Of a stretch of DNA of 64,000 nt, positions 1-64,000 are shown one piece after another. Within the stretch, counting starts at the first letter, position 1. Every line of letters begins with the position of its first letter. Position numbers and translations under genes: made by a program. Under the pieces are notes generated by a model. The model was not told the DNA's origin and ran no database searches. It was given only the letters and a program-made list of their open reading frames with translations. The stretch comes from Pengzhenrongella sicca (GTDB lineage: Bacteria > Actinomycetota > Actinomycetes > Actinomycetales > Cellulomonadaceae): NCBI RefSeq assembly GCF_017569225.1, contig NZ_CP071868.1, positions 186,001 through 250,000 on the forward strand, written 5' to 3'.

Positions 1-1
1 G

Positions 2-1459
2 CTGGGCGGCGCCCTCTCGCAGCTCGGGGTCCAGCTGACCGACTCGCCGTACGTCGTCGTCAGCATGCGGATCATGACCCGGATCGGCGCGGCCGCGCTC
101 GCGGAGCTGGGGGCCGACGGCGACTTCGTCCCCGCCGTGCACTCGGTCGGCGCCCCGCTGGCGGTCGGCGTTTCCGAGGGCGGCCCGGGCGACGTCCCGT
201 GGCCGTGCAACGAGACGAAGTACATCGCCCACTTCCCCGCGACCCGCGAGATCTGGTCCTACGGCTCGGGCTACGGCGGCAACGCGCTGCTCGGCAAGAA
301 GTGCTTCGCGCTGCGGATCGCGTCGGTCATGGGCCGCGACGGCGGCTGGCTCGCCGAGCACATGCTCATCCTCAAGGTGACCTCGCCGCAGGGGCGCGCG
401 TTCCACGTCGCCGCGGCGTTCCCGTCCGCGTGCGGCAAGACGAACCTCGCGATGCTCACGCCGACCGTCCCCGGCTGGCGGGTCGAGACGATCGGCGACG
501 ACATCGCCTGGATGCGGCCGGGACCCGACGGCCGGCTGCGCGCGATCAACCCCGAGGCGGGCTTCTTCGGCGTCGCGCCGGGCACGGGGCACGCCACCAA
601 CCCGACCGCGGTCGCCACGATGAGCCGGAGCACGATCTTCACGAACGTCGCCCTCACGGACGACGGCGACGTGTGGTGGGAGGGCCTGACCGACACCGCG
701 CCAGCCCACCTCATCGACTGGCGCGGCGCGGACTGGACACCGGCGTCCACCGCGCCCGCCGCCCACCCGAACTCGCGGTTCACCGTCGCCGCGAGCCAGT
801 GCCCGACGATCGCGGCCGACTGGGAGGCGCCCGACGGCGTCCCGATCGACGCGATCCTGTTCGGCGGCCGTCGTGCGACGAACGTGCCGCTCGTCGCGCA
901 GTCGCTCGACTGGGCGCACGGGGTGTTCATGGGCGCGACCATCTCGTCCGAGCAGACGGCCGCGGCGGAGGGTGCCGTCGGCGCGCTGCGCCGCGACCCG
1001 TTCGCGATGCTGCCGTTCTGCGGCTACAACATGGCCGACTACTGGGCGCACTGGCTGGCGCTCGGCGAGACGCTCGGCGCGGCCGGCCGGCCGCTGATCT
1101 TCCAGGTCAACTGGTTCCGCAAGGACGCGGCCGGGCGGTTCCTGTGGCCGGGCTTCGGGGAGAACTCGCGCGTGCTCGAGTGGATCCTGCGCCGCGTCGA
1201 GGGCGCCGCCGCGGCGGACCTCGCGCCCGTCGGGCTCGTCCCCGCCGCGGGCGCGCTCGACCTCGACGGCCTCGACCTGCCCGCGGCCGACCTCGCGGCG
1301 CTGTTCGAGGTCGACCCCGCGTCCTGGCTGGCGGAGTGCGACCTCACCGAGGAGTTCTTCGCCCGGTTCGGGGCGGCCCTCCCGCCCGCCCTGACGGCAC
1401 AGCTCGCCGCCCTCCGGCGTCGGCTCGACCCCGTGCCCGCCGGCCGGATCGCGCCCTGA
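2..1459 (+). CDS. pckG: Phosphoenolpyruvate carboxykinase (GTP), 5'-truncated
   Basis: This is the C-terminal part of a GTP-dependent PEP carboxykinase, which interconverts oxaloacetate and PEP in the cytosol during gluconeogenesis/anaplerosis. The reading frame is open from base 2, before the first ATG at 65. The residues there (ending [16 protein letters not shown]) are conserved family sequence, so the true start lies upstream of the window. Visible motifs are the kinase-1a P-loop with its active-site cysteine (PSACGKTN, bases about 422-445), a metal/substrate region (IGDDIAWM, about 491), FGGRR (about 860) and the C-terminal NWFRKD (about 1109). Full-length family members have about 600 residues; 485 are present here. 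The stop is TGA at 1457-1459, and a 70-nt gap precedes the purine gene. Identification is secure. Confidence 0.96.
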
Positions 1460-1529
1460 CCCGCCGGCCCGACCCACGGCCGCGGACGCCGCGGGGAGCG
1501 CCGGAGGCTGGCGGATAGGCTCACGTTTC

Positions 1530-3716
1530 GTGAACATCCTTGTGATTGGGACCGGGGCCCGCGAGCACGCGCTCGTCCGCGCGCTGGTGGACGGCTCCGG
1601 CCCGGCCGACCCGGTGCGGGTGCACGCGGCGCCCGGGAACCCCGGCATCGGGGAGCTCGCCGAGCTGCACGACGTCGACCCGTTCGACGGCCTGGCCGTC
1701 GCCGCGCTGGCCGTCGCCGTCGGGGCGGACCTCGTCGTCGTCGGCCCCGAGGGCCCACTGGTCGCCGGGGTCGCCGACGACGTCCGCGCCGCGGGCATCG
1801 CCTGCTTCGGGCCGAGCGGCGCCGCGGCCGAGCTCGAGGGCTCCAAGTCCTTCGCCAAGGAGGTCATGGCCGCGGCCGGGGTGCCGACCGCGATGGCGCA
1901 CGTGTGCACGACCGTCGCCGAGATCGCCGCGGCGATGGACGGCTTCGGGGCCCCGTACGTGATCAAGGACGACGGCCTCGCCGCGGGCAAGGGCGTCGTC
2001 GTCACGTCCGACCGCGCGGAGGCGCTCGCGCACGGCGGGGCGTGCCTCGACAAGCCGGGCGGGACCGTCGTCGTCGAGGAGTACCTCGACGGGCCCGAGG
2101 TCTCCCTGTTCTGCCTCACCGACGGCGTCACGGTCGTGCCGCTCGCGCCCGCGCAGGACTTCAAGCGCGCGCTCGACGGCGACGACGGCCCGAACACCGG
2201 CGGCATGGGCGCCTACTCGCCGCTGCCGTGGGCGCCCGCGGGCCTGGTCGACGACGTCGTCGCGCGCGTGGCGCAGCCGACCGTCGACGAGATGGCCCGC
2301 CGCGGGATCCCGTTCGCGGGCGTGCTGTACGTGGGGCTCGCGCTCACGAGCCGCGGGCTGCGCGTCGTGGAGTTCAACGCGCGTTTCGGCGACCCCGAGA
2401 CGCAGGTCGTGCTCGCGCGCCTGATCACTCCGCTCGCCGGCGTGCTGCACGCCGCGGCGACCGGCCACCTCGCCGACCTGCCGCCGCTGCGCTGGCGGTC
2501 CGACGCCGCGGTGACGGTCGTCGTCGCCGCGCACGGCTACCCCGTCACGGCGCGCCAGGGCGACCCGATCTCGGGCCTGGCCGACGCCGCTGCGGTGGAC
2601 GGCGTGCACGTGCTGCACGCCGGGACCGCGCTGGCCGCGGGCGGCGAGCTCGTCGCCGCCGGCGGGCGCGTGCTGTCGGTCGTGGCGCTCGGCGCCGACC
2701 TGATGGCCGCGCGCGCCGCCGCGTACGCGGGCGTCGGGCGGATCGGCCTGCCCGGCTCGCACCACCGCTCGGACATCGCGCTCGCCGCCGCCGCCTCCGC
2801 CGTGCCGCCCGTCGTGCCGGGCTGGACGCACCTGTACGCGGGCAAGGTTCGCGACCTCTACCTGCCGGTCGCCCCGCACCCGGACGGCGACGTCGTGCTC
2901 GTCGTCGCGAGCGACCGGATCAGCGCCTACGACCACGTGCTCCCGACGCTCATCCCGGGCAAGGGTGTGGTGCTCACGCAGCTCAGCCTGTGGTGGTTCG
3001 GGCAGCTGAGCGACCTCGTGCCCAACCACGTCGTGAGCCTCGACGTCCCGGCCGAGGTCGCGGGCCGCGCGATGATCTGCCGCCGTCTCGACATGTTCGC
3101 GGTCGAGTGCGTCGCGCGTGGGTACCTCACCGGCTCGGGCCTGGTCGAGTACGTCGCGGGCGGCAGCGTCTGCGGCGTCGACCTGCCGGCCGGGCTCGTG
3201 GACGGCTCGCGCCTGCCCGTGCCCATCTTCACGCCCGCCACGAAGGCCGCCGTCGGCGAGCACGACGAGAACGTGAGCTTCGACGTGGTCGCGCAGGAAC
3301 TCGGGGCGGACGACGCGCAGCGCCTGCGCGACCTCACCCTCGCCGTGTACGCCCGCGCCGAGGCGGTCGCGCGCGACCGCGGCGTGATCCTCGCGGACAC
3401 CAAGCTCGAGTTCGGCCGGGCGACCGGCGGGCCGCACGCCGGCGCGATCGTGCTCGGCGACGAGGTGCTCACGCCCGACTCGTCGAGGTTCTGGCCGGCC
3501 GACGCGTGGGTGCCCGGTGGCGCCCAGCCGAGCTTCGACAAGCAGTACGTCCGCGACTGGCTCACGTCGCCCGAGTCCGGCTGGGACCGCGGCTCGAACC
3601 TCGCGCCGCCGCCGCTGCCCGCGGCGGTCGTCGCCCGCACGCGGGCGCGCTACCTCGAGGCGTTCGAGCGGCTCACCGGCAGCCCCCTCGACGAGCGAGT
3701 CACGCTCGCGGAGTAG
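1530..3716 (+). CDS. purD-purC: Fused phosphoribosylamine-glycine ligase / SAICAR synthase (PurD-PurC)
   Basis: A single 728-residue frame encodes two purine enzymes. Residues 1-417 are GAR synthetase (PurD, step 2): N-terminal [20 protein letters not shown] at 72-80, ATP-grasp [11 protein letters not shown] at 146-156 and [12 protein letters not shown] at 281-292. Residues about 431-728 are SAICAR synthetase (PurC, step 8): YAGKVRDLY at 436-444, [13 protein letters not shown] at 461-473, RGYLTGSG and [10 protein letters not shown]. The link is only about 13 alanine/valine-rich residues with no stop codon. GTG codons at 2802 and 2814 could be internal PurC starts, but no ribosome-binding site precedes them. 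The start is GTG at 1530 in a poor ribosome-binding context. Purine genes elsewhere in the window are separate, so the fusion is unusual. It may be one polypeptide or a coupled pair lacking its intervening stop. Confidence 0.92.
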
Positions 3717-3794
3717 TCCGGGCGCTCGCGGACTGCCCTCGGAACCCGCGCGACCTGCCCCCGACCGGGCGGGACCGCGCCTGGGTCCCGGGCG

Positions 3795-3996
3795 CCTGAA
3801 CCTGTCCGACGCGCGTGGTGCTGCTGTGGCGCGTGGGACGGATGAGGCGCCCCACCTGTCTCTCAGGCCCCATCCGTCACACGCGCGTCGGTGCGGATCA
3901 CCCGTCCGCGCGGAGCATGGTGCTGGAGTTGCTCGTGGGACGCGGGGTATGTCACACGAGCCCTACGGGCCCGCCCAGCACCATGCTCCGCGCGGA
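3795..3996. repeat. Composite palindromic intergenic element, copy A
   Basis: The 389-nt gap 3717-4105 holds no convincing gene and is dominated by two adjacent inverted repeats. Module 1 has arms at 3795-3815 and 3878-3902 sharing the core CGACGCGCG, with a nested stem GACGGATG (3837-3844) / CATCCGTC (3871-3878). Module 2 has perfect 22-bp arms at 3905-3926 and 3975-3996 containing CGCGCGGAGCATGGTG, with a nested CTCGTG/CACGAG stem in the 48-nt loop. The same modules recur at 49953-50192 in opposite orientation. On RNA it would fold into two long hairpins. Its function is unknown; it could be a termination or mRNA-stability element, or a non-autonomous mobile palindrome. Confidence 0.75.
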
Positions 3997-4105
3997 AGGC
4001 AGCGTCCGGGGCCCCGGACCGCGCGGGGCTACCCTCCGACCGAAGATCAGCCCGGGTGTGGCGTGACGCGGCTGGCAGCGGGGGTGCAGTGATGGGGGCG
4101 AAGCG

Positions 4106-5638
4106 GTGGAGAGCGTGGCGACCATGATGGGCGAGTCCGTGCTGCTGTCGGGAGGACGGGTGGCCGGCCTCCCCGGCCTTGTCGACCTGCAGTTGCGCGC
4201 CGGTCGGATCGCGGCGATCGAGCCGCACCGGCCGCCCGCCACCCCGCCCGCCGGCCCGCGGCCTGAGCGCGTCGAGCTGGACGGCCGCACCGTGCTGCGC
4301 GGCCTGCGCGACGGTCACGTCCATTTCTCCCAGTGGGCGCTCGCGCGGCAGCGGCTGGACGTGTCCGCCGCACCCTCGGCCGCCGCCGCGGCGGCGCTGG
4401 TCGTCGAGCGCCTGTGCGCCCAGCCGCCCGCCGCGGGGACCGCCCTCGTCGGCGCGGGCTTCCGGGACGGACTCTGGCCGGACCGGCCGACGGCGGCGCT
4501 GCTCGACGCCGCGCTACGCGCCGAACGGGCGCTCGACGTGCCCGTCGTCCTCGTGTCGGGCGACTGGCACTGCGCCTGGCTCAACTCGGCGGCGCTCGCG
4601 CGGTATGGCGCTGCTGGGCACCCGACCGGCCTGCTGCGCGAGGGCGAGTGGTTCGCGATCAGTGGAGCGGTCAGCGACGTGCCCACGGCGCTGCTCGACG
4701 CGTGGGTGGACGAGGCGGCCCGCGCGGCGGCCGCCCGCGGCCTCGTCGCGATCACGGACTTCGAGCTCGCCGACAACCCGTCGGCGTGGCGCCGCCGGAT
4801 CGCCGCCGGTACCGACGTCCTCCGGGTCGCGGCCTCGACGTGGCCCGCCTACCTCGACCTGGCGATCGCCGCCGGGCACGCGACCGGCGACGTCCTGCCG
4901 GGCACCGGCGGGCTGCTCACGATGGGGCCGCTCAAGGTCATCAGCGACGGCTCGCTCAACACGCGCACCGCCTACTGCCACGACGCGTACCCCGGCCTCG
5001 GCCCGGGCCCGGCCGCCCGCGGCACGCTGTCGGTCGGCCCGGCCGAGCTCCGATCGCTGATGTCGCGGGCGCGCGAGCACGGCCTCACGTGCGCGATCCA
5101 CGCGATCGGCGACCTGGCGAACACCCTCGCGCTCGACGCGTTCGAGGCGACCGGCGCGCGCGGCAGCGTCGAGCACGCGCAGCTGCTCGTGCCCGCGGAC
5201 CTCGTCCGGTTCGCCGCCCTCGGCCTGGCCGCGAGCATCCAGCCCGAGCACGCGATGGACGACCGCGACGTCGCCGACCGGCACTGGGCCGGCCGGACGG
5301 CGCGCGCGTTCGCCTACCGGGACCTGCTCGCCGCGGGCGCCGAGCTCGTGCTCGGCTCCGACGCCCCGGTCGCGCCGCTCGACCCGTGGGTCGCGATCGC
5401 GGCGGCCGTGCACCGCGCCCGCGGCGGGCGCGAGCCATGGCACCCCGAGCAGGTCATCCCGCTCGAGGTCGCGCTCGCGGCCTCGTCCGGGGGCCGCTCC
5501 GCGCCGGCGGTCGGCGACGTCGCGGACCTCGCGATCGTTGACGTCGACCCAGCCGCGGCCGACGCGCGCACGCTGCGCGCCATGCCGGTCAGTGGGACGC
5601 TGCTCGCCGGCCGCTGGACATGGTGCACGCTGGAGTAG
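4106..5638 (+). CDS. Amidohydrolase family protein (amidohydrolase_3, YtcJ-like)
   Basis: A metal-dependent hydrolase of the amidohydrolase superfamily, 510 residues from GTG 4106. Visible features are a small N-terminal beta-sandwich segment, the metal-binding HVH at residues 71-73 in a DGHVHF context, GDWHCAWLNSAAL in the substrate-binding half, a SVEHAQLL histidine strand and the C-terminal GSDAPVAPLDPW carrying the catalytic Asp. This pattern fits the YtcJ/AepA-like subgroup, whose substrates are mostly undefined (N-substituted amides or formamides in characterised cases). The substrate cannot be read from sequence. ATG 4124 is an alternative start with GGAG ten bases upstream and would shorten the protein by six residues. 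The 3' end overlaps the N-terminal reach of the next gene, so the two are probably co-transcribed. Confidence 0.85.
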   Translation: MESVATMMGESVLLSGGRVAGLPGLVDLQLRAGRIAAIEPHRPPATPPAGPRPERVELDGRTVLRGLRDGHVHFSQWALARQRLDVSAAPSAAAAAALVVERLCAQPPAAGTALVGAGFRDGLWPDRPTAALLDAALRAERALDVPVVLVSGDWHCAWLNSAALARYGAAGHPTGLLREGEWFAISGAVSDVPTALLDAWVDEAARAAAARGLVAITDFELADNPSAWRRRIAAGTDVLRVAASTWPAYLDLAIAAGHATGDVLPGTGGLLTMGPLKVISDGSLNTRTAYCHDAYPGLGPGPAARGTLSVGPAELRSLMSRAREHGLTCAIHAIGDLANTLALDAFEATGARGSVEHAQLLVPADLVRFAALGLAASIQPEHAMDDRDVADRHWAGRTARAFAYRDLLAAGAELVLGSDAPVAPLDPWVAIAAAVHRARGGREPWHPEQVIPLEVALAASSGGRSAPAVGDVADLAIVDVDPAAADARTLRAMPVSGTLLAGRWTWCTLE

Positions 5639-5655
5639 TGAGCCAACTGACCTCA

Positions 5656-6714
5656 ATGATGCGTGCGGTGGTTTTCGAAGAGTTCGACGGTCCCCTCGTC
5701 GTGCGGAAGGTGCCGGCGCCGGCCTGCCCGCCCGCCGGCGTCGTCGTCCGCGTGGAGGCGACCGGGGTCTGCCGCAGCGACTGGCACGGGTGGCGCGGCC
5801 ACGACGACGGCATCGCACTGCCGCACGTGCCCGGCCACGAGCTGGCGGGCACCGTCGTGGAGGTCGGGCCGGCGGTGCGCCAGTGGCACGCCGGCGACGT
5901 CGTGACCGTGCCGTTCGTGTGCGCGTGCGGCGAGTGCCCGGCGTGCCGCGCCGGCGAGCAGCAGGTCTGCGAGCGCCAGACGCAGCCGGGCTTCACCCAC
6001 GCCGGGTCCTTCGCGGACCTCGTCGCGCTCGACCACGCGGACGTCAACCTGGTCCGGCTGCCCGCCGGCATGACGCCGGTGACGGCGGCGGCCCTCGGTT
6101 GCCGGTTCGCGACGGCGTACCGCGCCGTGACCGTGCACGCCCGGCCGCGCCCGGGCGAGTGGCTCGCCGTGCACGGGTGCGGCGGCGTCGGCCTCTCGGC
6201 CGTGATGATCGCGGTCGCGGGTGACGCGCGGGTCGTGGCGGTGGACGTGTCGGCGGCCGCGCGGGCGGCGGCCGTCGACCTCGGGGCAGAGGCCGCGATC
6301 GATCCGGCGGCGTGCGGCCCCGGGTTGCCCGACGACGTCGCGGCGGCCGTTCACGCGGCCACCGGCGGCGGCGCGCACGCGTCCCTCGACGCGCTCGGCA
6401 GCCCGGCGACGGCGCTCGCCTCGGTGCTGGGGCTGCGCCGGCGCGGCCGGCACGTTCAGGTCGGACTGCTGCTCGGCGCGCAGGCGCGCCCGCCTCTGCC
6501 GATGGACCGGGTCGTCGGCTGGGAGCTCGAGCTCTACGGCAGCCACGGCATGCCCGCGCACGCCTACCCCGCGATGCTCGCCCGCATCGCCGCGGGCGAC
6601 CTGCGCCCGGACCTCCTCGTCGCGCGCGTAATCACCCTCGACGACGCCCCGGCGGCGCTCGCCGCGATGGGCGAGCCGCCGACGTCGGCCGGCATGACGG
6701 TCATCGCGCCGTGA
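5656..6714 (+). CDS. Zinc-dependent alcohol dehydrogenase (MDR family)
   Basis: A medium-chain NAD(P)-dependent alcohol dehydrogenase, 352 residues from ATG 5656. The catalytic zinc ligands are visible: C39 in TGVCRSDWHG, H61-E62 in GHELAG and C149. The structural zinc lobe has C91, C94, C97 and C105 with the standard spacing. The Rossmann glycine motif HGCGGVGLSAV lies near residue 175. The frame is open back to ATG 5620 inside the preceding gene, but homology starts at MMRAVVFEEF, so 5656 or 5659 is preferred. It sits 17 nt after the amidohydrolase and is probably in the same transcript. Its substrate is unknown. A 17-bp tandem duplication supplies its stop codon (see findings). Confidence 0.9.
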   Translation: MMRAVVFEEFDGPLVVRKVPAPACPPAGVVVRVEATGVCRSDWHGWRGHDDGIALPHVPGHELAGTVVEVGPAVRQWHAGDVVTVPFVCACGECPACRAGEQQVCERQTQPGFTHAGSFADLVALDHADVNLVRLPAGMTPVTAAALGCRFATAYRAVTVHARPRPGEWLAVHGCGGVGLSAVMIAVAGDARVVAVDVSAAARAAAVDLGAEAAIDPAACGPGLPDDVAAAVHAATGGGAHASLDALGSPATALASVLGLRRRGRHVQVGLLLGAQARPPLPMDRVVGWELELYGSHGMPAHAYPAMLARIAAGDLRPDLLVARVITLDDAPAALAAMGEPPTSAGMTVIAP

Positions 6715-6731
6715 CGGTCATCGCCCCCTGA
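6695..6731 (+). repeat. 17-bp tandem duplication across the adh stop codon
   Basis: TGACGGTCATCGCGCCG at 6695-6711 is followed directly by TGACGGTCATCGCCCCC at 6712-6728, then TGAC again. The dehydrogenase stop TGA (6712-6714) is the first codon of the second unit. The first unit lies inside the coding sequence. This is a simple tandem duplication. Confidence 0.85.
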
Positions 6732-6830
6732 CGCCGGCGCCGAGCGGGCGGTGGACGCGTGGCGTGCCGGCGGACCGCACTCGGTATCCTTGGCGCACAA
6801 CCACCCGCGCACCTTTGGAGTGATCCCCGC

Positions 6831-7115
6831 ATGGGACGTGTCGTCGTCGATGTCATGCCGAAGCCCGAGATCCTCGACCCGCAGGGCAAGGCCGTCGCCG
6901 GCGCGCTCCCACGGCTCGGGTTCGCCCAGTTCATCAGCGTGCGCCAGGGCAAGCGGTTCGAGCTCGAGGTCGACGGCGACGTGACCCCCGAGGTCCTCGC
7001 CGCGGCGCTCGACGCGGCCGAGACCGTGCTGTCCAACCCCGTCATCGAGGACGTCGTGCGCGTCGCCGCCGTCGCCGACGCTGCGACGATCGGTTCGACC
7101 GGCGCCGGCCGCTGA
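6831..7115 (+). CDS. purS: Phosphoribosylformylglycinamidine synthase subunit PurS
   Basis: The small 94-residue subunit of the three-part FGAM synthetase (step 4 of purine synthesis), which bridges PurL and PurQ so that ammonia can be channelled. Family features are the N-terminal [21 protein letters not shown], the [18 protein letters not shown] strand-helix and the NPVIEDV ending. ATG 6831 is preferred because TTGGAG lies at 6815-6820, ten bases upstream, and homology begins there. An in-frame ATG at 6759 would add 24 unrelated residues. Its stop shares one base with the start of purQ (TGATG), implying translational coupling. Confidence 0.95.
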
Positions 7116-7807
7116 TGCGCGTCGGCGTCGTCACCTTCCCCGGCACGCTCGACGACCGGGACGCCGCGCGCGCGGTGCGTCTGGCGGGCGGCGAGCCGGT
7201 CTCGCTCTGGCACGCGGACGCCGACCTGCACGCGGTCGACGCCGTCGTGCTGCCGGGCGGGTTCTCGTACGGCGACTACCTGCGCGCCGGGGCGATCTCG
7301 CGGTTCGCGCCCGTGATGGGCTCGATCGTCGACGCCGCGAACGGCGGCCTGCCGGTGCTCGGCATCTGCAATGGGTTCCAGATCCTGTGCGAGGCGCACC
7401 TGCTGCCCGGCTCGATGATCAAGAACGACCAGCTCACGTTCGTGTGCCGCGAGCAGGTGCTCTCGGTCGAGAACGCGTCGACGGCGTGGACGAACCAGTA
7501 CGCGGCGGGGGAGCGGATCACCGTGCCGCTGAAGAACCAGGACGGCCAGTTCGTCGCCGACGAGCGCACGCTCGACGAGCTCGAGGGTGAGGGGCGCGTC
7601 GTCGTCCGCTACCAGGACTGGAACCCGAACGGGTCGCGCCGCGACATCGCGGGGATCACCAACGCGGCCGGGAACGTCGTGGGCCTCATGCCGCACCCCG
7701 AGCACGCGGTCGAGGTCGGGTACGGCCCCGACGGCGCGAAGGGCCCGCGCACGGGCACCGACGGGTTGGGGTTCTTCGCGTCGGTGCTGCACAGCCTCGT
7801 CGGCTGA
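7115..7807 (+). CDS. purQ: Phosphoribosylformylglycinamidine synthase subunit PurQ (glutaminase)
   Basis: Class I glutamine amidotransferase subunit of FGAM synthetase, 230 residues. It hydrolyses glutamine and delivers ammonia to PurL. The catalytic nucleophile is C85 in [10 protein letters not shown], completed by H194 and E196 in MPHPEH. The PurQ-specific [16 protein letters not shown] lies at 47-61. It starts with ATG inside the purS stop. The partner purL is about 38 kb away at 45650 rather than adjacent. A 21-bp tandem repeat duplicates the stop-codon region in frame. Confidence 0.97.
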
Positions 7808-7839
7808 CGGCCGGTCGCCGTCGGCTGACGGCCGGTCGC
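7798..7839 (+). repeat. 21-bp perfect tandem duplication across the purQ stop
   Basis: Two identical 21-bp units lie at 7798-7818 and 7819-7839 (each begins CGTCGGCTGACGGCC). Each contains TGA in the purQ reading frame, because 21 is a multiple of three, so the gene has tandem in-frame stops. Confidence 0.9.
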
Positions 7840-7843
7840 GGCC

Positions 7844-8158
7844 CTACGCGGTCTGCGCGACCAGGGGTCGCCCGAGGGCGGTCTCGCAGGCCTCGACCAG
7901 CCCGCCCGCGAGCTGGTACTTCCCGCGGAAGATCGCGTCGAGCACCTCGAGGTCGAGCAGCACCTGCGGCCGGACCATCCCGCAGCCGAGCAGCGCGCCG
8001 AGGGCCGCCCGCTGCGGGCGGGTCATGCCGGTGTGCGGGTGCGAACCGACGGGTCGCAGCCCGTTGCGCTCGAGCCGCTCCGCGGCGGCGGCCAGCGAGT
8101 AGCCGAGCTGCCCGCCCGGATTCCAGCGGGGGAACGAGAGGTCGTCGGCGCGGTCCAT
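7844..8158 (-). CDS. Hypothetical protein, 104 residues
   Basis: A small soluble protein of unknown function that I do not recognise. It begins MDRADDLSFPRWNPGGQLG, has an arginine-rich SHPHTGMTRPQR stretch and an alanine/leucine-rich C-terminal half. It shows no signal peptide, membrane segment, cysteine pairs or recognised motif. It lies between convergent purQ and metZ, 58 nt downstream of the metZ stop in the same orientation, so it may be a distal member of the rhodanese-metZ transcript. No strong ribosome-binding site precedes the ATG at 8158. The codon-position GC pattern looks like real coding sequence, but expression is unproven. Confidence 0.6.
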   Translation of the reverse strand: MDRADDLSFPRWNPGGQLGYSLAAAAERLERNGLRPVGSHPHTGMTRPQRAALGALLGCGMVRPQVLLDLEVLDAIFRGKYQLAGGLVEACETALGRPLVAQTA

Positions 8159-8216
8159 GAGGCCCCGACGCTAACACCAGCGCCCCCGCTGCCCCCTCGC
8201 CGCCACCGAAGCTCGA

Positions 8217-9488
8217 CTAGTGGGCGGAGGTGCGCAACGCCCGCTCGAGGTCGTCGATCAGGTCCAGCGGGTCCTCCAGACCGACCGAGAGCCGCACGGT
8301 CGTCTCGGCGATCCCCACCGCCGCCCGCCCGGCCGGGCCGAGCTTGCGGTGGGTGGTCGTGGCCGGGTGCGTGACGAGGCTCTTCGCGTCGCCGAGGTTG
8401 TTCGAGATGTCGATCACCTCGAGCGCGTCGAGGAACGCGAACGTGGACTTCTTCGCGACGTCGGCGGGCGTGCCGTCGCCCGCCGCGAGGTTGAACGTCA
8501 CGACCGTGCCGCCGCCGGACATCTGCGCGCGCGCGAGCGCGTGCTGCGGGTGCGAGGCCAGGAACGGGTACCGCACCACCGCGATCGCGGGCTGCGCCTC
8601 GAGCCACTGCGCGAGCTGCAGCGCCGCGGCGGTCTGCGCGCGCACGCGCAGCGACATCGTCTCCAGCCCCTTGAGCAGCACCCAGGCGTTGAACGGGCTG
8701 AGCGACGGCCCGGTGTTGCGCAGGAACGTCTGGACCGGGCCGCGGATGTACTCGCGCGTGCCGAGGATCGCGCCGCCGAGCACGCGGCCCTGACCGTCGA
8801 TGTGCTTGGTCGCCGAGTACACGACGACGTCGGCGCCCTGGGTCAGCGGCTGCTGCAGCACGGGCGTCGCGAACACGTTGTCGAGCACGACGACGGCGCC
8901 CGCGGCGTGCGCGAGCCTGCTCACCGCGGCGACGTCGACGAGGTCCTGCATCGGGTTCGACGGCGTCTCGAAGAACACCACCGTGGCGGGCGTGGCGAGC
9001 GCCGCCTCCCACTGCTCGGGCACGTGCGCGTCGACGTAGTCGGTCCGCACCCCCCACTTGGCGAAGATCTCGTCGAAGATCACCAGGCTCGAGCCGAAGA
9101 GCGCCCGCGCGGCGACGATCCGGTCGCCGGACCGCACGAGCGCCGCGAGCGCGGTGAAGACCGCCGACATCCCGGTCGCCGTGGCGTAGCAGGCCTCGGC
9201 CCCCTCGAGCAGCCGCAGGCGCTCCTCGAACGTCGCGACCGTCGGGTTGCCGTACCGCGAGTACACGAACCGGTCGTTCTCGCCCGCGAACGCCGCCTCG
9301 GCGTCGGCCGCGTGCTCGTACACGTACCCCTGGGTGAGGAACAGCGCCTCGGAGGTCTCGGCGAAGCCGGTGCGCACGTGGCCGCCGCGCACCGCGAGCG
9401 TGTCGGGCCGCAGGCGCGCGACCGGGAGCGAGCCGTCGGTCCACTCGGCCGGGCCGGGGATCGGCGTCGCCGCGGGGTCGCCGGTCAC
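8217..9488 (-). CDS. metZ: O-succinylhomoserine sulfhydrylase
   Basis: A PLP-dependent Cys/Met-metabolism enzyme of 423 residues that makes homocysteine from an acylated homoserine and sulfide. The internal-aldimine lysine is K228 in SATKHIDGQGRVLGG. SRYGNPT at 77-83 and FETPSNPM at 173-180 are classic family motifs. The start is GTG 9488, overlapping the stop of the rhodanese gene as GTGA, so translation is coupled. Together with the upstream SAM-I-type leader this suggests repression when SAM is abundant. The acyl donor (succinyl or acetyl) cannot be decided by eye; MetZ is the closest family. Confidence 0.93.
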   Translation of the reverse strand: MTGDPAATPIPGPAEWTDGSLPVARLRPDTLAVRGGHVRTGFAETSEALFLTQGYVYEHAADAEAAFAGENDRFVYSRYGNPTVATFEERLRLLEGAEACYATATGMSAVFTALAALVRSGDRIVAARALFGSSLVIFDEIFAKWGVRTDYVDAHVPEQWEAALATPATVVFFETPSNPMQDLVDVAAVSRLAHAAGAVVVLDNVFATPVLQQPLTQGADVVVYSATKHIDGQGRVLGGAILGTREYIRGPVQTFLRNTGPSLSPFNAWVLLKGLETMSLRVRAQTAAALQLAQWLEAQPAIAVVRYPFLASHPQHALARAQMSGGGTVVTFNLAAGDGTPADVAKKSTFAFLDALEVIDISNNLGDAKSLVTHPATTTHRKLGPAGRAAVGIAETTVRLSVGLEDPLDLIDDLERALRTSAH

Positions 9489-9976
9489 GACTGGCGCCAG
9501 GGCAGGCCCGCGGCGCGCCAGCCGGCCGCGCCGCGGTGCCCGGCGGCGTCGAGGTCACCCTCGAAGCCCGCGAGGATGTTGTACGCCGGGCCGAGCCCCG
9601 CGGCGGTCGCGGCGCGGGCCGCGGCGACCGACCGGACCCCGGACCGGCACAGGAACACCACCGGGCGGTCGTCGCCCGGCGCGAGCCCGGCGGCCGCGAC
9701 CTGGTCGGCGAACGCCCGGTTCGCCTCGCCGCCCGGGTAGGTCGTCCACTCGACGAGCGCTGCCGACCGGCCGATCGCGGCGAGGTCGGGCCCGCCGACG
9801 AATCGCCACTCCGCCGCCGTGCGCACGTCCACGAGCACCGCTCGCTCGTCGTCCGCGAGCAGGTCCCACGCCTGCTGCGGGGTGAGATCGCCCGCGTACC
9901 CGGTCGTCGGGGCACCTGCCGCCGGGGCACCGGTCGTCGTGGTCTGTCCCGTCGCGGGGTCGGGTGCTGCGCTCAT
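9485..9976 (-). CDS. Rhodanese-like sulfurtransferase domain protein
   Basis: A single rhodanese domain of 163 residues preceded by a Thr/Ala/Gly-rich N-terminal tail of about 30 residues. The active-site loop is CRSGVR with the persulfide-accepting Cys at 110. The family signature VDVRTAAEW lies at 49-57. It is the first gene of the metZ operon. GGAGG precedes ATG 9976 by five bases and lies inside the 3' side of the riboswitch P1 helix. It probably handles sulfane sulfur for the sulfhydrylase step, but its acceptor is unknown. Confidence 0.9.
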   Translation of the reverse strand: MSAAPDPATGQTTTTGAPAAGAPTTGYAGDLTPQQAWDLLADDERAVLVDVRTAAEWRFVGGPDLAAIGRSAALVEWTTYPGGEANRAFADQVAAAGLAPGDDRPVVFLCRSGVRSVAAARAATAAGLGPAYNILAGFEGDLDAAGHRGAAGWRAAGLPWRQS

Positions 9977-9983
9977 GTCGCCT

Positions 9984-10085
9984 CCATCGGTCCTGGCGGT
10001 AGCACCCGCGCCCGCGGCCCGGAGGTCGCGGGGGGTTGCTGCGGCGTCGTCGAGCCAGATCTCTCGGCCGCTCTGGATGGTTTGC
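9984..10085 (-). ncRNA. SAM-I (S-box) riboswitch controlling rhodanese-metZ
   Basis: On the minus strand the leader reads CCATC (10080-10076), AGAGCGG, GAGAGATCTGGCTCG, GACGCCGCAGCAACC, a CCCGCG/CGCGGG hairpin, GGTGCTACCGCC and finally GATGG (9988-9984). This follows the S-box order: P1, AGAG-GG, the P2 core ending GCAACC, P3, the GGTGC P4 region, and closure of P1. CCATC/GATGG forms P1. The GGAGG of the rhodanese start overlaps the 3' strand of P1 by two bases, so ligand-stabilised P1 would occlude initiation (translational control). Identification is by consensus recall, not a covariance search. Confidence 0.78.
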
Positions 10086-10191
10086 CGATGGTACGTCGCC
10101 GCCCGCGACCGAGTCCACCCGGCCGCAGCCCGCCGCGGTGTCCACACCGCGGGACGCCTCGTCCGTCCGCTGAGACGGCAACGGCCGCACG

Positions 10192-10220
10192 TTGACAGGC
10201 CCCCGGGCGTAGCCGATCCT
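10192..10220 (+). promoter_or_regulatory. Promoter for the SAM-IV leader
   Basis: A perfect -35 TTGACA (10192-10197) and a 17-nt spacer precede GATCCT (10215-10220). This would start transcription near 10227, at the first base pair of the downstream riboswitch. The -10 is weak but correctly placed. Confidence 0.6.
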
Positions 10221-10224
10221 CGAA

Positions 10225-10345
10225 CAAGGTCACGAGCACCAGCGTTCAGCCCCGGCTTGCTGGTCGGCAACCCTCCTCCGCGGTGGGGTGCCCCGGGTGA
10301 CGACCTGGTCCCGGCCGTCCGGTCGGGGCAAGCGCGGGACGCCAG
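10225..10345 (+). ncRNA. SAM-IV riboswitch upstream of the cysteine-desulfurase-like gene
   Basis: The plus-strand leader contains in order GGTCACGAG (from 10228), CCCCGGCTTGCTGG, TCGGCAACCCTCC, CGCGGTGGGGTGCCCCGGG and TGACGACC (to 10305). These are the conserved blocks of the actinobacterial SAM-IV class. P1 pairs GGTC 10228-10231 with GACC 10302-10305. A further GC-rich hairpin region extends to about 10345, where the class's extra 3' pseudoknot elements would lie. It ends about 30 nt before the GGAGGA of the next gene. The class assignment rests on remembered consensus. Confidence 0.82.
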
Positions 10346-10378
10346 CCGGCGGTCCCACAGATGTACCGGAGGACCGTC

Positions 10379-11776
10379 ATGACCGTCATCACCGATCGCA
10401 CCGCTCCCGTCCCGAGTCCCCACGCGCCCGTCCCGAGCTCCGATTCGCCGGACGGGCCCGGCGCGCTGCTCGCCGTCGTCGGCGCGAGCACCCAGGTGCC
10501 GCTCATCGACGGCACGAGCCGCGCCTACGCGAACCTGGACTGCGCGGCGAGCGCGCCGGCGCTCGAGTCGGTCGCGGCCCGGGTCGCCGAGGTGCTCCCG
10601 CTGTACGCGAGCGTGCACCGCGGCGCGGGCTACCTGTCCCAGGTCTCGACCTCGCTGTACGAGTCCTCGCGCGCCACGATCGCCGCGTTCGTCGGGGCGC
10701 GCGCCGACGACGTCGCGATCATCACGCGCAACACGACCGACTCCCTGAACCTGCTGGCCGGCTGCGTGCCGGCGGGCGGCCGGGTCCTCGTGCTCGACCT
10801 GGAGCACCACGCCAACCTCCTGCCCTGGCAGCGCGACGGTGCGACCGTCCTCGCGGTCGAGGACACGGTGGCCGGCACGCTCGCGGCGATCGCGCGCGAG
10901 CTCGCGCGCGTGCCGTACGCGCTGGTCGCGACGACGGGCGCCTCCAACGTCACGGGCGAGGCGCTGCCCGTGGCCGACGTCGTCCGCGTCGCGCACGCGG
11001 CCGGCGCCCGCGTCGTGGTCGACGGCGCGCAGCTCGTGCCGCACCGCGGCTTCTCGCTCGCCGGGACCGACGCCGACTACGTCGCGTTCTCCGGGCACAA
11101 GACCTACGCGCCGTTCGGCGCAGGCGTGCTGGTCGGGCGCCGCGACTGGCTCGACGACGGCGCGGCGTACCTCGCGGGCGGCGGCGCGGTGCGCGACGTC
11201 CGCGCCGACCGGACCCTGTGGACGACGGCGCCCGCGCGGCACGAGGCGGGCTCGCCCAACGTCATCGGCGCGATCGCGCTCGCGGCGGCCTGCGAGGCGC
11301 TCGCGGGGCTGCCCGCGGGCGCGCTCGAGGCGCACGAGAGCGCGCTGCGGTCCCGGCTGGTCGACGGCCTCGACGCGATCGACGGCGTCCGGGTGCTCCA
11401 GCTCTGGGCGGACTCGGCCGAGCCGATCGGCGTCGTCACGTTCGACGTCGCGGGGCACGACCCGGGGCTCGTCGCCGCCTACCTCGCGGCCGAGCACGGC
11501 ATCGGGGTCCGGGACGGCCGGTTCTGCGCGCACCCGCTGGTCGCGCGCCTGGGCGTGCCGGCCGGCGCGGTCCGCGCGAGCGTCGGGGTCGGCACCGACG
11601 CCGCGACGGTGGATCGGCTGGTCACCGCGGTGCGCGCGTACCTGGTGGCGGGACCGACCGCGACCTACGCCGTCGTCGATGGCTGCTGGACCGTGGCCGA
11701 CGACCCGCGCCCGCTGCCGCACCTGCACGGCCTCGCGGCGCTGGCCCCGACGGCCGCGGCCTGCGCGCAGCCGTGA
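10379..11776 (+). CDS. Class V aminotransferase, cysteine desulfurase-like
   Basis: A 465-residue PLP enzyme of the SufS/CsdA fold. The PLP lysine is K241 in SGHKTYAPFGAGVLVG, and C383 in RDGRFCAHPL aligns with the persulfide-bearing cysteine of group II cysteine desulfurases. The first 40 residues are Pro/Ser/Asp-rich and probably disordered. ATG 10379 is chosen because GGAGGA lies at 10368-10373; the upstream ATG 10361 would place that site inside the gene. It is controlled by a SAM-IV leader and followed by a serine-acetyltransferase-like gene. A role in cysteine/methionine sulfur recycling therefore seems more likely than general Fe-S assembly. No suf genes are nearby. Confidence 0.85.
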   Translation: MTVITDRTAPVPSPHAPVPSSDSPDGPGALLAVVGASTQVPLIDGTSRAYANLDCAASAPALESVAARVAEVLPLYASVHRGAGYLSQVSTSLYESSRATIAAFVGARADDVAIITRNTTDSLNLLAGCVPAGGRVLVLDLEHHANLLPWQRDGATVLAVEDTVAGTLAAIARELARVPYALVATTGASNVTGEALPVADVVRVAHAAGARVVVDGAQLVPHRGFSLAGTDADYVAFSGHKTYAPFGAGVLVGRRDWLDDGAAYLAGGGAVRDVRADRTLWTTAPARHEAGSPNVIGAIALAAACEALAGLPAGALEAHESALRSRLVDGLDAIDGVRVLQLWADSAEPIGVVTFDVAGHDPGLVAAYLAAEHGIGVRDGRFCAHPLVARLGVPAGAVRASVGVGTDAATVDRLVTAVRAYLVAGPTATYAVVDGCWTVADDPRPLPHLHGLAALAPTAAACAQP

Positions 11777-11912
11777 CGGCTCGGCGCGAGCGGCCGGGCG
11801 GGGAACTTCCGGCACTGACGGCAGAATTCGCCCAGCGCGGGACGATCCGATCCGCAAGAATGCACGTCAGCCGCGAGCTCGCGCGCCGTCTCGCCCCAAC
11901 CGAGGAGAGCCC

Positions 11913-12380
11913 ATGACGCCGGAAAAGCTGTGGTGGTGGTCGGTCCGTCTGCACCGGCGCGGGTTGACGCCGCTCGCGCGCGTGCTCAAGGAGCTCAACT
12001 TCCACCTGTTCCACGCGGTCCTGCCGTACGAGTGCGACATCCAGCCCGACGTCACGCTCTGGCACCGGGGCGTGGGCACCGTGATCCACCCCAACACCCG
12101 GATCGGGCGGCGGGTCACGATCGCGCACGGGGTCACCATCAGCGCGGGCGCGCGTCAGCTCGGGTCCCCGCTGGCGGTGTTCCTCGGCGACGACGTCCTG
12201 GTCGGTGCGGGCGCCCTGATCCTGCCCAAACGCGGGCACGCGCTGCACGTGGGAGCGGGCGCGAAGATCGGGGCGCACGCCGTCGTCGCCTCCGACGTCC
12301 CGCCCGGCGGGATCATGCTTCCGCCGACGGCGTCGCTCCGGGTGGCCGCGGCCGACTCAGCCGGTGACCGTCAGGCCTAG
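11913..12380 (+). CDS. Serine acetyltransferase-like hexapeptide-repeat protein
   Basis: A 155-residue left-handed beta-helix acyltransferase. The hexapeptide repeats are visible from residue 40 onward (VTLWHRGVGTVIHPNTRIGR, then VTIAHGVTISAGAR, DDVLVGAGALILPK and IGAHAVVASDVPPG). It lacks the long N-terminal helical domain of typical CysE, as do many short SAT-like proteins. GAGGAGA precedes ATG 11913. It lies 136 nt after the cysteine-desulfurase-like gene and probably shares the SAM-IV-controlled transcript. It could make O-acetylserine for cysteine synthesis, but sugar or other acceptors are possible. Its last 24 nt overlap the convergent pentapeptide-repeat gene. Confidence 0.78.
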   Translation: MTPEKLWWWSVRLHRRGLTPLARVLKELNFHLFHAVLPYECDIQPDVTLWHRGVGTVIHPNTRIGRRVTIAHGVTISAGARQLGSPLAVFLGDDVLVGAGALILPKRGHALHVGAGAKIGAHAVVASDVPPGGIMLPPTASLRVAAADSAGDRQA

Positions 12381-12995
12381 GTTGTCCGCCATCGCCGGGG
12401 CCAGGTCCAGCAGCTGGCCGCCGGTGATCGTCGCGCCGCGCAGGTGGGCCAGGCCGCGCAGGCCGGCGAACTCGGCGCCGCGCAGGTCGACCCGGTCCAG
12501 CGCGGCGCGGGTCACATCCAGCACCGCGAGGCGGCAGCGCTCGAACGAGACCCGGGTCAGCCGCGCGCCCACCAGGTCGAGCTCGCCGATCGTGCAGTCC
12601 TCGAGCACGACGTCCTTGAGCGTGGCGTCGCGCAGGTTCAGGTAGTCGATCTTGCCGCCGCTGAAGCGCACGCGGGCGAGGTCCGAGCCGTACGCGGTGA
12701 CCGCGCCGAGCCGGCAGCGGTCGATCGTCACGTCCCGCCACGCCGAATCGACGGCGCTGAGCGTGTGCGCACGCACCTCCGTCAGCTCGGTGTCGGCGAG
12801 CTGAGCGCGGCCGAGCGCGACGTCGTCGAGCACGCAGCCCACGATGCGCGAGCCGAGGAACCGGGCGTTCTCCGCCGTCTGACCGGTGAGGTCGAGGTCG
12901 CGCAGCTCGAGGCCGTCGTAGTCGGCCTCGGGCTCGAGCTCGCCCGCGAAGTGCTCGAGCTCAGGCAGGACGGTGGCCCCGACGCGTTTCTTCAC
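12357..12995 (-). CDS. Pentapeptide-repeat protein
   Basis: A 212-residue protein built largely of A(D/N)LXX-type pentapeptide repeats forming a right-handed quadrilateral beta-helix (for example LRDLDL, ARFLGSRIVGCVL, ARVRFSG, DYLNLRDATLKDVVLEDC, RLTRVSFERCRLAVLDV). It starts at GTG 12995, overlapping the stop of the MaoC-like gene as GTGA, with no separate ribosome-binding site. It is therefore the distal gene of the thiolase-fabG-maoC operon. Some family members mimic DNA and bind gyrase, but most have no known role. Why it is coupled to a fatty-acid operon is not evident. Confidence 0.88.
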   Translation of the reverse strand: MKKRVGATVLPELEHFAGELEPEADYDGLELRDLDLTGQTAENARFLGSRIVGCVLDDVALGRAQLADTELTEVRAHTLSAVDSAWRDVTIDRCRLGAVTAYGSDLARVRFSGGKIDYLNLRDATLKDVVLEDCTIGELDLVGARLTRVSFERCRLAVLDVTRAALDRVDLRGAEFAGLRGLAHLRGATITGGQLLDLAPAMADNLGLTVTG

Positions 12996-13939
12996 CCAGC
13001 GAACTGTGCCACGGCCGCCGAGCCCGGGACGCCCGCGGGCAGCACGGCGCCCGTCAGGTGCGTGCGGCCGCTCCGGGGGTTCCAGCCCGCGTAGGCGAAC
13101 GCCCCGTCGGGCCCGTCGGGCGCGATGCGCACGAGCACCGTGGCGGGCAGCAGCACGGGCGCGCCGAACTCGACCGTCCAGGTGAACGCGTCGGTCCGCG
13201 CCGAACCGACGCTCGCGAGCGCGCGGCCAGCGGTGTACATGCCGTGCGCGATCGCGCGCGGGAAGCCGAGCGCCCGGGCCGACAGCGCCGAGAGGTGGAT
13301 CGGGTTGCAGTCGCCCGAGACGGCCGCGTACCGCCGGCCGACGTCGGCCGCGAGCCGCCACTGTCCGGTGGGCACCGGGCTTGTCGAGGCGTCGGCGGCG
13401 GCGGTCGGGCGGGCGGGCCGCGCGGCGCCGGCGCTCGCGCGGGCGGACGGGACGTCGTCGGTCGGCGCCCCGGGCAGGTGCAGGCCCCGGGCCAGGTAGG
13501 TCGAGACGCCGCGCCAGGCGTACGCGTCGTCGCCGCGGGCGTGGACCTCGGTCACGAGCTCCACCTGCGTCCCCCGGCGGTGCGGGCGGAGCGCCTGCGC
13601 ATGCGCCCGCACCTCGAGCTCCTCGCCCAGCGTCACCGGTCGCCGCTGCTCGATCCGGTTCGCGACGTGCACGAGGCCCGCGAGCGGCAGCGGGAAGTCG
13701 GCCCGCACCATCAGCGCGGTCGCGAGACCGAACGTGAGCACGTGCACGAAGCCGGCGGGCAGCTCGTCCGACGCGCGCTCGCCGAGCAGGTGCTGGTAGG
13801 CGGTCAGGCGTCCGGCGTCCGCCCGCACGCCGGCCGCCACGAGGCTGACCGAAGCCAGCTCCCCGACGGGCCGCCCCATCCGTCGCCCGAGCGCAAGCCG
13901 CACGGACCGTCCCGCCCCCCGCAGATAAAGCCCCCCCAT
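12992..13939 (-). CDS. MaoC/HtdX-like hot-dog hydratase (3-hydroxyacyl dehydratase)
   Basis: A double hot-dog MaoC-type protein that would interconvert enoyl- and 3-hydroxyacyl thioesters. The C-terminal half has the hydratase signature SGDCNPIHLS...GFPRAIAHGM. The N-terminal half resembles HtdX-type proteins (LPLAGLVHVANRIEQRRPV). The frame is open to ATG 14089, which overlaps the fabG stop. The intervening 50 codons are low-complexity Pro/Ser/Gly and are encoded by a hairpin and a G-run region, while homology begins near ATG 13939, so the shorter start is preferred (315 residues). Gene order with fabG and thiolase resembles the mycobacterial htdX-fabG4-fadA2 block. Confidence 0.85.
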   Translation of the reverse strand: MGGLYLRGAGRSVRLALGRRMGRPVGELASVSLVAAGVRADAGRLTAYQHLLGERASDELPAGFVHVLTFGLATALMVRADFPLPLAGLVHVANRIEQRRPVTLGEELEVRAHAQALRPHRRGTQVELVTEVHARGDDAYAWRGVSTYLARGLHLPGAPTDDVPSARASAGAARPARPTAAADASTSPVPTGQWRLAADVGRRYAAVSGDCNPIHLSALSARALGFPRAIAHGMYTAGRALASVGSARTDAFTWTVEFGAPVLLPATVLVRIAPDGPDGAFAYAGWNPRSGRTHLTGAVLPAGVPGSAAVAQFAG

Positions 13940-13985
13940 CCCCCCTATCGCCCCCACCCCGCCGCCCCGGCCCGCCACCACCGCG

Positions 13986-14087
13986 TTTTCAGAGGAATCG
14001 GTGCGCGCGGCGCTCACTTTCCCCTGAAAACCGGGAAGGGGGTGGGAGGGGTGGGAGGGGGAGTCGGGGGAGTCGGGGGCGGGGGTC
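13986..14087. repeat. Hairpin plus G-run tract between fabG and maoC
   Basis: TTTTCAGAGGAA (13986-13997) and TTCCCCTGAAAA (14019-14030) form a 12-bp stem with one mismatch around a 21-nt GC-rich loop. Directly beside it the plus strand has nine runs of three or more G within about 55 nt (14032-14087), a strong G-quadruplex pattern. On the coding (minus) strand this becomes a C-rich tract after the fabG stop. It may act as an RNA structure that uncouples maoC translation. Confidence 0.6.
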
Positions 14088-15435
14088 ATGCGCCGACCAG
14101 GTTCTGGCCGCAGACGCGCAGGACCTGGCCAACGATCCCGCCCGACTGGGGGGCGGCCAGGAACGCGACCGTCTCGGCGACGTCCTCCGGGCGGCCGCCC
14201 TGCAGGAGCGAGTTCGCCCGCCGGGCGATCTCGCGCTGCGCGAACGGCATCCGCGCCGTCATCTCGGTCTCGATGAACCCGGGCGCGACCGCGTTGGCGG
14301 TGCCGCCGAACGCCGTGAGCAGCGGCGCGGTCGCCCGCACCATCCCGATGACGCCGCCCTTGGACGCCGCGTAGTTCGTCTGCCCGCGGTTGCCAGCGAT
14401 GCCGCTCGTCGAGGCGAGCGAGACGATCCGCGGCGCGCGCGTGAACTCGCCCGACGTGAGCAGCTCGGTGTTGATGCGCAGCTGCGCCGCGACGTTCACG
14501 GCGAGCACCGCGTCCCAGCGCTCCGGCTTCATGTTCACGAGCAGCTTGTCCCGCAGGATGCCCGCGTTGTGGATGACGATGTCGAGGCCGCCGTGCCGCG
14601 CGAGCGCGTGCTCGAGGATCCGCCGGCCGGCGTCGGGCGCAGTGACGTCGAGCTGCAGCGCCGTGCCTCGGGCCCGGTTCGCGACGGCCGCGAGCGCCTC
14701 GCCGGCCGCCGGCACGTCGACGGCGACGACGGTCGCGCCGTCCCGTGCGAGCGTCGCGGCGATCGCCGCCCCGATCCCGCGTGCGGCGCCGGTCACGACG
14801 GCGACCCGGCCCGCGAGCGGCACGTCCCAGTCCGCGGGCGGCGCGCCCGCGTCGGCGTCGACCGCGAGCAGCTGCCCGGACACGAACGCCGACCGGGTCG
14901 ACAGGAAGAACCGCAGCGCGCCCAGCGCGGACGGCGCGTCGGCCCCGACGCCGTCGGCGAGCACGATCCCGTTGCCGGTCGCGCCGCCGCGCAGCTCCTT
15001 GGCGAGCGAGCGCAGCAGCCCGTCGACGCCCTGCCGCGCGGCCGCGACGGCGGGTGCGACCTCGGCGGTCGACGCCCGTGACACGGTGACGACCCGGCCG
15101 CCGCGCGCGAGCGAGCGCAGGGTCGCGCCCGCCGCGAGGACGGGATCGGAGAGCTCGCCCGGGTGGGTCAGGCCCGTGAGCACGACGACGACGGCGGCGT
15201 AGCTCGTGCCGGGCGTCGGGTGCCGGCGCACGTCGACGTCCCAGCCGACGAGCGCCTGCGCGACGGCGTCGGCGTCGGCGGCGCTGGCCGGGCCCGAGAC
15301 CACCAGTGCGGGTCCGGCCAGCAGCGGCTGGCCCGGCCGGAACCGCGCGAGCGGCGCCGGCCGCGGCAGGCCGATCCGCCGGGCGAGGCCCTTGGTCAGC
15401 GGTGAGGTGACGAGGGTCAGGTACGGATCGGTCAC
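14086..15435 (-). CDS. 3-oxoacyl-ACP/CoA reductase, FabG4-like (two Rossmann domains)
   Basis: A 449-residue high-molecular-weight FabG. Residues 1-200 form a degenerate Rossmann-like domain. The catalytic SDR domain runs from about 207, with VTGAARGIGAAI at 214-225, HNAGI at 289-293, a catalytic serine near 342, and Y355/K359 in NYAASKGG. It reduces 3-ketoacyl thioesters, probably with NAD(P)H. GTG 15435 overlaps the thiolase stop (GTGA), with GGAGG five bases upstream. It resembles mycobacterial FabG4, also paired with an HtdX-like dehydratase and FadA2. Confidence 0.92.
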   Translation of the reverse strand: MTDPYLTLVTSPLTKGLARRIGLPRPAPLARFRPGQPLLAGPALVVSGPASAADADAVAQALVGWDVDVRRHPTPGTSYAAVVVVLTGLTHPGELSDPVLAAGATLRSLARGGRVVTVSRASTAEVAPAVAAARQGVDGLLRSLAKELRGGATGNGIVLADGVGADAPSALGALRFFLSTRSAFVSGQLLAVDADAGAPPADWDVPLAGRVAVVTGAARGIGAAIAATLARDGATVVAVDVPAAGEALAAVANRARGTALQLDVTAPDAGRRILEHALARHGGLDIVIHNAGILRDKLLVNMKPERWDAVLAVNVAAQLRINTELLTSGEFTRAPRIVSLASTSGIAGNRGQTNYAASKGGVIGMVRATAPLLTAFGGTANAVAPGFIETEMTARMPFAQREIARRANSLLQGGRPEDVAETVAFLAAPQSGGIVGQVLRVCGQNLVGA

Positions 15436-16808
15436 GCCGCCTCCAGGATCGCGGTGACGCCCATGCCGCCCGCGGCGCACACGGACAGGAGGGCACGGAC
15501 GGGGCGGTCGGCGTCGGGCGTGCCTGCGCGGGCGGCCTTGCGCTCGGCCAGGATCTTCGCGGCCGTCGCCACGATGCGCCCGCCCGTGGCGGCGAACGGG
15601 TGGCCGGCCGCGAGCGACGAGCCGGTCACGTTGAGCCGGTCCGGGTCGACCGACCCGAACGCGCCGTCGAGCCCGAGGCGCTCGCGGCCGAAGTCCGCGT
15701 CCGCCCACGCCGCGAGCGTCGCGAGCACGGTCGAGGCGAACGCCTCGTGGATCTCCACGATGTCGAAGTCCGCGAGGGTCAGGCCGTTGCGTTCGAGCAG
15801 CCGGGGGACGGCGAACACCGGCGCCATGAGCAGGCCGTCGCCGCCGTGCACGAAGTCGACGGCGCCCGACTCGGCGTCGACGACGACCGCCAGGGCCGGC
15901 AGGCCGCGGGCGGCGGCCCAGTCGTCGGACGCGAGGAGCACCGCGGCTGCGCCGTCGGTCAGGGGCGTCGAGTTGCCCGCCGTCATCGTGGCCGGCTCCG
16001 CGAGGTCGCGGCCGAAGGCTGGCGGGAGCGCGGCGAGCTTGGCGAGGGAGGTGTCGGGGCGCAGGTTCTGGTCGCGGGTCAGGCCCCGGAACCCGGTCAC
16101 GAGGTCGTCGAAGAAGCCTGCGTCGTAGGCGGCGGCGAGCCGGGTGTGGCTCGCGAGGGCGAGCTCGTCCTGCGCGGCGCGCGTGATGCCCCACTGGGCC
16201 GTCGTCAGCGCCTGGTGCTCGCCCATCGAGAGCCCGGTCCGGGGCTCGTCGATGCGCGGTGCGGCCGGCGCCAGGTCTCGCGGGCGTAGCCCCGCGATCG
16301 CGGCGAGCTTCTGGCGCGGCGTCTTCGCGCGCGCGAGCGCCAGCAGCGCGTGCCGCAGACCGTCGCTCACCGCGATCGGCGCGTCGGAAGCGCTGTCGAC
16401 GCCCGCCGCGATGCCCGACTCGAGCTGGCCGAGGCGGATCTTGTTCGCGAGGCCGACGACGGCCTCGAGGCCGGTCGCGCACGCCTGCTGGAGGTCGTAC
16501 GCGGGGGTCTGCGGCGACAGGGCCGACCCGAGCACGCACTCGCGGGTCAGGTTGAAGTCGCGGGAGTGCTTGAGGACGGCGCCCGCGGCGACCTCGCCGA
16601 TGCGCTCGCCCTGCAGCCCGAACCGGGCGACGAGGCCGTCGAGCGCGGCCGTGAGCAGGTCCTGGTTGCTCGCGCCGGCGTACGGCCCGCCCGCGCGGGC
16701 GAAGGGCAGGCGGTTGCCCCCGACGACGACGGCGCGGCGGGGCAGAGCCGTGCCCGTCGCGCCCTCGGGGGCGGCGGGCTGGGCGGTGGCGTTCGTGGGT
16801 GCTGCCAT
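15432..16808 (-). CDS. Acetyl-CoA acyltransferase (thiolase, FadA/FadI type)
   Basis: A 458-residue thiolase. The nucleophilic cysteine is C110 in QQACATGLEA. The second catalytic set is EIHEAFAST, GHPFAATGGR and the C-terminal CAAGGMGV (C near 444). It cleaves 3-ketoacyl-CoA or condenses acyl-CoAs in beta-oxidation/fatty-acid metabolism. It is the first gene of a four-gene minus-strand operon and is divergent from the TetR gene across a 115-nt region with a palindromic operator candidate. ATG 16808 is preceded by an AGGACC-like weak site. Confidence 0.94.
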   Translation of the reverse strand: MAAPTNATAQPAAPEGATGTALPRRAVVVGGNRLPFARAGGPYAGASNQDLLTAALDGLVARFGLQGERIGEVAAGAVLKHSRDFNLTRECVLGSALSPQTPAYDLQQACATGLEAVVGLANKIRLGQLESGIAAGVDSASDAPIAVSDGLRHALLALARAKTPRQKLAAIAGLRPRDLAPAAPRIDEPRTGLSMGEHQALTTAQWGITRAAQDELALASHTRLAAAYDAGFFDDLVTGFRGLTRDQNLRPDTSLAKLAALPPAFGRDLAEPATMTAGNSTPLTDGAAAVLLASDDWAAARGLPALAVVVDAESGAVDFVHGGDGLLMAPVFAVPRLLERNGLTLADFDIVEIHEAFASTVLATLAAWADADFGRERLGLDGAFGSVDPDRLNVTGSSLAAGHPFAATGGRIVATAAKILAERKAARAGTPDADRPVRALLSVCAAGGMGVTAILEAA

Positions 16809-16895
16809 GGCAGGTCCTCTCGCGTCGTCGTTGAGCGGGCCGGAGCCGGGACCTCAGGCCCAGGCGGCGGGATCACCCGATGGTATGTGTCCGAG

Positions 16896-16920
16896 ACCGA
16901 CAGTACCTGATACCGTCGGT
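16896..16920. promoter_or_regulatory. 25-bp palindromic operator candidate between thiolase and tetR
   Basis: ACCGACAGTA (16896-16905), a 5-nt centre and TACCGTCGGT (16911-16920) form a near-perfect palindrome with one mismatch per arm, three bases before the tetR start. It overlaps a plausible -10 (TACCGT, 16911-16916) that would give a leaderless tetR mRNA. It is likely the binding site of the adjacent TetR protein, repressing both directions. Confidence 0.65.
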
Positions 16921-16923
16921 CTT

Positions 16924-17748
16924 GTGAGAGAAGTCACATCGGGCCCGTCGGCGTCGACGGCCGTGCCGCTTCCCGGGCCGGCCCTGCCCCGAGACACCCT
17001 CGCGTCCGGCCCGCGGGCGGACGAGCCCGGCCACCAGCTCGACGGCCGGTCGACCCGGTGGGCCGACCATCGCGAGGCGCGGCGAGCCGAGCTGGTCCGG
17101 ATCGCCCGGAAGGTCGTGCACACGCACGGGCCCGACGTCTCGATGGACGAGATCGCGGCGGCCGCGTGCACCTCGAAGTCGATCGTGTACCGCTACTTCA
17201 GCGACAAGACCGGGCTGCAGATCGCCGTCGCCGAGGCGGTCGTGCTGCAGATCCAGGGCGCCCTCGAGGGGGCGTTGCGCGCCTCGCCGACGCCGCGCGA
17301 CGGCCTGCGCGCGATGGTCAGCGTCTACCTCGAGATGATCGAGTCCTCGCCCAACGTGTACTTCTTCGTCACGCGCGAGGGGTCGCTCGAATCGGGCTCG
17401 CCGCTGGGCCACTTCCTCGACTCGGTCACCGGCCTCGTCGCGGCCCCGTTCGCCCGAGCCCTGATCGACGCTGGCTCGCCTGCCGACGGCGAGAGCCGGG
17501 TCATGGCGCAGATGTGGGCCGCGGGCGCGGTCGGCTTCGTGCGCGGCGCGGGCGAGAACTGGCTGCGCCGGCGCGACGATCCCGACGCGCTCGACCGCAG
17601 CGCCCTGACGATGCAGGTCGCGGCCTGGCTGTGGGCTGGCCCCATCGGCGTGCTCACGCGGGCCCGCGCCACCGAGACCGAGACCGAGACCGAGACCACC
17701 TTCCCGACCGACCCGCCCGCGACACCACTCGTACAGGAGCCCCGATGA
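16924..17748 (+). CDS. TetR family transcriptional regulator
   Basis: A 274-residue TetR-type repressor. After a disordered 45-residue N-terminus, the helix-turn-helix domain spans about 50-97 (VSMDEIAAAACTSKSIVYRY then FSDKTGL), followed by a larger ligand-binding domain. The C-terminus carries a hexanucleotide repeat encoding (TE)n. GTG 16924 has no ribosome-binding site and is probably read from a leaderless mRNA. ATGA overlap couples it to the acyl-CoA dehydrogenase downstream. Given its neighbours it probably senses acyl-CoA or a related lipid and controls the divergent thiolase operon. Confidence 0.86.
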   Translation: MREVTSGPSASTAVPLPGPALPRDTLASGPRADEPGHQLDGRSTRWADHREARRAELVRIARKVVHTHGPDVSMDEIAAAACTSKSIVYRYFSDKTGLQIAVAEAVVLQIQGALEGALRASPTPRDGLRAMVSVYLEMIESSPNVYFFVTREGSLESGSPLGHFLDSVTGLVAAPFARALIDAGSPADGESRVMAQMWAAGAVGFVRGAGENWLRRRDDPDALDRSALTMQVAAWLWAGPIGVLTRARATETETETETTFPTDPPATPLVQEPR

Positions 17749-19883
17749 GTTCCATGCCCGAACGCGCCGATCGCACCGCCGTCGACCCGAAGGCGCCGGA
17801 CGCGACCGCCGTCGTCGACGTCGCGAAGCTGGAGGACCTGCTGCTCGGCCGCTGGGCCGACCTGCGACGCAGCGCGCGCGCCCTCGCGGGCGACCCGCGC
17901 TTCACCAAGACCGAGGGCCTGAGCATGGCGGACCACCGGGCCCGCGTGCTCACCCAGATCAAGACCCTCGCCGCCGGCGGCGACGTGCTGCGCGCCTTCC
18001 CGGCCGAGTTCGGCGGCTCCGACGATCACGGCGGGAGCCTTGCCCGGTTCGAGGAACTCGTCGCGGCGGACCCATCGCTGCAGATCAAGGCGGGGGTCCA
18101 GTGGGGGCTGTTCGCGTCGGCGATCCTGCACCTGGGCACCGCCGAGCACCACCGCCGGCTCCTGCCCGGCGCGATGTCCGTCGCGGTCCCGGGCGTGTTC
18201 GCCATGACCGAGACGGGGCACGGCTCCGACGTCGCGAGCATCGGCACGACCGCCGTCTACGACCCGGCGACCCAGGAGTTCGACCTGCACACGCCGTTCC
18301 GCGCCGCGTGGAAGGACTACCTGGGCAACGCGGGGGAGCACGGCACCGCCGCCGTCGTCTTCGCGCAGCTCGTCACCCGCGGGGTCAACCACGGGGTGCA
18401 CGCGTTCTACGTCCCGCTGCGCGACGGCGAGACCATGGCGTTCCTGCCGGGCATCGACGGCGAGGACGACGGGCTCAAGGGCGGGCTGAACGGCATCGAC
18501 AACGGGCGGCTGCGCTTCGACCACGTGCGCGTCGCGCGCGCGAATCTACTCAACCGCTACGGGGACGTCGCGGCCGACGGCACCTACAGCTCGCCGATCG
18601 CGAGCCCCGGCCGCCGGTTCTTCACGATGCTCAGCACGCTCGTGCAGGGCCGGGTCTCGCTCAACGGCGCGGCCGTGAACGTGAGCAAGCTCGCCCTGGT
18701 CATCGCCGTCACGTACGGCAACGAGCGCCGCCAATTCGCGGGCGGCTCGGACACCGACGAGGTCGTCCTGCTCGACTACGCCGAGCACCAGCGGCGGCTG
18801 CTCCCGCTGCTCGCCGCGACCTACGCCGCGAGCTTTGCGCACGAGCGGCTGCTCGAGACGTTCGACGGCGTCTTCTCGGGGCGCGACGGCTCGGACGAGG
18901 ACCGTGAGGACCTCGAGACCCTGGCCGCGGCGCTCAAGCCGACCTCGACGTGGCACGCCCTCACGACGCTGCAGACGGCGCGGGAGGCGTGCGGCGGGGC
19001 CGGCTTCCTGACCGAGAATCGGCTCGTGTCCCTGCGCGCCGACCTCGACGTGTTCGTCACCTTCGAGGGGGACAACACCGTGCTCCTGCAGCTCGTCGCC
19101 AAGCGCCTGCTCGCGGACTTCGGGCGCGAGTTCTCCGGGATCGACGCGGGCGGGGTGGCCCGGTACATGGCCAACCGCGCCGCCGACGCCGCGCTGCACC
19201 GGACCCCGCTGCTACGGGCGGTCCAGGCGCTCTCCGACGGCGGCAACGTGCGGCGATCGGCCGGTCAGCTGCGCGACGCGCAGACCCAGCGCGAGCTGCT
19301 CACCGACCGCGTGGACACGATGGTCGCGCTGGTCGCGGGCGCGTTGCGGCCCGCGACCAAGGCCTCGCGCGCCGATGCCGCGGCGCTGTTCAACGCGCAC
19401 CAGCACGAGTTGATCGAGGCGGCCCGGGCGCACGCCGACCTCGTCCAGTGGGAGGCGTTCACGGCGGGCCTGGCCCGCGTCGACGACGCCGGGACGCGGC
19501 AGGTGCTCACGTGGGTGCGGGACCTGTTCGGGCTCAGCGTCATCGAGCGGAACCTCGCCTGGTACCTGATCAACGGGCGGCTGTCGGCCGGGCGCGCGCG
19601 GACCGTGACGTCGTACATCGACCGGCTGCTGGGCCGCCTACGCCCGCACGCGCAGGACCTCGTCGACGCGTTCGGGTACGGGCCCGAGCACGTCCGGGCC
19701 ACGATCACCACCGGCGCCGAGCGCGAGCGCCAGGACGAGGCGCGCGCCCACTACCGGGCCGAGCGCGCGTCCGGGGATGCGCCGGTTCCGGAGAAGTCGC
19801 TGCCGCGGGCGCGGCCCGCCCTGGCTCAGCCCTCCCCGGGCGCGCGCCCGGTCGGGACCGAGAACCTCACCGCGGCGAGCTGA
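17745..19883 (+). CDS. Acyl-CoA dehydrogenase/oxidase family protein
   Basis: A 712-residue flavoprotein of the acyl-CoA dehydrogenase/acyl-CoA oxidase superfamily, longer than ordinary dehydrogenases (about 380) and close to acyl-CoA oxidases with a C-terminal extension. The N-terminal helical domain carries AFPAEFGGSDDHGG. The beta-barrel FAD-binding motif is FAMTETGHGSDVASI, and the C-terminal FAD/nucleotide loop is TFEGDNTVLLQL. It catalyses alpha-beta desaturation of acyl-CoA, the first beta-oxidation step, matching the thiolase, hydratase and reductase opposite. ATG 17745 overlaps the tetR stop and has AGGAG six bases upstream. Whether it uses oxygen or an electron-transfer flavoprotein is undecided. 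Confidence 0.9.
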   Translation: MSSMPERADRTAVDPKAPDATAVVDVAKLEDLLLGRWADLRRSARALAGDPRFTKTEGLSMADHRARVLTQIKTLAAGGDVLRAFPAEFGGSDDHGGSLARFEELVAADPSLQIKAGVQWGLFASAILHLGTAEHHRRLLPGAMSVAVPGVFAMTETGHGSDVASIGTTAVYDPATQEFDLHTPFRAAWKDYLGNAGEHGTAAVVFAQLVTRGVNHGVHAFYVPLRDGETMAFLPGIDGEDDGLKGGLNGIDNGRLRFDHVRVARANLLNRYGDVAADGTYSSPIASPGRRFFTMLSTLVQGRVSLNGAAVNVSKLALVIAVTYGNERRQFAGGSDTDEVVLLDYAEHQRRLLPLLAATYAASFAHERLLETFDGVFSGRDGSDEDREDLETLAAALKPTSTWHALTTLQTAREACGGAGFLTENRLVSLRADLDVFVTFEGDNTVLLQLVAKRLLADFGREFSGIDAGGVARYMANRAADAALHRTPLLRAVQALSDGGNVRRSAGQLRDAQTQRELLTDRVDTMVALVAGALRPATKASRADAAALFNAHQHELIEAARAHADLVQWEAFTAGLARVDDAGTRQVLTWVRDLFGLSVIERNLAWYLINGRLSAGRARTVTSYIDRLLGRLRPHAQDLVDAFGYGPEHVRATITTGAERERQDEARAHYRAERASGDAPVPEKSLPRARPALAQPSPGARPVGTENLTAAS

Positions 19884-19892
19884 GCGGCGGGC

Positions 19893-19922
19893 CGCCGGCG
19901 CCCCCACGCGGGCGTCGGCGGA
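19893..19922. terminator. Bidirectional hairpin terminator candidate
   Basis: CCGCCGGCGCCC (19893-19904) pairs with GGGCGTCGGCGG (19911-19922) over 12 bp (one G-U) around a 6-nt loop. It lies between the convergent acyl-CoA dehydrogenase and pyruvyl transferase genes. There is no clear U-tract, as is usual in high-GC actinobacteria. Confidence 0.6.
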
Positions 19923-19927
19923 CCGGC

Positions 19928-21097
19928 TCAGGCGTCGGCGTCGGCGCGGGGCAGCAGGCGATCCAGGGCCGCGAACTGCGCCTGGGCTCGCGACGCCACA
20001 CCCGTCAGGTCGCCGTGGCCCCACTGGCCCACGTCCGCGCCGACGCGCCGGCCCTGCACGATCGACGCCAGCGAGACCCGCGGGCCTTCGTACCCCACCA
20101 GGTCGAGCGTCGCCGCGGTCTTGTCGCTGTAGAGGATGGGCAGCACCGGCTTGCCGGCGGCGAGCGCGATCACCGTCGCGTGGAAGCGTGTGCCGACCAC
20201 CGCGTCCGCCGCCCTCAGGACGGCGAGCGCCTCGTCGAGATCGCCTCGGTACCGGTAGGAGTCCACGCTGCCCTCAGGGATGCTGCCCCGCAGGCGGTCC
20301 TGGATCCGGTCGATCACCGCCTCGTCCCCCTGGAACCGGCAGAACGAGATGAACCGGACCCGCTGCCCGGTGAGGATGACCTCCCGCGCGAGGTCCACCA
20401 GGTAGGTCTCGTACGCCGATCCCGCCGCCGCGCCATGCGTGCCCGCGAAGTCCATGACCGACACGACAACGCCGCCGCCGGACGTCGCTGTGCCGTCCGA
20501 CGTCGCTGTGCCGCCCGATGTTGCTGTGCCGCCCGACGGCCCAGCGTCGCCCGACCCCTCGGTGCCGGCGAGCCCCGCCGCGGCGCCGAACACGATGTCC
20601 GGCTCCACCCGGATCCCCGGCACGTCGGGAAAGGCGGCCCTCGACGCCTCGTCCCGGAAGCACACGTCGCGCGCGTCGCGCAGGATCGACCCGATCAGGT
20701 GCGGGTACTCCGCGCTGAGGTAGGGACCGAAGTTGGCGCCCAGGATCACGTACGGAACCGTGAGCGAGCGGTAGAAGGCGCGCTCCGCGCGCCAGTAGCC
20801 CAACGATCCCGGGTGCTCGATGAAGATGGACCCGCCGATGTGGACGAGAAGATCGGCGCCGGTCGGGACGCTCACCCCCGCCCGGGCCGGGGCGGGCCGG
20901 CCGACTCGAGCGCGGACCCGCTCGAGCACCGTCGGACGCGGTGCGCGCTGCACGATGCGCGGGTGCTGGTCGAACGTCTGATTGTGCTCGCGCGTCTCGA
21001 TCAGGAAGCGCGCGTCATACCGGTCCGCGAGCATCCGCACGAACAGGTCGTCCCCGAGGTTGTTGCGTGCATAGAACCTGACCACAACCCGCTTCAT
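19928..21097 (-). CDS. Polysaccharide pyruvyl transferase family protein
   Basis: A 389-residue protein of the PS_pyruv_trans family, which adds ketal pyruvate from PEP to sugars of surface polysaccharides. Features are the N-terminal RFYARNNLGDDLF, an ILGANFGPY central motif, VCFRDEAS, and the C-terminal VVGTRFHATVIALAAGKPVLP that matches the family's catalytic half. ATG 21097 has GGAGG five bases upstream. A short Gly-Thr-Ala-Thr-Ser tandem insertion sits near the middle. It is the distal gene of the minus-strand polysaccharide operon. The acceptor sugar is not known. Confidence 0.88.
   Translation of the reverse strand: MKRVVVRFYARNNLGDDLFVRMLADRYDARFLIETREHNQTFDQHPRIVQRAPRPTVLERVRARVGRPAPARAGVSVPTGADLLVHIGGSIFIEHPGSLGYWRAERAFYRSLTVPYVILGANFGPYLSAEYPHLIGSILRDARDVCFRDEASRAAFPDVPGIRVEPDIVFGAAAGLAGTEGSGDAGPSGGTATSGGTATSDGTATSGGGVVVSVMDFAGTHGAAAGSAYETYLVDLAREVILTGQRVRFISFCRFQGDEAVIDRIQDRLRGSIPEGSVDSYRYRGDLDEALAVLRAADAVVGTRFHATVIALAAGKPVLPILYSDKTAATLDLVGYEGPRVSLASIVQGRRVGADVGQWGHGDLTGVASRAQAQFAALDRLLPRADADA
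20470..20540. repeat. 18-bp tandem repeats inside the pyruvyl transferase gene
   Basis: Three near-identical 18-bp units (core GACGTCGCTGTGCCG) encode repeated GGTATS on the minus strand. They interrupt the link between the two halves of the protein as a flexible insert. The unit is in frame, consistent with slippage expansion. Confidence 0.7.
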
Positions 21098-21150
21098 CAC
21101 AGCCTCCTCGACCATCGTCCCGAACGCACCGCTGGCTTCACCGCGCGCGC

Positions 21151-22605
21151 CTACCGCCGGCGGATTCCCTTGAGCTGCGTGAACAGCAGCACCACGCTGC
21201 CTCGGTCGCCGATCGTGATGAGGCCGGCGTAGAGGACGACCCCGGCGGGCAGCAGGACGGCCACGTGCACGAGGTCCGACTGCCCCGTCAGCAGCTGCGC
21301 CAGGCCCGTGACGCCGGCGACCGCGAGGAGCCCGGCCAGGATCGGCTTCCACACGATCCCCAGCGTGGTCACGGGGTTGATCCGCGCCGTCGTCCACAAC
21401 AGCCAGAACCAGATCGGGGTCGAGACGAACAGCGCCACGAGGACGGCCGCGAGCGCGAACCAGCGCAGGTCGCCGAGGAATCCGCCCACGACGAACCCGG
21501 CGACGGTGAGCGTCCCGGTGATGGCCCGGACGGCCAGCACCTTCACCGGACGACCCATCGCCGTGATGATCGCCGCGTCGTAGTAGCGCAGCGCCTGGAC
21601 GACCCCGAGGATCGCCAGGATCTGCATGACCGGCACGGACTCCTGCCACTGGTTGCCGAACAGCAGCGGGATGAGCCACGGGCCCGTCGCCGCCACGAGG
21701 GCGAAGACCGGCACGGCGGCCGTCGCCGTCAGCCGCACGGTCTGGTAGTAGGCCGACTGCAGGCGCGCGACCTCCCCGTTCATGCGCGAGAAGACGGGGA
21801 ACATCACCTGGTTGATGCTGGAGGCGAACACCTCGACCATGATCCGGAAGATCCTGAAGGCGATGGTGTAGATGCCGAGGGCCGCGGCCCCCATCGTGCG
21901 CCCGATGATCAGGTCGTCGGCCCGGGACACGAAGGTCTCCAGGGTGCGGGCCCCCGCCACGGCCGAGCCGAATCGCATGAGGTTCGTGAACTGCGGCCAG
22001 CTGAAGTGCAGCCCCGGCGGCTTCCGGCTGGAGGCCCAGAGCAGGACGGTGCCGAGGAAGTTGTCGGTGAGCGTCCGGGCGATGAGGGAGAAGACCCCGA
22101 ACCCGAGCAGGGCCATGGTCACGCCCACGATGCCGCCGCCGAGGGCGCCGAGGGTCCCGCGGATCGCGATCGGCCGGAACTCGAGCGACCGCTGGAGATC
22201 GGTCATCGGGACCACGGACAGGCTCGCCAGGACGAGCGACGCGGAGAGCAGGGCGATGACCGGCGCGGCGTCGGCGTTGCCCAGGAAGGCCGCGATCTGG
22301 CCAGACGTGGCCAGTACCAGGCCCGCCAGCAGGACGCCGATCGCCAGCGCCCCCCAGAAGAGGGAGTCACGCTGCAGGGAGGTGAACTCCTTGCTCTGTA
22401 CGGCGGCCTGCCCGAGCCCGAGGTCGCGCGCGACATCGACGAAGGCCAGGATCGAGCTCGCGAGTGCCGCGAGGCCGAAGGCCGCAGGTTCGAGGGTGCG
22501 CGCGAGGATCATCAGCACGGCCAGATCGGTGATCCGAGCGACCAGGCGGCTCGCCGTCGTCCACGCCACGCCCCGGCCGGCGGACCCGGCCAGCGTCGCC
22601 GCCAT
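21151..22605 (-). CDS. Lipopolysaccharide/polysaccharide flippase (PST/MOP superfamily)
   Basis: A 484-residue integral membrane protein with about 14 predicted hydrophobic helices and the N-terminal GRGVAWTTASRL/ILARTLEPAAFGLAALA pattern typical of Wzx-like polysaccharide exporters. It would flip lipid-linked oligosaccharides across the membrane. ATG 22605 overlaps the stop of the upstream glycosyltransferase by one base. The downstream pyruvyl transferase follows after 53 nt. This flippase, the polymerase-like gene at 35256 and the Wzz-like gene at 32736 suggest a Wzx/Wzy-type pathway. Confidence 0.9.
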   Translation of the reverse strand: MAATLAGSAGRGVAWTTASRLVARITDLAVLMILARTLEPAAFGLAALASSILAFVDVARDLGLGQAAVQSKEFTSLQRDSLFWGALAIGVLLAGLVLATSGQIAAFLGNADAAPVIALLSASLVLASLSVVPMTDLQRSLEFRPIAIRGTLGALGGGIVGVTMALLGFGVFSLIARTLTDNFLGTVLLWASSRKPPGLHFSWPQFTNLMRFGSAVAGARTLETFVSRADDLIIGRTMGAAALGIYTIAFRIFRIMVEVFASSINQVMFPVFSRMNGEVARLQSAYYQTVRLTATAAVPVFALVAATGPWLIPLLFGNQWQESVPVMQILAILGVVQALRYYDAAIITAMGRPVKVLAVRAITGTLTVAGFVVGGFLGDLRWFALAAVLVALFVSTPIWFWLLWTTARINPVTTLGIVWKPILAGLLAVAGVTGLAQLLTGQSDLVHVAVLLPAGVVLYAGLITIGDRGSVVLLFTQLKGIRRR

Positions 22606-23579
22606 CAGCGGTCCCGCCCCGCGCCGACGCGCCGCAGCGCCGGCGTGCGCATCGTCAGGTAGCGCTCGCCCACGCGCAGCGCGGCGACGACGACGGACGC
22701 GCTGCCGGGGCGGCGGCCGCGCAGCGCGAGGGCCAGGGCGAGGGTCAGCCGCAGCGCGGCCCCGACCGCCCGCTGGTTGAGCATGCGCAGGAGGACGAAG
22801 CGGTAGTACCAGACGAGGTACCTCGCCGCGAAGTCCGCCCGGGCGCCCGCAGCCTCGCCGAGGAACGCGCCGGGCGACGTGAGCAGCGGCGGCGCGGGGT
22901 AGGCCGATCCTCGTCCGGCGCTGAGCGAGCTGGCGTCCGTGTGGAACCGCACCAGCGCTCGGTCGACGAAGGCGAGCTCGTCCGAGAGCGCGACCCGGGC
23001 CCACAGGAAGGAGTCCTCACCGAAGGTGCAGTGGTGCTCGTAGTAGCCGCCACGCCGATCGAACTCGCTCCGCCGGATCACCGTGGCGCTGCTGTGCAGC
23101 GCGTCAACGACCCGCTTGAAGGTCGGCCCGTCGACCGATCCGTCCCAGCGCCAGCGGCCCCGAACCGACGACGGGCTCGGGATCGCCGTGCCGACGCCCG
23201 CTTCGATCCGGACCCACCCGCTCGCGGCCGCGGCCGCGAGCGGCTGAGCCTCGAGGGCACCGACGAGCGCCGCCAAGAACTCGGGCTCCCACTCGTCGTC
23301 GGCGTCGAGGAAGGCGACGAGCTCCTCCGCGGCGCCCGCGACCCCGCGATTGCGCGCGGCGCCCGGTCCCTGATTCTCCTGGCAGATCAGCTCGACCCGC
23401 TCGTCCGCCAGGAACGGCCGCACGCGATCGCGCGAGTCGTCGAGCGACCCGTCGTCCACGACCACGAGCCGCCACGAGCCGTACGTCTGGCGCTGGACCG
23501 AGCTGAGGGCTCGCTCGAGCACGGCGCTCTTGTTGTACACCGGCACCACGATCACGACGCGCGCCTGCGTCGCCGTCAC
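22605..23579 (-). CDS. Glycosyltransferase family 2
   Basis: A 324-residue GT-A fold inverting glycosyltransferase. Visible are the nucleotide-binding N-terminus (VVIVVPVYNKSAVLERALSS), VVVDDGSLDDS, the metal-binding FLDADDEWEP and a GEDSFLWAR acceptor-loop motif. A hydrophobic C-terminal stretch may associate with the membrane. GTG 23579 overlaps the upstream gene's stop (GTGA). Donor and acceptor sugars cannot be inferred. Confidence 0.9.
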   Translation of the reverse strand: MTATQARVVIVVPVYNKSAVLERALSSVQRQTYGSWRLVVVDDGSLDDSRDRVRPFLADERVELICQENQGPGAARNRGVAGAAEELVAFLDADDEWEPEFLAALVGALEAQPLAAAAASGWVRIEAGVGTAIPSPSSVRGRWRWDGSVDGPTFKRVVDALHSSATVIRRSEFDRRGGYYEHHCTFGEDSFLWARVALSDELAFVDRALVRFHTDASSLSAGRGSAYPAPPLLTSPGAFLGEAAGARADFAARYLVWYYRFVLLRMLNQRAVGAALRLTLALALALRGRRPGSASVVVAALRVGERYLTMRTPALRRVGAGRDR

Positions 23580-24706
23580 CGGGCGTCCACCAGGCGGCGG
23601 GGGGCCAGCAGGCGGTGGGTCCGGTCGGCGCGCAGCCGGGTACTCGCCTGCCGCACCGTGACCCCGAGGCCCGCCCAGGTCCGCCGCTCGAGGTTCGGCG
23701 GAGCGGGTCGTTCCTGCGTGAGGCACGCCTCGATGGTCGGCAGCACGCCGGTGTCGAAGAGGAAGACCCACCCGTCGCCCACCTCGTCGCGCAGCTCGCG
23801 AAACACCGGCGTGTCGGGCAGGACGACGGGTCGGTCCAGGCTCAGCGCGAGGAGCGCGGCACCGGAGTTCGTCACCTGCAGGTAGTTCAGGATCACCACG
23901 TCGCACGCGCGGATGTGCTCCTGCAACGCCTCGTCGCCCAGTCGGGCGTCCAGCCACGTCGCGTTGCCGGCGCCGGCGACGGCGGCGCGCAGGACCCTGG
24001 CGTAGTCGTCGTCGCGCCCGGCCCCGATCAGCGTCAACGAGCAGTCGGTCGAGCTGGCGGCGAACGTCTCGACCAGCTCAAGGAAACCCCGGTACGGGCG
24101 CACCTCTCCGAACGACAGCACCTCCGCGCGCTCGGGCGGCGGCGCGCTCGGCCCGTGGACGGGGTAGGCCGGGTGCGTGATCACGCGCGTGACGCACCCC
24201 GGGCCGAAGCGGGCCCGCACGTCGTTGCCGGACGCCTGCGACATGACCCAGAACTCGTCCACGAGCCGTTGGAACAGTCGGATCCCCGCGCGGCCGACCA
24301 CGTCCCCACGCTGGTCGTGCGGCTCGAGGTTGTGCACCGTCCAGGCAACCCGAGTGCCCCGCGCCTTGGCGACGAGGAGGGCGGCGAGCCGGCTGGCCAT
24401 CACGACGGCCCGCCGTGGTGACCGGCCGACTCGGCCGAAGACGGGCTCCGGCCAGTGCACGTGCACGACGTCGGGGCGGGACACGAGGAGGCCGATCGAG
24501 CTCCACGCCCTGGCGTCCACGCCCGCACGACGCACGGCGTCGAACCACATGCTCGGGAACGGATTCGCGCCCGGATCGCTCGTGGCGGCGCTCGTCATGA
24601 GCGTGATCCGATCGCCAGGCGCCCCTGGGGCGCTCCCGCGCGGCCGACTCGGCACGCCTGCTACATCCACGCATTCCCCCGGTGCCTCGGTGAGCTCGAG
24701 AGGCAT
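23576..24706 (-). CDS. Glycosyltransferase, GT-B fold
   Basis: A retaining-type GT-B glycosyltransferase of up to 376 residues: DVVHVHWPEPVFG and VAWTVHNLEPHD in the N-terminal acceptor domain, then SFGEVRPYRGFLELVE and a weak C-terminal E-x7-E region in the donor domain. The frame opens at ATG 24706, which lies within an inverted repeat (CGGTGCC/GGCACCG), but homologous sequence seems to begin nearer ATG 24598. The true start is therefore uncertain. It is translationally coupled to the next GT2 gene. Confidence 0.85.
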   Translation of the reverse strand: MPLELTEAPGECVDVAGVPSRPRGSAPGAPGDRITLMTSAATSDPGANPFPSMWFDAVRRAGVDARAWSSIGLLVSRPDVVHVHWPEPVFGRVGRSPRRAVVMASRLAALLVAKARGTRVAWTVHNLEPHDQRGDVVGRAGIRLFQRLVDEFWVMSQASGNDVRARFGPGCVTRVITHPAYPVHGPSAPPPERAEVLSFGEVRPYRGFLELVETFAASSTDCSLTLIGAGRDDDYARVLRAAVAGAGNATWLDARLGDEALQEHIRACDVVILNYLQVTNSGAALLALSLDRPVVLPDTPVFRELRDEVGDGWVFLFDTGVLPTIEACLTQERPAPPNLERRTWAGLGVTVRQASTRLRADRTHRLLAPRRLVDAR

Positions 24707-24878
24707 CGGGCACCGAGGTACGGGCCCGGGGCCGTTCCCGCTGGTAGGAGAACGCTCGCGCCGGACCTGCCCGCGTCGACCGCCTCGCGGGCAAGTATGG
24801 GTGTTTTGTCGGAGGCGAACAAGGATGAAGTCGACGGCGCCCGACGCGGTGTCGGCCGGCCGGCCGTGCGGCGCCCGG

Positions 24879-26033
24879 TCACCGCGGGTCGGTGGCCGAG
24901 GCGACCAGGGGGGTGAGGCGGACCCCCCAGGACACCCGCGCGAGGACCGCGTTGCGGCCCGCGGCGTCGAGCGGCCCGAGCGCCAGGGCGGCGCGCACCG
25001 CTGGGGCCCACTCGTCCCGGGTGCGGCACAGCAGCACCCGTTCGCCCTCGACGGCCACGGGCGGCAGGTCCGTCGCGACCACCGGGAGGCCGGCGGCGAG
25101 GTACTCGTACATCTTCAGGGGCGACATCGCGCGGGTCATCGGGGTGTCGTGATGAGGGATCAGGCCCACCCGCGCGGCGCTGACCACCTCGACCAGCTCG
25201 CGCTGGCCGAGCGAGCCCGTGAGGGTCACGCCGTCCATGGCCTCCAGGCGCGCGCGCTGCTCCGGGTCGAAGCACGGCCCGACGACGACGACCTCGGGCA
25301 CGGCCTTGAGCACCTCGGCGAACAGGCTGTCGTCGACGCGACCCTCGACGGACCCGGCGTACACCGCGTACGGGCCCCGCTCGGTCCACTTGTTCGCCGC
25401 GGGTACCTCGCGCGGGGCCCAGAGCTCGGCGTCGACCCCGTTGGGCAGGGTCCGCGCCCGGCCGGGCGCGATCCGCTCGGAGAGCTCGTCCGAGATGGTG
25501 AAGATGTCGTCGCACCGGTCGCGGATGCGCCGGTAGGCCTCCTCGTACGCGGGCGACCAGGCGCGTCGCTTGGTGCCGTGCACGAAGTCGTCCTGGCCGA
25601 CGTAGACCAGGCGGGTGATCCAGGGGGCGTCCGCGAAGGCCGCGACGAACGGGTCGTAGGTGATCAGCGCGGCGCCGTCCGTGGCCGACAGCCCGGCGGC
25701 CGCGCCGACCCGGCGGGCGTACCGGCGGAACTGGACCTCGAGGCCCGGCACGTCGAGCGGATCGGCGCGGCGCAGCCGGCGCGGGCTGATGCGGCGCACC
25801 GGCTTGCCGCGCACCGACAGCGTCTGCCGGGTCTTGAGCGTGCGTCGCCGGGCGACCTGGACCGGCCAGGACCGCCACGGGTCGGAGACGATCAGCCGGC
25901 CGACGTCGGCGCTCTCGGCCAGCGCGATCAGCGCGCGGTCCGGCGGGCGGCAGAACTCCCGGTCGACGATGTCGTCGACCGTCTCGAGGACGAGGGCGAG
26001 CACGACGGTTGGTTTGCGCAGTTTGTCACCCAT
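24879..26033 (-). CDS. Glycosyltransferase family 4-like
   Basis: A 384-residue GT-B protein. The C-terminal domain shows TLPNGVDAELW, YAVYAGSVEGR, VGPCFDPEQ and SPLKMYEYLAAGLPVVATDLPP, the usual GT4 donor-binding region. ATG 26033 is preferred: TACTCT lies eight bases upstream like a -10, suggesting a leaderless transcript. The frame upstream of it lacks homology. It is separated by 172 nt from the next glycosyltransferase in the same direction. Confidence 0.87.
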   Translation of the reverse strand: MGDKLRKPTVVLALVLETVDDIVDREFCRPPDRALIALAESADVGRLIVSDPWRSWPVQVARRRTLKTRQTLSVRGKPVRRISPRRLRRADPLDVPGLEVQFRRYARRVGAAAGLSATDGAALITYDPFVAAFADAPWITRLVYVGQDDFVHGTKRRAWSPAYEEAYRRIRDRCDDIFTISDELSERIAPGRARTLPNGVDAELWAPREVPAANKWTERGPYAVYAGSVEGRVDDSLFAEVLKAVPEVVVVGPCFDPEQRARLEAMDGVTLTGSLGQRELVEVVSAARVGLIPHHDTPMTRAMSPLKMYEYLAAGLPVVATDLPPVAVEGERVLLCRTRDEWAPAVRAALALGPLDAAGRNAVLARVSWGVRLTPLVASATDPR

Positions 26034-26112
26034 GGTCAGAGAGTATGACGGGTGCGGCGCCGACCGGGGCCAGCCGGACGAGGAATCCGGCTGGCCGCAG
26101 TCGCCGGTGCCC

Positions 26113-27315
26113 TCAGTCGTCGGTGTACTGGACCTCGATCGGCAGCCCGGACGCGTCCAGGACGTTGTCCGCCCCCATCGGCACCCGCAGGGGGGTGAGC
26201 ACCGAGCAGTTGTACCGCGTGGTGGCGCCGAACCGGTTGGCTCGCACGACGATGTTGGAGGACGCGATGGCCTCATGGATGTTGATGGTGCAGTTCCCGC
26301 CGTCGAGGTAGTTGTTCTCGACGAGCACGTTCGTGCTGAACATCGCGCCGGTCTCGCTGCCGAGCATCAGCGCCGAGTTGGTGAAGTCGCCCGTCGCGGT
26401 GGTGCGGGGGTCGAGGGTGTTGCCGCGGATGACGATGTTCTGGGCCGAGATGCCCTGGATCGCATCCGGGTGCAGGGCGCCGATGCGGACCATGTCGTGG
26501 ATCCAGCTGGCCTCGATGGTGATGTCGGTGCCGAGGCGGACGCCGTCGCCGACGCCGTGGATGTTCGCCCGCCGGATCGTCGTGCGCGAGGCGTCCACGC
26601 CGATGTCGGTGAGCCCGCCGCCGTCGATCTCGACGTCCTCGAGCAGCAGCCCGGAGCGGACGCCGTCCATCCTGACGGCGCGGTGCTTGATCGAGTCCAG
26701 GCAGGTGATGCGGGTGTTGCGGATGGTGACGTTGTCGGCGAGCACGGTCACGCAGCCGGCCACGTCGAGGCCGTCGATCACCGTGCCCGGCTCCGTGATC
26801 GACAACGGCCCGCTGGGGGTCAGGACCGTCCCGGCCGGCACGCCGGTGTTCGTCGGGCCCGGGCGCGGGACCGGGACTGGCTCGATCGGGATCGGGATCG
26901 GGGTGGGGTCGATGGGGGCGGGCTGGGGGGCCACGAACAGGATGACGGCGATGTTCCGCCACGGGCTGCCGGGCGTCGTGACCCGCATCGTGAGCTTCGT
27001 GCGGCCCGAGAGCCCGCGCAGGTCGACGTTGACCGTCCCGAGCCAGTAGCCGTCGCGGGCCTCGATCGTCTGGTCGGACGCCACCCGCTTGCTGTTGAGG
27101 AAGAGGTCCAGGGCCGTGGCGGGGGTGGAGGACCAGAGCTCGAGCGGGAGGACGTGGTCGGGCAGCGTCTTGCCGGCGACGTTGACGCCGAGGTAACGGA
27201 TCTGGTCGGGCGTGACCGCGGCCGCGCTCGGCAGCCATGCGGTCAGCAGGACCGCGGCGGCAGCCCCGGCGACGATCGTTCGCAGGCTGCGCAGGCGGAG
27301 TCGGCGATGTCTCAT
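26113..27315 (-). CDS. Secreted right-handed beta-helix protein (paralog 1)
   Basis: A 400-residue exported protein. A basic n-region and hydrophobic core give a signal peptide with likely cleavage after AAA at residue 33. A beta-sandwich-like N-terminal domain (about 35-130) and a Pro-rich linker (PIPIPIEPVPVPRP) precede a right-handed parallel beta-helix with repeated strands (VIDGLDVAGC, VTIRNTRITCLD, LEDVEIDGGG, TTIRRANIHGV, NIVIRGNTLDPR). AAGGAG precedes ATG 27315. Such folds often bind or cleave polysaccharides. Within this cluster it may be a polysaccharide lyase, hydrolase or binding protein, but no catalytic residues can be assigned. Confidence 0.85.
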   Translation of the reverse strand: MRHRRLRLRSLRTIVAGAAAAVLLTAWLPSAAAVTPDQIRYLGVNVAGKTLPDHVLPLELWSSTPATALDLFLNSKRVASDQTIEARDGYWLGTVNVDLRGLSGRTKLTMRVTTPGSPWRNIAVILFVAPQPAPIDPTPIPIPIEPVPVPRPGPTNTGVPAGTVLTPSGPLSITEPGTVIDGLDVAGCVTVLADNVTIRNTRITCLDSIKHRAVRMDGVRSGLLLEDVEIDGGGLTDIGVDASRTTIRRANIHGVGDGVRLGTDITIEASWIHDMVRIGALHPDAIQGISAQNIVIRGNTLDPRTTATGDFTNSALMLGSETGAMFSTNVLVENNYLDGGNCTINIHEAIASSNIVVRANRFGATTRYNCSVLTPLRVPMGADNVLDASGLPIEVQYTDD

Positions 27316-27337
27316 GGGTGGTCTGCTCCTTGGTGAG

Positions 27338-27389
27338 GGCTGTCCTTACTGAACCCATCGGCCCCGCGCCTGGCGCGATGAGGACAGCC
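27338..27389 (-). promoter_or_regulatory. Leader hairpin of the secreted beta-helix gene
   Basis: GGCTGTCC (27338-27345) and GGACAGCC (27382-27389) form a perfect 8-bp outer stem with an inner CATCG/CGATG stem. It lies 23 nt upstream of ATG 27315, next to its AAGGAG site. The rest of the 441-nt gap 27316-27756 shows only a -10-like TATAGT near 27660 serving the plus-strand gene and no coding evidence. Confidence 0.45.
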
Positions 27390-27756
27390 GCCCGCGCCAG
27401 TGCTCGGCGCCGAGCGGTAGCTCCCCGCCCGCCCGCCCGCGAGCGGTGCCGCGCGGGCGGCGGGAAGCGGTGGACCCCTGGACCGACGAGCCGGTCAGCG
27501 CCCACTTCCTAGTCAGCCAGGACGGCCGGGGCCGGTCAACCCCGGTCGCCTCCACACGTCCGTCCGCACCGGAGTGAGATTCGTCACACCCGGGCGCTGC
27601 TGTCGCGGTCGGCGCAAGTTCGCCCGTCCCATTGCGCCCGATATGCACGACGTGCTGGATATAGTCACCTCCACGTCGCAGCCGCCGTGCCCATGCCCTC
27701 ATCTGGGCGACACCGAGCGGCGCTTGCCGCCTGACCGCGACATCAGGGAGCCGCTT

Positions 27757-28695
27757 GTGCCGAGTCCTCGCCGACCGAACCGCGCCCGGCCGCCGCTCGG
27801 CGGCGCGCCGGTGCGGGCCCGCGGCCGGCGCTGCCTCGCCGGGCTCGCCGTCCTTGCCGGGCTGCTGGTCCTCGGCGGCTGCGCGGGCGACGCCCCGCCG
27901 CCCGCCCCGGCGCCGTCCTGGTCGCCGCTCGACTCCGCGACCGACCGGCCGGGCCCGGCCAGCACGGGCGTCCCCGCCGGCGTGGTGCTCACGCCCAGCG
28001 AGGGCGTGCGGGTCACCGAGGACGGCGCGGTGCTCGACGGCCTCGACGTGGCCGGCTGCGTGGTGGTGGCGGCCGACGACGTGACCATCCGCAACTCCCG
28101 CATCACCTGCCTCGACGCGCCCAACGACCGCGCCGTCGTCTACGACGGCTCGCGCACCGGGCTCGTCCTCGAGGACGTCGAGATCGACGGCGGCGGGCGC
28201 ACCGACATCGGGGTGGACACCTCGAGCACGACGATCCGGCGCGCGAACATCCATGGCGTGAACGACGGCGTCCGCCTCGGCATCGGGGTCACCGTCGAGG
28301 CCAGCTGGATCCACGACCTGACCCGCATCGGCGAGCTGCACCCGGACGCGATCCAGGGCATCTCCGCGCAGGACATCGTCATCCGCGGCAACACCCTCGA
28401 CCCCCGCAACGCCGTGACCGGCGATCGCGGGAACGCCGCGATCATGCTCGGCAGCGAGACGGGACCCAAGGTGAGCAAGAACGTCGTGATCGAGGGCAAC
28501 TGGATCAACGGCGGCAACTACTCGATCAACATCCGCGAGGACATCGTCGCCGAGGGCTTCGAGATCCGGGACAACCGGTTCGGCACCGACACGACGTACG
28601 GACCGATCCTGATGCGCAGCACGGTCACGCTCGGCACCGGGAACGTGATGGACGCGACTGAGGCGCCCGTCCAGGCCGTCACCCGGGACGGCTGA
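27757..28695 (+). CDS. Beta-helix lipoprotein (paralog 2)
   Basis: A 312-residue lipoprotein. A basic n-region and hydrophobic segment end in the lipobox LGGC with C42 as the lipidated residue, followed by a Pro/Ala linker. The body is a parallel beta-helix closely similar along its length to the product of the divergent 26113-27315 gene (shared VLDGLDVAGC, IRNSRITCLD, LEDVEIDGGG, IQGISAQDIVIRGNTLDPR, LGSETG). GTG 27757 is chosen because AGGGAG lies seven bases upstream; the open frame extends to 27574 without homology. Tandem inverted duplication followed by divergence is the simplest explanation. Confidence 0.85.
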   Translation: MPSPRRPNRARPPLGGAPVRARGRRCLAGLAVLAGLLVLGGCAGDAPPPAPAPSWSPLDSATDRPGPASTGVPAGVVLTPSEGVRVTEDGAVLDGLDVAGCVVVAADDVTIRNSRITCLDAPNDRAVVYDGSRTGLVLEDVEIDGGGRTDIGVDTSSTTIRRANIHGVNDGVRLGIGVTVEASWIHDLTRIGELHPDAIQGISAQDIVIRGNTLDPRNAVTGDRGNAAIMLGSETGPKVSKNVVIEGNWINGGNYSINIREDIVAEGFEIRDNRFGTDTTYGPILMRSTVTLGTGNVMDATEAPVQAVTRDG

Positions 28696-28709
28696 CGGCT
28701 ATGGCGGCG

Positions 28710-29654
28710 TCACTGCGTCACGCGACCGGCACGCCTGTTGCCGGCGAGGACGAGGTCCTCGAAGGTGAGCGCGTCGGCCTCGCGCATCAGCGCCAGGCCG
28801 CGCTCGCTGCCGACCTGGGCGATCTGCTCCTGGTGGTCGTCGATGTGCTCGTCGTGGGCGAGCCGGCGCGGCACGAGCACCGGCACCTTCCCCGCCTCGA
28901 GGCAGCGCAGGAACGTCCCGACGCCCGCGTGGGAGACGACGACGTCCGCGCGGTCGATCTCCTGCTGGAACTCGGCGTCGGGCATCACGGCGCGGGCGTC
29001 GATGTCGAGGTCGGACGTCTCGGTGCAGCCCGTCTGCCAGACGATCGTGCAGTCGGCCGGAACGATCTCGAGGATGCGGTCGACGAGGCGGCGGAACTGC
29101 CACGGGCGCGCGGTGCCCAGCGTGACGAAGATCCGCTTCGGGACGCGGTCGGCGCCATCCTCGGCCGCCCGGAACGAGTCGAGCAGGCTGTAGCGGTAGG
29201 ACCAGTGCGTGTCGGCGTTCGCGGGGTACTGGGTGAAGCAGTCCACCCAGGGCAGTCGCGAGAGCACGCGGCCGGCCACCGACGGGCCCGCGGGCCGCGC
29301 GAGGCTCTCGACGAAGGTCGGGCGCGCACCCACGAGCGGCGCGAGGGGGAGCGCAGTCAGGGCCAGCGCCGCGCCCGTGCTGTACACCCGGTCGACGTGG
29401 TGTCGGCGCAGTGCGGTCAGCACCTCGGGCGTGCGCCGCAGGACGGTCAGCCAGTCCCGGGCCTCCACCGGCGGCACGAAGACGACCCGCCGTTCGTCGC
29501 GGAGCAGGCTCTCGCTCTGCGCGGTGCGGTGGGTGATCCACAGGGCGTCACGGTGGCGATCAGGCTCGAGGAACGGCACCATCAGGGTCATCTGGACGAG
29601 GTGGCCCCCGGTCGTAGCGACGAAGGCGGGAACATGGACGTTGGCTCGGAGCAC
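28710..29654 (-). CDS. Glycosyltransferase, GT28/Alg13-Alg14-like
   Basis: A 314-residue protein resembling a natural fusion of the membrane-anchoring (Alg14/PssD-like) and catalytic (Alg13/PssE-like) halves of UDP-sugar transferases. It has the N-terminal VATTGGHLVQM, a STGAALALTALP segment, FVTLGTARPWQF and the C-terminal VVSHAGVGTFLRCLEAGKVP UDP-sugar-binding motif. GTG 29654 is the only plausible start upstream of the TTGGH motif. It overlaps the divergent GT2 gene's ATG by 21 nt, so one of the two starts is probably further inside. The stop lies 14 nt from the convergent beta-helix lipoprotein gene. Confidence 0.82.
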   Translation of the reverse strand: MLRANVHVPAFVATTGGHLVQMTLMVPFLEPDRHRDALWITHRTAQSESLLRDERRVVFVPPVEARDWLTVLRRTPEVLTALRRHHVDRVYSTGAALALTALPLAPLVGARPTFVESLARPAGPSVAGRVLSRLPWVDCFTQYPANADTHWSYRYSLLDSFRAAEDGADRVPKRIFVTLGTARPWQFRRLVDRILEIVPADCTIVWQTGCTETSDLDIDARAVMPDAEFQQEIDRADVVVSHAGVGTFLRCLEAGKVPVLVPRRLAHDEHIDDHQEQIAQVGSERGLALMREADALTFEDLVLAGNRRAGRVTQ

Positions 29655-30668
29655 GGCGCCACTGTGGCACCCCGGACGGACCTGGATCAACAGGAGGTCT
29701 CGCCCGCGACCCGGACGGATGACGGCCCGCCGGCCGAGATCGACGTCTCGATCATCATCGTGACGTACAACGCGGGCGACTACGTGCGCGCCTGCCTGCA
29801 GACGCTGCTCGGCGTCGGCCGGCCGGCGGCGCGGTTCGAGGTGATCGTCGTCGACAACGCCTCCACGCCGCCGCTCGCGCCGCTCCTGCGCGAGTATCTC
29901 GACGAGTCCTCGATCGTCGCCCTCGAGGAGAACATCGGCTTCGGCCGGGCGTGCAACCTCGGCGCGGAGCGCGCCCGGGGGCGGCACGTCCTGCTCCTCA
30001 ACCCCGACGCCGAGGTCCGCGGCGGCACCATCGACGCGCTCATCCGTGCCGCCGACGCCGAGCCCCGCGCCGGGGTGCTCGGCGGCCGAACAGTCACCCG
30101 AACGGGCGAGGTCGACCCGCACTCGTGCTGGGGTGCCCCGACCCTGTGGAGCTCGTTCTGCTTCGCGACGGCCCTGAGCACGGTGTTCGCGCGGTCGGCC
30201 CTCTTCGACCCCGAGTCGCTCGGAAAGTGGGCCCGCGACAGCGTGCGCGACGTCGACGTGGTGACCGGCTCGCTCCTGCTCGTCCCGATGCCCGTGTGGC
30301 GGGAGGTCGGCGGCTTCGACCCGGCGTACTTCATGTATGCCGAGGACGCCGACCTGTGCCGGCGCATCCGGCGCACCGGGCGGCGCGTGTGGATCACCCC
30401 CGACGCCGTGGCCCTGCACAGCGGCGGCGCATCCTCGAGCTCCGGAGACAAGACGGTGATGCTCATGAAGGGCCGCGTGACCTACGCGCGCAAGCACTTC
30501 GGCCGCGTCCAGGGCCCGGTGATCAGGGCGCTGCTGCTGGCCGGCGTGGCGCTGCGTGGCCAGGGGTTCCGGCTGCTCGGGCGCCGGGACGTGGGCTGGG
30601 TGGCCGCGTGGGCCCGGCGGGACGAGTGGCGTCACGGCTACCAGCTCGGCGCGGAGGCGACCCGATGA
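29634..30668 (+). CDS. Glycosyltransferase family 2 (rhamnosyltransferase-like)
   Basis: A 344-residue GT2 protein. VSIIIVTYNAGDYVRACLQ, VVDNASTPP, ENIGFGRACNLG, LLLNPDAEV and VTGSLLLVP...FMYAEDADLCRR match the WbbL/rhamnosyltransferase subgroup. The N-terminus from ATG 29634 is an acidic 35-residue tail; GTG 29664 is an alternative that would avoid overlap with the divergent gene. It is the first of five plus-strand polysaccharide genes joined by ATGA/GTGA overlaps. Confidence 0.88.
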   Translation: MDVGSEHGATVAPRTDLDQQEVSPATRTDDGPPAEIDVSIIIVTYNAGDYVRACLQTLLGVGRPAARFEVIVVDNASTPPLAPLLREYLDESSIVALEENIGFGRACNLGAERARGRHVLLLNPDAEVRGGTIDALIRAADAEPRAGVLGGRTVTRTGEVDPHSCWGAPTLWSSFCFATALSTVFARSALFDPESLGKWARDSVRDVDVVTGSLLLVPMPVWREVGGFDPAYFMYAEDADLCRRIRRTGRRVWITPDAVALHSGGASSSSGDKTVMLMKGRVTYARKHFGRVQGPVIRALLLAGVALRGQGFRLLGRRDVGWVAAWARRDEWRHGYQLGAEATR

Positions 30669-31801
30669 CGGTCGCCTTGGTCGCCACGGTCCCGCACGCT
30701 GGGCACCGGCTCTACGAGCAGCGGCTCGCCGCGGCCCTCGCGGTGCACACGCGGGTCGCCTACCTCGAGCCTCCGACGTCGCCCCGGTCGTGGGCCGCGC
30801 TGCGCGCGGGCGGCTCGCTGGTCGACGGCGGGCAGACCCTCGTCCAGCCCGCGTGGACGGTGCCGTTCACGCGACGCCTGCGGCTCGGACGGCTGCGCGA
30901 GGCCGTCGCCGCGCGCGCCGCCGCCCGCGCGATCGGGCACCTCGGGCAGGAGCCCTCCGCCGTCGTCTTCACCGAGCCGAGCGGCGCGCTGCGCGCCTTC
31001 CCGCGCGCTCGGAAGGTGCTCCTCATCAAGGACGACTACGTGGCCGGGGCGCACCTGCTCGGCCAGGAGCCGGGCGCGGTCGAGGCACGGCTGCGGCGCT
31101 CGATCGCGATGGCCGACGCCGTCGTGGCGGTCTCGCCGGTCCTGCGCGAGCGGCTGCGGCGGTACGGGGTGGACGCGCAGGTCATCCCGGCCGGCTGCAC
31201 GCCGGCCGCGCCCGAGGTCGGGGCGGGGACCGGTGCGCGGAGCTCGCGCGCGCCGCTGGCCGCGTTCATCGGCGGCGTCTCGCCGCGGGTGCTGCCCGGC
31301 CACCTGCAGGCGGTGCTCGACGCCGGCTGCGACCTCGTCGTCGTCGGCGGGATGTCCCGCAACTTCGCGCCGGGCCCGCAGCGGACCGCGATCGAGGCGC
31401 TGCTCGCCCACCCGCGCGTCCAGTGGCGCGGTCACGTGAGCGCCGACGAGGTCACGGCCGTCCTGGCCGACGCCGATCTCGGCCTGGTGCCGTACGACGA
31501 CAGCTCCTTCAATGCGGCGAGCTTCCCGCTGAAGATCCTCGAGTACCTGGGCGCGGGGCTGCCCGTCGTGTCGACGCCGCTGCCCGCCGTCGAGTGGATC
31601 GACACCCCGCAGATCCGGGTCGAGCGCGACGCGGCGGCGTTCGGAGCCGCCGCGGCCCACCTCGCGCGCGCGGTCACCCCGGGCACGCGGGCGGCCTGCC
31701 GCGCCGTGGCCGGCGAGCACACGTGGGAGCGCCGGGCGCAGGCGTGGCTCGCCGTCCTGGGCGACCGCGACGGTCAGCCGCAGCGGGGGGTCGCGCGATG
31801 A
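30665..31801 (+). CDS. Glycosyltransferase, GT-B fold
   Basis: A 378-residue glycosyltransferase with ALVATVPHAGHRLYEQRLAA at the N-terminus, AVVAVSPVLRERLRR at the domain linker, and the C-terminal GHVSADEVTAVLADADLGLVP and FPLKILEYLGAGLPVVSTPL. This resembles UDP-galactofuranosyl/teichuronic-type GT4/GT1 enzymes. ATG overlaps the previous stop and its own stop overlaps the next ATG. The sugar is unknown. Confidence 0.87.
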   Translation: MTVALVATVPHAGHRLYEQRLAAALAVHTRVAYLEPPTSPRSWAALRAGGSLVDGGQTLVQPAWTVPFTRRLRLGRLREAVAARAAARAIGHLGQEPSAVVFTEPSGALRAFPRARKVLLIKDDYVAGAHLLGQEPGAVEARLRRSIAMADAVVAVSPVLRERLRRYGVDAQVIPAGCTPAAPEVGAGTGARSSRAPLAAFIGGVSPRVLPGHLQAVLDAGCDLVVVGGMSRNFAPGPQRTAIEALLAHPRVQWRGHVSADEVTAVLADADLGLVPYDDSSFNAASFPLKILEYLGAGLPVVSTPLPAVEWIDTPQIRVERDAAAFGAAAAHLARAVTPGTRAACRAVAGEHTWERRAQAWLAVLGDRDGQPQRGVAR

Positions 31802-32739
31802 GCGCGACGATCATCATTCCGGCCCACGACGAGGAGGCCGTGATCACGCGCTGCCTCGACACGCTGAGCGCGGGCGCCGCGCCGGGCGAGTGGCAGGTCG
31901 TCGTGGCGGCGAACGGCTGCACGGACCGGACGGTCGAGCTCGCGCGCCGGCACCCGTCGGCGCCGCTGGTGCTCGACCTGGCCGCCCCCGGCAAGCCCGC
32001 CGCGCTCAACGCCGCCGACGCCGTCGCGACCGGCTTCCCGCGGATCTACCTCGACGCCGACATCCAGGTCCCGGCCGACACGATCCGCGCCCTCGTCGCG
32101 ACCCTCGCCGAGCCCGGCGTCCGGGTCGCCGCGCCCGCCGCGGCGTTCCGCACCGAGGGGTGCTCCGCCCTCGTGCGCTCGTACTACCGGATCTGGCGGG
32201 GGCTCCCGTTCCTGCACGAGGCCCACGTCGGGTCGGGCATCTTCGCCGTGGATCGCGAGGGCCACGAACGCGTCGCGCCGTTCCCGGCGATCGTGGCCGA
32301 GGACGAGTACGTGCGCCGGTCGTTCCGGGCCTCGGAGCGCCGCACGAGCCCCGGCACGTTCGACGTGCGCGTCGCCCGCACGATCGGCGCCCTCGTGCGC
32401 CGGGGCACCCGGACCCGGGCCGGCAACCGCGAGCTCGCCGCGCTGGCGGCGCTGCCGGCGCCGGTGGCCCCGGCCTCGAGCCGCGCGTACGTCCTCGCGC
32501 GCGCGCGCTCGCCGCGCGAGCTGCCGCACGTGGTCGTCTTCCTCGCGGTCACGGTCGCCGTCCGCGTCCTGAGCGAGCTCAAGCTGCGGCGCGGGGACAC
32601 GCGCTGGGAACGCGACGACTCCAGCCGCACGCACCCCGACGGCTCGACCCCGGCGGCCGCCCGGCCCGCCTCTCCCGCGCCGGCCCCTGCGCCGGCGCGC
32701 ACCGCTGTACCCGACCCCGACGGAATGGAATCACCGTGA
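31798..32739 (+). CDS. Glycosyltransferase family 2
   Basis: A 313-residue GT2 enzyme: IIIPAHDEEAVITRCLDTL, AANGCTDRTVE, PGKPAALNAAD, IYLDADIQVP (the metal-binding DAD) and a VGSGIFAVDREG acceptor region. The last 35 residues are Ala/Pro-rich and probably disordered. It is coupled at both ends to neighbouring genes. Confidence 0.88.
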   Translation: MSATIIIPAHDEEAVITRCLDTLSAGAAPGEWQVVVAANGCTDRTVELARRHPSAPLVLDLAAPGKPAALNAADAVATGFPRIYLDADIQVPADTIRALVATLAEPGVRVAAPAAAFRTEGCSALVRSYYRIWRGLPFLHEAHVGSGIFAVDREGHERVAPFPAIVAEDEYVRRSFRASERRTSPGTFDVRVARTIGALVRRGTRTRAGNRELAALAALPAPVAPASSRAYVLARARSPRELPHVVVFLAVTVAVRVLSELKLRRGDTRWERDDSSRTHPDGSTPAAARPASPAPAPAPARTAVPDPDGMESP

Positions 32740-33458
32740 ATGTTGTGAGCGTGTTCGCAGCCGTCGCCCGACGGTGGTACGTCGCCGTGCTGATCCTCGG
32801 CGTGACCGCGTACGGAACGGTCCAGCTGTGGTCCGAGGCCGTTCCCGAGTTCACGTCCTCGAGCGTGCTCAGCGTCGTCGCGACCCCGTCGTACCTGGCC
32901 GTCCAGCAGTCGGAGGACCCCGCCGTCATCGTGACCAACCCCTACGGCGCCGGGACGACGACGCTCGCGAGCCTGCTCGCGGACAGCGTCGCGAACGGCA
33001 ACGTCGTGCTCGCGCCCGACGGCGACGCCGTCGTGACCGTCGAGACGAGTGTGCTCCGCGCCGAGAGCTTCTTCACGGTCGAGGCGACGGCGCCGACGGC
33101 GGACGCCGCGCTCGCGGCGATGCTCGCGGTCGAGGCCCAGGCCCCGACGATCCTGGCCGAGATCCAGCAGCGCGCGGGCGCGCCGGCCGACCAGCTGTCC
33201 ACCGCGATCCTGTCCCGGGCGCCGGGCGCGCCCGCAGAGGCCTATCCCGACCGGTCCCGGGTGGCGATCGGCGCCGCGCTCGCGGGCCTGCTCGTCACGG
33301 CCCTGCTGTGCGTGCTCATCGACGGCGCCGTGCGCCGCGTCCGGCGCGGGCGCAGGAGCGGCGCCCCGGCCCCGGCGCCGGCTCCCGCGCCGCCGGCCGA
33401 GCGCACCGCCCAGGCCGAGCGGCCCCGCTCGCACGCGCGGGCCGACGCCGGCGACTGA
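32736..33458 (+). CDS. Wzz/polysaccharide chain-length-determinant-like membrane protein
   Basis: A 240-residue protein with an N-terminal transmembrane helix (about 14-33), an extracytoplasmic domain of about 145 residues and a second helix (about 180-200) followed by a basic, Pro/Ala-rich cytoplasmic tail. This is the topology of Wzz/YveK-type co-polymerases. There is no Walker-motif kinase domain or tyrosine cluster, and no BY-kinase gene follows. GTG 32736 overlaps the previous stop. It probably sets chain length for the polymer made by this cluster. Sequence identity to named families is not obvious. Confidence 0.7.
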   Translation: MNVVSVFAAVARRWYVAVLILGVTAYGTVQLWSEAVPEFTSSSVLSVVATPSYLAVQQSEDPAVIVTNPYGAGTTTLASLLADSVANGNVVLAPDGDAVVTVETSVLRAESFFTVEATAPTADAALAAMLAVEAQAPTILAEIQQRAGAPADQLSTAILSRAPGAPAEAYPDRSRVAIGAALAGLLVTALLCVLIDGAVRRVRRGRRSGAPAPAPAPAPPAERTAQAERPRSHARADAGD

Positions 33459-33508
33459 CGTCGGGCAGCGCCGTCGGCCGCGCCCTCGGGCCGCGCGGGG
33501 CGCGCCTA

Positions 33509-35213
33509 GATGACTGATTCCAAGGGTTCAGTGGTCTCGAGGGGTTCGCGGCTCAGAAGGGTGGGTCGTCGGGCTGGGGTGTGTGCAACCAGGGTCGGTC
33601 GGGTGGCGGGGGTTCGGGGTTGGCGTCGACGGAGGGCCGTTTGTAGCGGTGTTTGGTTGGTGAGGTCCACCAGGTGTCGCCGGTGGTGGTGTCGAGGTCG
33701 GGGTGCCAGCCGCCGTAGGTCTTGGCCCGGTGATGGTGACGACACAGCGAGTGCAGGTTCTCCGGACAGGTCTGCCCGCCAAGATCGGGATGCTCGTGGT
33801 CGTAGGGGTCGCGGTGGTCCAGGTCGCATCGCCACGCCGGCATCCGGCACCCCACGAACGTGCACGTTGTGTCCCGGGCCAGGACGGTGCCGGTCAGGTC
33901 GGCGCCGGGCCGGTACCCGCGCGGCCCGATCCCCGTCACGCACCCGGTGGCGGGGTCGGTGAAGATCCGCCGCCACGTCGCGTCCGCCGCGATCGCCCGC
34001 ACCAGATCCGCGGGGATCGGCCCGTACCCGGCCAGCTCCCCGGGCACCTCATCCAACCCCAACAACGTCGTCGCAGCCGCGGTCACCTGCAGGTGCGGGC
34101 GACGCCCCTGCTCCGTCTTCAAGACCCCGCCAGCCTTCGGAGTCCCGCCAGCCTGACCCGCCTGCCCGGGCTCCTGTCCCGCTGTGCCGGGTAGTGCGGT
34201 GGTGGGGGCGATGCCGTTGTCGAGGATGTCGGTGCAGAGGTCGGTCAGGGCGTCCGCGCGCCGGGCCGCGATCCCGCGTGGGTCGGCGGGGTCGGCGGAG
34301 GCGGCGATGGCGTCGATCGCGGTGTAGATCGTCATCGCGTCCTTGGCGGGTAGGTATGCGGTCAACCACGCCATCACCCCCGGCGCCGGGCTGACCCGCA
34401 CATACCGGTCGGCGGCGTCGCGGGCGCGCCGTTCGGCGACGGCGGCCGGGTTCACGGTCAGCTCGACCTTGCGCAGGCGCGCCTTCAACGCCGGCACCGT
34501 CAAACCCGCCGCGACCGGCAGCACCGCGTCCAGGACGGCGGCGGCCGCGTCGTCGTCGAGGTGCCCGACGCCGTCGACCAGGGCGGTGGCCTTGCGGTGA
34601 TCGATCACCCCGGCCGCCAACGCCTCATTCACCGCGGGCCAGGCCGCCAGCGAGGTGCCGAGACTGACCTTTGCCTCCGCCACCGACCGGGTCATCACCA
34701 GCACCGACGCGACCTCATCACCCACGAACTCACCCAGACGCTGGGCGTCGCGGCGGCGGGCGAGCTCGGCGATCATCTCGCCCTGCCGCGCCGCAGCCAG
34801 TGAGGTGACGCGTTCCCAGGCGGCGATCGCCTCGATCAACACCGCATCATGCACATCCCCCGGGCACAGACCCTCGAGCAGGTCCACCAACGGTGAGCCC
34901 GGCGCGTGCCCGAGCAGGGCCTCGGCCAATGCGATCTGATCGATCGGCCCCGCGATGCAGGACCCCGCGGCCGCGGCCTGCGCCAACGCCGCCCCCGCCT
35001 CCGCCATCACCCGCCCGAGCAACAGCCCGAACGTCACATCCACCGAGACCGATGTGGCGCCCGCGACCGCCGGGCCGGCCCCCGCCGGGCCCCCCGTTAC
35101 CTCGTCATCGCTCGGTTCGAACATGTGTACAGACTAGGACGGACCACCCACACGCACCCCACCCCGATCGCCCCGGAACCGAACAGTGCAGCAACTCTGT
35201 GGAATCAGTCATC
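33509..35213. mobile_element. DUF222-HNH element bounded by 14-bp inverted repeats
   Basis: GATGACTGATTCCA at 33509-33522 is repeated as its exact reverse complement at 35200-35213, and similarity continues inward imperfectly (AGGGTT versus AGAGTT). The interval contains only the DUF222-HNH gene. No target-site duplication is evident at the borders. 13E12-type DUF222 genes are repeated mobile-like elements in other actinobacteria, so this is probably a discrete insertion within the polysaccharide cluster. Confidence 0.6.
33553..35124 (-). CDS. DUF222 domain HNH endonuclease (13E12 repeat family)
   Basis: A 523-residue protein of the actinobacterial DUF222/13E12 family: a long alpha-helical DUF222 region (about 30-300), a Gly/Pro/Gln-rich linker and a C-terminal HNH nuclease fold (about 426-468). 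C426/C433 and the CPENLHSLCRHHH segment hold zinc, and D436-H437 in DLDHRDPYDH is the catalytic pair. TAGTCT six bases before ATG 35124 looks like a -10, implying a leaderless mRNA. These genes occur in many copies per genome. Their biology is poorly understood; the HNH motif appears intact. Confidence 0.9.
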   Translation of the reverse strand: MFEPSDDEVTGGPAGAGPAVAGATSVSVDVTFGLLLGRVMAEAGAALAQAAAAGSCIAGPIDQIALAEALLGHAPGSPLVDLLEGLCPGDVHDAVLIEAIAAWERVTSLAAARQGEMIAELARRRDAQRLGEFVGDEVASVLVMTRSVAEAKVSLGTSLAAWPAVNEALAAGVIDHRKATALVDGVGHLDDDAAAAVLDAVLPVAAGLTVPALKARLRKVELTVNPAAVAERRARDAADRYVRVSPAPGVMAWLTAYLPAKDAMTIYTAIDAIAASADPADPRGIAARRADALTDLCTDILDNGIAPTTALPGTAGQEPGQAGQAGGTPKAGGVLKTEQGRRPHLQVTAAATTLLGLDEVPGELAGYGPIPADLVRAIAADATWRRIFTDPATGCVTGIGPRGYRPGADLTGTVLARDTTCTFVGCRMPAWRCDLDHRDPYDHEHPDLGGQTCPENLHSLCRHHHRAKTYGGWHPDLDTTTGDTWWTSPTKHRYKRPSVDANPEPPPPDRPWLHTPQPDDPPF

Positions 35214-35255
35214 GAGTCGGGCTGCGGCGTGCGGCCGGGCCCTCGGGTGGCGTGG

Positions 35256-36668
35256 TCAGGCCGCGCGACTCGCCTGCTCGGCCGGGGCCGCCGCGTCGGG
35301 CGCGCCGTCGCGGCGGCGCGGCACGCCGATCCCGACGAGGCCGAGCAGAAGGAAGGCGATAAACGTCGCCTGCTGGAAAGAGAAGATGTCGAACGTCCCT
35401 GCGGCGACGCCGAGGCCGAGCAGCCCGGCGCACAGCGCGCCGTTCAGGCTGCGCTCCGCGGAGCCCCGCGGCAGGCGGGACGCGCTGTGCGCGGCGAGGG
35501 CGGCCCCGCCGCCGAGGAGCACGACCATGCCCAGCATGCCGACGAGCCCGTCGCGGACCAGGGTGCCGAGCCACTGGTTGTCGAGCACGCTGACGGTGGT
35601 GCGCTCGAACAACGGGCCGTTGCCCAGCCACGGGGACTCCTCGAACTGCGCGATGACGCTCGAGTAGTCGTTCAGCCGGCCCTGGATGCTGTTGTCGCTG
35701 GAGCTGTTGAGCACGAGGTCGGACAGGATGCCGACGATCTCGGGGGCGAGCACGACGCCCCCGACCGCGATCGCCGCGCCGATGACGAGGACCGTCCACC
35801 GGTGGGCCGGGCGCAGGAAGACGAGCATCACGCACGTGGTCACGACCACCGTCAGCAGCCCGGACCGGGAGAAGCCCAGCGGGATGCCGAGCAGCACCAC
35901 GACGGCGCCCGCCGCCGCCCCGAGCCGCGCGGCCTTGGACCGGGCGTGCACGGCGAGATGGATCATCAGCGGGAGGACGATCGCGAGCACGACGGAGTAC
36001 TCCAGCGGGCTCGAGGTCGAGCCGGAGACCCGGTTCATCCCGAGCCGGTCGACCACCCCCATCGGCGGGACGACGGTGGTCGTGAACGGCAGCCGGATGA
36101 CCTCCGACCAGGCGTTGATCACCCCGAAGTACTGCAGCGCGCCGACGCTCACGCACACCACCGCACCCACCGCGAGCAGGCCGACGAGCACATGCGCCAG
36201 GCGGAGATCGTCGACGATCGACGCCGCCAGCAGGGCGAGCCCGGTCCCGGAGACGACGATGAGCACCGAGCGGTTGATCTCCGCGCTCTCGGGGCCGGTC
36301 ATCGTGTGCAGGTGCGCCGTTGCCCACGCGAAGACGATGAAGGCCAGGTAGGCGACCGCGATCGCGGCGACCGGCCGCGGCCAGCGCCGCTCGTCGACGC
36401 GCAGGAAGGCCGCGAGCACCAGGAAGAACGCGAGGAGCCCCAGCAACCGCAGGGGGGTTCCGTTGGACCGTAGCGGCCCGACGAGGGCGAGCTCTCCCGG
36501 CAGGATGAGAAACAGGGCGTACGCGCACCAGAGCACGGCCACGGGCCGGCGTGCACGGACGGTCGGGGCAGAGCTCGGAGCTGGGCTGAGTGGCTGCAAG
36601 GCCGGGTTCTCCCCGCGGTCGGGTGGCGTCCAGTCGGGGCACCTTATCCGCTTTTGCCCTGATCGCAC
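35256..36668 (-). CDS. O-antigen ligase/polymerase-like membrane protein
   Basis: A polytopic protein of up to 470 residues with about a dozen hydrophobic helices, a large extracytoplasmic loop (about 300-360: SSSDNSIQGRLNDYSSVIAQ, then PWLGNGPLFE) and a C-terminal pair of helices. This is the layout of the Wzy/O-antigen ligase (PF04932) family, including the typical arginine-containing loop. It would polymerise or ligate repeat units outside the membrane. The GTG at 36668 is uncertain because the first 40 residues are Pro/Arg-rich; a start near the first helix is possible. It is oriented away from the divergent GT4 gene. Confidence 0.8.
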   Translation of the reverse strand: MRSGQKRIRCPDWTPPDRGENPALQPLSPAPSSAPTVRARRPVAVLWCAYALFLILPGELALVGPLRSNGTPLRLLGLLAFFLVLAAFLRVDERRWPRPVAAIAVAYLAFIVFAWATAHLHTMTGPESAEINRSVLIVVSGTGLALLAASIVDDLRLAHVLVGLLAVGAVVCVSVGALQYFGVINAWSEVIRLPFTTTVVPPMGVVDRLGMNRVSGSTSSPLEYSVVLAIVLPLMIHLAVHARSKAARLGAAAGAVVVLLGIPLGFSRSGLLTVVVTTCVMLVFLRPAHRWTVLVIGAAIAVGGVVLAPEIVGILSDLVLNSSSDNSIQGRLNDYSSVIAQFEESPWLGNGPLFERTTVSVLDNQWLGTLVRDGLVGMLGMVVLLGGGAALAAHSASRLPRGSAERSLNGALCAGLLGLGVAAGTFDIFSFQQATFIAFLLLGLVGIGVPRRRDGAPDAAAPAEQASRAA

Positions 36669-36851
36669 CGACGGGCTCGGGTGAAAGGCAGTGACACGCC
36701 CTCGTCACCGAGTGTTCACACAACCGATCCGGCCCAAATCTCGCAATCGGCCAGACCCGCGCTACCTTGGTAACTGCACGCAGTCCACTTTGCCCCGCAT
36801 TCAGCCGACGACGCCCTTGGCGTCGCCTGGGTGTCAGGTGAGGAGAACCCC

Positions 36852-37922
36852 GTGAGAGTGGCTCTGGCACACGACTACTTGACCCAGCATGGCGGCGCCG
36901 AGCGAGTCGCGCTGCTGCTGACCCGGATCTTTCCGGGCGCACCGCTGTACACCAGCGTGTACAGCTCCGGGAGCACCTACGAGGGCTTCAAGGACGTCGA
37001 GGTTCGCACGTCGCGCCTGCAGCGCGTGGGCGCGTTCCGTCGCGATCCCCGCCTCGCGCTGCTCGCGCTGCCGCACGCGTGGCGGTCGATGCACGTGGCC
37101 GACGCGGACGTCGTCATCGCCAGCTCGACCGGCTGGTCCCACGGCATCTCGGTGCCCGCGCACACCCGCAAGGTCGTCTACTGCCACAACCCGCCGCGCT
37201 GGCTCTACCAGCCGGGGGACTACATGCCGAACCGCTACCTGCGGGGCGTCGTGTCCGCGGCGACGCCGTACCTCAAGGGGTGGGACCGCTCGGCGGCCGC
37301 GTCGGCCGACCTCTACGTCGTCAACTCCACCAGCGTGGCCCGGCGGGTCAAGGCCGCCTACGGCATCGAGGCGGAGGTGCTGCACCCGCCCGTCGCGATG
37401 GACGCCGACGCCGAGCAGGAGCCGGTGCCCGGCATCGAGCCCGGCTACTGGCTGACGATCGCCCGCGGGCGCGGGTACAAGAACACCCAGGCCGTCATCG
37501 ACGGCACCCGGGCCCTGCCGGGCGCGCGCCTGGTGATCGCGGGGAGCGCCAGCCGGGAGCTCGGCGCCGGCGAGGACCACGTGAGCGCGGTCGGGATCGT
37601 GTCCGACGCCCAGCTGCGGTGGCTGTACGCGAACGCCCGCGGGCTCGTGTCCGTCTCGCAGGAGGACTTCGGGCTGACGCCGCTCGAGGCCAACGCGTTC
37701 GGCACGCCGGTCGCCGTCCTGCGGGCTGGTGGCTTCCTCGACAGCACGGCGGAGGGCGTCTCCGGGACGTTCATCGAGGCCCCCACGGCGAACGCGGTGC
37801 GGGACACCCTGCGCGACTTCCCGGAGTTCACCCCGGAGCTGGTGCGCAAGCACGCCGCCAACTTCTCCGAGGACGTCTTCTCGGCCCGGCTGCGGGAGAT
37901 CGCCTCGTTCGCCCTCGTCTAG
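36852..37922 (+). CDS. Glycosyltransferase family 4
   Basis: A 356-residue GT4 protein, similar to mannosyl/rhamnosyltransferases of the WbaZ group. It has VALAHDYLTQHGGAERV at the N-terminus, YCHNPPRWLYQPGDY and VVNSTSVARRVKAAYG in the middle, and SVSQEDFGLTPLEANAFGTPV with the paired glutamates of the donor site. GTG 36852 has AGGAG six bases upstream; the longer frame from 36831 is discounted. Two tandem repeats duplicate its stop codon. Confidence 0.9.
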   Translation: MRVALAHDYLTQHGGAERVALLLTRIFPGAPLYTSVYSSGSTYEGFKDVEVRTSRLQRVGAFRRDPRLALLALPHAWRSMHVADADVVIASSTGWSHGISVPAHTRKVVYCHNPPRWLYQPGDYMPNRYLRGVVSAATPYLKGWDRSAAASADLYVVNSTSVARRVKAAYGIEAEVLHPPVAMDADAEQEPVPGIEPGYWLTIARGRGYKNTQAVIDGTRALPGARLVIAGSASRELGAGEDHVSAVGIVSDAQLRWLYANARGLVSVSQEDFGLTPLEANAFGTPVAVLRAGGFLDSTAEGVSGTFIEAPTANAVRDTLRDFPEFTPELVRKHAANFSEDVFSARLREIASFALV

Positions 37923-37967
37923 CAGCGGGACCTCTCGTCTAGCAGCGGCCCGCTCGTGGAGCAGCGG
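37914..37967 (+). repeat. Tandem repeats across the GT4 stop codon
   Basis: CTCGTCTAGCAGCGG occurs at 37914-37928 and 37934-37948, with a diverged third copy (CTCGTGGAGCAGCGG) at 37953-37967. The gene's TAG is within the first unit. The spacing is 20 then 19 nt. Confidence 0.85.
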
Positions 37968-37972
37968 CCTGC

Positions 37973-39556
37973 TCAGCCCGCGCCGGCGCCGGCGTCAAGC
38001 CAGACCGCGGTCGCCGGCGGGACGGTGGCGCCGTCCGCCCCGAGCGGTCCGGACGCGGCCGCCAGCACCGCCCCCGTCCCGGCGGGCAGCAACCGGGCCA
38101 GCGCCCACGCGCGCGCCGACGCGTTGAGCACGACGAGCACCCCGGCCCGCCGCAGCACGAGGGTGCCGGGCGGCGACGGCAGCCACTGGACGGCGTCGTC
38201 CGCCGCGGACCAGAGCGCGCGGCGCGCGGCGATCGCCCGGTGCAGCACGCCCCACGGCGAGCCCGGGTCCGCCTCCTGGGCGTCGCGGGCCCGCGCTCCC
38301 CAGCCCGGCGGCGTCGGCAGCCACGGGCGCCCGGCGGTGAACCCGTGCCCGGGGGCGTCGTCGGTCCACGGCAGCGGGATGCGCGCGCCGTCGCGGCTGG
38401 GCAGCCGCCCGTGCGTGCGCACCGCCTGCGGGTCCTGCCAGTCGGCCGGCGCCACCGCGACCTGCGGGAGGCCGAGCTCGTCGCCGGCGTACAGGTAGAA
38501 CGCGCCGGGCAGCGCGAGCAGGAACAGGTGCAGGGCGAGTGCGGCGGCCCGGCCACGCCCGGTCGCGACGCGCGTCGAGTCGTGGTTGCCCAGCACCCAG
38601 GCCGGCAGCGCGCCGACCCGCCCGTGGGCGTCGAGCTGCGTGGTCACGGCGCGCCGGATCGCCGCCGCGGACCACGGGGCGCCGAGCAGCGAGAACGCGA
38701 ACGCCTGGCCGAGCTCGTCGGCGCGCGCGAACGCCGCCGTCCGGTCCGGCGGCCCCCACGCCTCCGCGACCGCGAACAGGTCGGGCCGCGCGGCGTCGAG
38801 CACGTCCCGCCACGAGCGGTAGATGCGGTGCACCTCGGGCCGGTCCCAGTGCGGGTGCGGGGCGCCGCGGCGCACCTCGCCGTAGGCGGGGTCTTTCGCG
38901 AGCCCGCCCGCGACGTCGACCCGGAACCCGTCGACCCCCCGCGCCGCCCAGAACCGGAGCGTGGCCGCGAAGTCCGACCGGACGTCGTCGTCGGCCCAGT
39001 TGAGGTCGGGCTGCTCGGGCGCGAACAGGTGCAGGTACCACTCGCCGTCGGGCAGGCGCGTCCAGGCCGGACCCCCGAACATGGAGGTCCACCCCGTCGG
39101 CGGCAGCTCCCCGCCGGGCCCGCGCCCCGGCCGCACGTGGAACCGGCGCCGGGCCGGCGAGCCGGGCGGGGCGGCGACCGCCGCGCGGAACCACGGGTGC
39201 TCGCTCGAGACGTGGTTGGGCACGAGGTCGACGACGACGCCGAGCCCGAGCGCGTGCGCCCGCGCCAGGAGAGCGTCGAAGGCCGCGAGGTCGCCGAACA
39301 GCGGGTCCACGCCGCGGTGGTCCGCGACGTCGTACCCGTGGTCGGCCTGCGGCGACGGGTAGAACGGCGTGAGCCAGAGCGCGTCGACCCCGAGGCGGGC
39401 CACCGCGTCGAGGTGCGCGGTGACCCCCGCGAGGTCGCCGACGCCGTCGCCGTCGGAGTCCGCGAACGAGCGGACGTAGACCTGGTAGACGACGGCGCGG
39501 CGCCACCAGCCCGGCGGGCGGGACCGGGGCGCCGCCGGGGTGGCCGCCCGCGTCAG
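37973..39556 (-). CDS. Glycoside hydrolase family 13 (alpha-glucosidase-type)
   Basis: An alpha-amylase-superfamily enzyme. The four conserved regions are visible: VVDLVPNH (I), GFRVDVAGG with the nucleophilic Asp (II), FAVAEAWGP with the acid/base Glu (III) and VLGNHDSTR (IV). Details such as NHVSSEHPWF fit oligo-1,6-/alpha-glucosidases. The first barrel strand (RRAVVYQVYVRSFADSDGDG) is encoded upstream of the only canonical start, GTG 39403. From there back into the previous gene no ATG, GTG or TTG occurs in frame, leaving CTG 39556 as the nearest candidate. It has no signal peptide, so it acts in the cytosol on imported oligosaccharides. It is the last gene of the ABC operon. Confidence 0.82.
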   Translation of the reverse strand: MTRAATPAAPRSRPPGWWRRAVVYQVYVRSFADSDGDGVGDLAGVTAHLDAVARLGVDALWLTPFYPSPQADHGYDVADHRGVDPLFGDLAAFDALLARAHALGLGVVVDLVPNHVSSEHPWFRAAVAAPPGSPARRRFHVRPGRGPGGELPPTGWTSMFGGPAWTRLPDGEWYLHLFAPEQPDLNWADDDVRSDFAATLRFWAARGVDGFRVDVAGGLAKDPAYGEVRRGAPHPHWDRPEVHRIYRSWRDVLDAARPDLFAVAEAWGPPDRTAAFARADELGQAFAFSLLGAPWSAAAIRRAVTTQLDAHGRVGALPAWVLGNHDSTRVATGRGRAAALALHLFLLALPGAFYLYAGDELGLPQVAVAPADWQDPQAVRTHGRLPSRDGARIPLPWTDDAPGHGFTAGRPWLPTPPGWGARARDAQEADPGSPWGVLHRAIAARRALWSAADDAVQWLPSPPGTLVLRRAGVLVVLNASARAWALARLLPAGTGAVLAAASGPLGADGATVPPATAVWLDAGAGAG

Positions 39557-39560
39557 GGGT

Positions 39561-41153
39561 TCACGGCCGGCCGTCGGCGTACCCGGCGCCGAACTCCTCC
39601 ATCGCGATGAGCGGGCGGACCGTGCGTTCGACCGCCCCGCGCGTGAACGCCGTCTTGAGCATGTCCTTGCCGAGGACGTTGCCGAGCACGCCCATGACGA
39701 TGCCCTGGTCGAGGGACAGGTAGCGCTGCGCCTGGGTGTTGCTGCGGACGGCGACGGCGTCGTAGAAGCCGCCGGTGCCGTACGCCCCGAGGGTCGTCTC
39801 GATCCTCGTCAGGTTGTCCATCGACTCGCGCGGCGCGTACGGCAGCGCGAGGAACGCCGCGTGCGGGGTCACCACGCCGTCGCCGAACGTCGGCTCGGGC
39901 TGGCCCGGGGCCGGGTTGGTGGCCGGGCGGCACTGGTCGTAGCCCAGGTCGACGTTCGTCTTCTCCTCGTCGGAGTAGTAGCCCTCGGGGTTCATGCCGA
40001 TCTGGTCCACGCCGTACTCGCGGTAGCCGCCGAACGGGTCGCTCGCGGGCGAGAAGCCCCAGAAGCCGTAGCCGGCCTGGTCCATGCCGTGCTGGATCTG
40101 CGCGCGGACGGCGAGCGGGTGGTTGACGCCCCAGCTCTTCGGGCCCCACGTCGCCTCGGGGACGAACAGGTCGGGCATGAGCTCCTCGAACATGGTGCCG
40201 CCCCAGGTCGGGACGATGTTCATGCCGCGATACGGGAAGGCGCCCTCGAAGACGTCGACGCCGAGGTAGCTCTTCGTCTCGCCGACCGGCCGGGTCTCGA
40301 GCCAGGACCAGTCGCAGCTGGCCGGGAACGTCCGGCTCGTGGCGAAGTAGGCCTCGGCGGGGATCTGGCCGCGCGCGATGCCGATGTACGTCACGATGCG
40401 CGGTTCGGAGTTGAGGATGTCGTAGTGGTGGCAGGTGAACTGGACCGCGGTGCCGTTCGCGAGGGTGCCCGGGCACGCCGTGCCGCTCGGCGGGTCGGCC
40501 CAGAAGCCGCCGTAGACCATGCCGGGCCGCTCGCCCCCGAACTGGTTCAGGTCGTAGAACGCGCCGAAGTCCATCCCCGCGAGCACCCGGTCGGCCTGCC
40601 GGCGCACGGCCGGCTCGGCGGCGCGCACGACCATCAGGGCCGCCGCGAACCACCCGTTGTCGACGCTCGACAGGAACGGGTCGATCGTCTCGCCGCTGGC
40701 TGGGAACGTCGTGAGCTTGGCGCCCGTCGACTCGTCGTACCAGTTGTAGAACATGCCGCTCGGCTCGTGCCGCTCCATCCCCTCGATCGTCGTGAGGGTC
40801 TGCCGGAGCCGCTTCGTGGCCTCGCGGGAGCTGATCAGGTCGAGCTCCTCGGCCACGACGGTGCTCCACAGGTACGCGCCGATGTTGGTCGGCGAGGTGT
40901 AGCCGGACCGGGAGGCGGCGTCGAGGTCGCCCTCGATGTTGTCGGCCGGCAGCCCGGTCGTCTCGTCGGTCATCGCCGCGAACGACGCCCAGGTGTCGGC
41001 GGCCCAGCGCTTGAGCTCGGCGCGGTCGGCCCGGGTCAGGCCGGCACCGCCCGGGCGGGAGTCCTCGCGTGGCCCGCCGGCGATCGCGGGGGTGGCCGCG
41101 GCGGCCAGCAGGCAAGCCGCGGTGGCGGCGGCGAGCAGGGGACGGAGTCTCAT
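39561..41153 (-). CDS. Secreted glucoamylase-like (PF10091-type) glucan hydrolase
   Basis: A 530-residue exported protein with a signal peptide (MRLRPLLAAATAACLLAAAA, cleavage after AIA at 25). The body matches the glycoamylase-like alpha/alpha-barrel family: SPTNIGAYLWSTVVAEELDL, FYNWYDESTGAKL, SSVDNGWFAAALMVVRAA, GGTMFEELMPDLFVPE, YGFWGFSPASDPFGGY and VVTPHAAFLALPYAPRE. Characterised relatives include beta-1,2-glucanases, so the natural substrate may not be starch. It precedes the GH13 gene and follows the permease genes. It probably generates oligosaccharides outside the cell for the adjacent transporter. Confidence 0.85.
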   Translation of the reverse strand: MRLRPLLAAATAACLLAAAATPAIAGGPREDSRPGGAGLTRADRAELKRWAADTWASFAAMTDETTGLPADNIEGDLDAASRSGYTSPTNIGAYLWSTVVAEELDLISSREATKRLRQTLTTIEGMERHEPSGMFYNWYDESTGAKLTTFPASGETIDPFLSSVDNGWFAAALMVVRAAEPAVRRQADRVLAGMDFGAFYDLNQFGGERPGMVYGGFWADPPSGTACPGTLANGTAVQFTCHHYDILNSEPRIVTYIGIARGQIPAEAYFATSRTFPASCDWSWLETRPVGETKSYLGVDVFEGAFPYRGMNIVPTWGGTMFEELMPDLFVPEATWGPKSWGVNHPLAVRAQIQHGMDQAGYGFWGFSPASDPFGGYREYGVDQIGMNPEGYYSDEEKTNVDLGYDQCRPATNPAPGQPEPTFGDGVVTPHAAFLALPYAPRESMDNLTRIETTLGAYGTGGFYDAVAVRSNTQAQRYLSLDQGIVMGVLGNVLGKDMLKTAFTRGAVERTVRPLIAMEEFGAGYADGRP

Positions 41154-41164
41154 CGTTGAGCCCT

Positions 41165-42064
41165 TCACTTGATGCCGGTGGTGGCGATTCCCTGGATGAT
41201 GTGCTTCTGCAAGATGAGGAAGACGAGCACGACGGGCGCGACGACGGCGACGGCGCCGGCGAGCATCAGGCCGTAGTTGTTCTCGTTCTGGCCCACGCTG
41301 TACAGCGCGAGCGCGACGGGCAGCGTGTACTTGTCCTCGCTGCTCGCGACGACCAGGGGCCAGAGGAAGTTGTTCCACGACCCGAGGAACGTCAGGATGC
41401 CGAGCGTCGCCAGGGCGGGCTTGCACAGCGGCAGGATGATCTGGGCGAAGATGCGGAACTCGCCCGCCCCGTCGATCCGGCCGGCGTCGATGAGCTCGTC
41501 GGGCAGGGCGCTGATGAACTGCCGCATGAGGAACACCCCGAACGGTCCCGCCAGGAACGGCAGGATCAGGCCGGCGTACGTGTCGACCAGGCCGAGCCGG
41601 CTGACCAGCACGAACAGCGGGACGAGCATCACGATGCCGGGGATCATCATCGTGCCGAGCACGATCCGGAACAGCCAGGCGCGGCCCCAGAAGTCGATCT
41701 TGGCGAAGGCGTAGCCGAGCATCGAGCAGAACACGAGGTTGCCGAGCGTCACGAACACCGCGACGACGGCCGAGTTGGTGAAGAACTGCGGGAAGTCCAA
41801 CCGCGTGAACAGCTCAGTGAAGTTCTCGAGCGTGAACGTCTGCGGCCACCAGGTCGGCGGGTTCGCCCGGATCTCCGCCTCGGGCTTGAGCGAGCTCAAC
41901 GCCATCCAGACGAACGGCGTGACCATGACCACGAGGCCGACGCCGAGGGTGAGGTACAGCCACCACTGCGGCCGCGCCTCGCCGATGGCGACGGTCCTTG
42001 TCTTGTTCTGCTTGACGGCAGGCGTCGAGGTCGGGTCCTGCGTGTCGCGCATGACGGTGCTCAT
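41165..42064 (-). CDS. Carbohydrate ABC transporter permease (MalG-type)
   Basis: A 299-residue inner-membrane subunit with six hydrophobic helices and the EAA loop near residue 190 (ELIDAGRIDGAGEFRIF). The C-terminal IIQGIATTGIK is a typical MalG-family ending. ATG 42064 overlaps the stop of the partner permease (ATGA). No ATPase gene is present, so a shared MsiK-like ATPase encoded elsewhere is expected. Confidence 0.94.
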   Translation of the reverse strand: MSTVMRDTQDPTSTPAVKQNKTRTVAIGEARPQWWLYLTLGVGLVVMVTPFVWMALSSLKPEAEIRANPPTWWPQTFTLENFTELFTRLDFPQFFTNSAVVAVFVTLGNLVFCSMLGYAFAKIDFWGRAWLFRIVLGTMMIPGIVMLVPLFVLVSRLGLVDTYAGLILPFLAGPFGVFLMRQFISALPDELIDAGRIDGAGEFRIFAQIILPLCKPALATLGILTFLGSWNNFLWPLVVASSEDKYTLPVALALYSVGQNENNYGLMLAGAVAVVAPVVLVFLILQKHIIQGIATTGIK

Positions 42065-43077
42065 CGCGCGCTCCCCTCGCGTTCGGTCGTCTGTCGGGCT
42101 TTCCTGCGGGGCCGGGGATCACGCTCGGTGAGCAGGCGGAACTGGAGCAGGGTGAGCAGCACGATCGCGAGGAAGAGCAGGTAGCTCATCGCGGACGCGA
42201 TGCCGTAGTTGCCGAACCCGAACTGCCGGTAGATGTAGAGCGAGACCGACAGCGTGCTGTTCAGCGGGCCGCCGCCGTTGGTCATCACGAGCGGCTCCTC
42301 GAACAGCTGGAGGTACCCGATGCCGGTCAGGACCGCGCCGAACAGCAGCGTCGGGCGCATGATCGGGACGGTGATGAGGCGCAGGCGCTGCACGGCGTTC
42401 GCGCCGTCGAGCGCAGCAGCCTCGTGCAGGGACGCGGGCACGCCCTGCAGCCCGGCGAGGAAGATGACGATGAGCGTGCCCATGGAGCGCCACACCGCCA
42501 TCAGGATCATCGCGGGCATGGACCAGTTCGGGTCGCCGAGCCAGTTGGGCCCGTCGATCCCGAACCAGCCGAGAACGACGTTGATGATGCCGTTGTCGTC
42601 CTTGAGCAGGAAGCGCCACACGACCGCGACGGCGACGATCGACGTCACGACCGGCATGAAGTACCCGACCCGGAAGAAGCCGGACAGGCGCGTGATGCCC
42701 GTGTTCAGGGCGAGCGCGACCATGAGCGAGACGAACATGACGACCGGGACGCCGACCACCACGAAGTAGCCGGTGTTGCGTGCCGCCTGCCAGAACAGGG
42801 GGTCCGCGAGCACCGTCGCGAAGTTGTCGAGCCCGACGAAGTTCACGTTGAACGGGTTCTGAAGGTCCCGGCTCTTGATGTCGGTCACGCTCATCAGGAG
42901 CGACGAGATGACCGGCCACGCCGTGAACACGAGGAAGAGCAGGACGAACGGGGCGGCGAAGCCCCAGGCGGCGATGCTGCGACGGCGGCGCAACGGCGTC
43001 GAGCGTCGGACGGGGGCCGCGCCCCGCCCCGGGCTGTCGGCCGGAGCGGGGACGCGCGCAGCGGTGCTGGTGGCCAT
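42061..43077 (-). CDS. Carbohydrate ABC transporter permease (MalF-type)
   Basis: A 338-residue membrane protein. A basic Pro-rich N-terminus is followed by six helices and the EAA motif (LHEAAALDGANAVQRLRLI). It pairs with the MalG-type permease downstream to form the channel. ATG 43077 is five bases after the stop of the binding-protein gene. Confidence 0.94.
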   Translation of the reverse strand: MATSTAARVPAPADSPGRGAAPVRRSTPLRRRRSIAAWGFAAPFVLLFLVFTAWPVISSLLMSVTDIKSRDLQNPFNVNFVGLDNFATVLADPLFWQAARNTGYFVVVGVPVVMFVSLMVALALNTGITRLSGFFRVGYFMPVVTSIVAVAVVWRFLLKDDNGIINVVLGWFGIDGPNWLGDPNWSMPAMILMAVWRSMGTLIVIFLAGLQGVPASLHEAAALDGANAVQRLRLITVPIMRPTLLFGAVLTGIGYLQLFEEPLVMTNGGGPLNSTLSVSLYIYRQFGFGNYGIASAMSYLLFLAIVLLTLLQFRLLTERDPRPRRKARQTTEREGSAR

Positions 43078-43082
43078 GGCCG

Positions 43083-44345
43083 CTACAGCCCCGTCCCGAT
43101 GGCCTCCGCCTGCTGCTGGATGGCCGTGGCGGCCTCCTGCGGATCGAGCCCGCTGCGCGTGACCTTCTCGAGCTCGGTGTCGATGACCGTCGCGATCTGC
43201 TCCCAGTTCGGGATCGACGGGGGCGCGACGGCGGTCTCGAGCTGCGTGCCGAAGATCGCGAGCTGCGGGTCGGTCGCGAGCGTGCCGGTCTCCCAGGCTT
43301 CCGGGACCGACGGCAGGTCGCTCGTCGCCTCGTACCAGGCCGCCTGCGTGTCCGGCTGGCTCAGCCACTCGATGAACTTCCACGCGCCGTCGCGGTTCTC
43401 GGCGTTCTTGAACACCGCGAGGTTGCTGCCGCCGATGAACGACGCGAGCTGCTCGCCCGCCGGCAGCGGGGACAGCGTGAAGTCGGCGTAACCGGCCTCC
43501 TCGAGGATGCCGATGTGCCAGGGGCCGGAGACCATCGCGCCGAACTCGCCGGCGATCAGGGAGGACTCGAGCGTGCCGACCGGGACGTCCACGGGGGCGA
43601 CGCCGTCGGTGAAGAAGGACTGGTAGTAGGTGAGCGCGTCGACGACCTCGGGCGTGTCGAGCGTGATGTTGCCCTCGTCGTCCAGGATCTGCGCGCCGGC
43701 CTGCCACGCGAACGGCATGAACGTCTGCCACGCACCCTGCTGACCGGCCTGCAGCGTGATGCCGTAGTCCGCGCCGGCCGCCTGGATCGCGGCGGTCGAC
43801 GTCTTGAGGTCGTCCCAGGTCGCCGGCGACGGCGACACGCCGGCCGCCTCGGCCGCGGCGGTGTTCGTGTAGAGCACGCGGGTCTCGACGTACCACGGCA
43901 TGCCGTACGCGACGTCGTTGACGATCGTCGTGCCCCAGGCCCCCGGGAAGAACGAGGTGCCGTCGATCGTGTCGGGCGTCGGGTCGAGCGCGCCGGTCGA
44001 CGCGAACTCGCCCATCCAGGTCGTGCCGACCATCGAGACGTCGGGCGTCTGGTCGGCCGCGATGGCCGTCGCGATCTTGTCGTGCGCCGCGTCCCACGGG
44101 ATCGCGGTGACCTCGACCGTGGCGTCGGGGTTCTCGGCCGAGAAGGCGTCGGCGAACTCGCCGAGCTTCTCGCCCTCGGTGCCCATGGCCCACACCGTGA
44201 TCGTTCCCGTCGCCTCACCCTCGGCGACCGGGGCCGCCGACATGTCCTCGGCCGGGGCGTCGTCGCTGCGTCCGCAGCTGGTCAGGGCGATGAGCGTCGT
44301 CGCCGCGGCGAGCGTGGCGACAGTGACACGCAGGGGCTTTCTCAT
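43083..44345 (-). CDS. Sugar ABC transporter substrate-binding lipoprotein
   Basis: A 420-residue extracytoplasmic binding protein of the MalE-like cluster. The lipobox LTSC places the lipidated cysteine at residue 24. The mature part shows ITVWAMGTEGEKLGEF, TPDVSMVGTTWMGEF, GMPWYVETRVLYTN and GEFGAMVSGPWHIG, typical of the SBP_bac_1 family. GAAGGAG precedes ATG 44345. The ligand is unknown but probably an oligosaccharide made by the adjacent secreted glucanase. Confidence 0.95.
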   Translation of the reverse strand: MRKPLRVTVATLAAATTLIALTSCGRSDDAPAEDMSAAPVAEGEATGTITVWAMGTEGEKLGEFADAFSAENPDATVEVTAIPWDAAHDKIATAIAADQTPDVSMVGTTWMGEFASTGALDPTPDTIDGTSFFPGAWGTTIVNDVAYGMPWYVETRVLYTNTAAAEAAGVSPSPATWDDLKTSTAAIQAAGADYGITLQAGQQGAWQTFMPFAWQAGAQILDDEGNITLDTPEVVDALTYYQSFFTDGVAPVDVPVGTLESSLIAGEFGAMVSGPWHIGILEEAGYADFTLSPLPAGEQLASFIGGSNLAVFKNAENRDGAWKFIEWLSQPDTQAAWYEATSDLPSVPEAWETGTLATDPQLAIFGTQLETAVAPPSIPNWEQIATVIDTELEKVTRSGLDPQEAATAIQQQAEAIGTGL

Positions 44346-44357
44346 GCGAGGTCTCCT

Positions 44358-45500
44358 TCAGGGGTGGGATCCGCAGCTCGACCGGATCACCAGATCGGCG
44401 GTCAGGACGATGTGCCGCGGTGCGGTACGGGTGCGGCTGATGCGCTCGTCGAGCACCTCGGCCGCGTTGGAGCCGAGCAGCCGCATGGGCTGCCGGACGG
44501 TGGTGAGCGCGGGCCGGGCATGGCGGGCGGCCATGATGTCGTCCCAACCGGTGATCGCGACGTCGACGCCGACTCGCAGGCCGGCCTCCTCGGCGGCCAC
44601 GATGGCGCCGAGCGCGATCTCGTCGTTCGCGCACACGAGCAGGTCGGGCCGGCGCGGGCCGGCGAGGACGGCGCGGGCGACCCGTGCCCCCGACTCCTCG
44701 TCGAGGTCGCACGGGGTCAGGTCGAGCCGCGTCCCGGACCCGGCGAAGCCCTGGAGCACGCCCGCCCAGCGCTCGGCCACGTCGTGGGACGCGTGCGGGG
44801 AGCCGAGGAAGCGCGCGGTCGCGAAGCCGTGCCCGCTCAGGTGGGCGCCGAGGGCGCACGCCGCCGTCGAGTTGTCGACCCGCAGGCTGTCCGCGCCGTC
44901 GATCGCGGGCCGGGCGAGCAGGACGACGGGCAGCCCCGAGGTGACGATCTCCCCGACCATCTCGTCCCCGACCGTCCGCCCCAGCAGCACGAGGCCGTCG
45001 ACGCGGCCCGCCAGGTCGCGCGCGGCGGCGTCGGGGTCCGGCCTGCCGTTGGTGGACTGGATCAGGACGCTCCGGCCGAGGCGGGACGCGGCCTCCTCGT
45101 GCCCGAGCACGACCTCCGCGTAGTACGGCCCGGACAGGTCCGGGAAGACGATCCCGTTGGCGGCGTGCCGCTGCTGCGCGAGGGAGGTGCCGAGGTAGCT
45201 CGGCCGGTATCCGAGCTCCTCGACGACCCGGAGCACCTTCGTGCGCGTCGACTCCGCAACGGGCGCGGAGCCGCGCAGCGCGCGCGAGACGGTGGCGATG
45301 CCCACGCCGGCGCGGCGGGCGACGTCGTAGATGGTGGCCGGGTGGCCGGGCGCCGGGGCGGCACTCCGGCCAGTTCCATCGACCGGTGTGCCGCCCCGAC
45401 CCGGTTCGCGAGCCGCTTCCTGACCCGTGCTCGAACCGGTCCCCTGGCCTGAGGAAGACGCCTGCCGCGGCACGGCATCGTCGTCAGGAAGCGCTTTCAT
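44358..45500 (-). CDS. LacI family transcriptional regulator
   Basis: A LacI/GalR repressor of 380 residues from ATG 45500. The helix-turn-helix ([20 protein letters not shown]) is preceded by an unusual disordered Pro/Ser/Gly-rich stretch of about 55 residues, so a later start is possible. The periplasmic-binding-protein-like core follows ([43 protein letters not shown]). It is the first gene of the sugar operon; the binding-protein gene follows after 12 nt. It probably represses its own operon through the AGCGCT palindrome at its start codon. Confidence 0.9.
45486..45499 (-). promoter_or_regulatory. LacI-type operator at the regulator's own start
   Basis: On the minus strand TGAAAGCGCTTCCT covers the ATG and first codons of the LacI gene. 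The consensus of many LacI-family sites is TGAAAGCGCTTTCA; this has the intact AGCGCT core with one arm mismatch. It is placed for autoregulation of the whole six-gene operon. Confidence 0.6.
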
Positions 45501-45649
45501 ATGACGAGGATCACATGAATTCGCCAAGTTTAGCAAATGGAAAATTCACGAAAGAGTATGAACTCGGGCAAAGGCGACATGCCACTTCGGGTCCGAGCGG
45601 GCGCCGGTACGCTGAGGCCCTCCCCAGCAGCTCTCTCGGCAGGCACTCG

Positions 45650-48031
45650 ATGACCAGCACCGCTGAACGTCCGTTCCTCGACACCGTCGACCACGCGGCG
45701 GTGACCCCGCAGTCACCGCAGCCCTGGGCCGACCTCGGGCTCAAGCCCGACGAGTACCAGCGCATCCGCGACATCCTCGGCCGGCGGCCCACTGCGGCGG
45801 AGCTCGCGATGTACTCGGTGATGTGGTCCGAGCACTGCTCGTACAAGTCATCCAAGGTGCACCTCGCCCAGTTCGGCGAGAAGACGACCGACGCGATGCG
45901 CGAGCACCTGCTGGTCGGCATCGGCGAGAACGCAGGAGTCGTCGACATCGGCGACGGCTGGGCCGTGACGTTCAAGGTCGAGAGCCACAACCACCCGAGC
46001 TTCGTCGAGCCCTACCAGGGTGCCGCGACCGGCGTCGGCGGCATCGTGCGCGACATCATGGCGATGGGCGCGCGCCCGATCGCGGTCATGGACCAGCTCC
46101 GGTTCGGCGCGATCGACCACGCCGACACCCCGCGCATCGTGCACGGCATCGTGTCCGGCGTCGGCGGGTACGGCAACAGCCTCGGCCTGCCGAACATCGG
46201 CGGCGAGCTCGTCTTCGACGCCTCCTACCAGGGCAACCCGCTCGTCAACGCGCTGTGCGTCGGCAAGATGCGGCACGAGGACATCCACCTGGCGAACGCG
46301 TCCGGCGTCGGCAACAAGGTCGTCCTGTTCGGCGCGCGCACCGGCGGCGACGGCATCGGCGGGGTGTCGGTGCTCGCGTCCGAGACCTTCGACGAGCACG
46401 GGAAGTCGGCCGCGAAGCGCCCGAGCGTGCAGGTCGGCGACCCGTTCCAGGAGAAGGTGCTCATCGAGTGCTGCCTCGAGCTGTTCGCCGCGCGGGTGGT
46501 CGAGGGGATCCAGGACCTCGGCGGCGCCGGGCTCTCCTGCGCGACGTCTGAGCTCGCGAGCGCCGGCGACGGCGGCATGCACGTCGACCTCGACCTCGTC
46601 CCGCTGCGCGACCCCTCGCTGCGCGCCGAGGAGATCCTCATGTCGGAGTCGCAGGAGCGGATGATGGCCGTCGTCGCGCCCGACAAGCTCGACGCGTTCC
46701 TCGCGATCACCGCGAAGTGGGACGTCGAGACCGCGGTGCTCGGCGAGGTCACCGAGACCGGGCGGCTCGTGATCGACTTCAAGGGCGAGACCGTGGTCGA
46801 CGTGCCGCCGCGCACCGTCGCGCACGACGGCCCGGTGTACCACCGCCCGTTCGCGCGCCCGAGCTGGCAGGACGGCCTCGCGGCCGACACGGTCGACGCC
46901 GCCGGCCTGGCCCGGCCGTCGACCCCGGCCGAGCTGCGCGCGACGCTGCTCGCGCTGCTCGGCTCGCCGAACCTGGCGTCCAAGGCCTGGGTCACCGACC
47001 AGTACGACCGCTTCGTGCAGGGCAACACCAAGCTCGCCCAGCCCGACGACGGCGGCGTCGTGCGCGTCGACGAGACCACGGGCCTCGGCGTCGCGCTGGC
47101 CACCGACGCGAACGGCCGGTACACCAAGCTCGACCCGTACACCGGCGCGCAGCTCGCGCTCGCCGAGGCGTACCGCAACGTCGCCACGACCGGCGCGCGT
47201 CCCCTCGCGGTGACGGACTGCCTCAACTTCGGCTCACCCGAGGACCCGGACGCGATGTGGCAGCTCGCCGAGGCCGTGCGCGGGCTCGCCGACGGCTGCC
47301 TCGTGCTCGGCATCCCGGTGACCGGCGGCAACGTCTCGCTCTACAACGGCACGGGCGTGCCCGGCCGCATCGACTCCTCGATCCACCCGACGCCCGTCGT
47401 CGGCGTGCTCGGGGTGCTCGACGACGTCGCGAAGGCGACCGGCTCCGGCTGGACCCACCCCGGCCAGTCGGTCTACCTGCTCGGGGTGACCCGGCCGGAG
47501 CTGGACGGCTCCGCCTGGGCCGACGTCGCGCACAGCCACCTCGGCGGGGTGCCGCCCCGGCTCGACCTCGCGGCCGAGCGGACGCTCGCCGAGATCCTCA
47601 TCAACGCCTCGCGCGACCACCTCGTCGACGCCGCGCACGACCTGTCCGAGGGCGGCCTCGCGCAGGCGCTCGTCGAGTCGTCGCTGCGCTACGGCACGGG
47701 CGTGCGGGTCGACCTCGAGGCGCTCTGCGCGCGCGACGGCGTCACGCCGTTCGAGGCGCTGTTCTCGGAGTCGACGGCCCGCGCGATCGTCGCGGTGCCC
47801 CGCTCCGAGGAGGTCCGGTTCGCCGACCTGTGCGGCGCGCGCGGGTTCCCCGTCCTCAAGCTCGGCGTGACGGCGGACGAGCCGTCCGCCGCCGCGGCCG
47901 GCGACGCTGGTGCGGACGAGGCAGGCGAGCCCGGTCGCGGCGCGGCGGTCGAGGTGAGCGGCCTGTTCACGCTGCCGCTCGCCGAGGCCCGGGCGGTCGC
48001 GGACGCCACCCTCCCGCGGTACTTCGGCTGA
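45650..48031 (+). CDS. purL: Phosphoribosylformylglycinamidine synthase subunit PurL
   Basis: The large FGAM synthetase subunit of the small-PurL type, 793 residues, which binds FGAR and ATP and uses ammonia from PurQ. Features are [15 protein letters not shown] near 60, [20 protein letters not shown] near 110, [14 protein letters not shown] near 290 and [12 protein letters not shown] near 525 (the repeated AIRS-like half). A low-complexity insert near the C-terminus ([13 protein letters not shown]) is a local oddity. ATG 45650 is used; the frame stays open upstream to 45386 without homology. TACGCT near 45607 may be its -10. It is divergent from the LacI operon. Confidence 0.97.
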
Positions 48032-48054
48032 CCCCGAGCGGGCGGGTGGGCGCC

Positions 48055-48792
48055 ATGACCAACGTGGTCGAGATCGCCGTCCAGGACGTCGCGGGCGTGC
48101 GCATCGCGCAGGCGGCCGGCGCCGATCGCGTCGAGCTGTGCGTCGCGCTCGCCGCGACGGGCGGACTGACCCCGCCGATCGGTCTGATCGAGGTGGCCGT
48201 CGCGACCGGCCTGCCGATCCATCCGCTCGTCCGCAGCCGCCCGGGCGGCTTCTGCTACGACGGCGTCGAGCTCGACGTCCTGGTGCGCGACGTCCGGGCA
48301 GCGGTGCGCGCGGGCGCGGCGGGCGTCGTCGTCGGCGCCTTGACGCCCGACTGGGCTGTCGACGTCGAGGCGATTCGCGCGCTCGTCGACGCCGCGGGCG
48401 GGGCGGGCGTGACGTTTCACCGGGCGCTCGACGTCGTCGCGGACGCGCGCGGCGCGCTCGACCTGCTCGCCGAGCTCGGGGTGACGCGGGTGCTGACGTC
48501 CGGGGCGGCGCAGGCCGCGATCGACGGCCGCGCGAACCTCGAGCTGCTCGCGGCGCACGCGGCGAGCACGGGCGGGCGAGTGCAGGTGATGGCCGGCGGC
48601 GGAGTGCGCGTCCAGGACATCGGCGCGCTGTTCGGCGCGGGGGTCGACGCGGTGCACCTGTCGGCGCGGCGGGCGGCGCCCGGCGCCGGCGCGTCCGGCC
48701 CCGGCGGCGGGCCGGACGGCTACGACATGACCGACGAGTCGATCGTGCGCGCGGCCGTCCAGGCGGCGCGCTCGGCGCCCGCCAGCGGCTGA
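48055..48792 (+). CDS. cutC: Copper homeostasis protein CutC family
   Basis: A 245-residue TIM-barrel protein of the CutC family: VEIAVQDVAGVRIAQAAGAD, RVELCVALAATGGLTPPIGL, HPLVRSRPGGFCYDG, VTFHRALDVV and VQVMAGGGVRVQDI. It starts 24 nt after purL. The family name implies copper tolerance, but its biochemical role is unsettled. A Gly/Pro insert near the C-terminus is atypical. GTG 48046 is an alternative start. Confidence 0.9.
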   Translation: MTNVVEIAVQDVAGVRIAQAAGADRVELCVALAATGGLTPPIGLIEVAVATGLPIHPLVRSRPGGFCYDGVELDVLVRDVRAAVRAGAAGVVVGALTPDWAVDVEAIRALVDAAGGAGVTFHRALDVVADARGALDLLAELGVTRVLTSGAAQAAIDGRANLELLAAHAASTGGRVQVMAGGGVRVQDIGALFGAGVDAVHLSARRAAPGAGASGPGGGPDGYDMTDESIVRAAVQAARSAPASG

Positions 48793-48854
48793 CCTCGGCC
48801 CGGCGGGCGAAAATTCCGTGGCGTTCGCGCGGGCGGCCGGCCTAGCGTCGGCTC

Positions 48855-49883
48855 ATGGACAGCCTGACGGTCGGCTCGCAGGTACGCGTGGTGCGCGTGG
48901 ATCGCGGCGCGGTGCTCGTCGTGCCCGCAGACGCGGCGAGCGCGCGCGGCCTGCCGGTGCGGGTCGAGCTCGACCGGGACGGGCTCGTGCCCGGTCCGCA
49001 GGGGCTGCGGTGGGCCCCCACGGTCGGCGACGTGGCGGTGTCGCGGCCGCGCGCCGACGGCGTCCCGCACCTTGCGGAGCTGCTGCCGCGGCGGACCGAG
49101 CTCGTGCGGGACTCCGCCGGGTCGACGTCGCGGACGCAGGCGCTCGCGGCGAACGTCGACGTCGTCCTGGTCGCCGAGCACCTGGACCCCGAGCCGGACC
49201 TCGGCCGGATCGAGCGGCTGCTGACCCTCGCGTGGCGGTGCGGCGCTCGGCCGGTCGTCGTGCTCACCAAGGCCGACCTCGTGCCCCGGGCGTCGATCGT
49301 GGCCGCCGAGGTGACGGCGGCCGCGCCCGGGGCGGACGTGCACGTCGTCAGCGCGACCGCCGACACCGGCCTCGAGCCCCTGCGTGCCCTGCTGCGGCCC
49401 GGCGTGACGCTCGTTGTGGTCGGGCCGTCGGGTGCGGGCAAGTCCACGCTCGTCAACGCGCTCGCTGGGGCCGAGGTGATGAGCGTCGGGGACCGGCGTG
49501 CCGACGGTCGCGGGCGCCACACCACGACGCACCGTGAGCTCATCGCGCTCGACTGCGGGGCGTTCCTGATCGACACGCCGGGGCTGCGCGCGGTCGGGGT
49601 GGTCGCCGACGCAGCGGCGGTCGAGGCGACGTTCCCCGACGTCGCCGAGCTCGCGCTGGCGTGCCGGTTCGCTGACTGCGCGCACGAGAGCGAGCCCGGC
49701 TGCGCCGTGCGGGCGGCGCTCGAGTCGGGGGAGCTGCCCGAGCGCAGGTTCGACAGCTGGCGGCGGCTGGCGCGCGAGGCGGCGTGGCAGGCCCGCCGGT
49801 CGGACGCACGTCTCGCCGCGCTCGAGAAGGCGCGCTGGAAGCAGAAGACCGCCGAGTACCGCCGCGAGGTGCGCGGACGCTGA
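48855..49883 (+). CDS. rsgA: Ribosome small subunit-dependent GTPase A
   Basis: A circularly permuted GTPase of 342 residues that checks 30S subunit maturation. An OB-fold covers about 1-75. The G4 motif TKAD (138-141) precedes G1 GPSGAGKST (190-198) and G3 DTPG (240-243), the permuted order. The C-terminal zinc site uses C270, C275, H277 and C283. It starts 62 nt after cutC. Confidence 0.95.
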   Translation: MDSLTVGSQVRVVRVDRGAVLVVPADAASARGLPVRVELDRDGLVPGPQGLRWAPTVGDVAVSRPRADGVPHLAELLPRRTELVRDSAGSTSRTQALAANVDVVLVAEHLDPEPDLGRIERLLTLAWRCGARPVVVLTKADLVPRASIVAAEVTAAAPGADVHVVSATADTGLEPLRALLRPGVTLVVVGPSGAGKSTLVNALAGAEVMSVGDRRADGRGRHTTTHRELIALDCGAFLIDTPGLRAVGVVADAAAVEATFPDVAELALACRFADCAHESEPGCAVRAALESGELPERRFDSWRRLAREAAWQARRSDARLAALEKARWKQKTAEYRREVRGR

Positions 49884-49952
49884 CGGCGTCTCGCCGCAGT
49901 GACCCCGCCAGTGCCGCGGCCGGCAGTCGTCCGCGCGGCGTGCGGCCCACCC

Positions 49953-50192
49953 CGCGCGGAGCACGTGATGTGAGGTGCCCAATCGGTCCAGAGTGACGTC
50001 CCAGCACCCCCACCAGCCCCACCCGTCACCTGCTCCGCGCGGAAGGTGCGGGATTGGGGGCGAACTTGGCTCGCGGGTGAACCTGCCCGACGCGCGAGTG
50101 ACGGGTGGTGCCCGTGGGAGACGTGAGGCATCACGTGAGTCACGTGAGTCACGTGAGTCACGTGAGTACCCGGCGCGTCGGTGCGGTTCACC
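49953..50192. repeat. Composite palindromic intergenic element, copy B (inverted)
   Basis: The 426-nt gap 49884-50309 carries the same two modules as 3795-3996 in reverse order, that is, the element inverted. Module 2 arms CGCGCGGAGCA (49953-49963) and TGCTCCGCGCG (50031-50041) come first. Module 1 arms follow at 50076-50096 (GGTGAACC, then CGACGCGCG) and 50171-50192. A 9-bp tandem repeat lies within the module 1 loop. No gene is supported in the gap. Confidence 0.72.
50131..50166. repeat. Four perfect copies of a 9-bp repeat (TCACGTGAG)
   Basis: Four uninterrupted units from 50131 to 50166, each a palindromic CACGTG core plus flanks. A degenerate copy (ACGTGAGGCA) immediately precedes them. 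They lie in the loop of the module 1 hairpin of copy B. Confidence 0.9.
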
Positions 50193-50309
50193 TGCCCCGG
50201 CGATGCCCTGCTGCCCGTCCCGTCGACGCCCCGCCGCCCGTTCCGTCGACACCCTGCCGCCGCCGCCGCCCACACGTACCCGAGTCCGCGGCGCCGTTAG
50301 CCTGGGCGC

Positions 50310-50687
50310 ATGCCTCCCCGCCGTCGGACCGACCCCGCCGACGGGCGCGCAGCGCTGGCCGTGTGGCGCGCCGACCCCGCCGCCGCGCCCCGCGCGGCGA
50401 CCCGGACCGCAGTGCGGTTCACGCTCGAGGAGCTCGCGGACGTCGCCCCCGGGCATGCCGTCGAGGTGCGCGTGCCGCCCGACGGCGCGGTGCAGGCGGT
50501 GCCCGGCCCGCGGCACACCCGCGGCACGCCGCCGAACGTGGTCGAGACGGATCCGGCCACCTGGCTCTCGCTCGCTACCGGGCTCCTGACCTGGGCCGAC
50601 GCCGTCGGTCAGGGTCGGGTCTCCGCGTCCGGCGAGCGCGCCGACCTCACGGCCTTCCTGCCGCTGCAGGCTGCGCGGCGCCGGTAG
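50310..50687 (+). CDS. Sterol carrier (SCP2-like) family protein
   Basis: A 125-residue protein of the small actinobacterial sterol-carrier-like family often found beside pur[67 protein letters not shown] and a C-terminal [13 protein letters not shown]. It has no signal peptide. The fold suggests binding a hydrophobic ligand or acting in bacterial MDMPI-like fashion; the function is unknown. It lies immediately downstream of repeat copy B. Confidence 0.75.
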
Positions 50688-50698
50688 GGTCAGATGCC

Positions 50699-51121
50699 GT
50701 GACCAGCCAGGAGCCGACCCCGACGCCCGACCGTGCGCTTCCCGACGCCGAGCTTCCCGTCGCCGAGCCCCCAGCCGCCGAGCTTCCCGACACCGAGCTC
50801 CCCGACGCCGAGCCCCGAGCCGCCGAGCTTCCCGACGCCGAGCCCCCGGTCGCCGAGCTTCCCGACACCGAGCTTCCCGACGCCGAGACGCTCGACCGCA
50901 TCGCCGAGCCAGCTACCGTGCGCCGTGCGCCCCGGTACGCGGCGTTCATCCGCGCCGGGGTCCTGCTCGGCGCCGTCATTGGCTGGCTGCTCGCGGTGCT
51001 GTTCCCCGTAGCCGGTGACGAGCCGACGGCGGCCGTGACCGCCATCTGCGCGTTCACGCTGGCCTGCGTCGGGGCGCTCGCCGGCGCGGGGCTCGCGGTG
51101 CTCGCGGACCGGCGCGGCTGA
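50699..51121 (+). CDS. Small membrane protein with Pro/Glu/Asp repeat
   Basis: A 140-residue protein. The first 65 residues are an acidic degenerate repeat (AELPDTELPDAEP repeated about four times, also visible as DNA repeats). They are followed by two hydrophobic helices (about 80-100 and 112-132) and a short basic end. GTG 50699 is 12 nt after the SCP-like stop. The helices resemble small DUF-type membrane proteins that sit upstream of purF in actinobacteria. The function is unknown and the repeat may be hypervariable. Confidence 0.65.
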   Translation: MTSQEPTPTPDRALPDAELPVAEPPAAELPDTELPDAEPRAAELPDAEPPVAELPDTELPDAETLDRIAEPATVRRAPRYAAFIRAGVLLGAVIGWLLAVLFPVAGDEPTAAVTAICAFTLACVGALAGAGLAVLADRRG

Positions 51122-51188
51122 GCTCGCCGGGCGTCCGGCGGGGCGGTGCCTGCCGGTGCCGGACGGGCGCCTGTGCAACCATTGACTC

Positions 51189-52736
51189 GTGGCCCCCCGC
51201 GGAGACGGACTTCTTTCCCACGAACTGCTACCAGGTGAGAAGGGCCCGCAGGATGCCTGCGGGGTCTTCGGAGTCTGGGCACCCGGAGAGGAGGTCTCCA
51301 AGCTCGCCTACTTCGGCCTCTACGCGCTCCAGCACCGCGGGCAGGAGTCGGCCGGCATCGCGACGTCCAACGGCGAGCAGCTGCTCGTCTACAAGGACAT
51401 GGGCCTGGTCTCCCAGGTCTTCAACGAGACCGCACTGAACGCCCTCACCGGTCACCTCGCGATCGGGCACACGCGGTACTCGACCACGGGCGCGAGCACG
51501 TGGGAGAACGCGCAGCCCACGCTGGGCGCGACCGCTGGCGGGACCATCGCCCTGGGGCACAACGGCAACCTCACCAACACGGTCGAGCTCGTCGACCTCG
51601 TCGCCGAGCGGTACGGCTCGCAGCGGCGCGGCGAGCTCGCGCGGGGCAACACGACCGACACCGCACTCATCACGGCGCTGCTGACGGGGGACCCGGACCA
51701 CACGCTCGAGGCCACGGCGCTCGAGGTGCTCCCGCGGCTGCGCGGGGCGTTCTGCCTCGTCTTCATGGACGAGCGCACGCTGTACGCCGCCCGCGACCCG
51801 CAGGGCGTGCGCCCGCTGGTGCTCGGCCGCCTCGAGCGCGGCTGGGTCGTCGCGAGCGAGAGCGCCGCGCTCGACATCGTCGGCGCGTCCTACGTCCGCG
51901 AGGTCGAACCGGGCGAGCTCATCTGCATCGACGCCGACGGGCTGCGCAGCTCGCGGTTCGCGCCCGTCGACCGGGCCGGCTGCGTCTTCGAGTACGTCTA
52001 CCTCGCCCGGCCCGACACCTCGATCGCCCGCCGGTCCGTGCACTCGGCCCGCGTCGAGATGGGCCGCCAGCTCGCGCGCGAGTTCCCGGTCGACGCCGAC
52101 ATCGTCATTCCCGTCCCGGAGTCCGGGACCCCGGCCGCGGTCGGGTACGCCGCCGAGTCCGGCATCCGGTTCGCGCAGGGCTTGACCAAGAACGCGTACG
52201 TCGGGCGCACCTTCATCGAGCCGTCCCAGACGCTGCGCCAGCTCGGCATCCGGCTCAAGCTGAACCCGCTGCGCGAGGTCATCCGCGGCCAGCGCATCGT
52301 CGTCGTGGACGACTCGATCGTGCGCGGCAACACCCAGCGCGCGCTGATCCGGATGCTGCGCGAGGCGGGCGCCGCCGAGGTGCACGTGCGCATCTCGTCA
52401 CCGCCGGTGAAGTGGCCCTGCTTCTACGGGATCGACTTCGCCTCGCGCGCCGAGCTCATCGCCACGGGGCTGACGCCGGCCGAGGTCGGCGCCTCGCTCG
52501 GCGCCGACTCGCTCGGCTACATCTCGCTCGAGGGCATGGTCGCCGCGACGGAGCAGCCGAAGTCCCAGCTGTGCACCGCGTGCTTCACCGGCTCGTACCC
52601 GATCGAGCTGCCGCCGTCGGCCGCGCTCGGCAAGCACCTGCTCGAGCAGTCCGAGCTGCCGCTGGGCGCCCCCGAGGACGGGCTGCACACGCTCGTCGGC
52701 ACGACCGGTGGCGCGACGGCGCTCGAGCAGCCGTGA
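51189..52736 (+). CDS. purF: Amidophosphoribosyltransferase
   Basis: The first committed enzyme of purine synthesis, converting PRPP and glutamine to phosphoribosylamine, 515 residues. C24 (DACGVFG) becomes the N-terminal nucleophile after removal of a 23-residue propeptide. The Ntn domain motifs are YALQHRGQESAGI, GHTRYSTTG and HNGNLTN; the PRPP loop is VVDDSIVRGNTQ. Cysteines at GCVFEYVY, KWPCFYG and LCTACF suggest the Bacillus-type 4Fe-4S cluster. GTG 51189; its stop overlaps purM. Confidence 0.97.
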   Translation: MAPRGDGLLSHELLPGEKGPQDACGVFGVWAPGEEVSKLAYFGLYALQHRGQESAGIATSNGEQLLVYKDMGLVSQVFNETALNALTGHLAIGHTRYSTTGASTWENAQPTLGATAGGTIALGHNGNLTNTVELVDLVAERYGSQRRGELARGNTTDTALITALLTGDPDHTLEATALEVLPRLRGAFCLVFMDERTLYAARDPQGVRPLVLGRLERGWVVASESAALDIVGASYVREVEPGELICIDADGLRSSRFAPVDRAGCVFEYVYLARPDTSIARRSVHSARVEMGRQLAREFPVDADIVIPVPESGTPAAVGYAAESGIRFAQGLTKNAYVGRTFIEPSQTLRQLGIRLKLNPLREVIRGQRIVVVDDSIVRGNTQRALIRMLREAGAAEVHVRISSPPVKWPCFYGIDFASRAELIATGLTPAEVGASLGADSLGYISLEGMVAATEQPKSQLCTACFTGSYPIELPPSAALGKHLLEQSELPLGAPEDGLHTLVGTTGGATALEQP

Positions 52737-53878
52737 CCTCCGCACCCGCACCGCACGCCCGACCCCAGGAGCCTCAGATCGCCATCACCTACGCCGACGC
52801 CGGCGTCGACACCGACGCGGGCGACCGCGCCGTCGAGCTCATGAAGGCCGCCGTCGCGCGCACCCACGGGCCGCAGGTCCTCGGCGGGGTCGGCGGCTTC
52901 GCCGGGCTCTTCGACGTGAGCGCGCTCAAGGCCTACGACCGGCCGCTGCTCGCGTCCTCGACGGACGGCGTCGGCACGAAGGTCGCGATCGCCCAGGCGC
53001 TCGACAAGCACGACACGATCGGGTTCGACCTCGTCGGCATGGTCGTCGACGACATCGTCGTGTGCGGTGCGGCGCCGCTGGTCATGACGGACTACATCGC
53101 CTGCGGGCACGTCGTGCCTGAGCGGATCGCTGACATCGTCCGTGGCATCGCGGCCGCCTGCGAGGTCGCGGGCGTCGCGCTCGTCGGCGGTGAGACCGCG
53201 GAGCACCCCGGGCTGCTCGCGCCGGACGAGTACGACGTCGCGGGCGCGGCGGTCGGCGTCGTCGAGGCCGCCGACCTGCTCGGGCCGGCCAAGGTCCGCG
53301 AGGGCGACGTCGTGCTGGCCATCGGATCCTCCGGGCTGCACTCGAACGGCTACTCGCTCGTGCGTAAGGTCATCGAGGTCGCCGGCTGGGCCCTCGACCG
53401 CGACGTCCCCGAGCTGGGCCGCACGCTCGGCGAGGAGCTGCTCGAGCCGACCCGGGTGTACTCGGCCGACCTGCTCGCCGTCGCGCGCGACGCGAGCGCG
53501 CAGGTGCACGCGTACAGCCACATCACCGGCGGCGGTCTTGCGGCCAACCTCGCGCGGGTACTTCCCGTGGGCCTCGCGGCCACGGTCGACCGGGCGTCGT
53601 GGACGATCCCGCCGGTGTTCGAGCTCGTCCGCGGCCTCGGTAGTGTGCCGTGGGCCAGCCTCGAGGCGACGCTCAACCTGGGCGTGGGCATGGTCGCGGT
53701 GACCGGGCCCGACGGCGCTGACGCGGCGGTCCGGCTGCTCGCGGCGCGGGGGCTGCCGGCGTGGGTCCTGGGGGTCGTCGGGTTCGACGACGGCGCACGG
53801 GGCGCCGATATCGTGCGGGGGTCCAAGGGTGTGCACGGCGGGGCCGTGCGGATGACCGGGAAGTATCGGACTCAGTAG
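52733..53878 (+). CDS. purM: Phosphoribosylformylglycinamidine cyclo-ligase (AIR synthetase)
   Basis: A 381-residue enzyme that closes the imidazole ring (FGAM to AIR). ITYADAGVDTDAGD, STDGVGTKVAIAQ, GFDLVGMVVDDIVV, GGETAEHPG and SGLHSNGYSLVRKV are family signatures, and THGPQVLGGVGGFAG is a conserved early motif. GTG 52733 overlaps the purF stop (GTGA). It has a 14-residue Pro/Ala-rich N-terminal tail. Confidence 0.97.
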   Translation: MTSAPAPHARPQEPQIAITYADAGVDTDAGDRAVELMKAAVARTHGPQVLGGVGGFAGLFDVSALKAYDRPLLASSTDGVGTKVAIAQALDKHDTIGFDLVGMVVDDIVVCGAAPLVMTDYIACGHVVPERIADIVRGIAAACEVAGVALVGGETAEHPGLLAPDEYDVAGAAVGVVEAADLLGPAKVREGDVVLAIGSSGLHSNGYSLVRKVIEVAGWALDRDVPELGRTLGEELLEPTRVYSADLLAVARDASAQVHAYSHITGGGLAANLARVLPVGLAATVDRASWTIPPVFELVRGLGSVPWASLEATLNLGVGMVAVTGPDGADAAVRLLAARGLPAWVLGVVGFDDGARGADIVRGSKGVHGGAVRMTGKYRTQ

Positions 53879-53903
53879 CCCGCGCCGTCGTATCAGGTTG
53901 CTC

Positions 53904-53930
53904 GCCCGGGCCGCACGAGGCGACCCGGGC
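53904..53930. terminator. Hairpin between convergent purM and the DUF3073 gene
   Basis: GCCCGGG (53904-53910) pairs with CCCGGGC (53924-53930) around a 13-nt loop in the 57-nt convergent gap. It has no U-tract and could terminate both directions. Confidence 0.5.
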
Positions 53931-53935
53931 CAGGC

Positions 53936-54139
53936 CTACCGCTCGTCGGTGGCCCACCGCGTATAGGTGTCCGGGTCGGGCTCGTCGTTCGAGTCCGCCA
54001 CGGGCCTACGGGTGGCTAGATCTGTACCGCCGGGAGATGTGAGCTCTTGCTCCAGCGCCCGGTAGTTGGTGTCCGGGCTGTAGTACTTCAGCTCCCGGGC
54101 AACCTTGGTCTGCTTAGCCTTCTGACGGCCGCGCCCCAT
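53936..54139 (-). CDS. DUF3073 family protein
   Basis: A 67-residue basic-then-acidic protein of the actinobacteria-specific DUF3073 family (MGRGRQKAKQTKVARELKYY, then ending TRWATDER). AAGGGGGT lies eight bases before ATG 54139. A plausible -10 (TAAAGT) lies about 90 nt upstream. The function is unknown; it is commonly located beside purM as here. Confidence 0.88.
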   Translation of the reverse strand: MGRGRQKAKQTKVARELKYYSPDTNYRALEQELTSPGGTDLATRRPVADSNDEPDPDTYTRWATDER

Positions 54140-54696
54140 GGCATCGACCCCCTTACATAGAAGCGGGGCTGGCTCCGTGCTTACACGTGCGGCCCCGGGG
54201 TGCTGATCGTCTGTCTGTTCCTTCCGAACTTTACATGGTCCGCAGGTATTCCGACCACCCAACCCGGTGCCCTGCGCCCACGGCCCCCCGCGGAGCGTCG
54301 CGCGTGGGTGGCCGGAGCCCGCGGTCGTCGGCACATCGAGGGGCGCGGCGCGCCGCGCGCACCCGGCGAATCGGCCTCACGTCTCTCATGCTGGACACGA
54401 TTCTGCTGATAGCGAACAGCCTTCCGCTCGGGTCGAGCGCTCGGGTATATGCCGATCGGGCGAAGAGGGCGGGCGTTTGGCCCGGTAGGAGACGTTTGGG
54501 TGGATTCGGGTGGTCCCGAAACGGTCTGACTTGCCCCAAGTAGTGGACAAAGGTCCTTATGGGATTCTTCAGGCGTTTGGTACACATGTAGGTAGCACTT
54601 ATGCATCGGGTGAGCCTTCGTGACCTTCGGAGACATCCGCACAGTCCGGAACCACCGGAGTGCACGTGTCCGTCACCGCATCCACCTGGAGACACC
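54140..54696. other. 557-nt intergenic region upstream of DUF3073 and bldC
   Basis: No supported gene: the open frames here have no homology and poor codon pattern. It contains a perfect 16-bp palindrome (GCGCGGCGCGCCGCGC, 54343-54358), a CCCACG/CGTGGG stem near 54267-54307 and a locally AT-richer 200-nt tract (about 54400-54600) with several TATATG/CTTATG-like -10 candidates. It probably holds the divergent DUF3073 promoter and a long bldC leader with its own regulation. Confidence 0.5.
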
Positions 54697-54903
54697 ATGG
54701 CCGCATCGCCGAGCGAATCTGAGACCCTCCTCACCCCCTCCGAGGTTGCGGCGCTGTTTCGCGTCGATCCCAAGACCGTGACGCGCTGGGCGAAGTCCGG
54801 CAAGCTCTCGTCGATCCGCACCTTGGGTGGGCACCGGCGCTACCACGAGGTCGAGGTGCGGGACCTGTTGAACGGGATCCCGGTGCAGGGCACCGTCGAC
54901 TGA
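54697..54903 (+). CDS. bldC: BldC family MerR-like developmental regulator
   Basis: A 68-residue DNA-binding protein consisting of little more than a winged MerR-type helix-turn-helix (LTPSEVAALFRVDPKTVTRW, then GGHRRYHEVEVRDLL), nearly full-length similar to Streptomyces BldC. In Streptomyces BldC binds direct repeats cooperatively and delays sporulation. Its role in non-sporulating relatives is less clear. GGAG lies six bases before ATG 54697. The unusually long upstream region suggests complex control. Confidence 0.93.
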   Translation: MAASPSESETLLTPSEVAALFRVDPKTVTRWAKSGKLSSIRTLGGHRRYHEVEVRDLLNGIPVQGTVD

Positions 54904-54996
54904 CGGCGACCCGCCCCGGACCGAGGTGAGCCGGCACGGCCGCCGGTGACCGCCAGGTCCGAAATCCGCTAGTCCGGCAGCGCCCCGGGGTCGAGA

Positions 54997-56538
54997 ATGG
55001 GACGCGTGCCCCCAACCCCCGCGTCGACCCTGCCCGAGCCGGGTGCCGCGTACCGCGCCATCAGCGGGCGCGACCCCCGGTTCGACGGGCGCCTGTTCGT
55101 CGGCGTGCTCTCGACGGGCATCTACTGCCGTCCGTCCTGCCCCGCCCGGACCCCGCTGCCGCAGAACTGCCGGTTCTACCCGGCGGCGGCCGCCGCCGTC
55201 GCCGCCGGCTTCCGCGCCTGCCGGCGCTGCCGGCCGGATTCCCTGCCCGGCTCGCGCGAGTGGGACGCCCGAGGGGACCTCGCCGCCCGCGCGCTGCGCG
55301 CGATCGCCGACGGCGCGATCGACCGGTCGGGCGTCGGCGGGCTCGCGGACTCGCTGCACGTCAGCACGCGCCAGCTGCACCGCATCCTGGTGGCGGAGGT
55401 CGGGGCGTCCGCGCTTCAGCTCGCCCGCACCCGGCGCGCTCAGCTCGCCCGCATGCTCATCGACCAGACGGCGCTGTCGATGATCGACGTCGCGTTCGCG
55501 GCGGGCTTCGCGAGCCTGCGCCAGTTCAACGACGTGATGCGCGAGGAGTTCGGCGCGCCACCGTCGACGTTGCGGCGGTCCCCGGGCTCGCGGCCGGGGC
55601 GGGGGACGGCCGACCGCGCGCCCGTCGACACCGCCGAGCTGACGCTCCGGCTGCGGTACGTCGCGCCGTACGACGCCGCGGGCTGGCTCGCGCACGTCGT
55701 CGGCCGCGCGATCCCCGGGCTGGAGCGGGTGGACGACGAGCGCACGGTCACCCGGCTGCTGGCGGCGCCCGGCGGGCCGGCCCGCGTCACGATCGCGTTC
55801 GACCCGGGCGGCAAGATCGTCGCGCGGCTGGCCCTGGCGGACCTCGGCGACCTCGCCGGCGTCGTCGTGCGGATCCGGCGGTGGCTCGACCTGGATGCCG
55901 ACCCGGGCCTCGTCGGGAGCGCGCTGTGCGCGGACCCGCTGCTCGGCCCGCTCGTGGCGCGCCGGCCCGGGCTGCGGATCCCCGGCACGACCGACCCGTT
56001 CGAGCTCGCGGTCCGGGCCGTGCTCGGGCAGCAGATCTCGGTCGCGGGGGCGCGGACGCTCGCCGGCCGGCTCGTCGCCGCGTACGGGGCGCCCGGGGTG
56101 GACGGGCTGCGGCTGTTCCCTGAGGCCGCGGTGCTCGCGGCCGCGGGGCCGGACGAGCTGCGCGGCATCGGGCTCACGGGAGCGCGGGCCGGCACGCTCG
56201 CGCGCCTCGCGGCCGCCGTCGCCGGCGGGCTGCCCCTGACGGTCGGGGCAGACCGCGCGCAGGTGCGCGCGGGCCTGCTCGCCCTGCCGGGCATCGGGCC
56301 GTGGACGGCCGACTACGTCGCGCTGCGCGCGCTCGGCGACCCGGACGTGTTCCCCGCGGGCGATCTCGTGCTCCGCAAGGCGCTCGCCGATCTCCCGGGC
56401 GGCGCCGGCCACCCGCTGGACATCGCCGCGGCCACGCGGCGCGCGGCCGCGTGGAGCCCGTGGCGCGGCTACGCGGCGCAGCACCTGTGGACGGCGTGGT
56501 CCGCCCGCGTCGCCGCCGACGCGCCGGTGCCGGCGTGA
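54997..56538 (+). CDS. Ada regulator / AlkA 3-methyladenine DNA glycosylase fusion
   Basis: A 513-residue multidomain DNA-repair protein. Residues about 15-85 are the Ada methylphosphotriester-accepting zinc domain (C44, C48, C75, C78). An AraC-type helix-turn-helix spans about 90-190. An AlkA N-terminal domain spans about 212-325, and an HhH-GPD glycosylase spans about 330-500 with GIGPWTADY (432-440) and the catalytic Asp at 456. It couples sensing of alkylation damage to base excision. Its stop overlaps a potential start of ogt, forming an adaptive-response operon. Confidence 0.93.
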   Translation: MGRVPPTPASTLPEPGAAYRAISGRDPRFDGRLFVGVLSTGIYCRPSCPARTPLPQNCRFYPAAAAAVAAGFRACRRCRPDSLPGSREWDARGDLAARALRAIADGAIDRSGVGGLADSLHVSTRQLHRILVAEVGASALQLARTRRAQLARMLIDQTALSMIDVAFAAGFASLRQFNDVMREEFGAPPSTLRRSPGSRPGRGTADRAPVDTAELTLRLRYVAPYDAAGWLAHVVGRAIPGLERVDDERTVTRLLAAPGGPARVTIAFDPGGKIVARLALADLGDLAGVVVRIRRWLDLDADPGLVGSALCADPLLGPLVARRPGLRIPGTTDPFELAVRAVLGQQISVAGARTLAGRLVAAYGAPGVDGLRLFPEAAVLAAAGPDELRGIGLTGARAGTLARLAAAVAGGLPLTVGADRAQVRAGLLALPGIGPWTADYVALRALGDPDVFPAGDLVLRKALADLPGGAGHPLDIAAATRRAAAWSPWRGYAAQHLWTAWSARVAADAPVPA

Positions 56539-56660
56539 CCCGGCGGCCGGGGGAGGGGGGGCGTGCGCTGTCCGAAAACCGCGAGCGCGACGTCCGCGCC
56601 GCGGGGGAGGATGAGAGCACGGCGGCAGGTCCGAGCAGCCGCACCGACAGGGAGCCCCCG

Positions 56661-57398
56661 ATGCCCACCGCGCCCATCAGCACCGCGCCAATCAGCACCG
56701 CGCCCATCAGCGCCCCGCACACGCATTCCGCGCCCGCACCAGCGCCCGCACCTGCGCGCGCACCGGCGCCTGCGCCCGCGCCCGCCGCACCCTTCCTCCT
56801 CGCCGTCGTCCTGCCGACGCCGGCGGGCCCCCTCGCGGTCGTCGCCACGCCCGAGGACGGTGTCGTGCGGGCCTCCGGGTTCGAGTCCGTCGAGCGCACG
56901 GCGCACAGGCTGCCCCTCGAGCTACGCGACCGCGCCGTCCGCGAGCTGACGGGCGAGCAGCCAGCCGCCGAGCCGGCGATCGCCGGCGTCGTCGACGCCG
57001 TGCGGCGATACGCGGCCGGCGACGCGGCGGCGCTGGGCTCGGTGCCCGTCGAGCAGCACGGGGGACCGTTCTTCCAGGCGGTGTGGGCCGCGATGCGCGC
57101 GATCCCCGCGGGGCAGACGGCGTCGTACGCCGAGCTCGCGGCCGTCGCGGGCCGGCCGGCCGCGGTGCGCGCGGCGGGCAGCGCGTGCGCCCGGAACCTG
57201 GTCGCGCCGTTCGTCCCATGCCACCGCGTGCTGCGCACGGGCGGCGACCTCGGCGGGTACTACTACGGGACCGCGACGAAGCGAACCCTGCTCGTGCACG
57301 AGGGCGCCCTCACGGTCGCGGCGGGCGGGTCGCTGCCCGAGCTCGACCTCGGGCTCGAGCCCCTGCCCGCGCCCGCCGTCCCGAGCCACGCGCGGTGA
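56661..57398 (+). CDS. ogt: Methylated-DNA-[protein]-cysteine S-methyltransferase
   Basis: An O6-alkylguanine repair protein of 245 residues. The methyl-accepting cysteine is C187 in PCHRVL, preceded by GQTASYAELAAVAGRP and the C-terminal TLLVHEG. ATG 56661 has AGGGAG seven bases upstream. GTG 56535, overlapping the glycosylase stop, would add 42 residues without homology. The N-terminus has TAPIS repeated three times, then alternating Ala-Pro, a low-complexity extension not expected in the family. The usual A-x-NP residues before PCHR are replaced by CARNLV. Confidence 0.9.
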   Translation: MPTAPISTAPISTAPISAPHTHSAPAPAPAPARAPAPAPAPAAPFLLAVVLPTPAGPLAVVATPEDGVVRASGFESVERTAHRLPLELRDRAVRELTGEQPAAEPAIAGVVDAVRRYAAGDAAALGSVPVEQHGGPFFQAVWAAMRAIPAGQTASYAELAAVAGRPAAVRAAGSACARNLVAPFVPCHRVLRTGGDLGGYYYGTATKRTLLVHEGALTVAAGGSLPELDLGLEPLPAPAVPSHAR

Positions 57399-58318
57399 CC
57401 GGCGGACCCACCCGGGCCTGGCTCGGCCCGTACCTGCTCCTCGCGGTCTTGTGGGGGTGCAGCTTCCTGTTCATCGCGACGGCGCTGCGCACGTTCGCCC
57501 CGACGCAGGTGGCCTTCGGCCGGATCGCGGTCGGCTTCGTTCTGCTGGCGGTCGTCCTCGCGGTCCGGCGCGAGCGGCTGCGGATCCCCTGGGCCCGGGT
57601 CGGCGACCTCGTCATCGTCGCGACCGTGATGACCGCCGCGCCCTTCGTGCTCTTCGCGCTCGCGGAGCAGCGCGTGAGCTCGGTGCTCGCGGGTCTCGTC
57701 AACGCCACGACCCCGCTGTTCACGGCGCTGTTCGTGGGGTTGCTGCTGCCGCAGGAGCGACCCGACCGGGTCCAGCTCCTCGGTCTCGCCATCGGGTTCG
57801 GTGGCATCGCGGTGCTGCTCGGGGTGTGGAGGCCCGGCGAGATCGACGCCGTCGGCGGGCTCATGCTCGTCGGCGCGACCGTCTGCTACGGCTTCGGCAC
57901 CGCCTGGAGCCGGCGCCGGCTCACCGGCACCGGCCTGTCCTCGATCCAGCTGCCCGCGGTCCAGCTTGCGATCGGCTCGGCGCTGCTCGCGCCCTTCGCC
58001 CTGACGACGCCGCTGACGGCGCCCGTCGCGCCCGTACCAGCGCTCGCGCTGCTCGCGCTGGGCCTGGGGGGCACCGGGCTCGCGTTCGTCCTGTACTGGC
58101 GCGTGCTCGAGCTCGCGGGGGCGACGGTGACGGCGAGCGTCACCTACGTCATCCCGCTCGTGTCGACCACGCTCGGCGTCGCCGTGCTGCACGAGGGGTT
58201 GCACTGGTACGAGCCGGTTGGCGGCGCGGTCGTGCTGGCGGGGGTCGCGCTCACCCAGTGGGGCGCGGCGCGCCGCCGCCCGCAGACGTCGGGTCAGGTC
58301 AGTGCCGGCGCGCGATGA
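57395..58318 (+). CDS. EamA/DMT family transporter
   Basis: A 307-residue membrane protein with ten hydrophobic helices in two homologous EamA halves (LLAVLWGCSFLFIATAL..., LNATTPLFTAL-type NATTPLF, then GGTGLAFVLYW and VTASVTYVIPLVST). It is likely a metabolite exporter; the substrate is unknown. GTG 57395 overlaps the ogt stop. Its 3' end overlaps the convergent DUF3618 gene by 20 nt. Confidence 0.9.
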   Translation: MTGGPTRAWLGPYLLLAVLWGCSFLFIATALRTFAPTQVAFGRIAVGFVLLAVVLAVRRERLRIPWARVGDLVIVATVMTAAPFVLFALAEQRVSSVLAGLVNATTPLFTALFVGLLLPQERPDRVQLLGLAIGFGGIAVLLGVWRPGEIDAVGGLMLVGATVCYGFGTAWSRRRLTGTGLSSIQLPAVQLAIGSALLAPFALTTPLTAPVAPVPALALLALGLGGTGLAFVLYWRVLELAGATVTASVTYVIPLVSTTLGVAVLHEGLHWYEPVGGAVVLAGVALTQWGAARRRPQTSGQVSAGAR

Positions 58319-58565
58319 CCGCGGCGACGAGCCCGGCGACCGCCGCCGCGCCGATGCCGAGGTAGGTGCGCGCGCGGCCCCGATCCTCCGGGGTGGTCTC
58401 GGGATCGGTGCCGGCGTCGTGCACCAGCTGCTTGCCGAACGCGACGGCCTCGTTCGCCTTCGTGCGCGGGTCGAGCCGGAAGCTCAGCTGATCGATCGTG
58501 GCGGCGAGCTCGGCGCGCTGCTTCGCGAGCTGGGCCTCGAGGGCCTCGGGGGTGGGGCTGGTCAT
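58299..58565 (-). CDS. DUF3618 domain membrane protein
   Basis: An 88-residue protein with an N-terminal amphipathic helix (LEAQLAKQRAELAATIDQLS), an RLDPRTKANEA segment typical of DUF3618 and one C-terminal transmembrane helix. ATG 58565 overlaps the stop of the Holin-X-type gene (ATGA), so the two are co-translated. The pair probably works together at the membrane; the role is unknown. Confidence 0.8.
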   Translation of the reverse strand: MTSPTPEALEAQLAKQRAELAATIDQLSFRLDPRTKANEAVAFGKQLVHDAGTDPETTPEDRGRARTYLGIGAAAVAGLVAAVIARRH

Positions 58566-58990
58566 GACCGCAGGCCTTCCTTGATCGCGGTGACATCCTG
58601 CTTGACGTTCTCGGTGGTGCGCTCGGGCGTGGGCGGCAGGCCCCGATCGAGCGACTTCTTGCCGACGAGCGCGAGGATCGCGGTCACCACGAGCAGCGCG
58701 ACCCCGATGATGAGGGCGGCTAGCCACGCGGGCACGGCCTCCGCGAGGCCGAGGATCGCCGTCGCGATGAGCACCGCGAACGCGAAGAACGCGAGGAGGC
58801 CGGCGGCGACGAACAGCCCGATGCCGATCGCGCTGGCCTTCGCCTTCTGGGCGAGCTCCGCCTTCGCGAGCTCGATCTCGGCGCGAACCAGCTGGGACGA
58901 CTGTTCCGACAGTCGGCTGAACAGCTCTCCGATCGAGGGTCGTTCGCCTGAACCCGGTGTCGTCCATTGCGCGTCTGCCACGCTGATCAC
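58562..58990 (-). CDS. Phage holin family (actinobacterial Holin-X) membrane protein
   Basis: A 142-residue protein with an N-terminal helix (SIGELFSRLSEQSSQLVRAE, then IELAKAELAQKAK), two transmembrane helices and a C-terminal helix (NVKQDVTAIKEGL). This is the standard Holin-X (PF07332) layout of chromosomal actinobacterial genes. Despite the name there is no other phage gene nearby. It forms an operon with the DUF3618 gene. Confidence 0.85.
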   Translation of the reverse strand: MISVADAQWTTPGSGERPSIGELFSRLSEQSSQLVRAEIELAKAELAQKAKASAIGIGLFVAAGLLAFFAFAVLIATAILGLAEAVPAWLAALIIGVALLVVTAILALVGKKSLDRGLPPTPERTTENVKQDVTAIKEGLRS

Positions 58991-59123
58991 ATCCCCTTGT
59001 GTCGTGCTTGCGTCCCTAGTGTGTCGGCTCTGGCCCGCTCGCGCGATTGCATCACCCGCACAACGTGCCGCAGATAGCAGTTCAGCCCCGTCCCGACGTG
59101 CGGAACAGGGCTGAAATGAGTGG

Positions 59124-59196
59124 TGGCCACGAGCGGGGTCGAACCGCTGACCTTCCGATTTTCAGTCGGACGCTCTACCAACTGAGCTACATGGCC
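59124..59196 (-). tRNA. tRNA-Phe (GAA)
   Basis: A 73-nt cloverleaf on the minus strand: acceptor GGCCATG/CGTGGCC with discriminator A, D-arm AGCTCAGTTGGTAGAGC, anticodon loop CTGAAAA (GAA) and T-arm GGTTCGACCCC. CCA is not encoded. It is the last of three tRNAs. Confidence 0.97.
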
Positions 59197-59239
59197 AAAC
59201 CGACTGCGCCCGGCCTGGTGGGGCCGGGCGCATGCCTTG

Positions 59240-59313
59240 CGACCCCGACGGGACTCGAACCCGCGACCTCCGCCGTGACAGGGCGGCGCGCTAACCAACT
59301 GCGCTACGGGGCC
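59240..59313 (-). tRNA. tRNA-Asp (GTC)
   Basis: A 74-nt cloverleaf on the minus strand: acceptor GGCCCCG/CGGGGTC with discriminator G, anticodon loop CTGTCAC (GTC) and T-arm GGTTCGAGTCC. It lies 43 nt from tRNA-Phe in the same transcript. Confidence 0.97.
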
Positions 59314-59390
59314 TTGAGTGGGACCGTGACTGCCACGGTACCGGCAAGACCTCAAACTAACGAACGTGCTCGAACTTTCGAACGTGTACG

Positions 59391-59463
59391 TACCCCCAAC
59401 GGGATTCGAACCCGTGCTACCGCCGTGAAAGGGCGAGGTCCTAGGCCGCTAGACGATGGGGGC
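59391..59463 (-). tRNA. tRNA-Glu (TTC)
   Basis: A 73-nt cloverleaf on the minus strand: acceptor GCCCCCA with TGGGGGT (first pair G-U), discriminator A, anticodon loop CTTTCAC (TTC) and T-arm GGTTCGAATCC. It is the first tRNA of a Glu-Asp-Phe cluster. Confidence 0.97.
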
Positions 59464-59576
59464 GAAGACGACGCCCTTGACGTCAGAGGCGCCGTGAAAC
59501 CTCGGAAAGCATAGGGCAGAACCGCAGGAGAACCAAAGCGGGCCTGCCCGGGGCCCGGGCGGGGGAGGATACGAGC

Positions 59577-59930
59577 GTGGTGAAGATGACGCTGGCCGAG
59601 TTCGAGGACGCAGTCCGGGACGCCCTCGACGAGATCCCCGAGGAGCTCGCGGCCCAGATGGACAACGTCGTGGTGCTCGTGGAGGACGACCCCCCGGCCG
59701 ACGACCCCGACCTGCTGGGGGTGTACGACGGCGTGCCCCTGACCGAGCGGGGCGAGTTCTGGGCGACCGGCGCCCTGCCCGACCGGATCACGATCTTCCG
59801 CCGGCCGACCCTCGCGATGTGCGACTCGCGCGAGGAGGTCGTCGAGGAGGTCGCCGTCACGGTGGTGCACGAGATCGCCCACCACTTCGGCATCGACGAT
59901 GATCGGCTGCACGAGCTCGGCTGGGACTAG
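59577..59930 (+). CDS. Zincin-like metallopeptidase family protein
   Basis: A 117-residue minimal metallopeptidase-like protein. HEIAHHFGIDD at 98-108 gives HExxH (H98, E99, H102) with a downstream Asp as likely third ligand. The acidic LVEDDPPADDPDLLGVYDG and ITIFRRPTLAMC strands match the PF06262-type family (about 115-130 residues). GTG 59577 or GTG 59580 starts it. It is probably cytosolic; the substrate is unknown. It is followed after 14 nt by the LLM oxidoreductase. Confidence 0.85.
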   Translation: MVKMTLAEFEDAVRDALDEIPEELAAQMDNVVVLVEDDPPADDPDLLGVYDGVPLTERGEFWATGALPDRITIFRRPTLAMCDSREEVVEEVAVTVVHEIAHHFGIDDDRLHELGWD

Positions 59931-59944
59931 GGGAGAGCGATCGC

Positions 59945-60877
59945 ATGGGGACGCAGGGGCTTCGGTTCGGGATCGTGCTGCTGCCGCAGGACAGGTGGCC
60001 CCTGGCCCGGGAGAAGTGGCGGCGGGCGGAGGAGTACGGCTTCGACCACGCCTGGACCTACGACCACCTCGCCTGGCGTTCGCTCGCCGACGAGCCGTGG
60101 TTCGCCACCGTTCCACTGCTCGCGGCCGCCGCCGCGGTGACCGAGCGCATCGGGCTCGGCACCTGGGTCGCGAGCCCGAACTTCCGCCACCCCGTGCCGT
60201 TCGCGAAGGACGTCATGGGGCTCGACGACGTGAGCGAGGGGCGCCTGCTCCTGGGCCTGGGCGCCGGCGGGGCTGGCTTCGACGCCGAGGTCACCGGCCC
60301 CGCGCCGACGCCGCGCGAGCGCTCGCGGCGCTTCGCCGAATTCGCCGAGCTGCTCGACGAGCTGCTCACCCACCCCGTGACCACCCGCGTCGGGGAGTTC
60401 TACGAGGCCCACGAGGCCCGCATGATCCCGGGCTGCGTGCGCCAGCCCCGCGTCCCCTTCGTCATGGCCGCCAACGGCCCGCGCGCGATGGCGCTCGCGG
60501 CGCGGTTCGGGCAGGGCTGGGGGACGTTCGGGCCCTCGTTCCCGGGCGAGGAGTCGCCCGACCTGTCGCCCGCGCAGGCTCAGGAGCGCTGGTGGGACGG
60601 GCTCGCGGCCATGACCGCGACGTTCGACGACGCCGCGCGCGCGGCGGGCCGGGACCCGGCGTCCATCGACCGGTACCTCAGCATCGACGGCGCGCCCGTC
60701 TTCTCGCTCGAGTCCTACGCCACCCTGGCCGAGGGCGCGGAGCGCGCGGCCGCGCTCGGCTTCACCGACGTCGTCGTGCACTGGCCACGGGCCGAGGGCA
60801 TCTACGCCGGGTCCGAGGCCGTCCTCGAGGAGGTCGCGGCGCGCCTGCCCGAGCTCCGCGCGACCGCCCCGCGCTAA
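59945..60877 (+). CDS. LLM class flavin-dependent oxidoreductase
   Basis: A 310-residue luciferase-like TIM-barrel oxidoreductase: GIVLLPQDRWPLAREKWRRA, DHAWTYDHLAWRS, RIGLGTWVASPNFRHPV, GRLLLGLGAGGAGFD and VPFVMAANGPRAMALAARF. It may use FMN or F420. The last 30 residues are variable. It ends in a heptanucleotide repeat that contains its stop codon. Confidence 0.9.
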   Translation: MGTQGLRFGIVLLPQDRWPLAREKWRRAEEYGFDHAWTYDHLAWRSLADEPWFATVPLLAAAAAVTERIGLGTWVASPNFRHPVPFAKDVMGLDDVSEGRLLLGLGAGGAGFDAEVTGPAPTPRERSRRFAEFAELLDELLTHPVTTRVGEFYEAHEARMIPGCVRQPRVPFVMAANGPRAMALAARFGQGWGTFGPSFPGEESPDLSPAQAQERWWDGLAAMTATFDDAARAAGRDPASIDRYLSIDGAPVFSLESYATLAEGAERAAALGFTDVVVHWPRAEGIYAGSEAVLEEVAARLPELRATAPR

Positions 60878-60921
60878 CGGCTAACGGCTAACGGCTGACG
60901 GCTGACGGCTGACGCCTGACG
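60873..60921 (+). repeat. Seven tandem copies of a 7-bp repeat across the LLM gene stop
   Basis: GCTAACG three times, GCTGACG three times, then CCTGACG, contiguous from 60873 to 60921. Every unit contains TAA or TGA. Because seven is not a multiple of three, successive units put stops in all frames. The gene's stop is the TAA of the first unit. Confidence 0.95.
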
Positions 60922-60937
60922 GCCGGACTGCTCACCG

Positions 60938-61064
60938 CTCGCGACCGCGAGTGTGGGCGTTCGGCTGTCAGACGCTTGAGTGTGGGCGTCTTGCGGGTCC
61001 GGGGCGATCGAAGGGGACCGATTGCCCACACTCGGGCCGGTGGGGACCGATTGACCGCACTCGC
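60938..61064. terminator. Duplicated-arm inverted repeat between LLM and galE (convergent)
   Basis: GAGTGTGGGCGT occurs at 60949-60960 and 60978-60989. Its complement-type arm GCCCACACTC lies at 61024-61033 within GGGGACCGATTG (61013-61024), a direct repeat that recurs at 61042-61053 followed by a diverged CGCACTC arm. A CTCGCG/CGCGAG stem is at 60938-60951. Alternative hairpins of either orientation could form. It is a likely bidirectional terminator. Confidence 0.5.
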
Positions 61065-61068
61065 GCCG

Positions 61069-62037
61069 CTACGCAGCCGTGCGGGCCTGGCGGGCTGCCC
61101 AGGCGCTCGCGACCATCTCGTGCAGCGTGTGCCGCATCGTCCAGCCGAGGTCGCGCGCGGCGAGCTCGCCCGAGGTCACGATGCGGTCGGGGTCGCCCGG
61201 GCGGCGGGCGGCGATCTCCGGCTCGAACGCGATGCCGGTCACCTCGGCCATCGCGGTCATGATCTCCCGCACGGACACGCCGTCGCCGCTGCCCAGGTTG
61301 TAGACGCGCTCCAACGGCTCGCCCGCCGCGAGCGCCTGCGCGGCCGCGACGTGCGCGAGCGCGAGGTCGGCGACGTGCACGTAGTCGCGCACGCAGGTCC
61401 CGTCTGGGGTGTCGTAGTCGGTGCCGTTGATGCGCGGGGTGCGGCCCGTCGTGAGCGCGTCCAGGACCATCGGGAAGAGGTTGTGCGGGCTGGTGTCGGG
61501 CAGGTCGGGCGTGCCCGAGCCGACGACGTTGAAGTAGCGCAGCGACGTGTGCCGCAGGCCGACGGCGCGGCCCTGGTCGCGCAGCATCCACTCGTCGATG
61601 AGCTTGCTCTCGCCGTAGGGCGACTCGGGCTGAGTCGGGGTGGACTCGGTGACGAGGTCGGTGCGGGGCGTGCCGTACACCGCGGCGCTCGAGGAGAAGA
61701 CGATGGCGTCGACGCCCTCGGTGGCCATGGCCTCGAGCACGGACAGCGTGCCGGTCACGTTCTGCTGGTACGTGTGCAGCGGCCGGGTGACGCTCACGCC
61801 CGCGTACTTGAACCCCGCGACGTGGATCACTCCGGACACCTGGTGCTCGGCGAGCACCTGCCGCACGAGGCCGGTGTCGAGGATCGAGCCGCGCACCAGC
61901 GGCACGTCCGCGGGGACGAAGCCCGCGTGGCCGCTGGACAGGTCGTCCAGGACCACGGTCTCCAGCCCCACCTCGACCAGTGCGCGCACCACGTGCGACC
62001 CGATGTACCCCGCCCCGCCAGTTACCAGCCACGTCAT
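61069..62037 (-). CDS. galE: UDP-glucose 4-epimerase
   Basis: A 322-residue extended SDR. NAD-binding GGAGYIGSH at 7-15, SSSAAVYG at 115-122 and catalytic Y141/K145 in YGESK are intact; RYFNVVG and GDGTCVRDYVHV-type motifs (DGTCVRDYVHVADLA) follow. It interconverts UDP-glucose and UDP-galactose and could feed the surface polysaccharide genes. It is convergent with the LLM gene and divergent from crtE. Confidence 0.94.
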   Translation of the reverse strand: MTWLVTGGAGYIGSHVVRALVEVGLETVVLDDLSSGHAGFVPADVPLVRGSILDTGLVRQVLAEHQVSGVIHVAGFKYAGVSVTRPLHTYQQNVTGTLSVLEAMATEGVDAIVFSSSAAVYGTPRTDLVTESTPTQPESPYGESKLIDEWMLRDQGRAVGLRHTSLRYFNVVGSGTPDLPDTSPHNLFPMVLDALTTGRTPRINGTDYDTPDGTCVRDYVHVADLALAHVAAAQALAAGEPLERVYNLGSGDGVSVREIMTAMAEVTGIAFEPEIAARRPGDPDRIVTSGELAARDLGWTMRHTLHEMVASAWAARQARTAA

Positions 62038-62082
62038 GCCGCGAGCCTACCGACCGGCGCGAGTCACCTCGCTATCCGTGGA

Positions 62083-62102
62083 ATGCTCAGTATGCTGAGT
62101 AT
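62083..62102. promoter_or_regulatory. 20-bp palindromic operator candidate before crtE
   Basis: ATGCTCAGTATGCTGAGTAT is a near-perfect inverted repeat with the core CTCAG-TATG-CTGAG. It lies 23 nt before ATG 62126 and includes TATGCT, which may be the -10. It could be a MarR- or MerR-type operator for the carotenoid operon. No matching regulator gene is inside the window. Confidence 0.6.
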
Positions 62103-62125
62103 CAACGAAGGACCGGGGGGCAGGC

Positions 62126-63328
62126 ATGGTCAAGATCGCACGTTCGGCGGCGTGGCCCGGGGCCACCACGGGGCTTGCCGAGCCCCGCCCGACCGGCGCC
62201 CAGCGCACCGCGCTCCGCACCGGGGGGCCGGAGCTCGCCGACCGCGACGCGACCGACTACCCGGCCCCGAACTCGCTCGCGGCGCAGATCGAGCGCGGGC
62301 TCGAGCAGGTCGCGCAGGCCCTGGACGCGCACCTGCGGTCCGGGCGCGAGGGCGCCGAGCTGATCGCCCCCGGCTACGGCGCGCTCTGGAGCGCGCTCGC
62401 CGACCAGGTCGGCGGCGGCAAGCTGCTGCGGCCGCGGTTGACGCTCGCGGCCTACCTCGGGCTCGGCGGGTCCGACGTCGCCGGGGTGGCCCCGGTCGCC
62501 GCGGCCCAGGAGCTGCTCCACACCGCGATGGTCGTGCACGACGACGTGCTCGACCACGACGAGACGCGGCGGGGACGCCCCAACCTCGCCGGGACCCGCC
62601 GCGCGGAGCTGACCGCGGCCGGGGTGACGGGCAAGGCCGCCGAGGACCAGGTGCTCGCCGCCGCGCTCCTGGGCGGCGACCTCGCGCTCACGGGCGCGTT
62701 CGACCTCATCGCCCACGCGCCGCTCGCCCCCGAGCTGCGGATCGGCGCGATCGAGCTGCTGGTGCGCAGCGTGACCACCACGATCGGCGGCGAGGTGCTC
62801 GACGTCGCGGCGCAGCTCGCGGCGCCCACCAACATCGACGCGCTCCTGATCGCCGAGCTCAAGACTGCGGCCTACAGCTGCACGGGCCCGCTCGCGGTCG
62901 GCGCGCTGCTCGCCGGCGCCGACGACCGCACGCGCGCGCAGCTCGAGCGGCTGGGCGTCGCGCTCGGCGTGGCGTTCCAGCTCATCGACGACGAGCTCGG
63001 CGTGTTCGGCGACCCCGCCGCGACCGGCAAGTCCGTCCTGTCCGACCTCCGCGAGGGCAAGCGCACCGAGCTCCTGCGGCTGGCCTACCTCGCCGCCGAC
63101 GCCGACGGCCGGGCGGTGCTCGACCGGTACGTCGGCGACCCCGGGCTCGAGGCCGACGGCGCGGCGCGGGTCCGGGCGGTCATCGTGGGCAGCGGGGCGC
63201 TCGAGCGCACCCGCGCGGTCGCGGCCGGCGCGGCGCGCACGGCCCGGGAGATCGCGTGGCAGCTGCCCGCCCCGCTCGCCGCCTACCTGCGCGACCTGAT
63301 CGACCAGCTCGCGGGCAGGGACTGCTGA
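62126..63328 (+). CDS. crtE: Polyprenyl (geranylgeranyl) diphosphate synthase
   Basis: A 400-residue trans-prenyltransferase that extends allylic diphosphates with IPP. The first aspartate-rich motif is DDVLDHDETRRGRP starting at D139. The second is DDELGVFGD at 288-296. GGGKLLRPRL at 97-106 binds IPP. A 50-residue disordered N-terminus is unusual. It is coupled to phytoene synthase by a TGATG overlap, so GGPP for carotenoids is the probable product; chain length is inferred from context only. Confidence 0.92.
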   Translation: MVKIARSAAWPGATTGLAEPRPTGAQRTALRTGGPELADRDATDYPAPNSLAAQIERGLEQVAQALDAHLRSGREGAELIAPGYGALWSALADQVGGGKLLRPRLTLAAYLGLGGSDVAGVAPVAAAQELLHTAMVVHDDVLDHDETRRGRPNLAGTRRAELTAAGVTGKAAEDQVLAAALLGGDLALTGAFDLIAHAPLAPELRIGAIELLVRSVTTTIGGEVLDVAAQLAAPTNIDALLIAELKTAAYSCTGPLAVGALLAGADDRTRAQLERLGVALGVAFQLIDDELGVFGDPAATGKSVLSDLREGKRTELLRLAYLAADADGRAVLDRYVGDPGLEADGAARVRAVIVGSGALERTRAVAAGAARTAREIAWQLPAPLAAYLRDLIDQLAGRDC

Positions 63329-64000
63329 TGGCGGGCCTGACCGGGCTGGCGCTCTACGACGAGACCGCCGCGCGCGTGAGCCGCGCGGTGCTGGCCGAGT
63401 ACTCGACGTCGTTCGGGCTCGGCACACGCCTGCTCGGGGCGCGCGGGCGGCGGGGGATCGAGGCCGTCTACGCGTTGGTGCGGATCGCCGACGAGATCGT
63501 GGACACCCGTGGCGGCGCCGACGCCGGCGCGCTGCTCGACGAGCTCGAGGAGCAGACGGCGCGCGCGCTGGAGTCCGGCTACTCGACGAACCTCGTCGTG
63601 CACTCGTTCGCGCGCACCGCGCGGCGGACCGGAATCGGCGCGGCCGAGCTCGACCCGTTCTTCGCCTCGATGCGGACGGATCTCACGGTGCGGGTGCACG
63701 ACCAAGCCAGCTACGAGCGCTACGTCTACGGCTCCGCCGAGGTGATCGGGCTGATGTGCCTGGCCGTCTTCCTCGACTCCGCGGCGCGCCCGGGGGTGCC
63801 CGCCCGCCGGCCGGACGCGCGCCTGCGCGCCGGCGCGCGCGCCCTCGGCGCGGCGTTCCAGAAGATCAACTTCCTGCGTGACCTCGGCGCCGACTACGGC
63901 GACCTCGGGCGCAGCTACTTCCCCGGCGTCACCCCCGAGACCCTCGACCAGCCGGCCGTCGACGCGATCCTCGCGGAGATCGCCGCCGACGTCGCGACCG
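63328..64000 (+). CDS. crtB: Phytoene synthase, 3'-truncated by the window
   Basis: The N-terminal 224 residues of a squalene/phytoene synthase that condenses two GGPP. YSTSFGLGTRLL, VRIADEIVDT (first Asp motif), YVYGSAEVIGLMCL and LGAAFQKINFLRDLGADYGD (second Asp motif) are present; the frame is open at the window end. ATG 63328 shares a base with the crtE stop. Desaturase or cyclase genes probably follow. Confidence 0.93.
   Translation, partial: MAGLTGLALYDETAARVSRAVLAEYSTSFGLGTRLLGARGRRGIEAVYALVRIADEIVDTRGGADAGALLDELEEQTARALESGYSTNLVVHSFARTARRTGIGAAELDPFFASMRTDLTVRVHDQASYERYVYGSAEVIGLMCLAVFLDSAARPGVPARRPDARLRAGARALGAAFQKINFLRDLGADYGDLGRSYFPGVTPETLDQPAVDAILAEIAADVAT

What the first reader, a model, noticed from the sequence alone, without database searches (positions are those of the whole stretch)
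9977..10378. Two different SAM riboswitch classes diverge in one intergenic region
The 402-nt gap between the rhodanese-metZ operon and the desulfurase-like gene reads as a SAM-I leader on the minus strand and a SAM-IV leader on the plus strand. Both order-of-motif matches are detailed (S-box AGAG-GG, GCAACC and GGTGC blocks; SAM-IV CCCCGGCTTGCTGG and GGGGTGCCCCGGG blocks). The minus-strand P1 helix overlaps the Shine-Dalgarno, while the plus-strand element follows a TTGACA promoter. Two ligand-identical but structurally unrelated sensors back-to-back would give coordinated control of homocysteine formation and cysteine/sulfur recycling, probably by different mechanisms.
Basis: partly seen in the sequence, partly recalled or inferred. 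Interest (0 to 1): 0.8.

Follow-up and report, generated by a model that had tools for sequence, protein, structure and literature searches.

The report
Back-to-back SAM-I and SAM-IV riboswitches
Between two divergent sulfur-metabolism genes sit two related but distinct RNA sensors for the same molecule (SAM), one on each strand, and this arrangement recurs across a bacterial family, so it is real, although each sensor is of a known kind.

Summary
Rfam finds SAM-IV on the plus strand (10228-10340, 110.6 bits, cut-off 38) and SAM-I on the minus strand (10083-9981, 46.7 bits, cut-off 44.4). Divergent SAM-I/SAM-IV pairs at most 300 nt apart occur in 38 of 61 family genomes, 18 of 25 genera. Rhodanese-metZ and a SufS-like desulfurase flank 47 of 47 pairs within 5 kb. 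Both folds show compensatory changes.

"Structurally unrelated" is wrong: both are in Rfam clan CL00012 and are reported to share one ligand-binding pocket (PMC6890682, passages).

These SAM-I copies lack helix P4, and the ribosome-binding site continues the P1 3' strand in 49 of 54. For SAM-IV I propose that the 3' strand of pseudoknot PK-2 competes with an anti-Shine-Dalgarno segment; comparison supports that helix, folding energies do not decide. Both are most likely SAM-OFF translational switches.

The parts are known: SAM-IV before a desulfurase in Streptomyces, the binding site inside SAM-I P1 in Actinobacteria. The conserved divergent pairing was not found in my paper searches.

The parts
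8217..9488 (-). metZ, O-succinylhomoserine sulfhydrylase
   Evidence: NCBIfam NF005870 721.5 bits (cut-off 618)
9485..9976 (-). rhodanese-domain protein with active-site loop CRSGVRS; overlaps metZ by 4 nt
   Evidence: Pfam PF00581; loop C-R-[SA]-G-x-R-S in 53 of 53 sequences, the window's own included
9981..10083 (-). SAM-I (S-box) aptamer without P4; P1 = 10080-10076 with 9988-9984
   Evidence: Rfam RF00162 46.7 bits; covariation
9981..9985 (-). Shine-Dalgarno GGAGG of the rhodanese gene; its first two bases are in the P1 3' strand
   Evidence: sequence; conserved in 49 of 54
10088..10093 (-). TACCAT, likely -10 element, 4 nt before the SAM-I aptamer
   Evidence: pattern scan; a TANNNT 4-6 nt upstream in 42 of 47 paired loci
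10172..10176 (+). GAGAC, 15 nt before the -35; unidentified DNA site
   Evidence: motif count in relatives; coordinates
10192..10197 (+). TTGACA -35 element of the SAM-IV promoter; GATCCT 17 nt downstream (10215-10220)
   Evidence: sequence; the hexamer recurs in relatives
10228..10340 (+). SAM-IV aptamer
   Evidence: Rfam RF00634 110.6 bits; covariation
10334..10337 (+). 3' strand of PK-2 (GCGG), pairs with the P3 loop CCGC at 10278-10281
   Evidence: helix 6: 98.0% of cells paired over 51 sequences
10336..10356 (+). proposed anti-anti-SD hairpin GGGAC (10336-10340) with GUCCC (10352-10356); shares two bases with PK-2
10350..10376 (+). proposed SD-blocking helix CGGUCC (10350-10355) with GGACCG (10371-10376), overlapping SD GGAGG 10368-10372
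10379..11776 (+). SufS-like cysteine desulfurase (465 aa), PLP motif SGHKTYAP and cysteine motif RDGRFCAH; not the genome's canonical SufS
   Evidence: TIGR01979 276 bits, below cut-off 475.1 (read from 10361); canonical SufS elsewhere at 548.4 bits; motifs in 53 of 53 sequences, own included
11913..12380 (+). CysE/EpsC-like hexapeptide acetyltransferase, possibly in the same transcript
   Evidence: NF041874 57.9 bits, below cut-off 150; PF00132 39.4 bits (both run on 11943-12377)

Best explanation
Two SAM-repressed riboswitches control a divergent pair of sulfur-metabolism transcripts. On the minus strand a SAM-I aptamer without P4 governs rhodanese-metZ: when SAM binds, P1 is stabilised and the Shine-Dalgarno, part of which is the 3' strand of P1, is hidden, so translation stops (the sequence layout is shown; SAM binding and switching are inferred). 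On the plus strand a SAM-IV aptamer governs a SufS-like desulfurase: SAM stabilises PK-2, whose 3' strand is then unavailable to a downstream segment, and the freed segment pairs with the Shine-Dalgarno; without SAM the tail holds the segment and the site is open (helix potential shown by comparison; switching inferred). When SAM is low both sides are made: the desulfurase can release sulfur from cysteine, and MetZ can put sulfide into O-succinylhomoserine to make homocysteine, with the rhodanese as a possible persulfide carrier (inferred). The two elements are coordinated by the common ligand rather than by physical coupling (inferred).
For: Rfam matches on both strands. Divergent pair at most 300 nt apart in 38 of 61 family genomes, 18 of 25 genera; about 0.009 expected under uniform placement, an estimate that ignores common descent. 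Rhodanese and metZ on the SAM-I side in 47 of 47 paired loci; desulfurase in 47 of 47 with the corrected query. SAM-I, 54 sequences: 99.2% of cells paired, 51 cells changed on both sides, 0 of 500 shuffles as high; P2b pair U-A 36 and A-U 18; pseudoknot pair G-C 22 and C-G 19. SAM-IV, 51 sequences: 97.4% paired, 74 cells changed on both sides, 0 of 500. SD directly continues P1 in 49 of 54 (GATGGAGG 42, GATGGGAGG 7), a start codon 4-8 nt later. SAM-IV tail-to-segment helix: group-level swap test 17.09 observed, 14.49 +/- 0.59 permuted, 0 of 500, 20 groups, 45 of 51 leaders; the same segment can pair with the SD region in 36 of 45. [quoted passage not shown] No intrinsic-terminator-like site.
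Against: SAM-I is close to cut-off here and below it in 19 of 47 paired genomes (scores, pairs). 14 of 61 genomes have no pair within 5 kb, among them 2 of the 4 drawn from the window's own genus. In the shuffle controls one measure, further pair types, is weak for SAM-I (23 of 500 as high) and null for SAM-IV (221 of 500). Aptamer folding energies are no better than shuffles (z -0.20 and -0.25). Holding PK-2 changed computed SD accessibility by more than 0.1 downward in 8 of 51 and upward in 6. The shuffled-segment test gave p <= 0.1 for both helices together in 16 of 45. In Streptomyces clavuligerus a SAM-IV leader before a PLP-enzyme gene is reported as a premature transcription unit (PMC8269248, passages), which fits attenuation of transcription there. 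Five of 54 SAM-I copies do not have the full SD next to P1. No ligand-binding data were available to me.
Confidence: 0.7

Rival explanations
1. Both aptamers are real but the SAM-IV side works mainly by premature transcription termination (Rho-dependent or non-canonical), the SAM-I side by translation.
For: Premature transcription unit at a SAM-IV leader in S. clavuligerus (PMC8269248, passages). A blocked ribosome-binding site could itself expose RNA to Rho (general knowledge).
Against: No intrinsic-terminator-like site in 9900-10450. The downstream segment matches its own PK-2 tail better than swapped ones and can pair with the SD region in 36 of 45.
Confidence: 0.2
2. The minus-strand match is a degenerate or decayed S-box without ligand binding; only SAM-IV is functional.
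For: Score only 2.3 bits over cut-off; P4 absent; 19 of 47 paired genomes below cut-off.
Against: Core residues are invariant in 54 sequences (GCAACC, GGTGC, G11-G13, G19-A20, G36-A37), and P2, P2b and the pseudoknot show compensatory changes.
Confidence: 0.06
3. The divergent layout is a coupled unit, with the two transcripts or promoters influencing each other (shared activator, supercoiling, or antisense).
For: GAGAC-like words number 62 against 7.9 +/- 2.7 shuffled in 54 SAM-IV upstream regions, 32 of them 19-20 nt before the -35; in tight pairs this lies between the two promoters.
Against: Gaps reach 3369 nt. Each unit also occurs without the other: SAM-I with rhodanese-metZ and no desulfurase match in L130 and L131; 50 of 80 named desulfurase loci without rhodanese-metZ in the flank held.
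Confidence: 0.1

Closest known systems
SAM-I (S-box) riboswitch, Rfam RF00162
   Same: P1, P2, P2b, pseudoknot, P3 and the GCAACC and GGUGC core; ribosome-binding site in the 3' side of P1 as described for the class (PMC2258182, passages).
   Different: P4 is missing: 12-14 nt between the GGTGC of P3 and P1; in the cmscan alignment of the window 2 nt stand for 18 model positions.
SAM-IV riboswitch, Rfam RF00634
   Same: P1, P2, P2b, PK-1, P3, P5 and PK-2 present. Upstream of a cysteine desulfurase as in Streptomyces lividans (PMC8079986, passages).
   Different: Sits back to back with a SAM-I element; a specific expression platform is proposed here.
SAM-I riboswitch of Xanthomonas campestris (PMC7270179, passages)
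   Same: SAM-I that acts mainly on translation.
   Different: There an anti-SD hairpin downstream of the aptamer hides the SD; here the SD adjoins P1 itself.
[quoted passage not shown]
   Same: Two SAM classes at one place.
   Different: There a tandem; here the two are on opposite strands and precede different genes.

Membership tests
SAM-IV (RF00634) | covariance-model score above cut-off | tested here: met
   110.6 bits against 38
SAM-IV (RF00634) | P1, P2, P3, P5 helices | tested here: met
   100% of cells paired in P1, P2, P2b, P3 (mostly invariant); 87.4% in P5, with a change on both sides in 6 of 7 pairs
SAM-IV (RF00634) | PK-1 and PK-2 | tested here: met
   PK-1 paired and invariant in 51 of 51, so uninformative on covariation; PK-2 98.0% of cells paired, two pairs changed on both sides, each in one sequence only
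SAM-IV (RF00634) | SAM binding | not testable with these tools
   needs probing or a binding assay
SAM-I (RF00162) | covariance-model score above cut-off | tested here: met
   46.7 bits against 44.4, narrow
SAM-I (RF00162) | P1, P2, P2b, pseudoknot, P3 | tested here: met
   99.2% of cells paired; changes on both sides in P2, P2b and the pseudoknot; P1 and P3 hardly vary
SAM-I (RF00162) | kink-turn G-A pairs in P2 | tested here: met
   G19, A20, G36, A37 invariant in 54 sequences; that these are the kink-turn bases is from recall
SAM-I (RF00162) | helix P4 | tested here: not met
   junction of 12-14 nt in 54 sequences. So filed as a SAM-I variant without P4; whether other Rfam members also lack it was not tested
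SAM-I (RF00162) | SAM binding | not testable with these tools
   needs probing or a binding assay
SufS cysteine desulfurase (TIGR01979) | score above the curated cut-off | tested here: not met
   276 bits against 475.1; a relative with conserved catalytic motifs, not filed as SufS

The most novel reading that the evidence does not exclude
The divergent unit is a SAM-gated sulfur relay, with the desulfurase passing cysteine sulfur through the rhodanese to MetZ, held under two sibling aptamers of one clan. In the SAM-IV aptamer the ligand-linked pseudoknot PK-2 itself is the switch strand: its 3' strand competes with an anti-Shine-Dalgarno segment, giving SAM-IV a defined translational expression platform.
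Probability: 0.25. Interest if true: 0.65.

Novelty: new variant of a known kind. Interest (0 to 1): 0.42.

Why it matters
Two aptamers with one binding pocket but different peripheries sit 144 nt apart in the same genome and should answer the same metabolite. That is a natural side-by-side test of whether riboswitch classes are tuned differently (affinity, speed, mechanism). The conserved SAM-IV leaders also give a testable expression platform.

Tried and rejected
Minimum-free-energy folding of the aptamers: no better than shuffles (z -0.20, -0.25), so not used as support. SD accessibility with PK-2 held or free: undecided (8 down, 6 up, 37 within 0.1, of 51). Pairing of the P3 strand GGGTGCT with the start of the rhodanese reading frame, suggested by one fold of the window: rejected, 5.5 contiguous pairs against 5.34 shuffled, median p 0.785 over 54. 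Intrinsic terminators: none found. The GAGAC-TTGACA pattern as a genome-wide regulon: 3 sites in the own genome, one of them this locus, and a match in 10 of 19 genomes, so no support. An obligatory relay through MetZ: weakened, because the genome also carries a cystathionine gamma-synthase (644.5 bits, cut-off 513) and an O-acetylhomoserine sulfhydrylase (780.6 bits, cut-off 703).

Errors and omissions of my own. In one search the desulfurase query was read one base out of frame; 45 of 47 loci matched all the same, and 47 of 47 with the corrected query. In one search the tail helix was searched only from positions that include PK-2 bases, so its overlap with PK-2 in 45 of 45 is by construction; the swap test is the evidence, and the 36 of 45 has no shuffle control in that call. 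Six of 51 SAM-IV leaders (L069, L075, L077, L078, L085, L089) were left out because the start codon was over 90 nt from the tail or the SD under 20 nt from it; in L073 the script's start codon looks wrong, but it was kept. The truncated SAM-IV of L124 and a second SAM-IV of L086 were left out of A2. The variable distal part of SAM-I P3 was not scored. In one search five of 54 junction lengths (20-27) are regex artefacts from an earlier GGTGC; A1 shows 12-14. Large genome searches used stricter filters that lose weak matches (notes).

Full report
What is there. The gap 9977-10378 separates the rhodanese start codon on the minus strand from the desulfurase start codon on the plus strand. A scan of the window against Rfam gives SAM-IV at 10228-10340 + (110.6 bits, cut-off 38, E 1.6e-19) and SAM-I at 10083-9981 - (46.7 bits, cut-off 44.4, E 1.5e-7); the other three matches in 64 kb are tRNAs. 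At E <= 0.001 the genome holds two SAM-I elements and one SAM-IV element. The second SAM-I lies before a methylenetetrahydrofolate-reductase-like gene (260.8 bits, below that model's cut-off of 293.7).

Genes. Minus strand: a rhodanese-domain protein, then metZ (NF005870, 721.5 bits, above cut-off), overlapping by 4 nt. Plus strand: an aminotransferase class V protein related to SufS (276 bits, cut-off 475.1), then a CysE/EpsC-like acetyltransferase. The canonical SufS is elsewhere in the genome (548.4 bits). Over 53 desulfurase and 53 rhodanese sequences, the window's own included, the desulfurase motif RDG[RK]FCAH occurs in 53 of 53 and the rhodanese loop CRSGxRS in 52 of 53, with CRAGNRS in the other.

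Conservation. In a draw of 200 family genomes 179 have SAM-IV and 181 have SAM-I at E <= 0.001; those lists of places were capped, so I repeated the search with 61 genomes, where all rows were shown. Pairing the hits: 38 of 61 genomes, 18 of 25 genera, have a divergent pair at most 300 nt apart; 47 of 61, 20 of 25 genera, have one within 5 kb; 14 of 61 have none, among them 2 of the 4 genomes of the window's own genus. SAM-I is below the Rfam cut-off in 19 of these 47. Rhodanese and metZ lie on the SAM-I side in 47 of 47, with metZ in two overlapping pieces in L090. The desulfurase was matched in 45 of 47 by the out-of-frame query and in 47 of 47 by the corrected one. In 69 genomes drawn from the order, 5 of them of the family, 33 have SAM-I and 47 have SAM-IV. 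Read by eye from these lists, divergent pairs outside the family occur in G244, G229 (two) and G253 with gaps of 65-175 nt, and in G243, G258 and G228 with gaps of about 1.6, 4.5 and 8.8 kb. Of the short ones, G244 carries the desulfurase on the SAM-IV side and a methionine-synthase-like frame on the other; one of the two in G229 carries rhodanese-metZ, its SAM-IV side cut by the contig end; the other in G229 and the one in G253 have other genes (names by eye).

Named relatives. Rfam at the gathering threshold on 27 of these 80 loci found SAM-IV before the desulfurase in 24, 13 of 13 and 11 of 14; SAM-I reached it in 4 of the 8 loci scanned that have rhodanese-metZ and in 0 of the other 19. 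So SAM-IV with the desulfurase is widespread, and the SAM-I partner was seen only with rhodanese-metZ there. That the family is Cellulomonadaceae is my inference from these names; the G genomes bear none.

Structure. Alignments A1 (54 SAM-I) and A2 (51 SAM-IV) were tested against structures written by hand from the Rfam consensus. SAM-I: 99.2% of cells paired, 51 cells changed on both sides, 0 of 500 shuffles as high; pairs with a change on both sides 6, 1 of 500; further pair types 23 of 500; slid structures 27-60% paired. The clearest changes are P2b (U-A 36, A-U 18) and the pseudoknot (G-C 22, C-G 19, unpaired 9). P1 and P3 hardly vary and say nothing either way. SAM-IV: 97.4% paired, 74 cells changed on both sides, 0 of 500, but further pair types 221 of 500; slid structures 33-50%. 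Related sequences inflate such counts. Pure folding energy does not separate the aptamers from shuffles.

Two features of the SAM-I copies. P4 is absent: 12-14 nt join P3 to P1. And the Shine-Dalgarno continues the 3' strand of P1 in 49 of 54, with a start codon 4-8 nt further; the exceptions are L067, L068, L073, L107 and L123. [quoted passage not shown]

SAM-IV platform. The published fold puts the second strand of PK-2 at the 3' end (PMC6890682, passages). Here that strand, GCGG, runs into bases that can pair with a segment before the Shine-Dalgarno: CGGGGAG with CUCCCCG, CGGACCC with GGGUCCG, CGGAG with CUCCG and others; GGGAC with GUCCC in the window. Over 45 of 51 leaders the own segment scores above the mean of swapped ones in 38 of 45, and permuting segments among 20 groups lowers the score (17.09 against 14.49 +/- 0.59, 0 of 500). 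The same segment can pair with the Shine-Dalgarno region in 36 of 45. Against it: the shuffled-segment test reaches p <= 0.1 for both helices in 16 of 45, and computed accessibility does not move consistently. I therefore hold the competing-helix model as likely, not shown.

Promoters. A TANNNT lies 4-6 nt before SAM-I in 42 of 47 loci. TTGACA or a near match precedes SAM-IV in many loci. GAGAC-like words in the 55 nt before it number 62 against 7.9 +/- 2.7 in shuffles over 54 upstream regions, and 32 of these start 19 or 20 nt before it. The protein that would bind there is unknown.

Literature. SAM-IV before a cysteine desulfurase is reported in Streptomyces lividans, which also has a SAM-I elsewhere (PMC8079986, passages). 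In S. clavuligerus a SAM-IV leader before a PLP-enzyme gene is reported as a premature transcription unit (PMC8269248, passages). M. avium has SAM-IV before O-acetylhomoserine sulfhydrylase (PMC3774663, passages). Searches with words for a divergent or back-to-back layout, for these classes in Cellulomonas, and for SAM-I without P4 listed 10, 5, 0, 0 and 0 papers; of those lists I read passages of PMC4239095 only and saw the rest as listings, and nothing seen describes this layout. The library lacks most subscription papers, including Weinberg 2008, so this is not proof of novelty.

Verdict. A real and conserved divergent pair of sibling SAM riboswitches, each of a known class, placed to control sulfur metabolism. 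New as an arrangement as far as I could see, with a variant SAM-I and a testable SAM-IV platform.

Noticed in passing
window 10172-10176 and upstream of SAM-IV in L063-L109: GAGAC-like word 19-20 nt before the -35 of the SAM-IV promoter in 32 of 54 upstream regions, in a few loci with a second copy about 21 nt further; looks like an activator site of unknown owner.
   Followed up: partly
L132 (G051 C1:849258 - and 849559 +), L133 (G041 C2:77978 - and 78257 +), L200 (2875 - and 3080 +): Divergent SAM-IV/SAM-IV pairs; in L132 and L200 one side precedes a flavin-monooxygenase-like frame, judged by eye.
   Followed up: partly
L102-L109, between the two riboswitches: In the 8 loci with gaps of 766 nt or more the gap holds reading frames of 100 aa or more, which differ between genera; a phosphotransferase-like one in L103 and an ATPase-like one in L106 by eye, others may be spurious.
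   Followed up: partly
G014 C1:4647291/4648407, G054 C39:320843/321960, G037 C52:23367/24488: Two SAM-I elements on the same strand about 1.1 kb apart in three genomes of one genus.
   Followed up: no
L134 (own genome C1:55905-56001 -): The second SAM-I of this genome precedes a methylenetetrahydrofolate-reductase-like gene, start codon a few bases after the aptamer.
   Followed up: partly
L090 2366-3558: metZ matches in two overlapping pieces, possibly a frameshift in that assembly.
   Followed up: no
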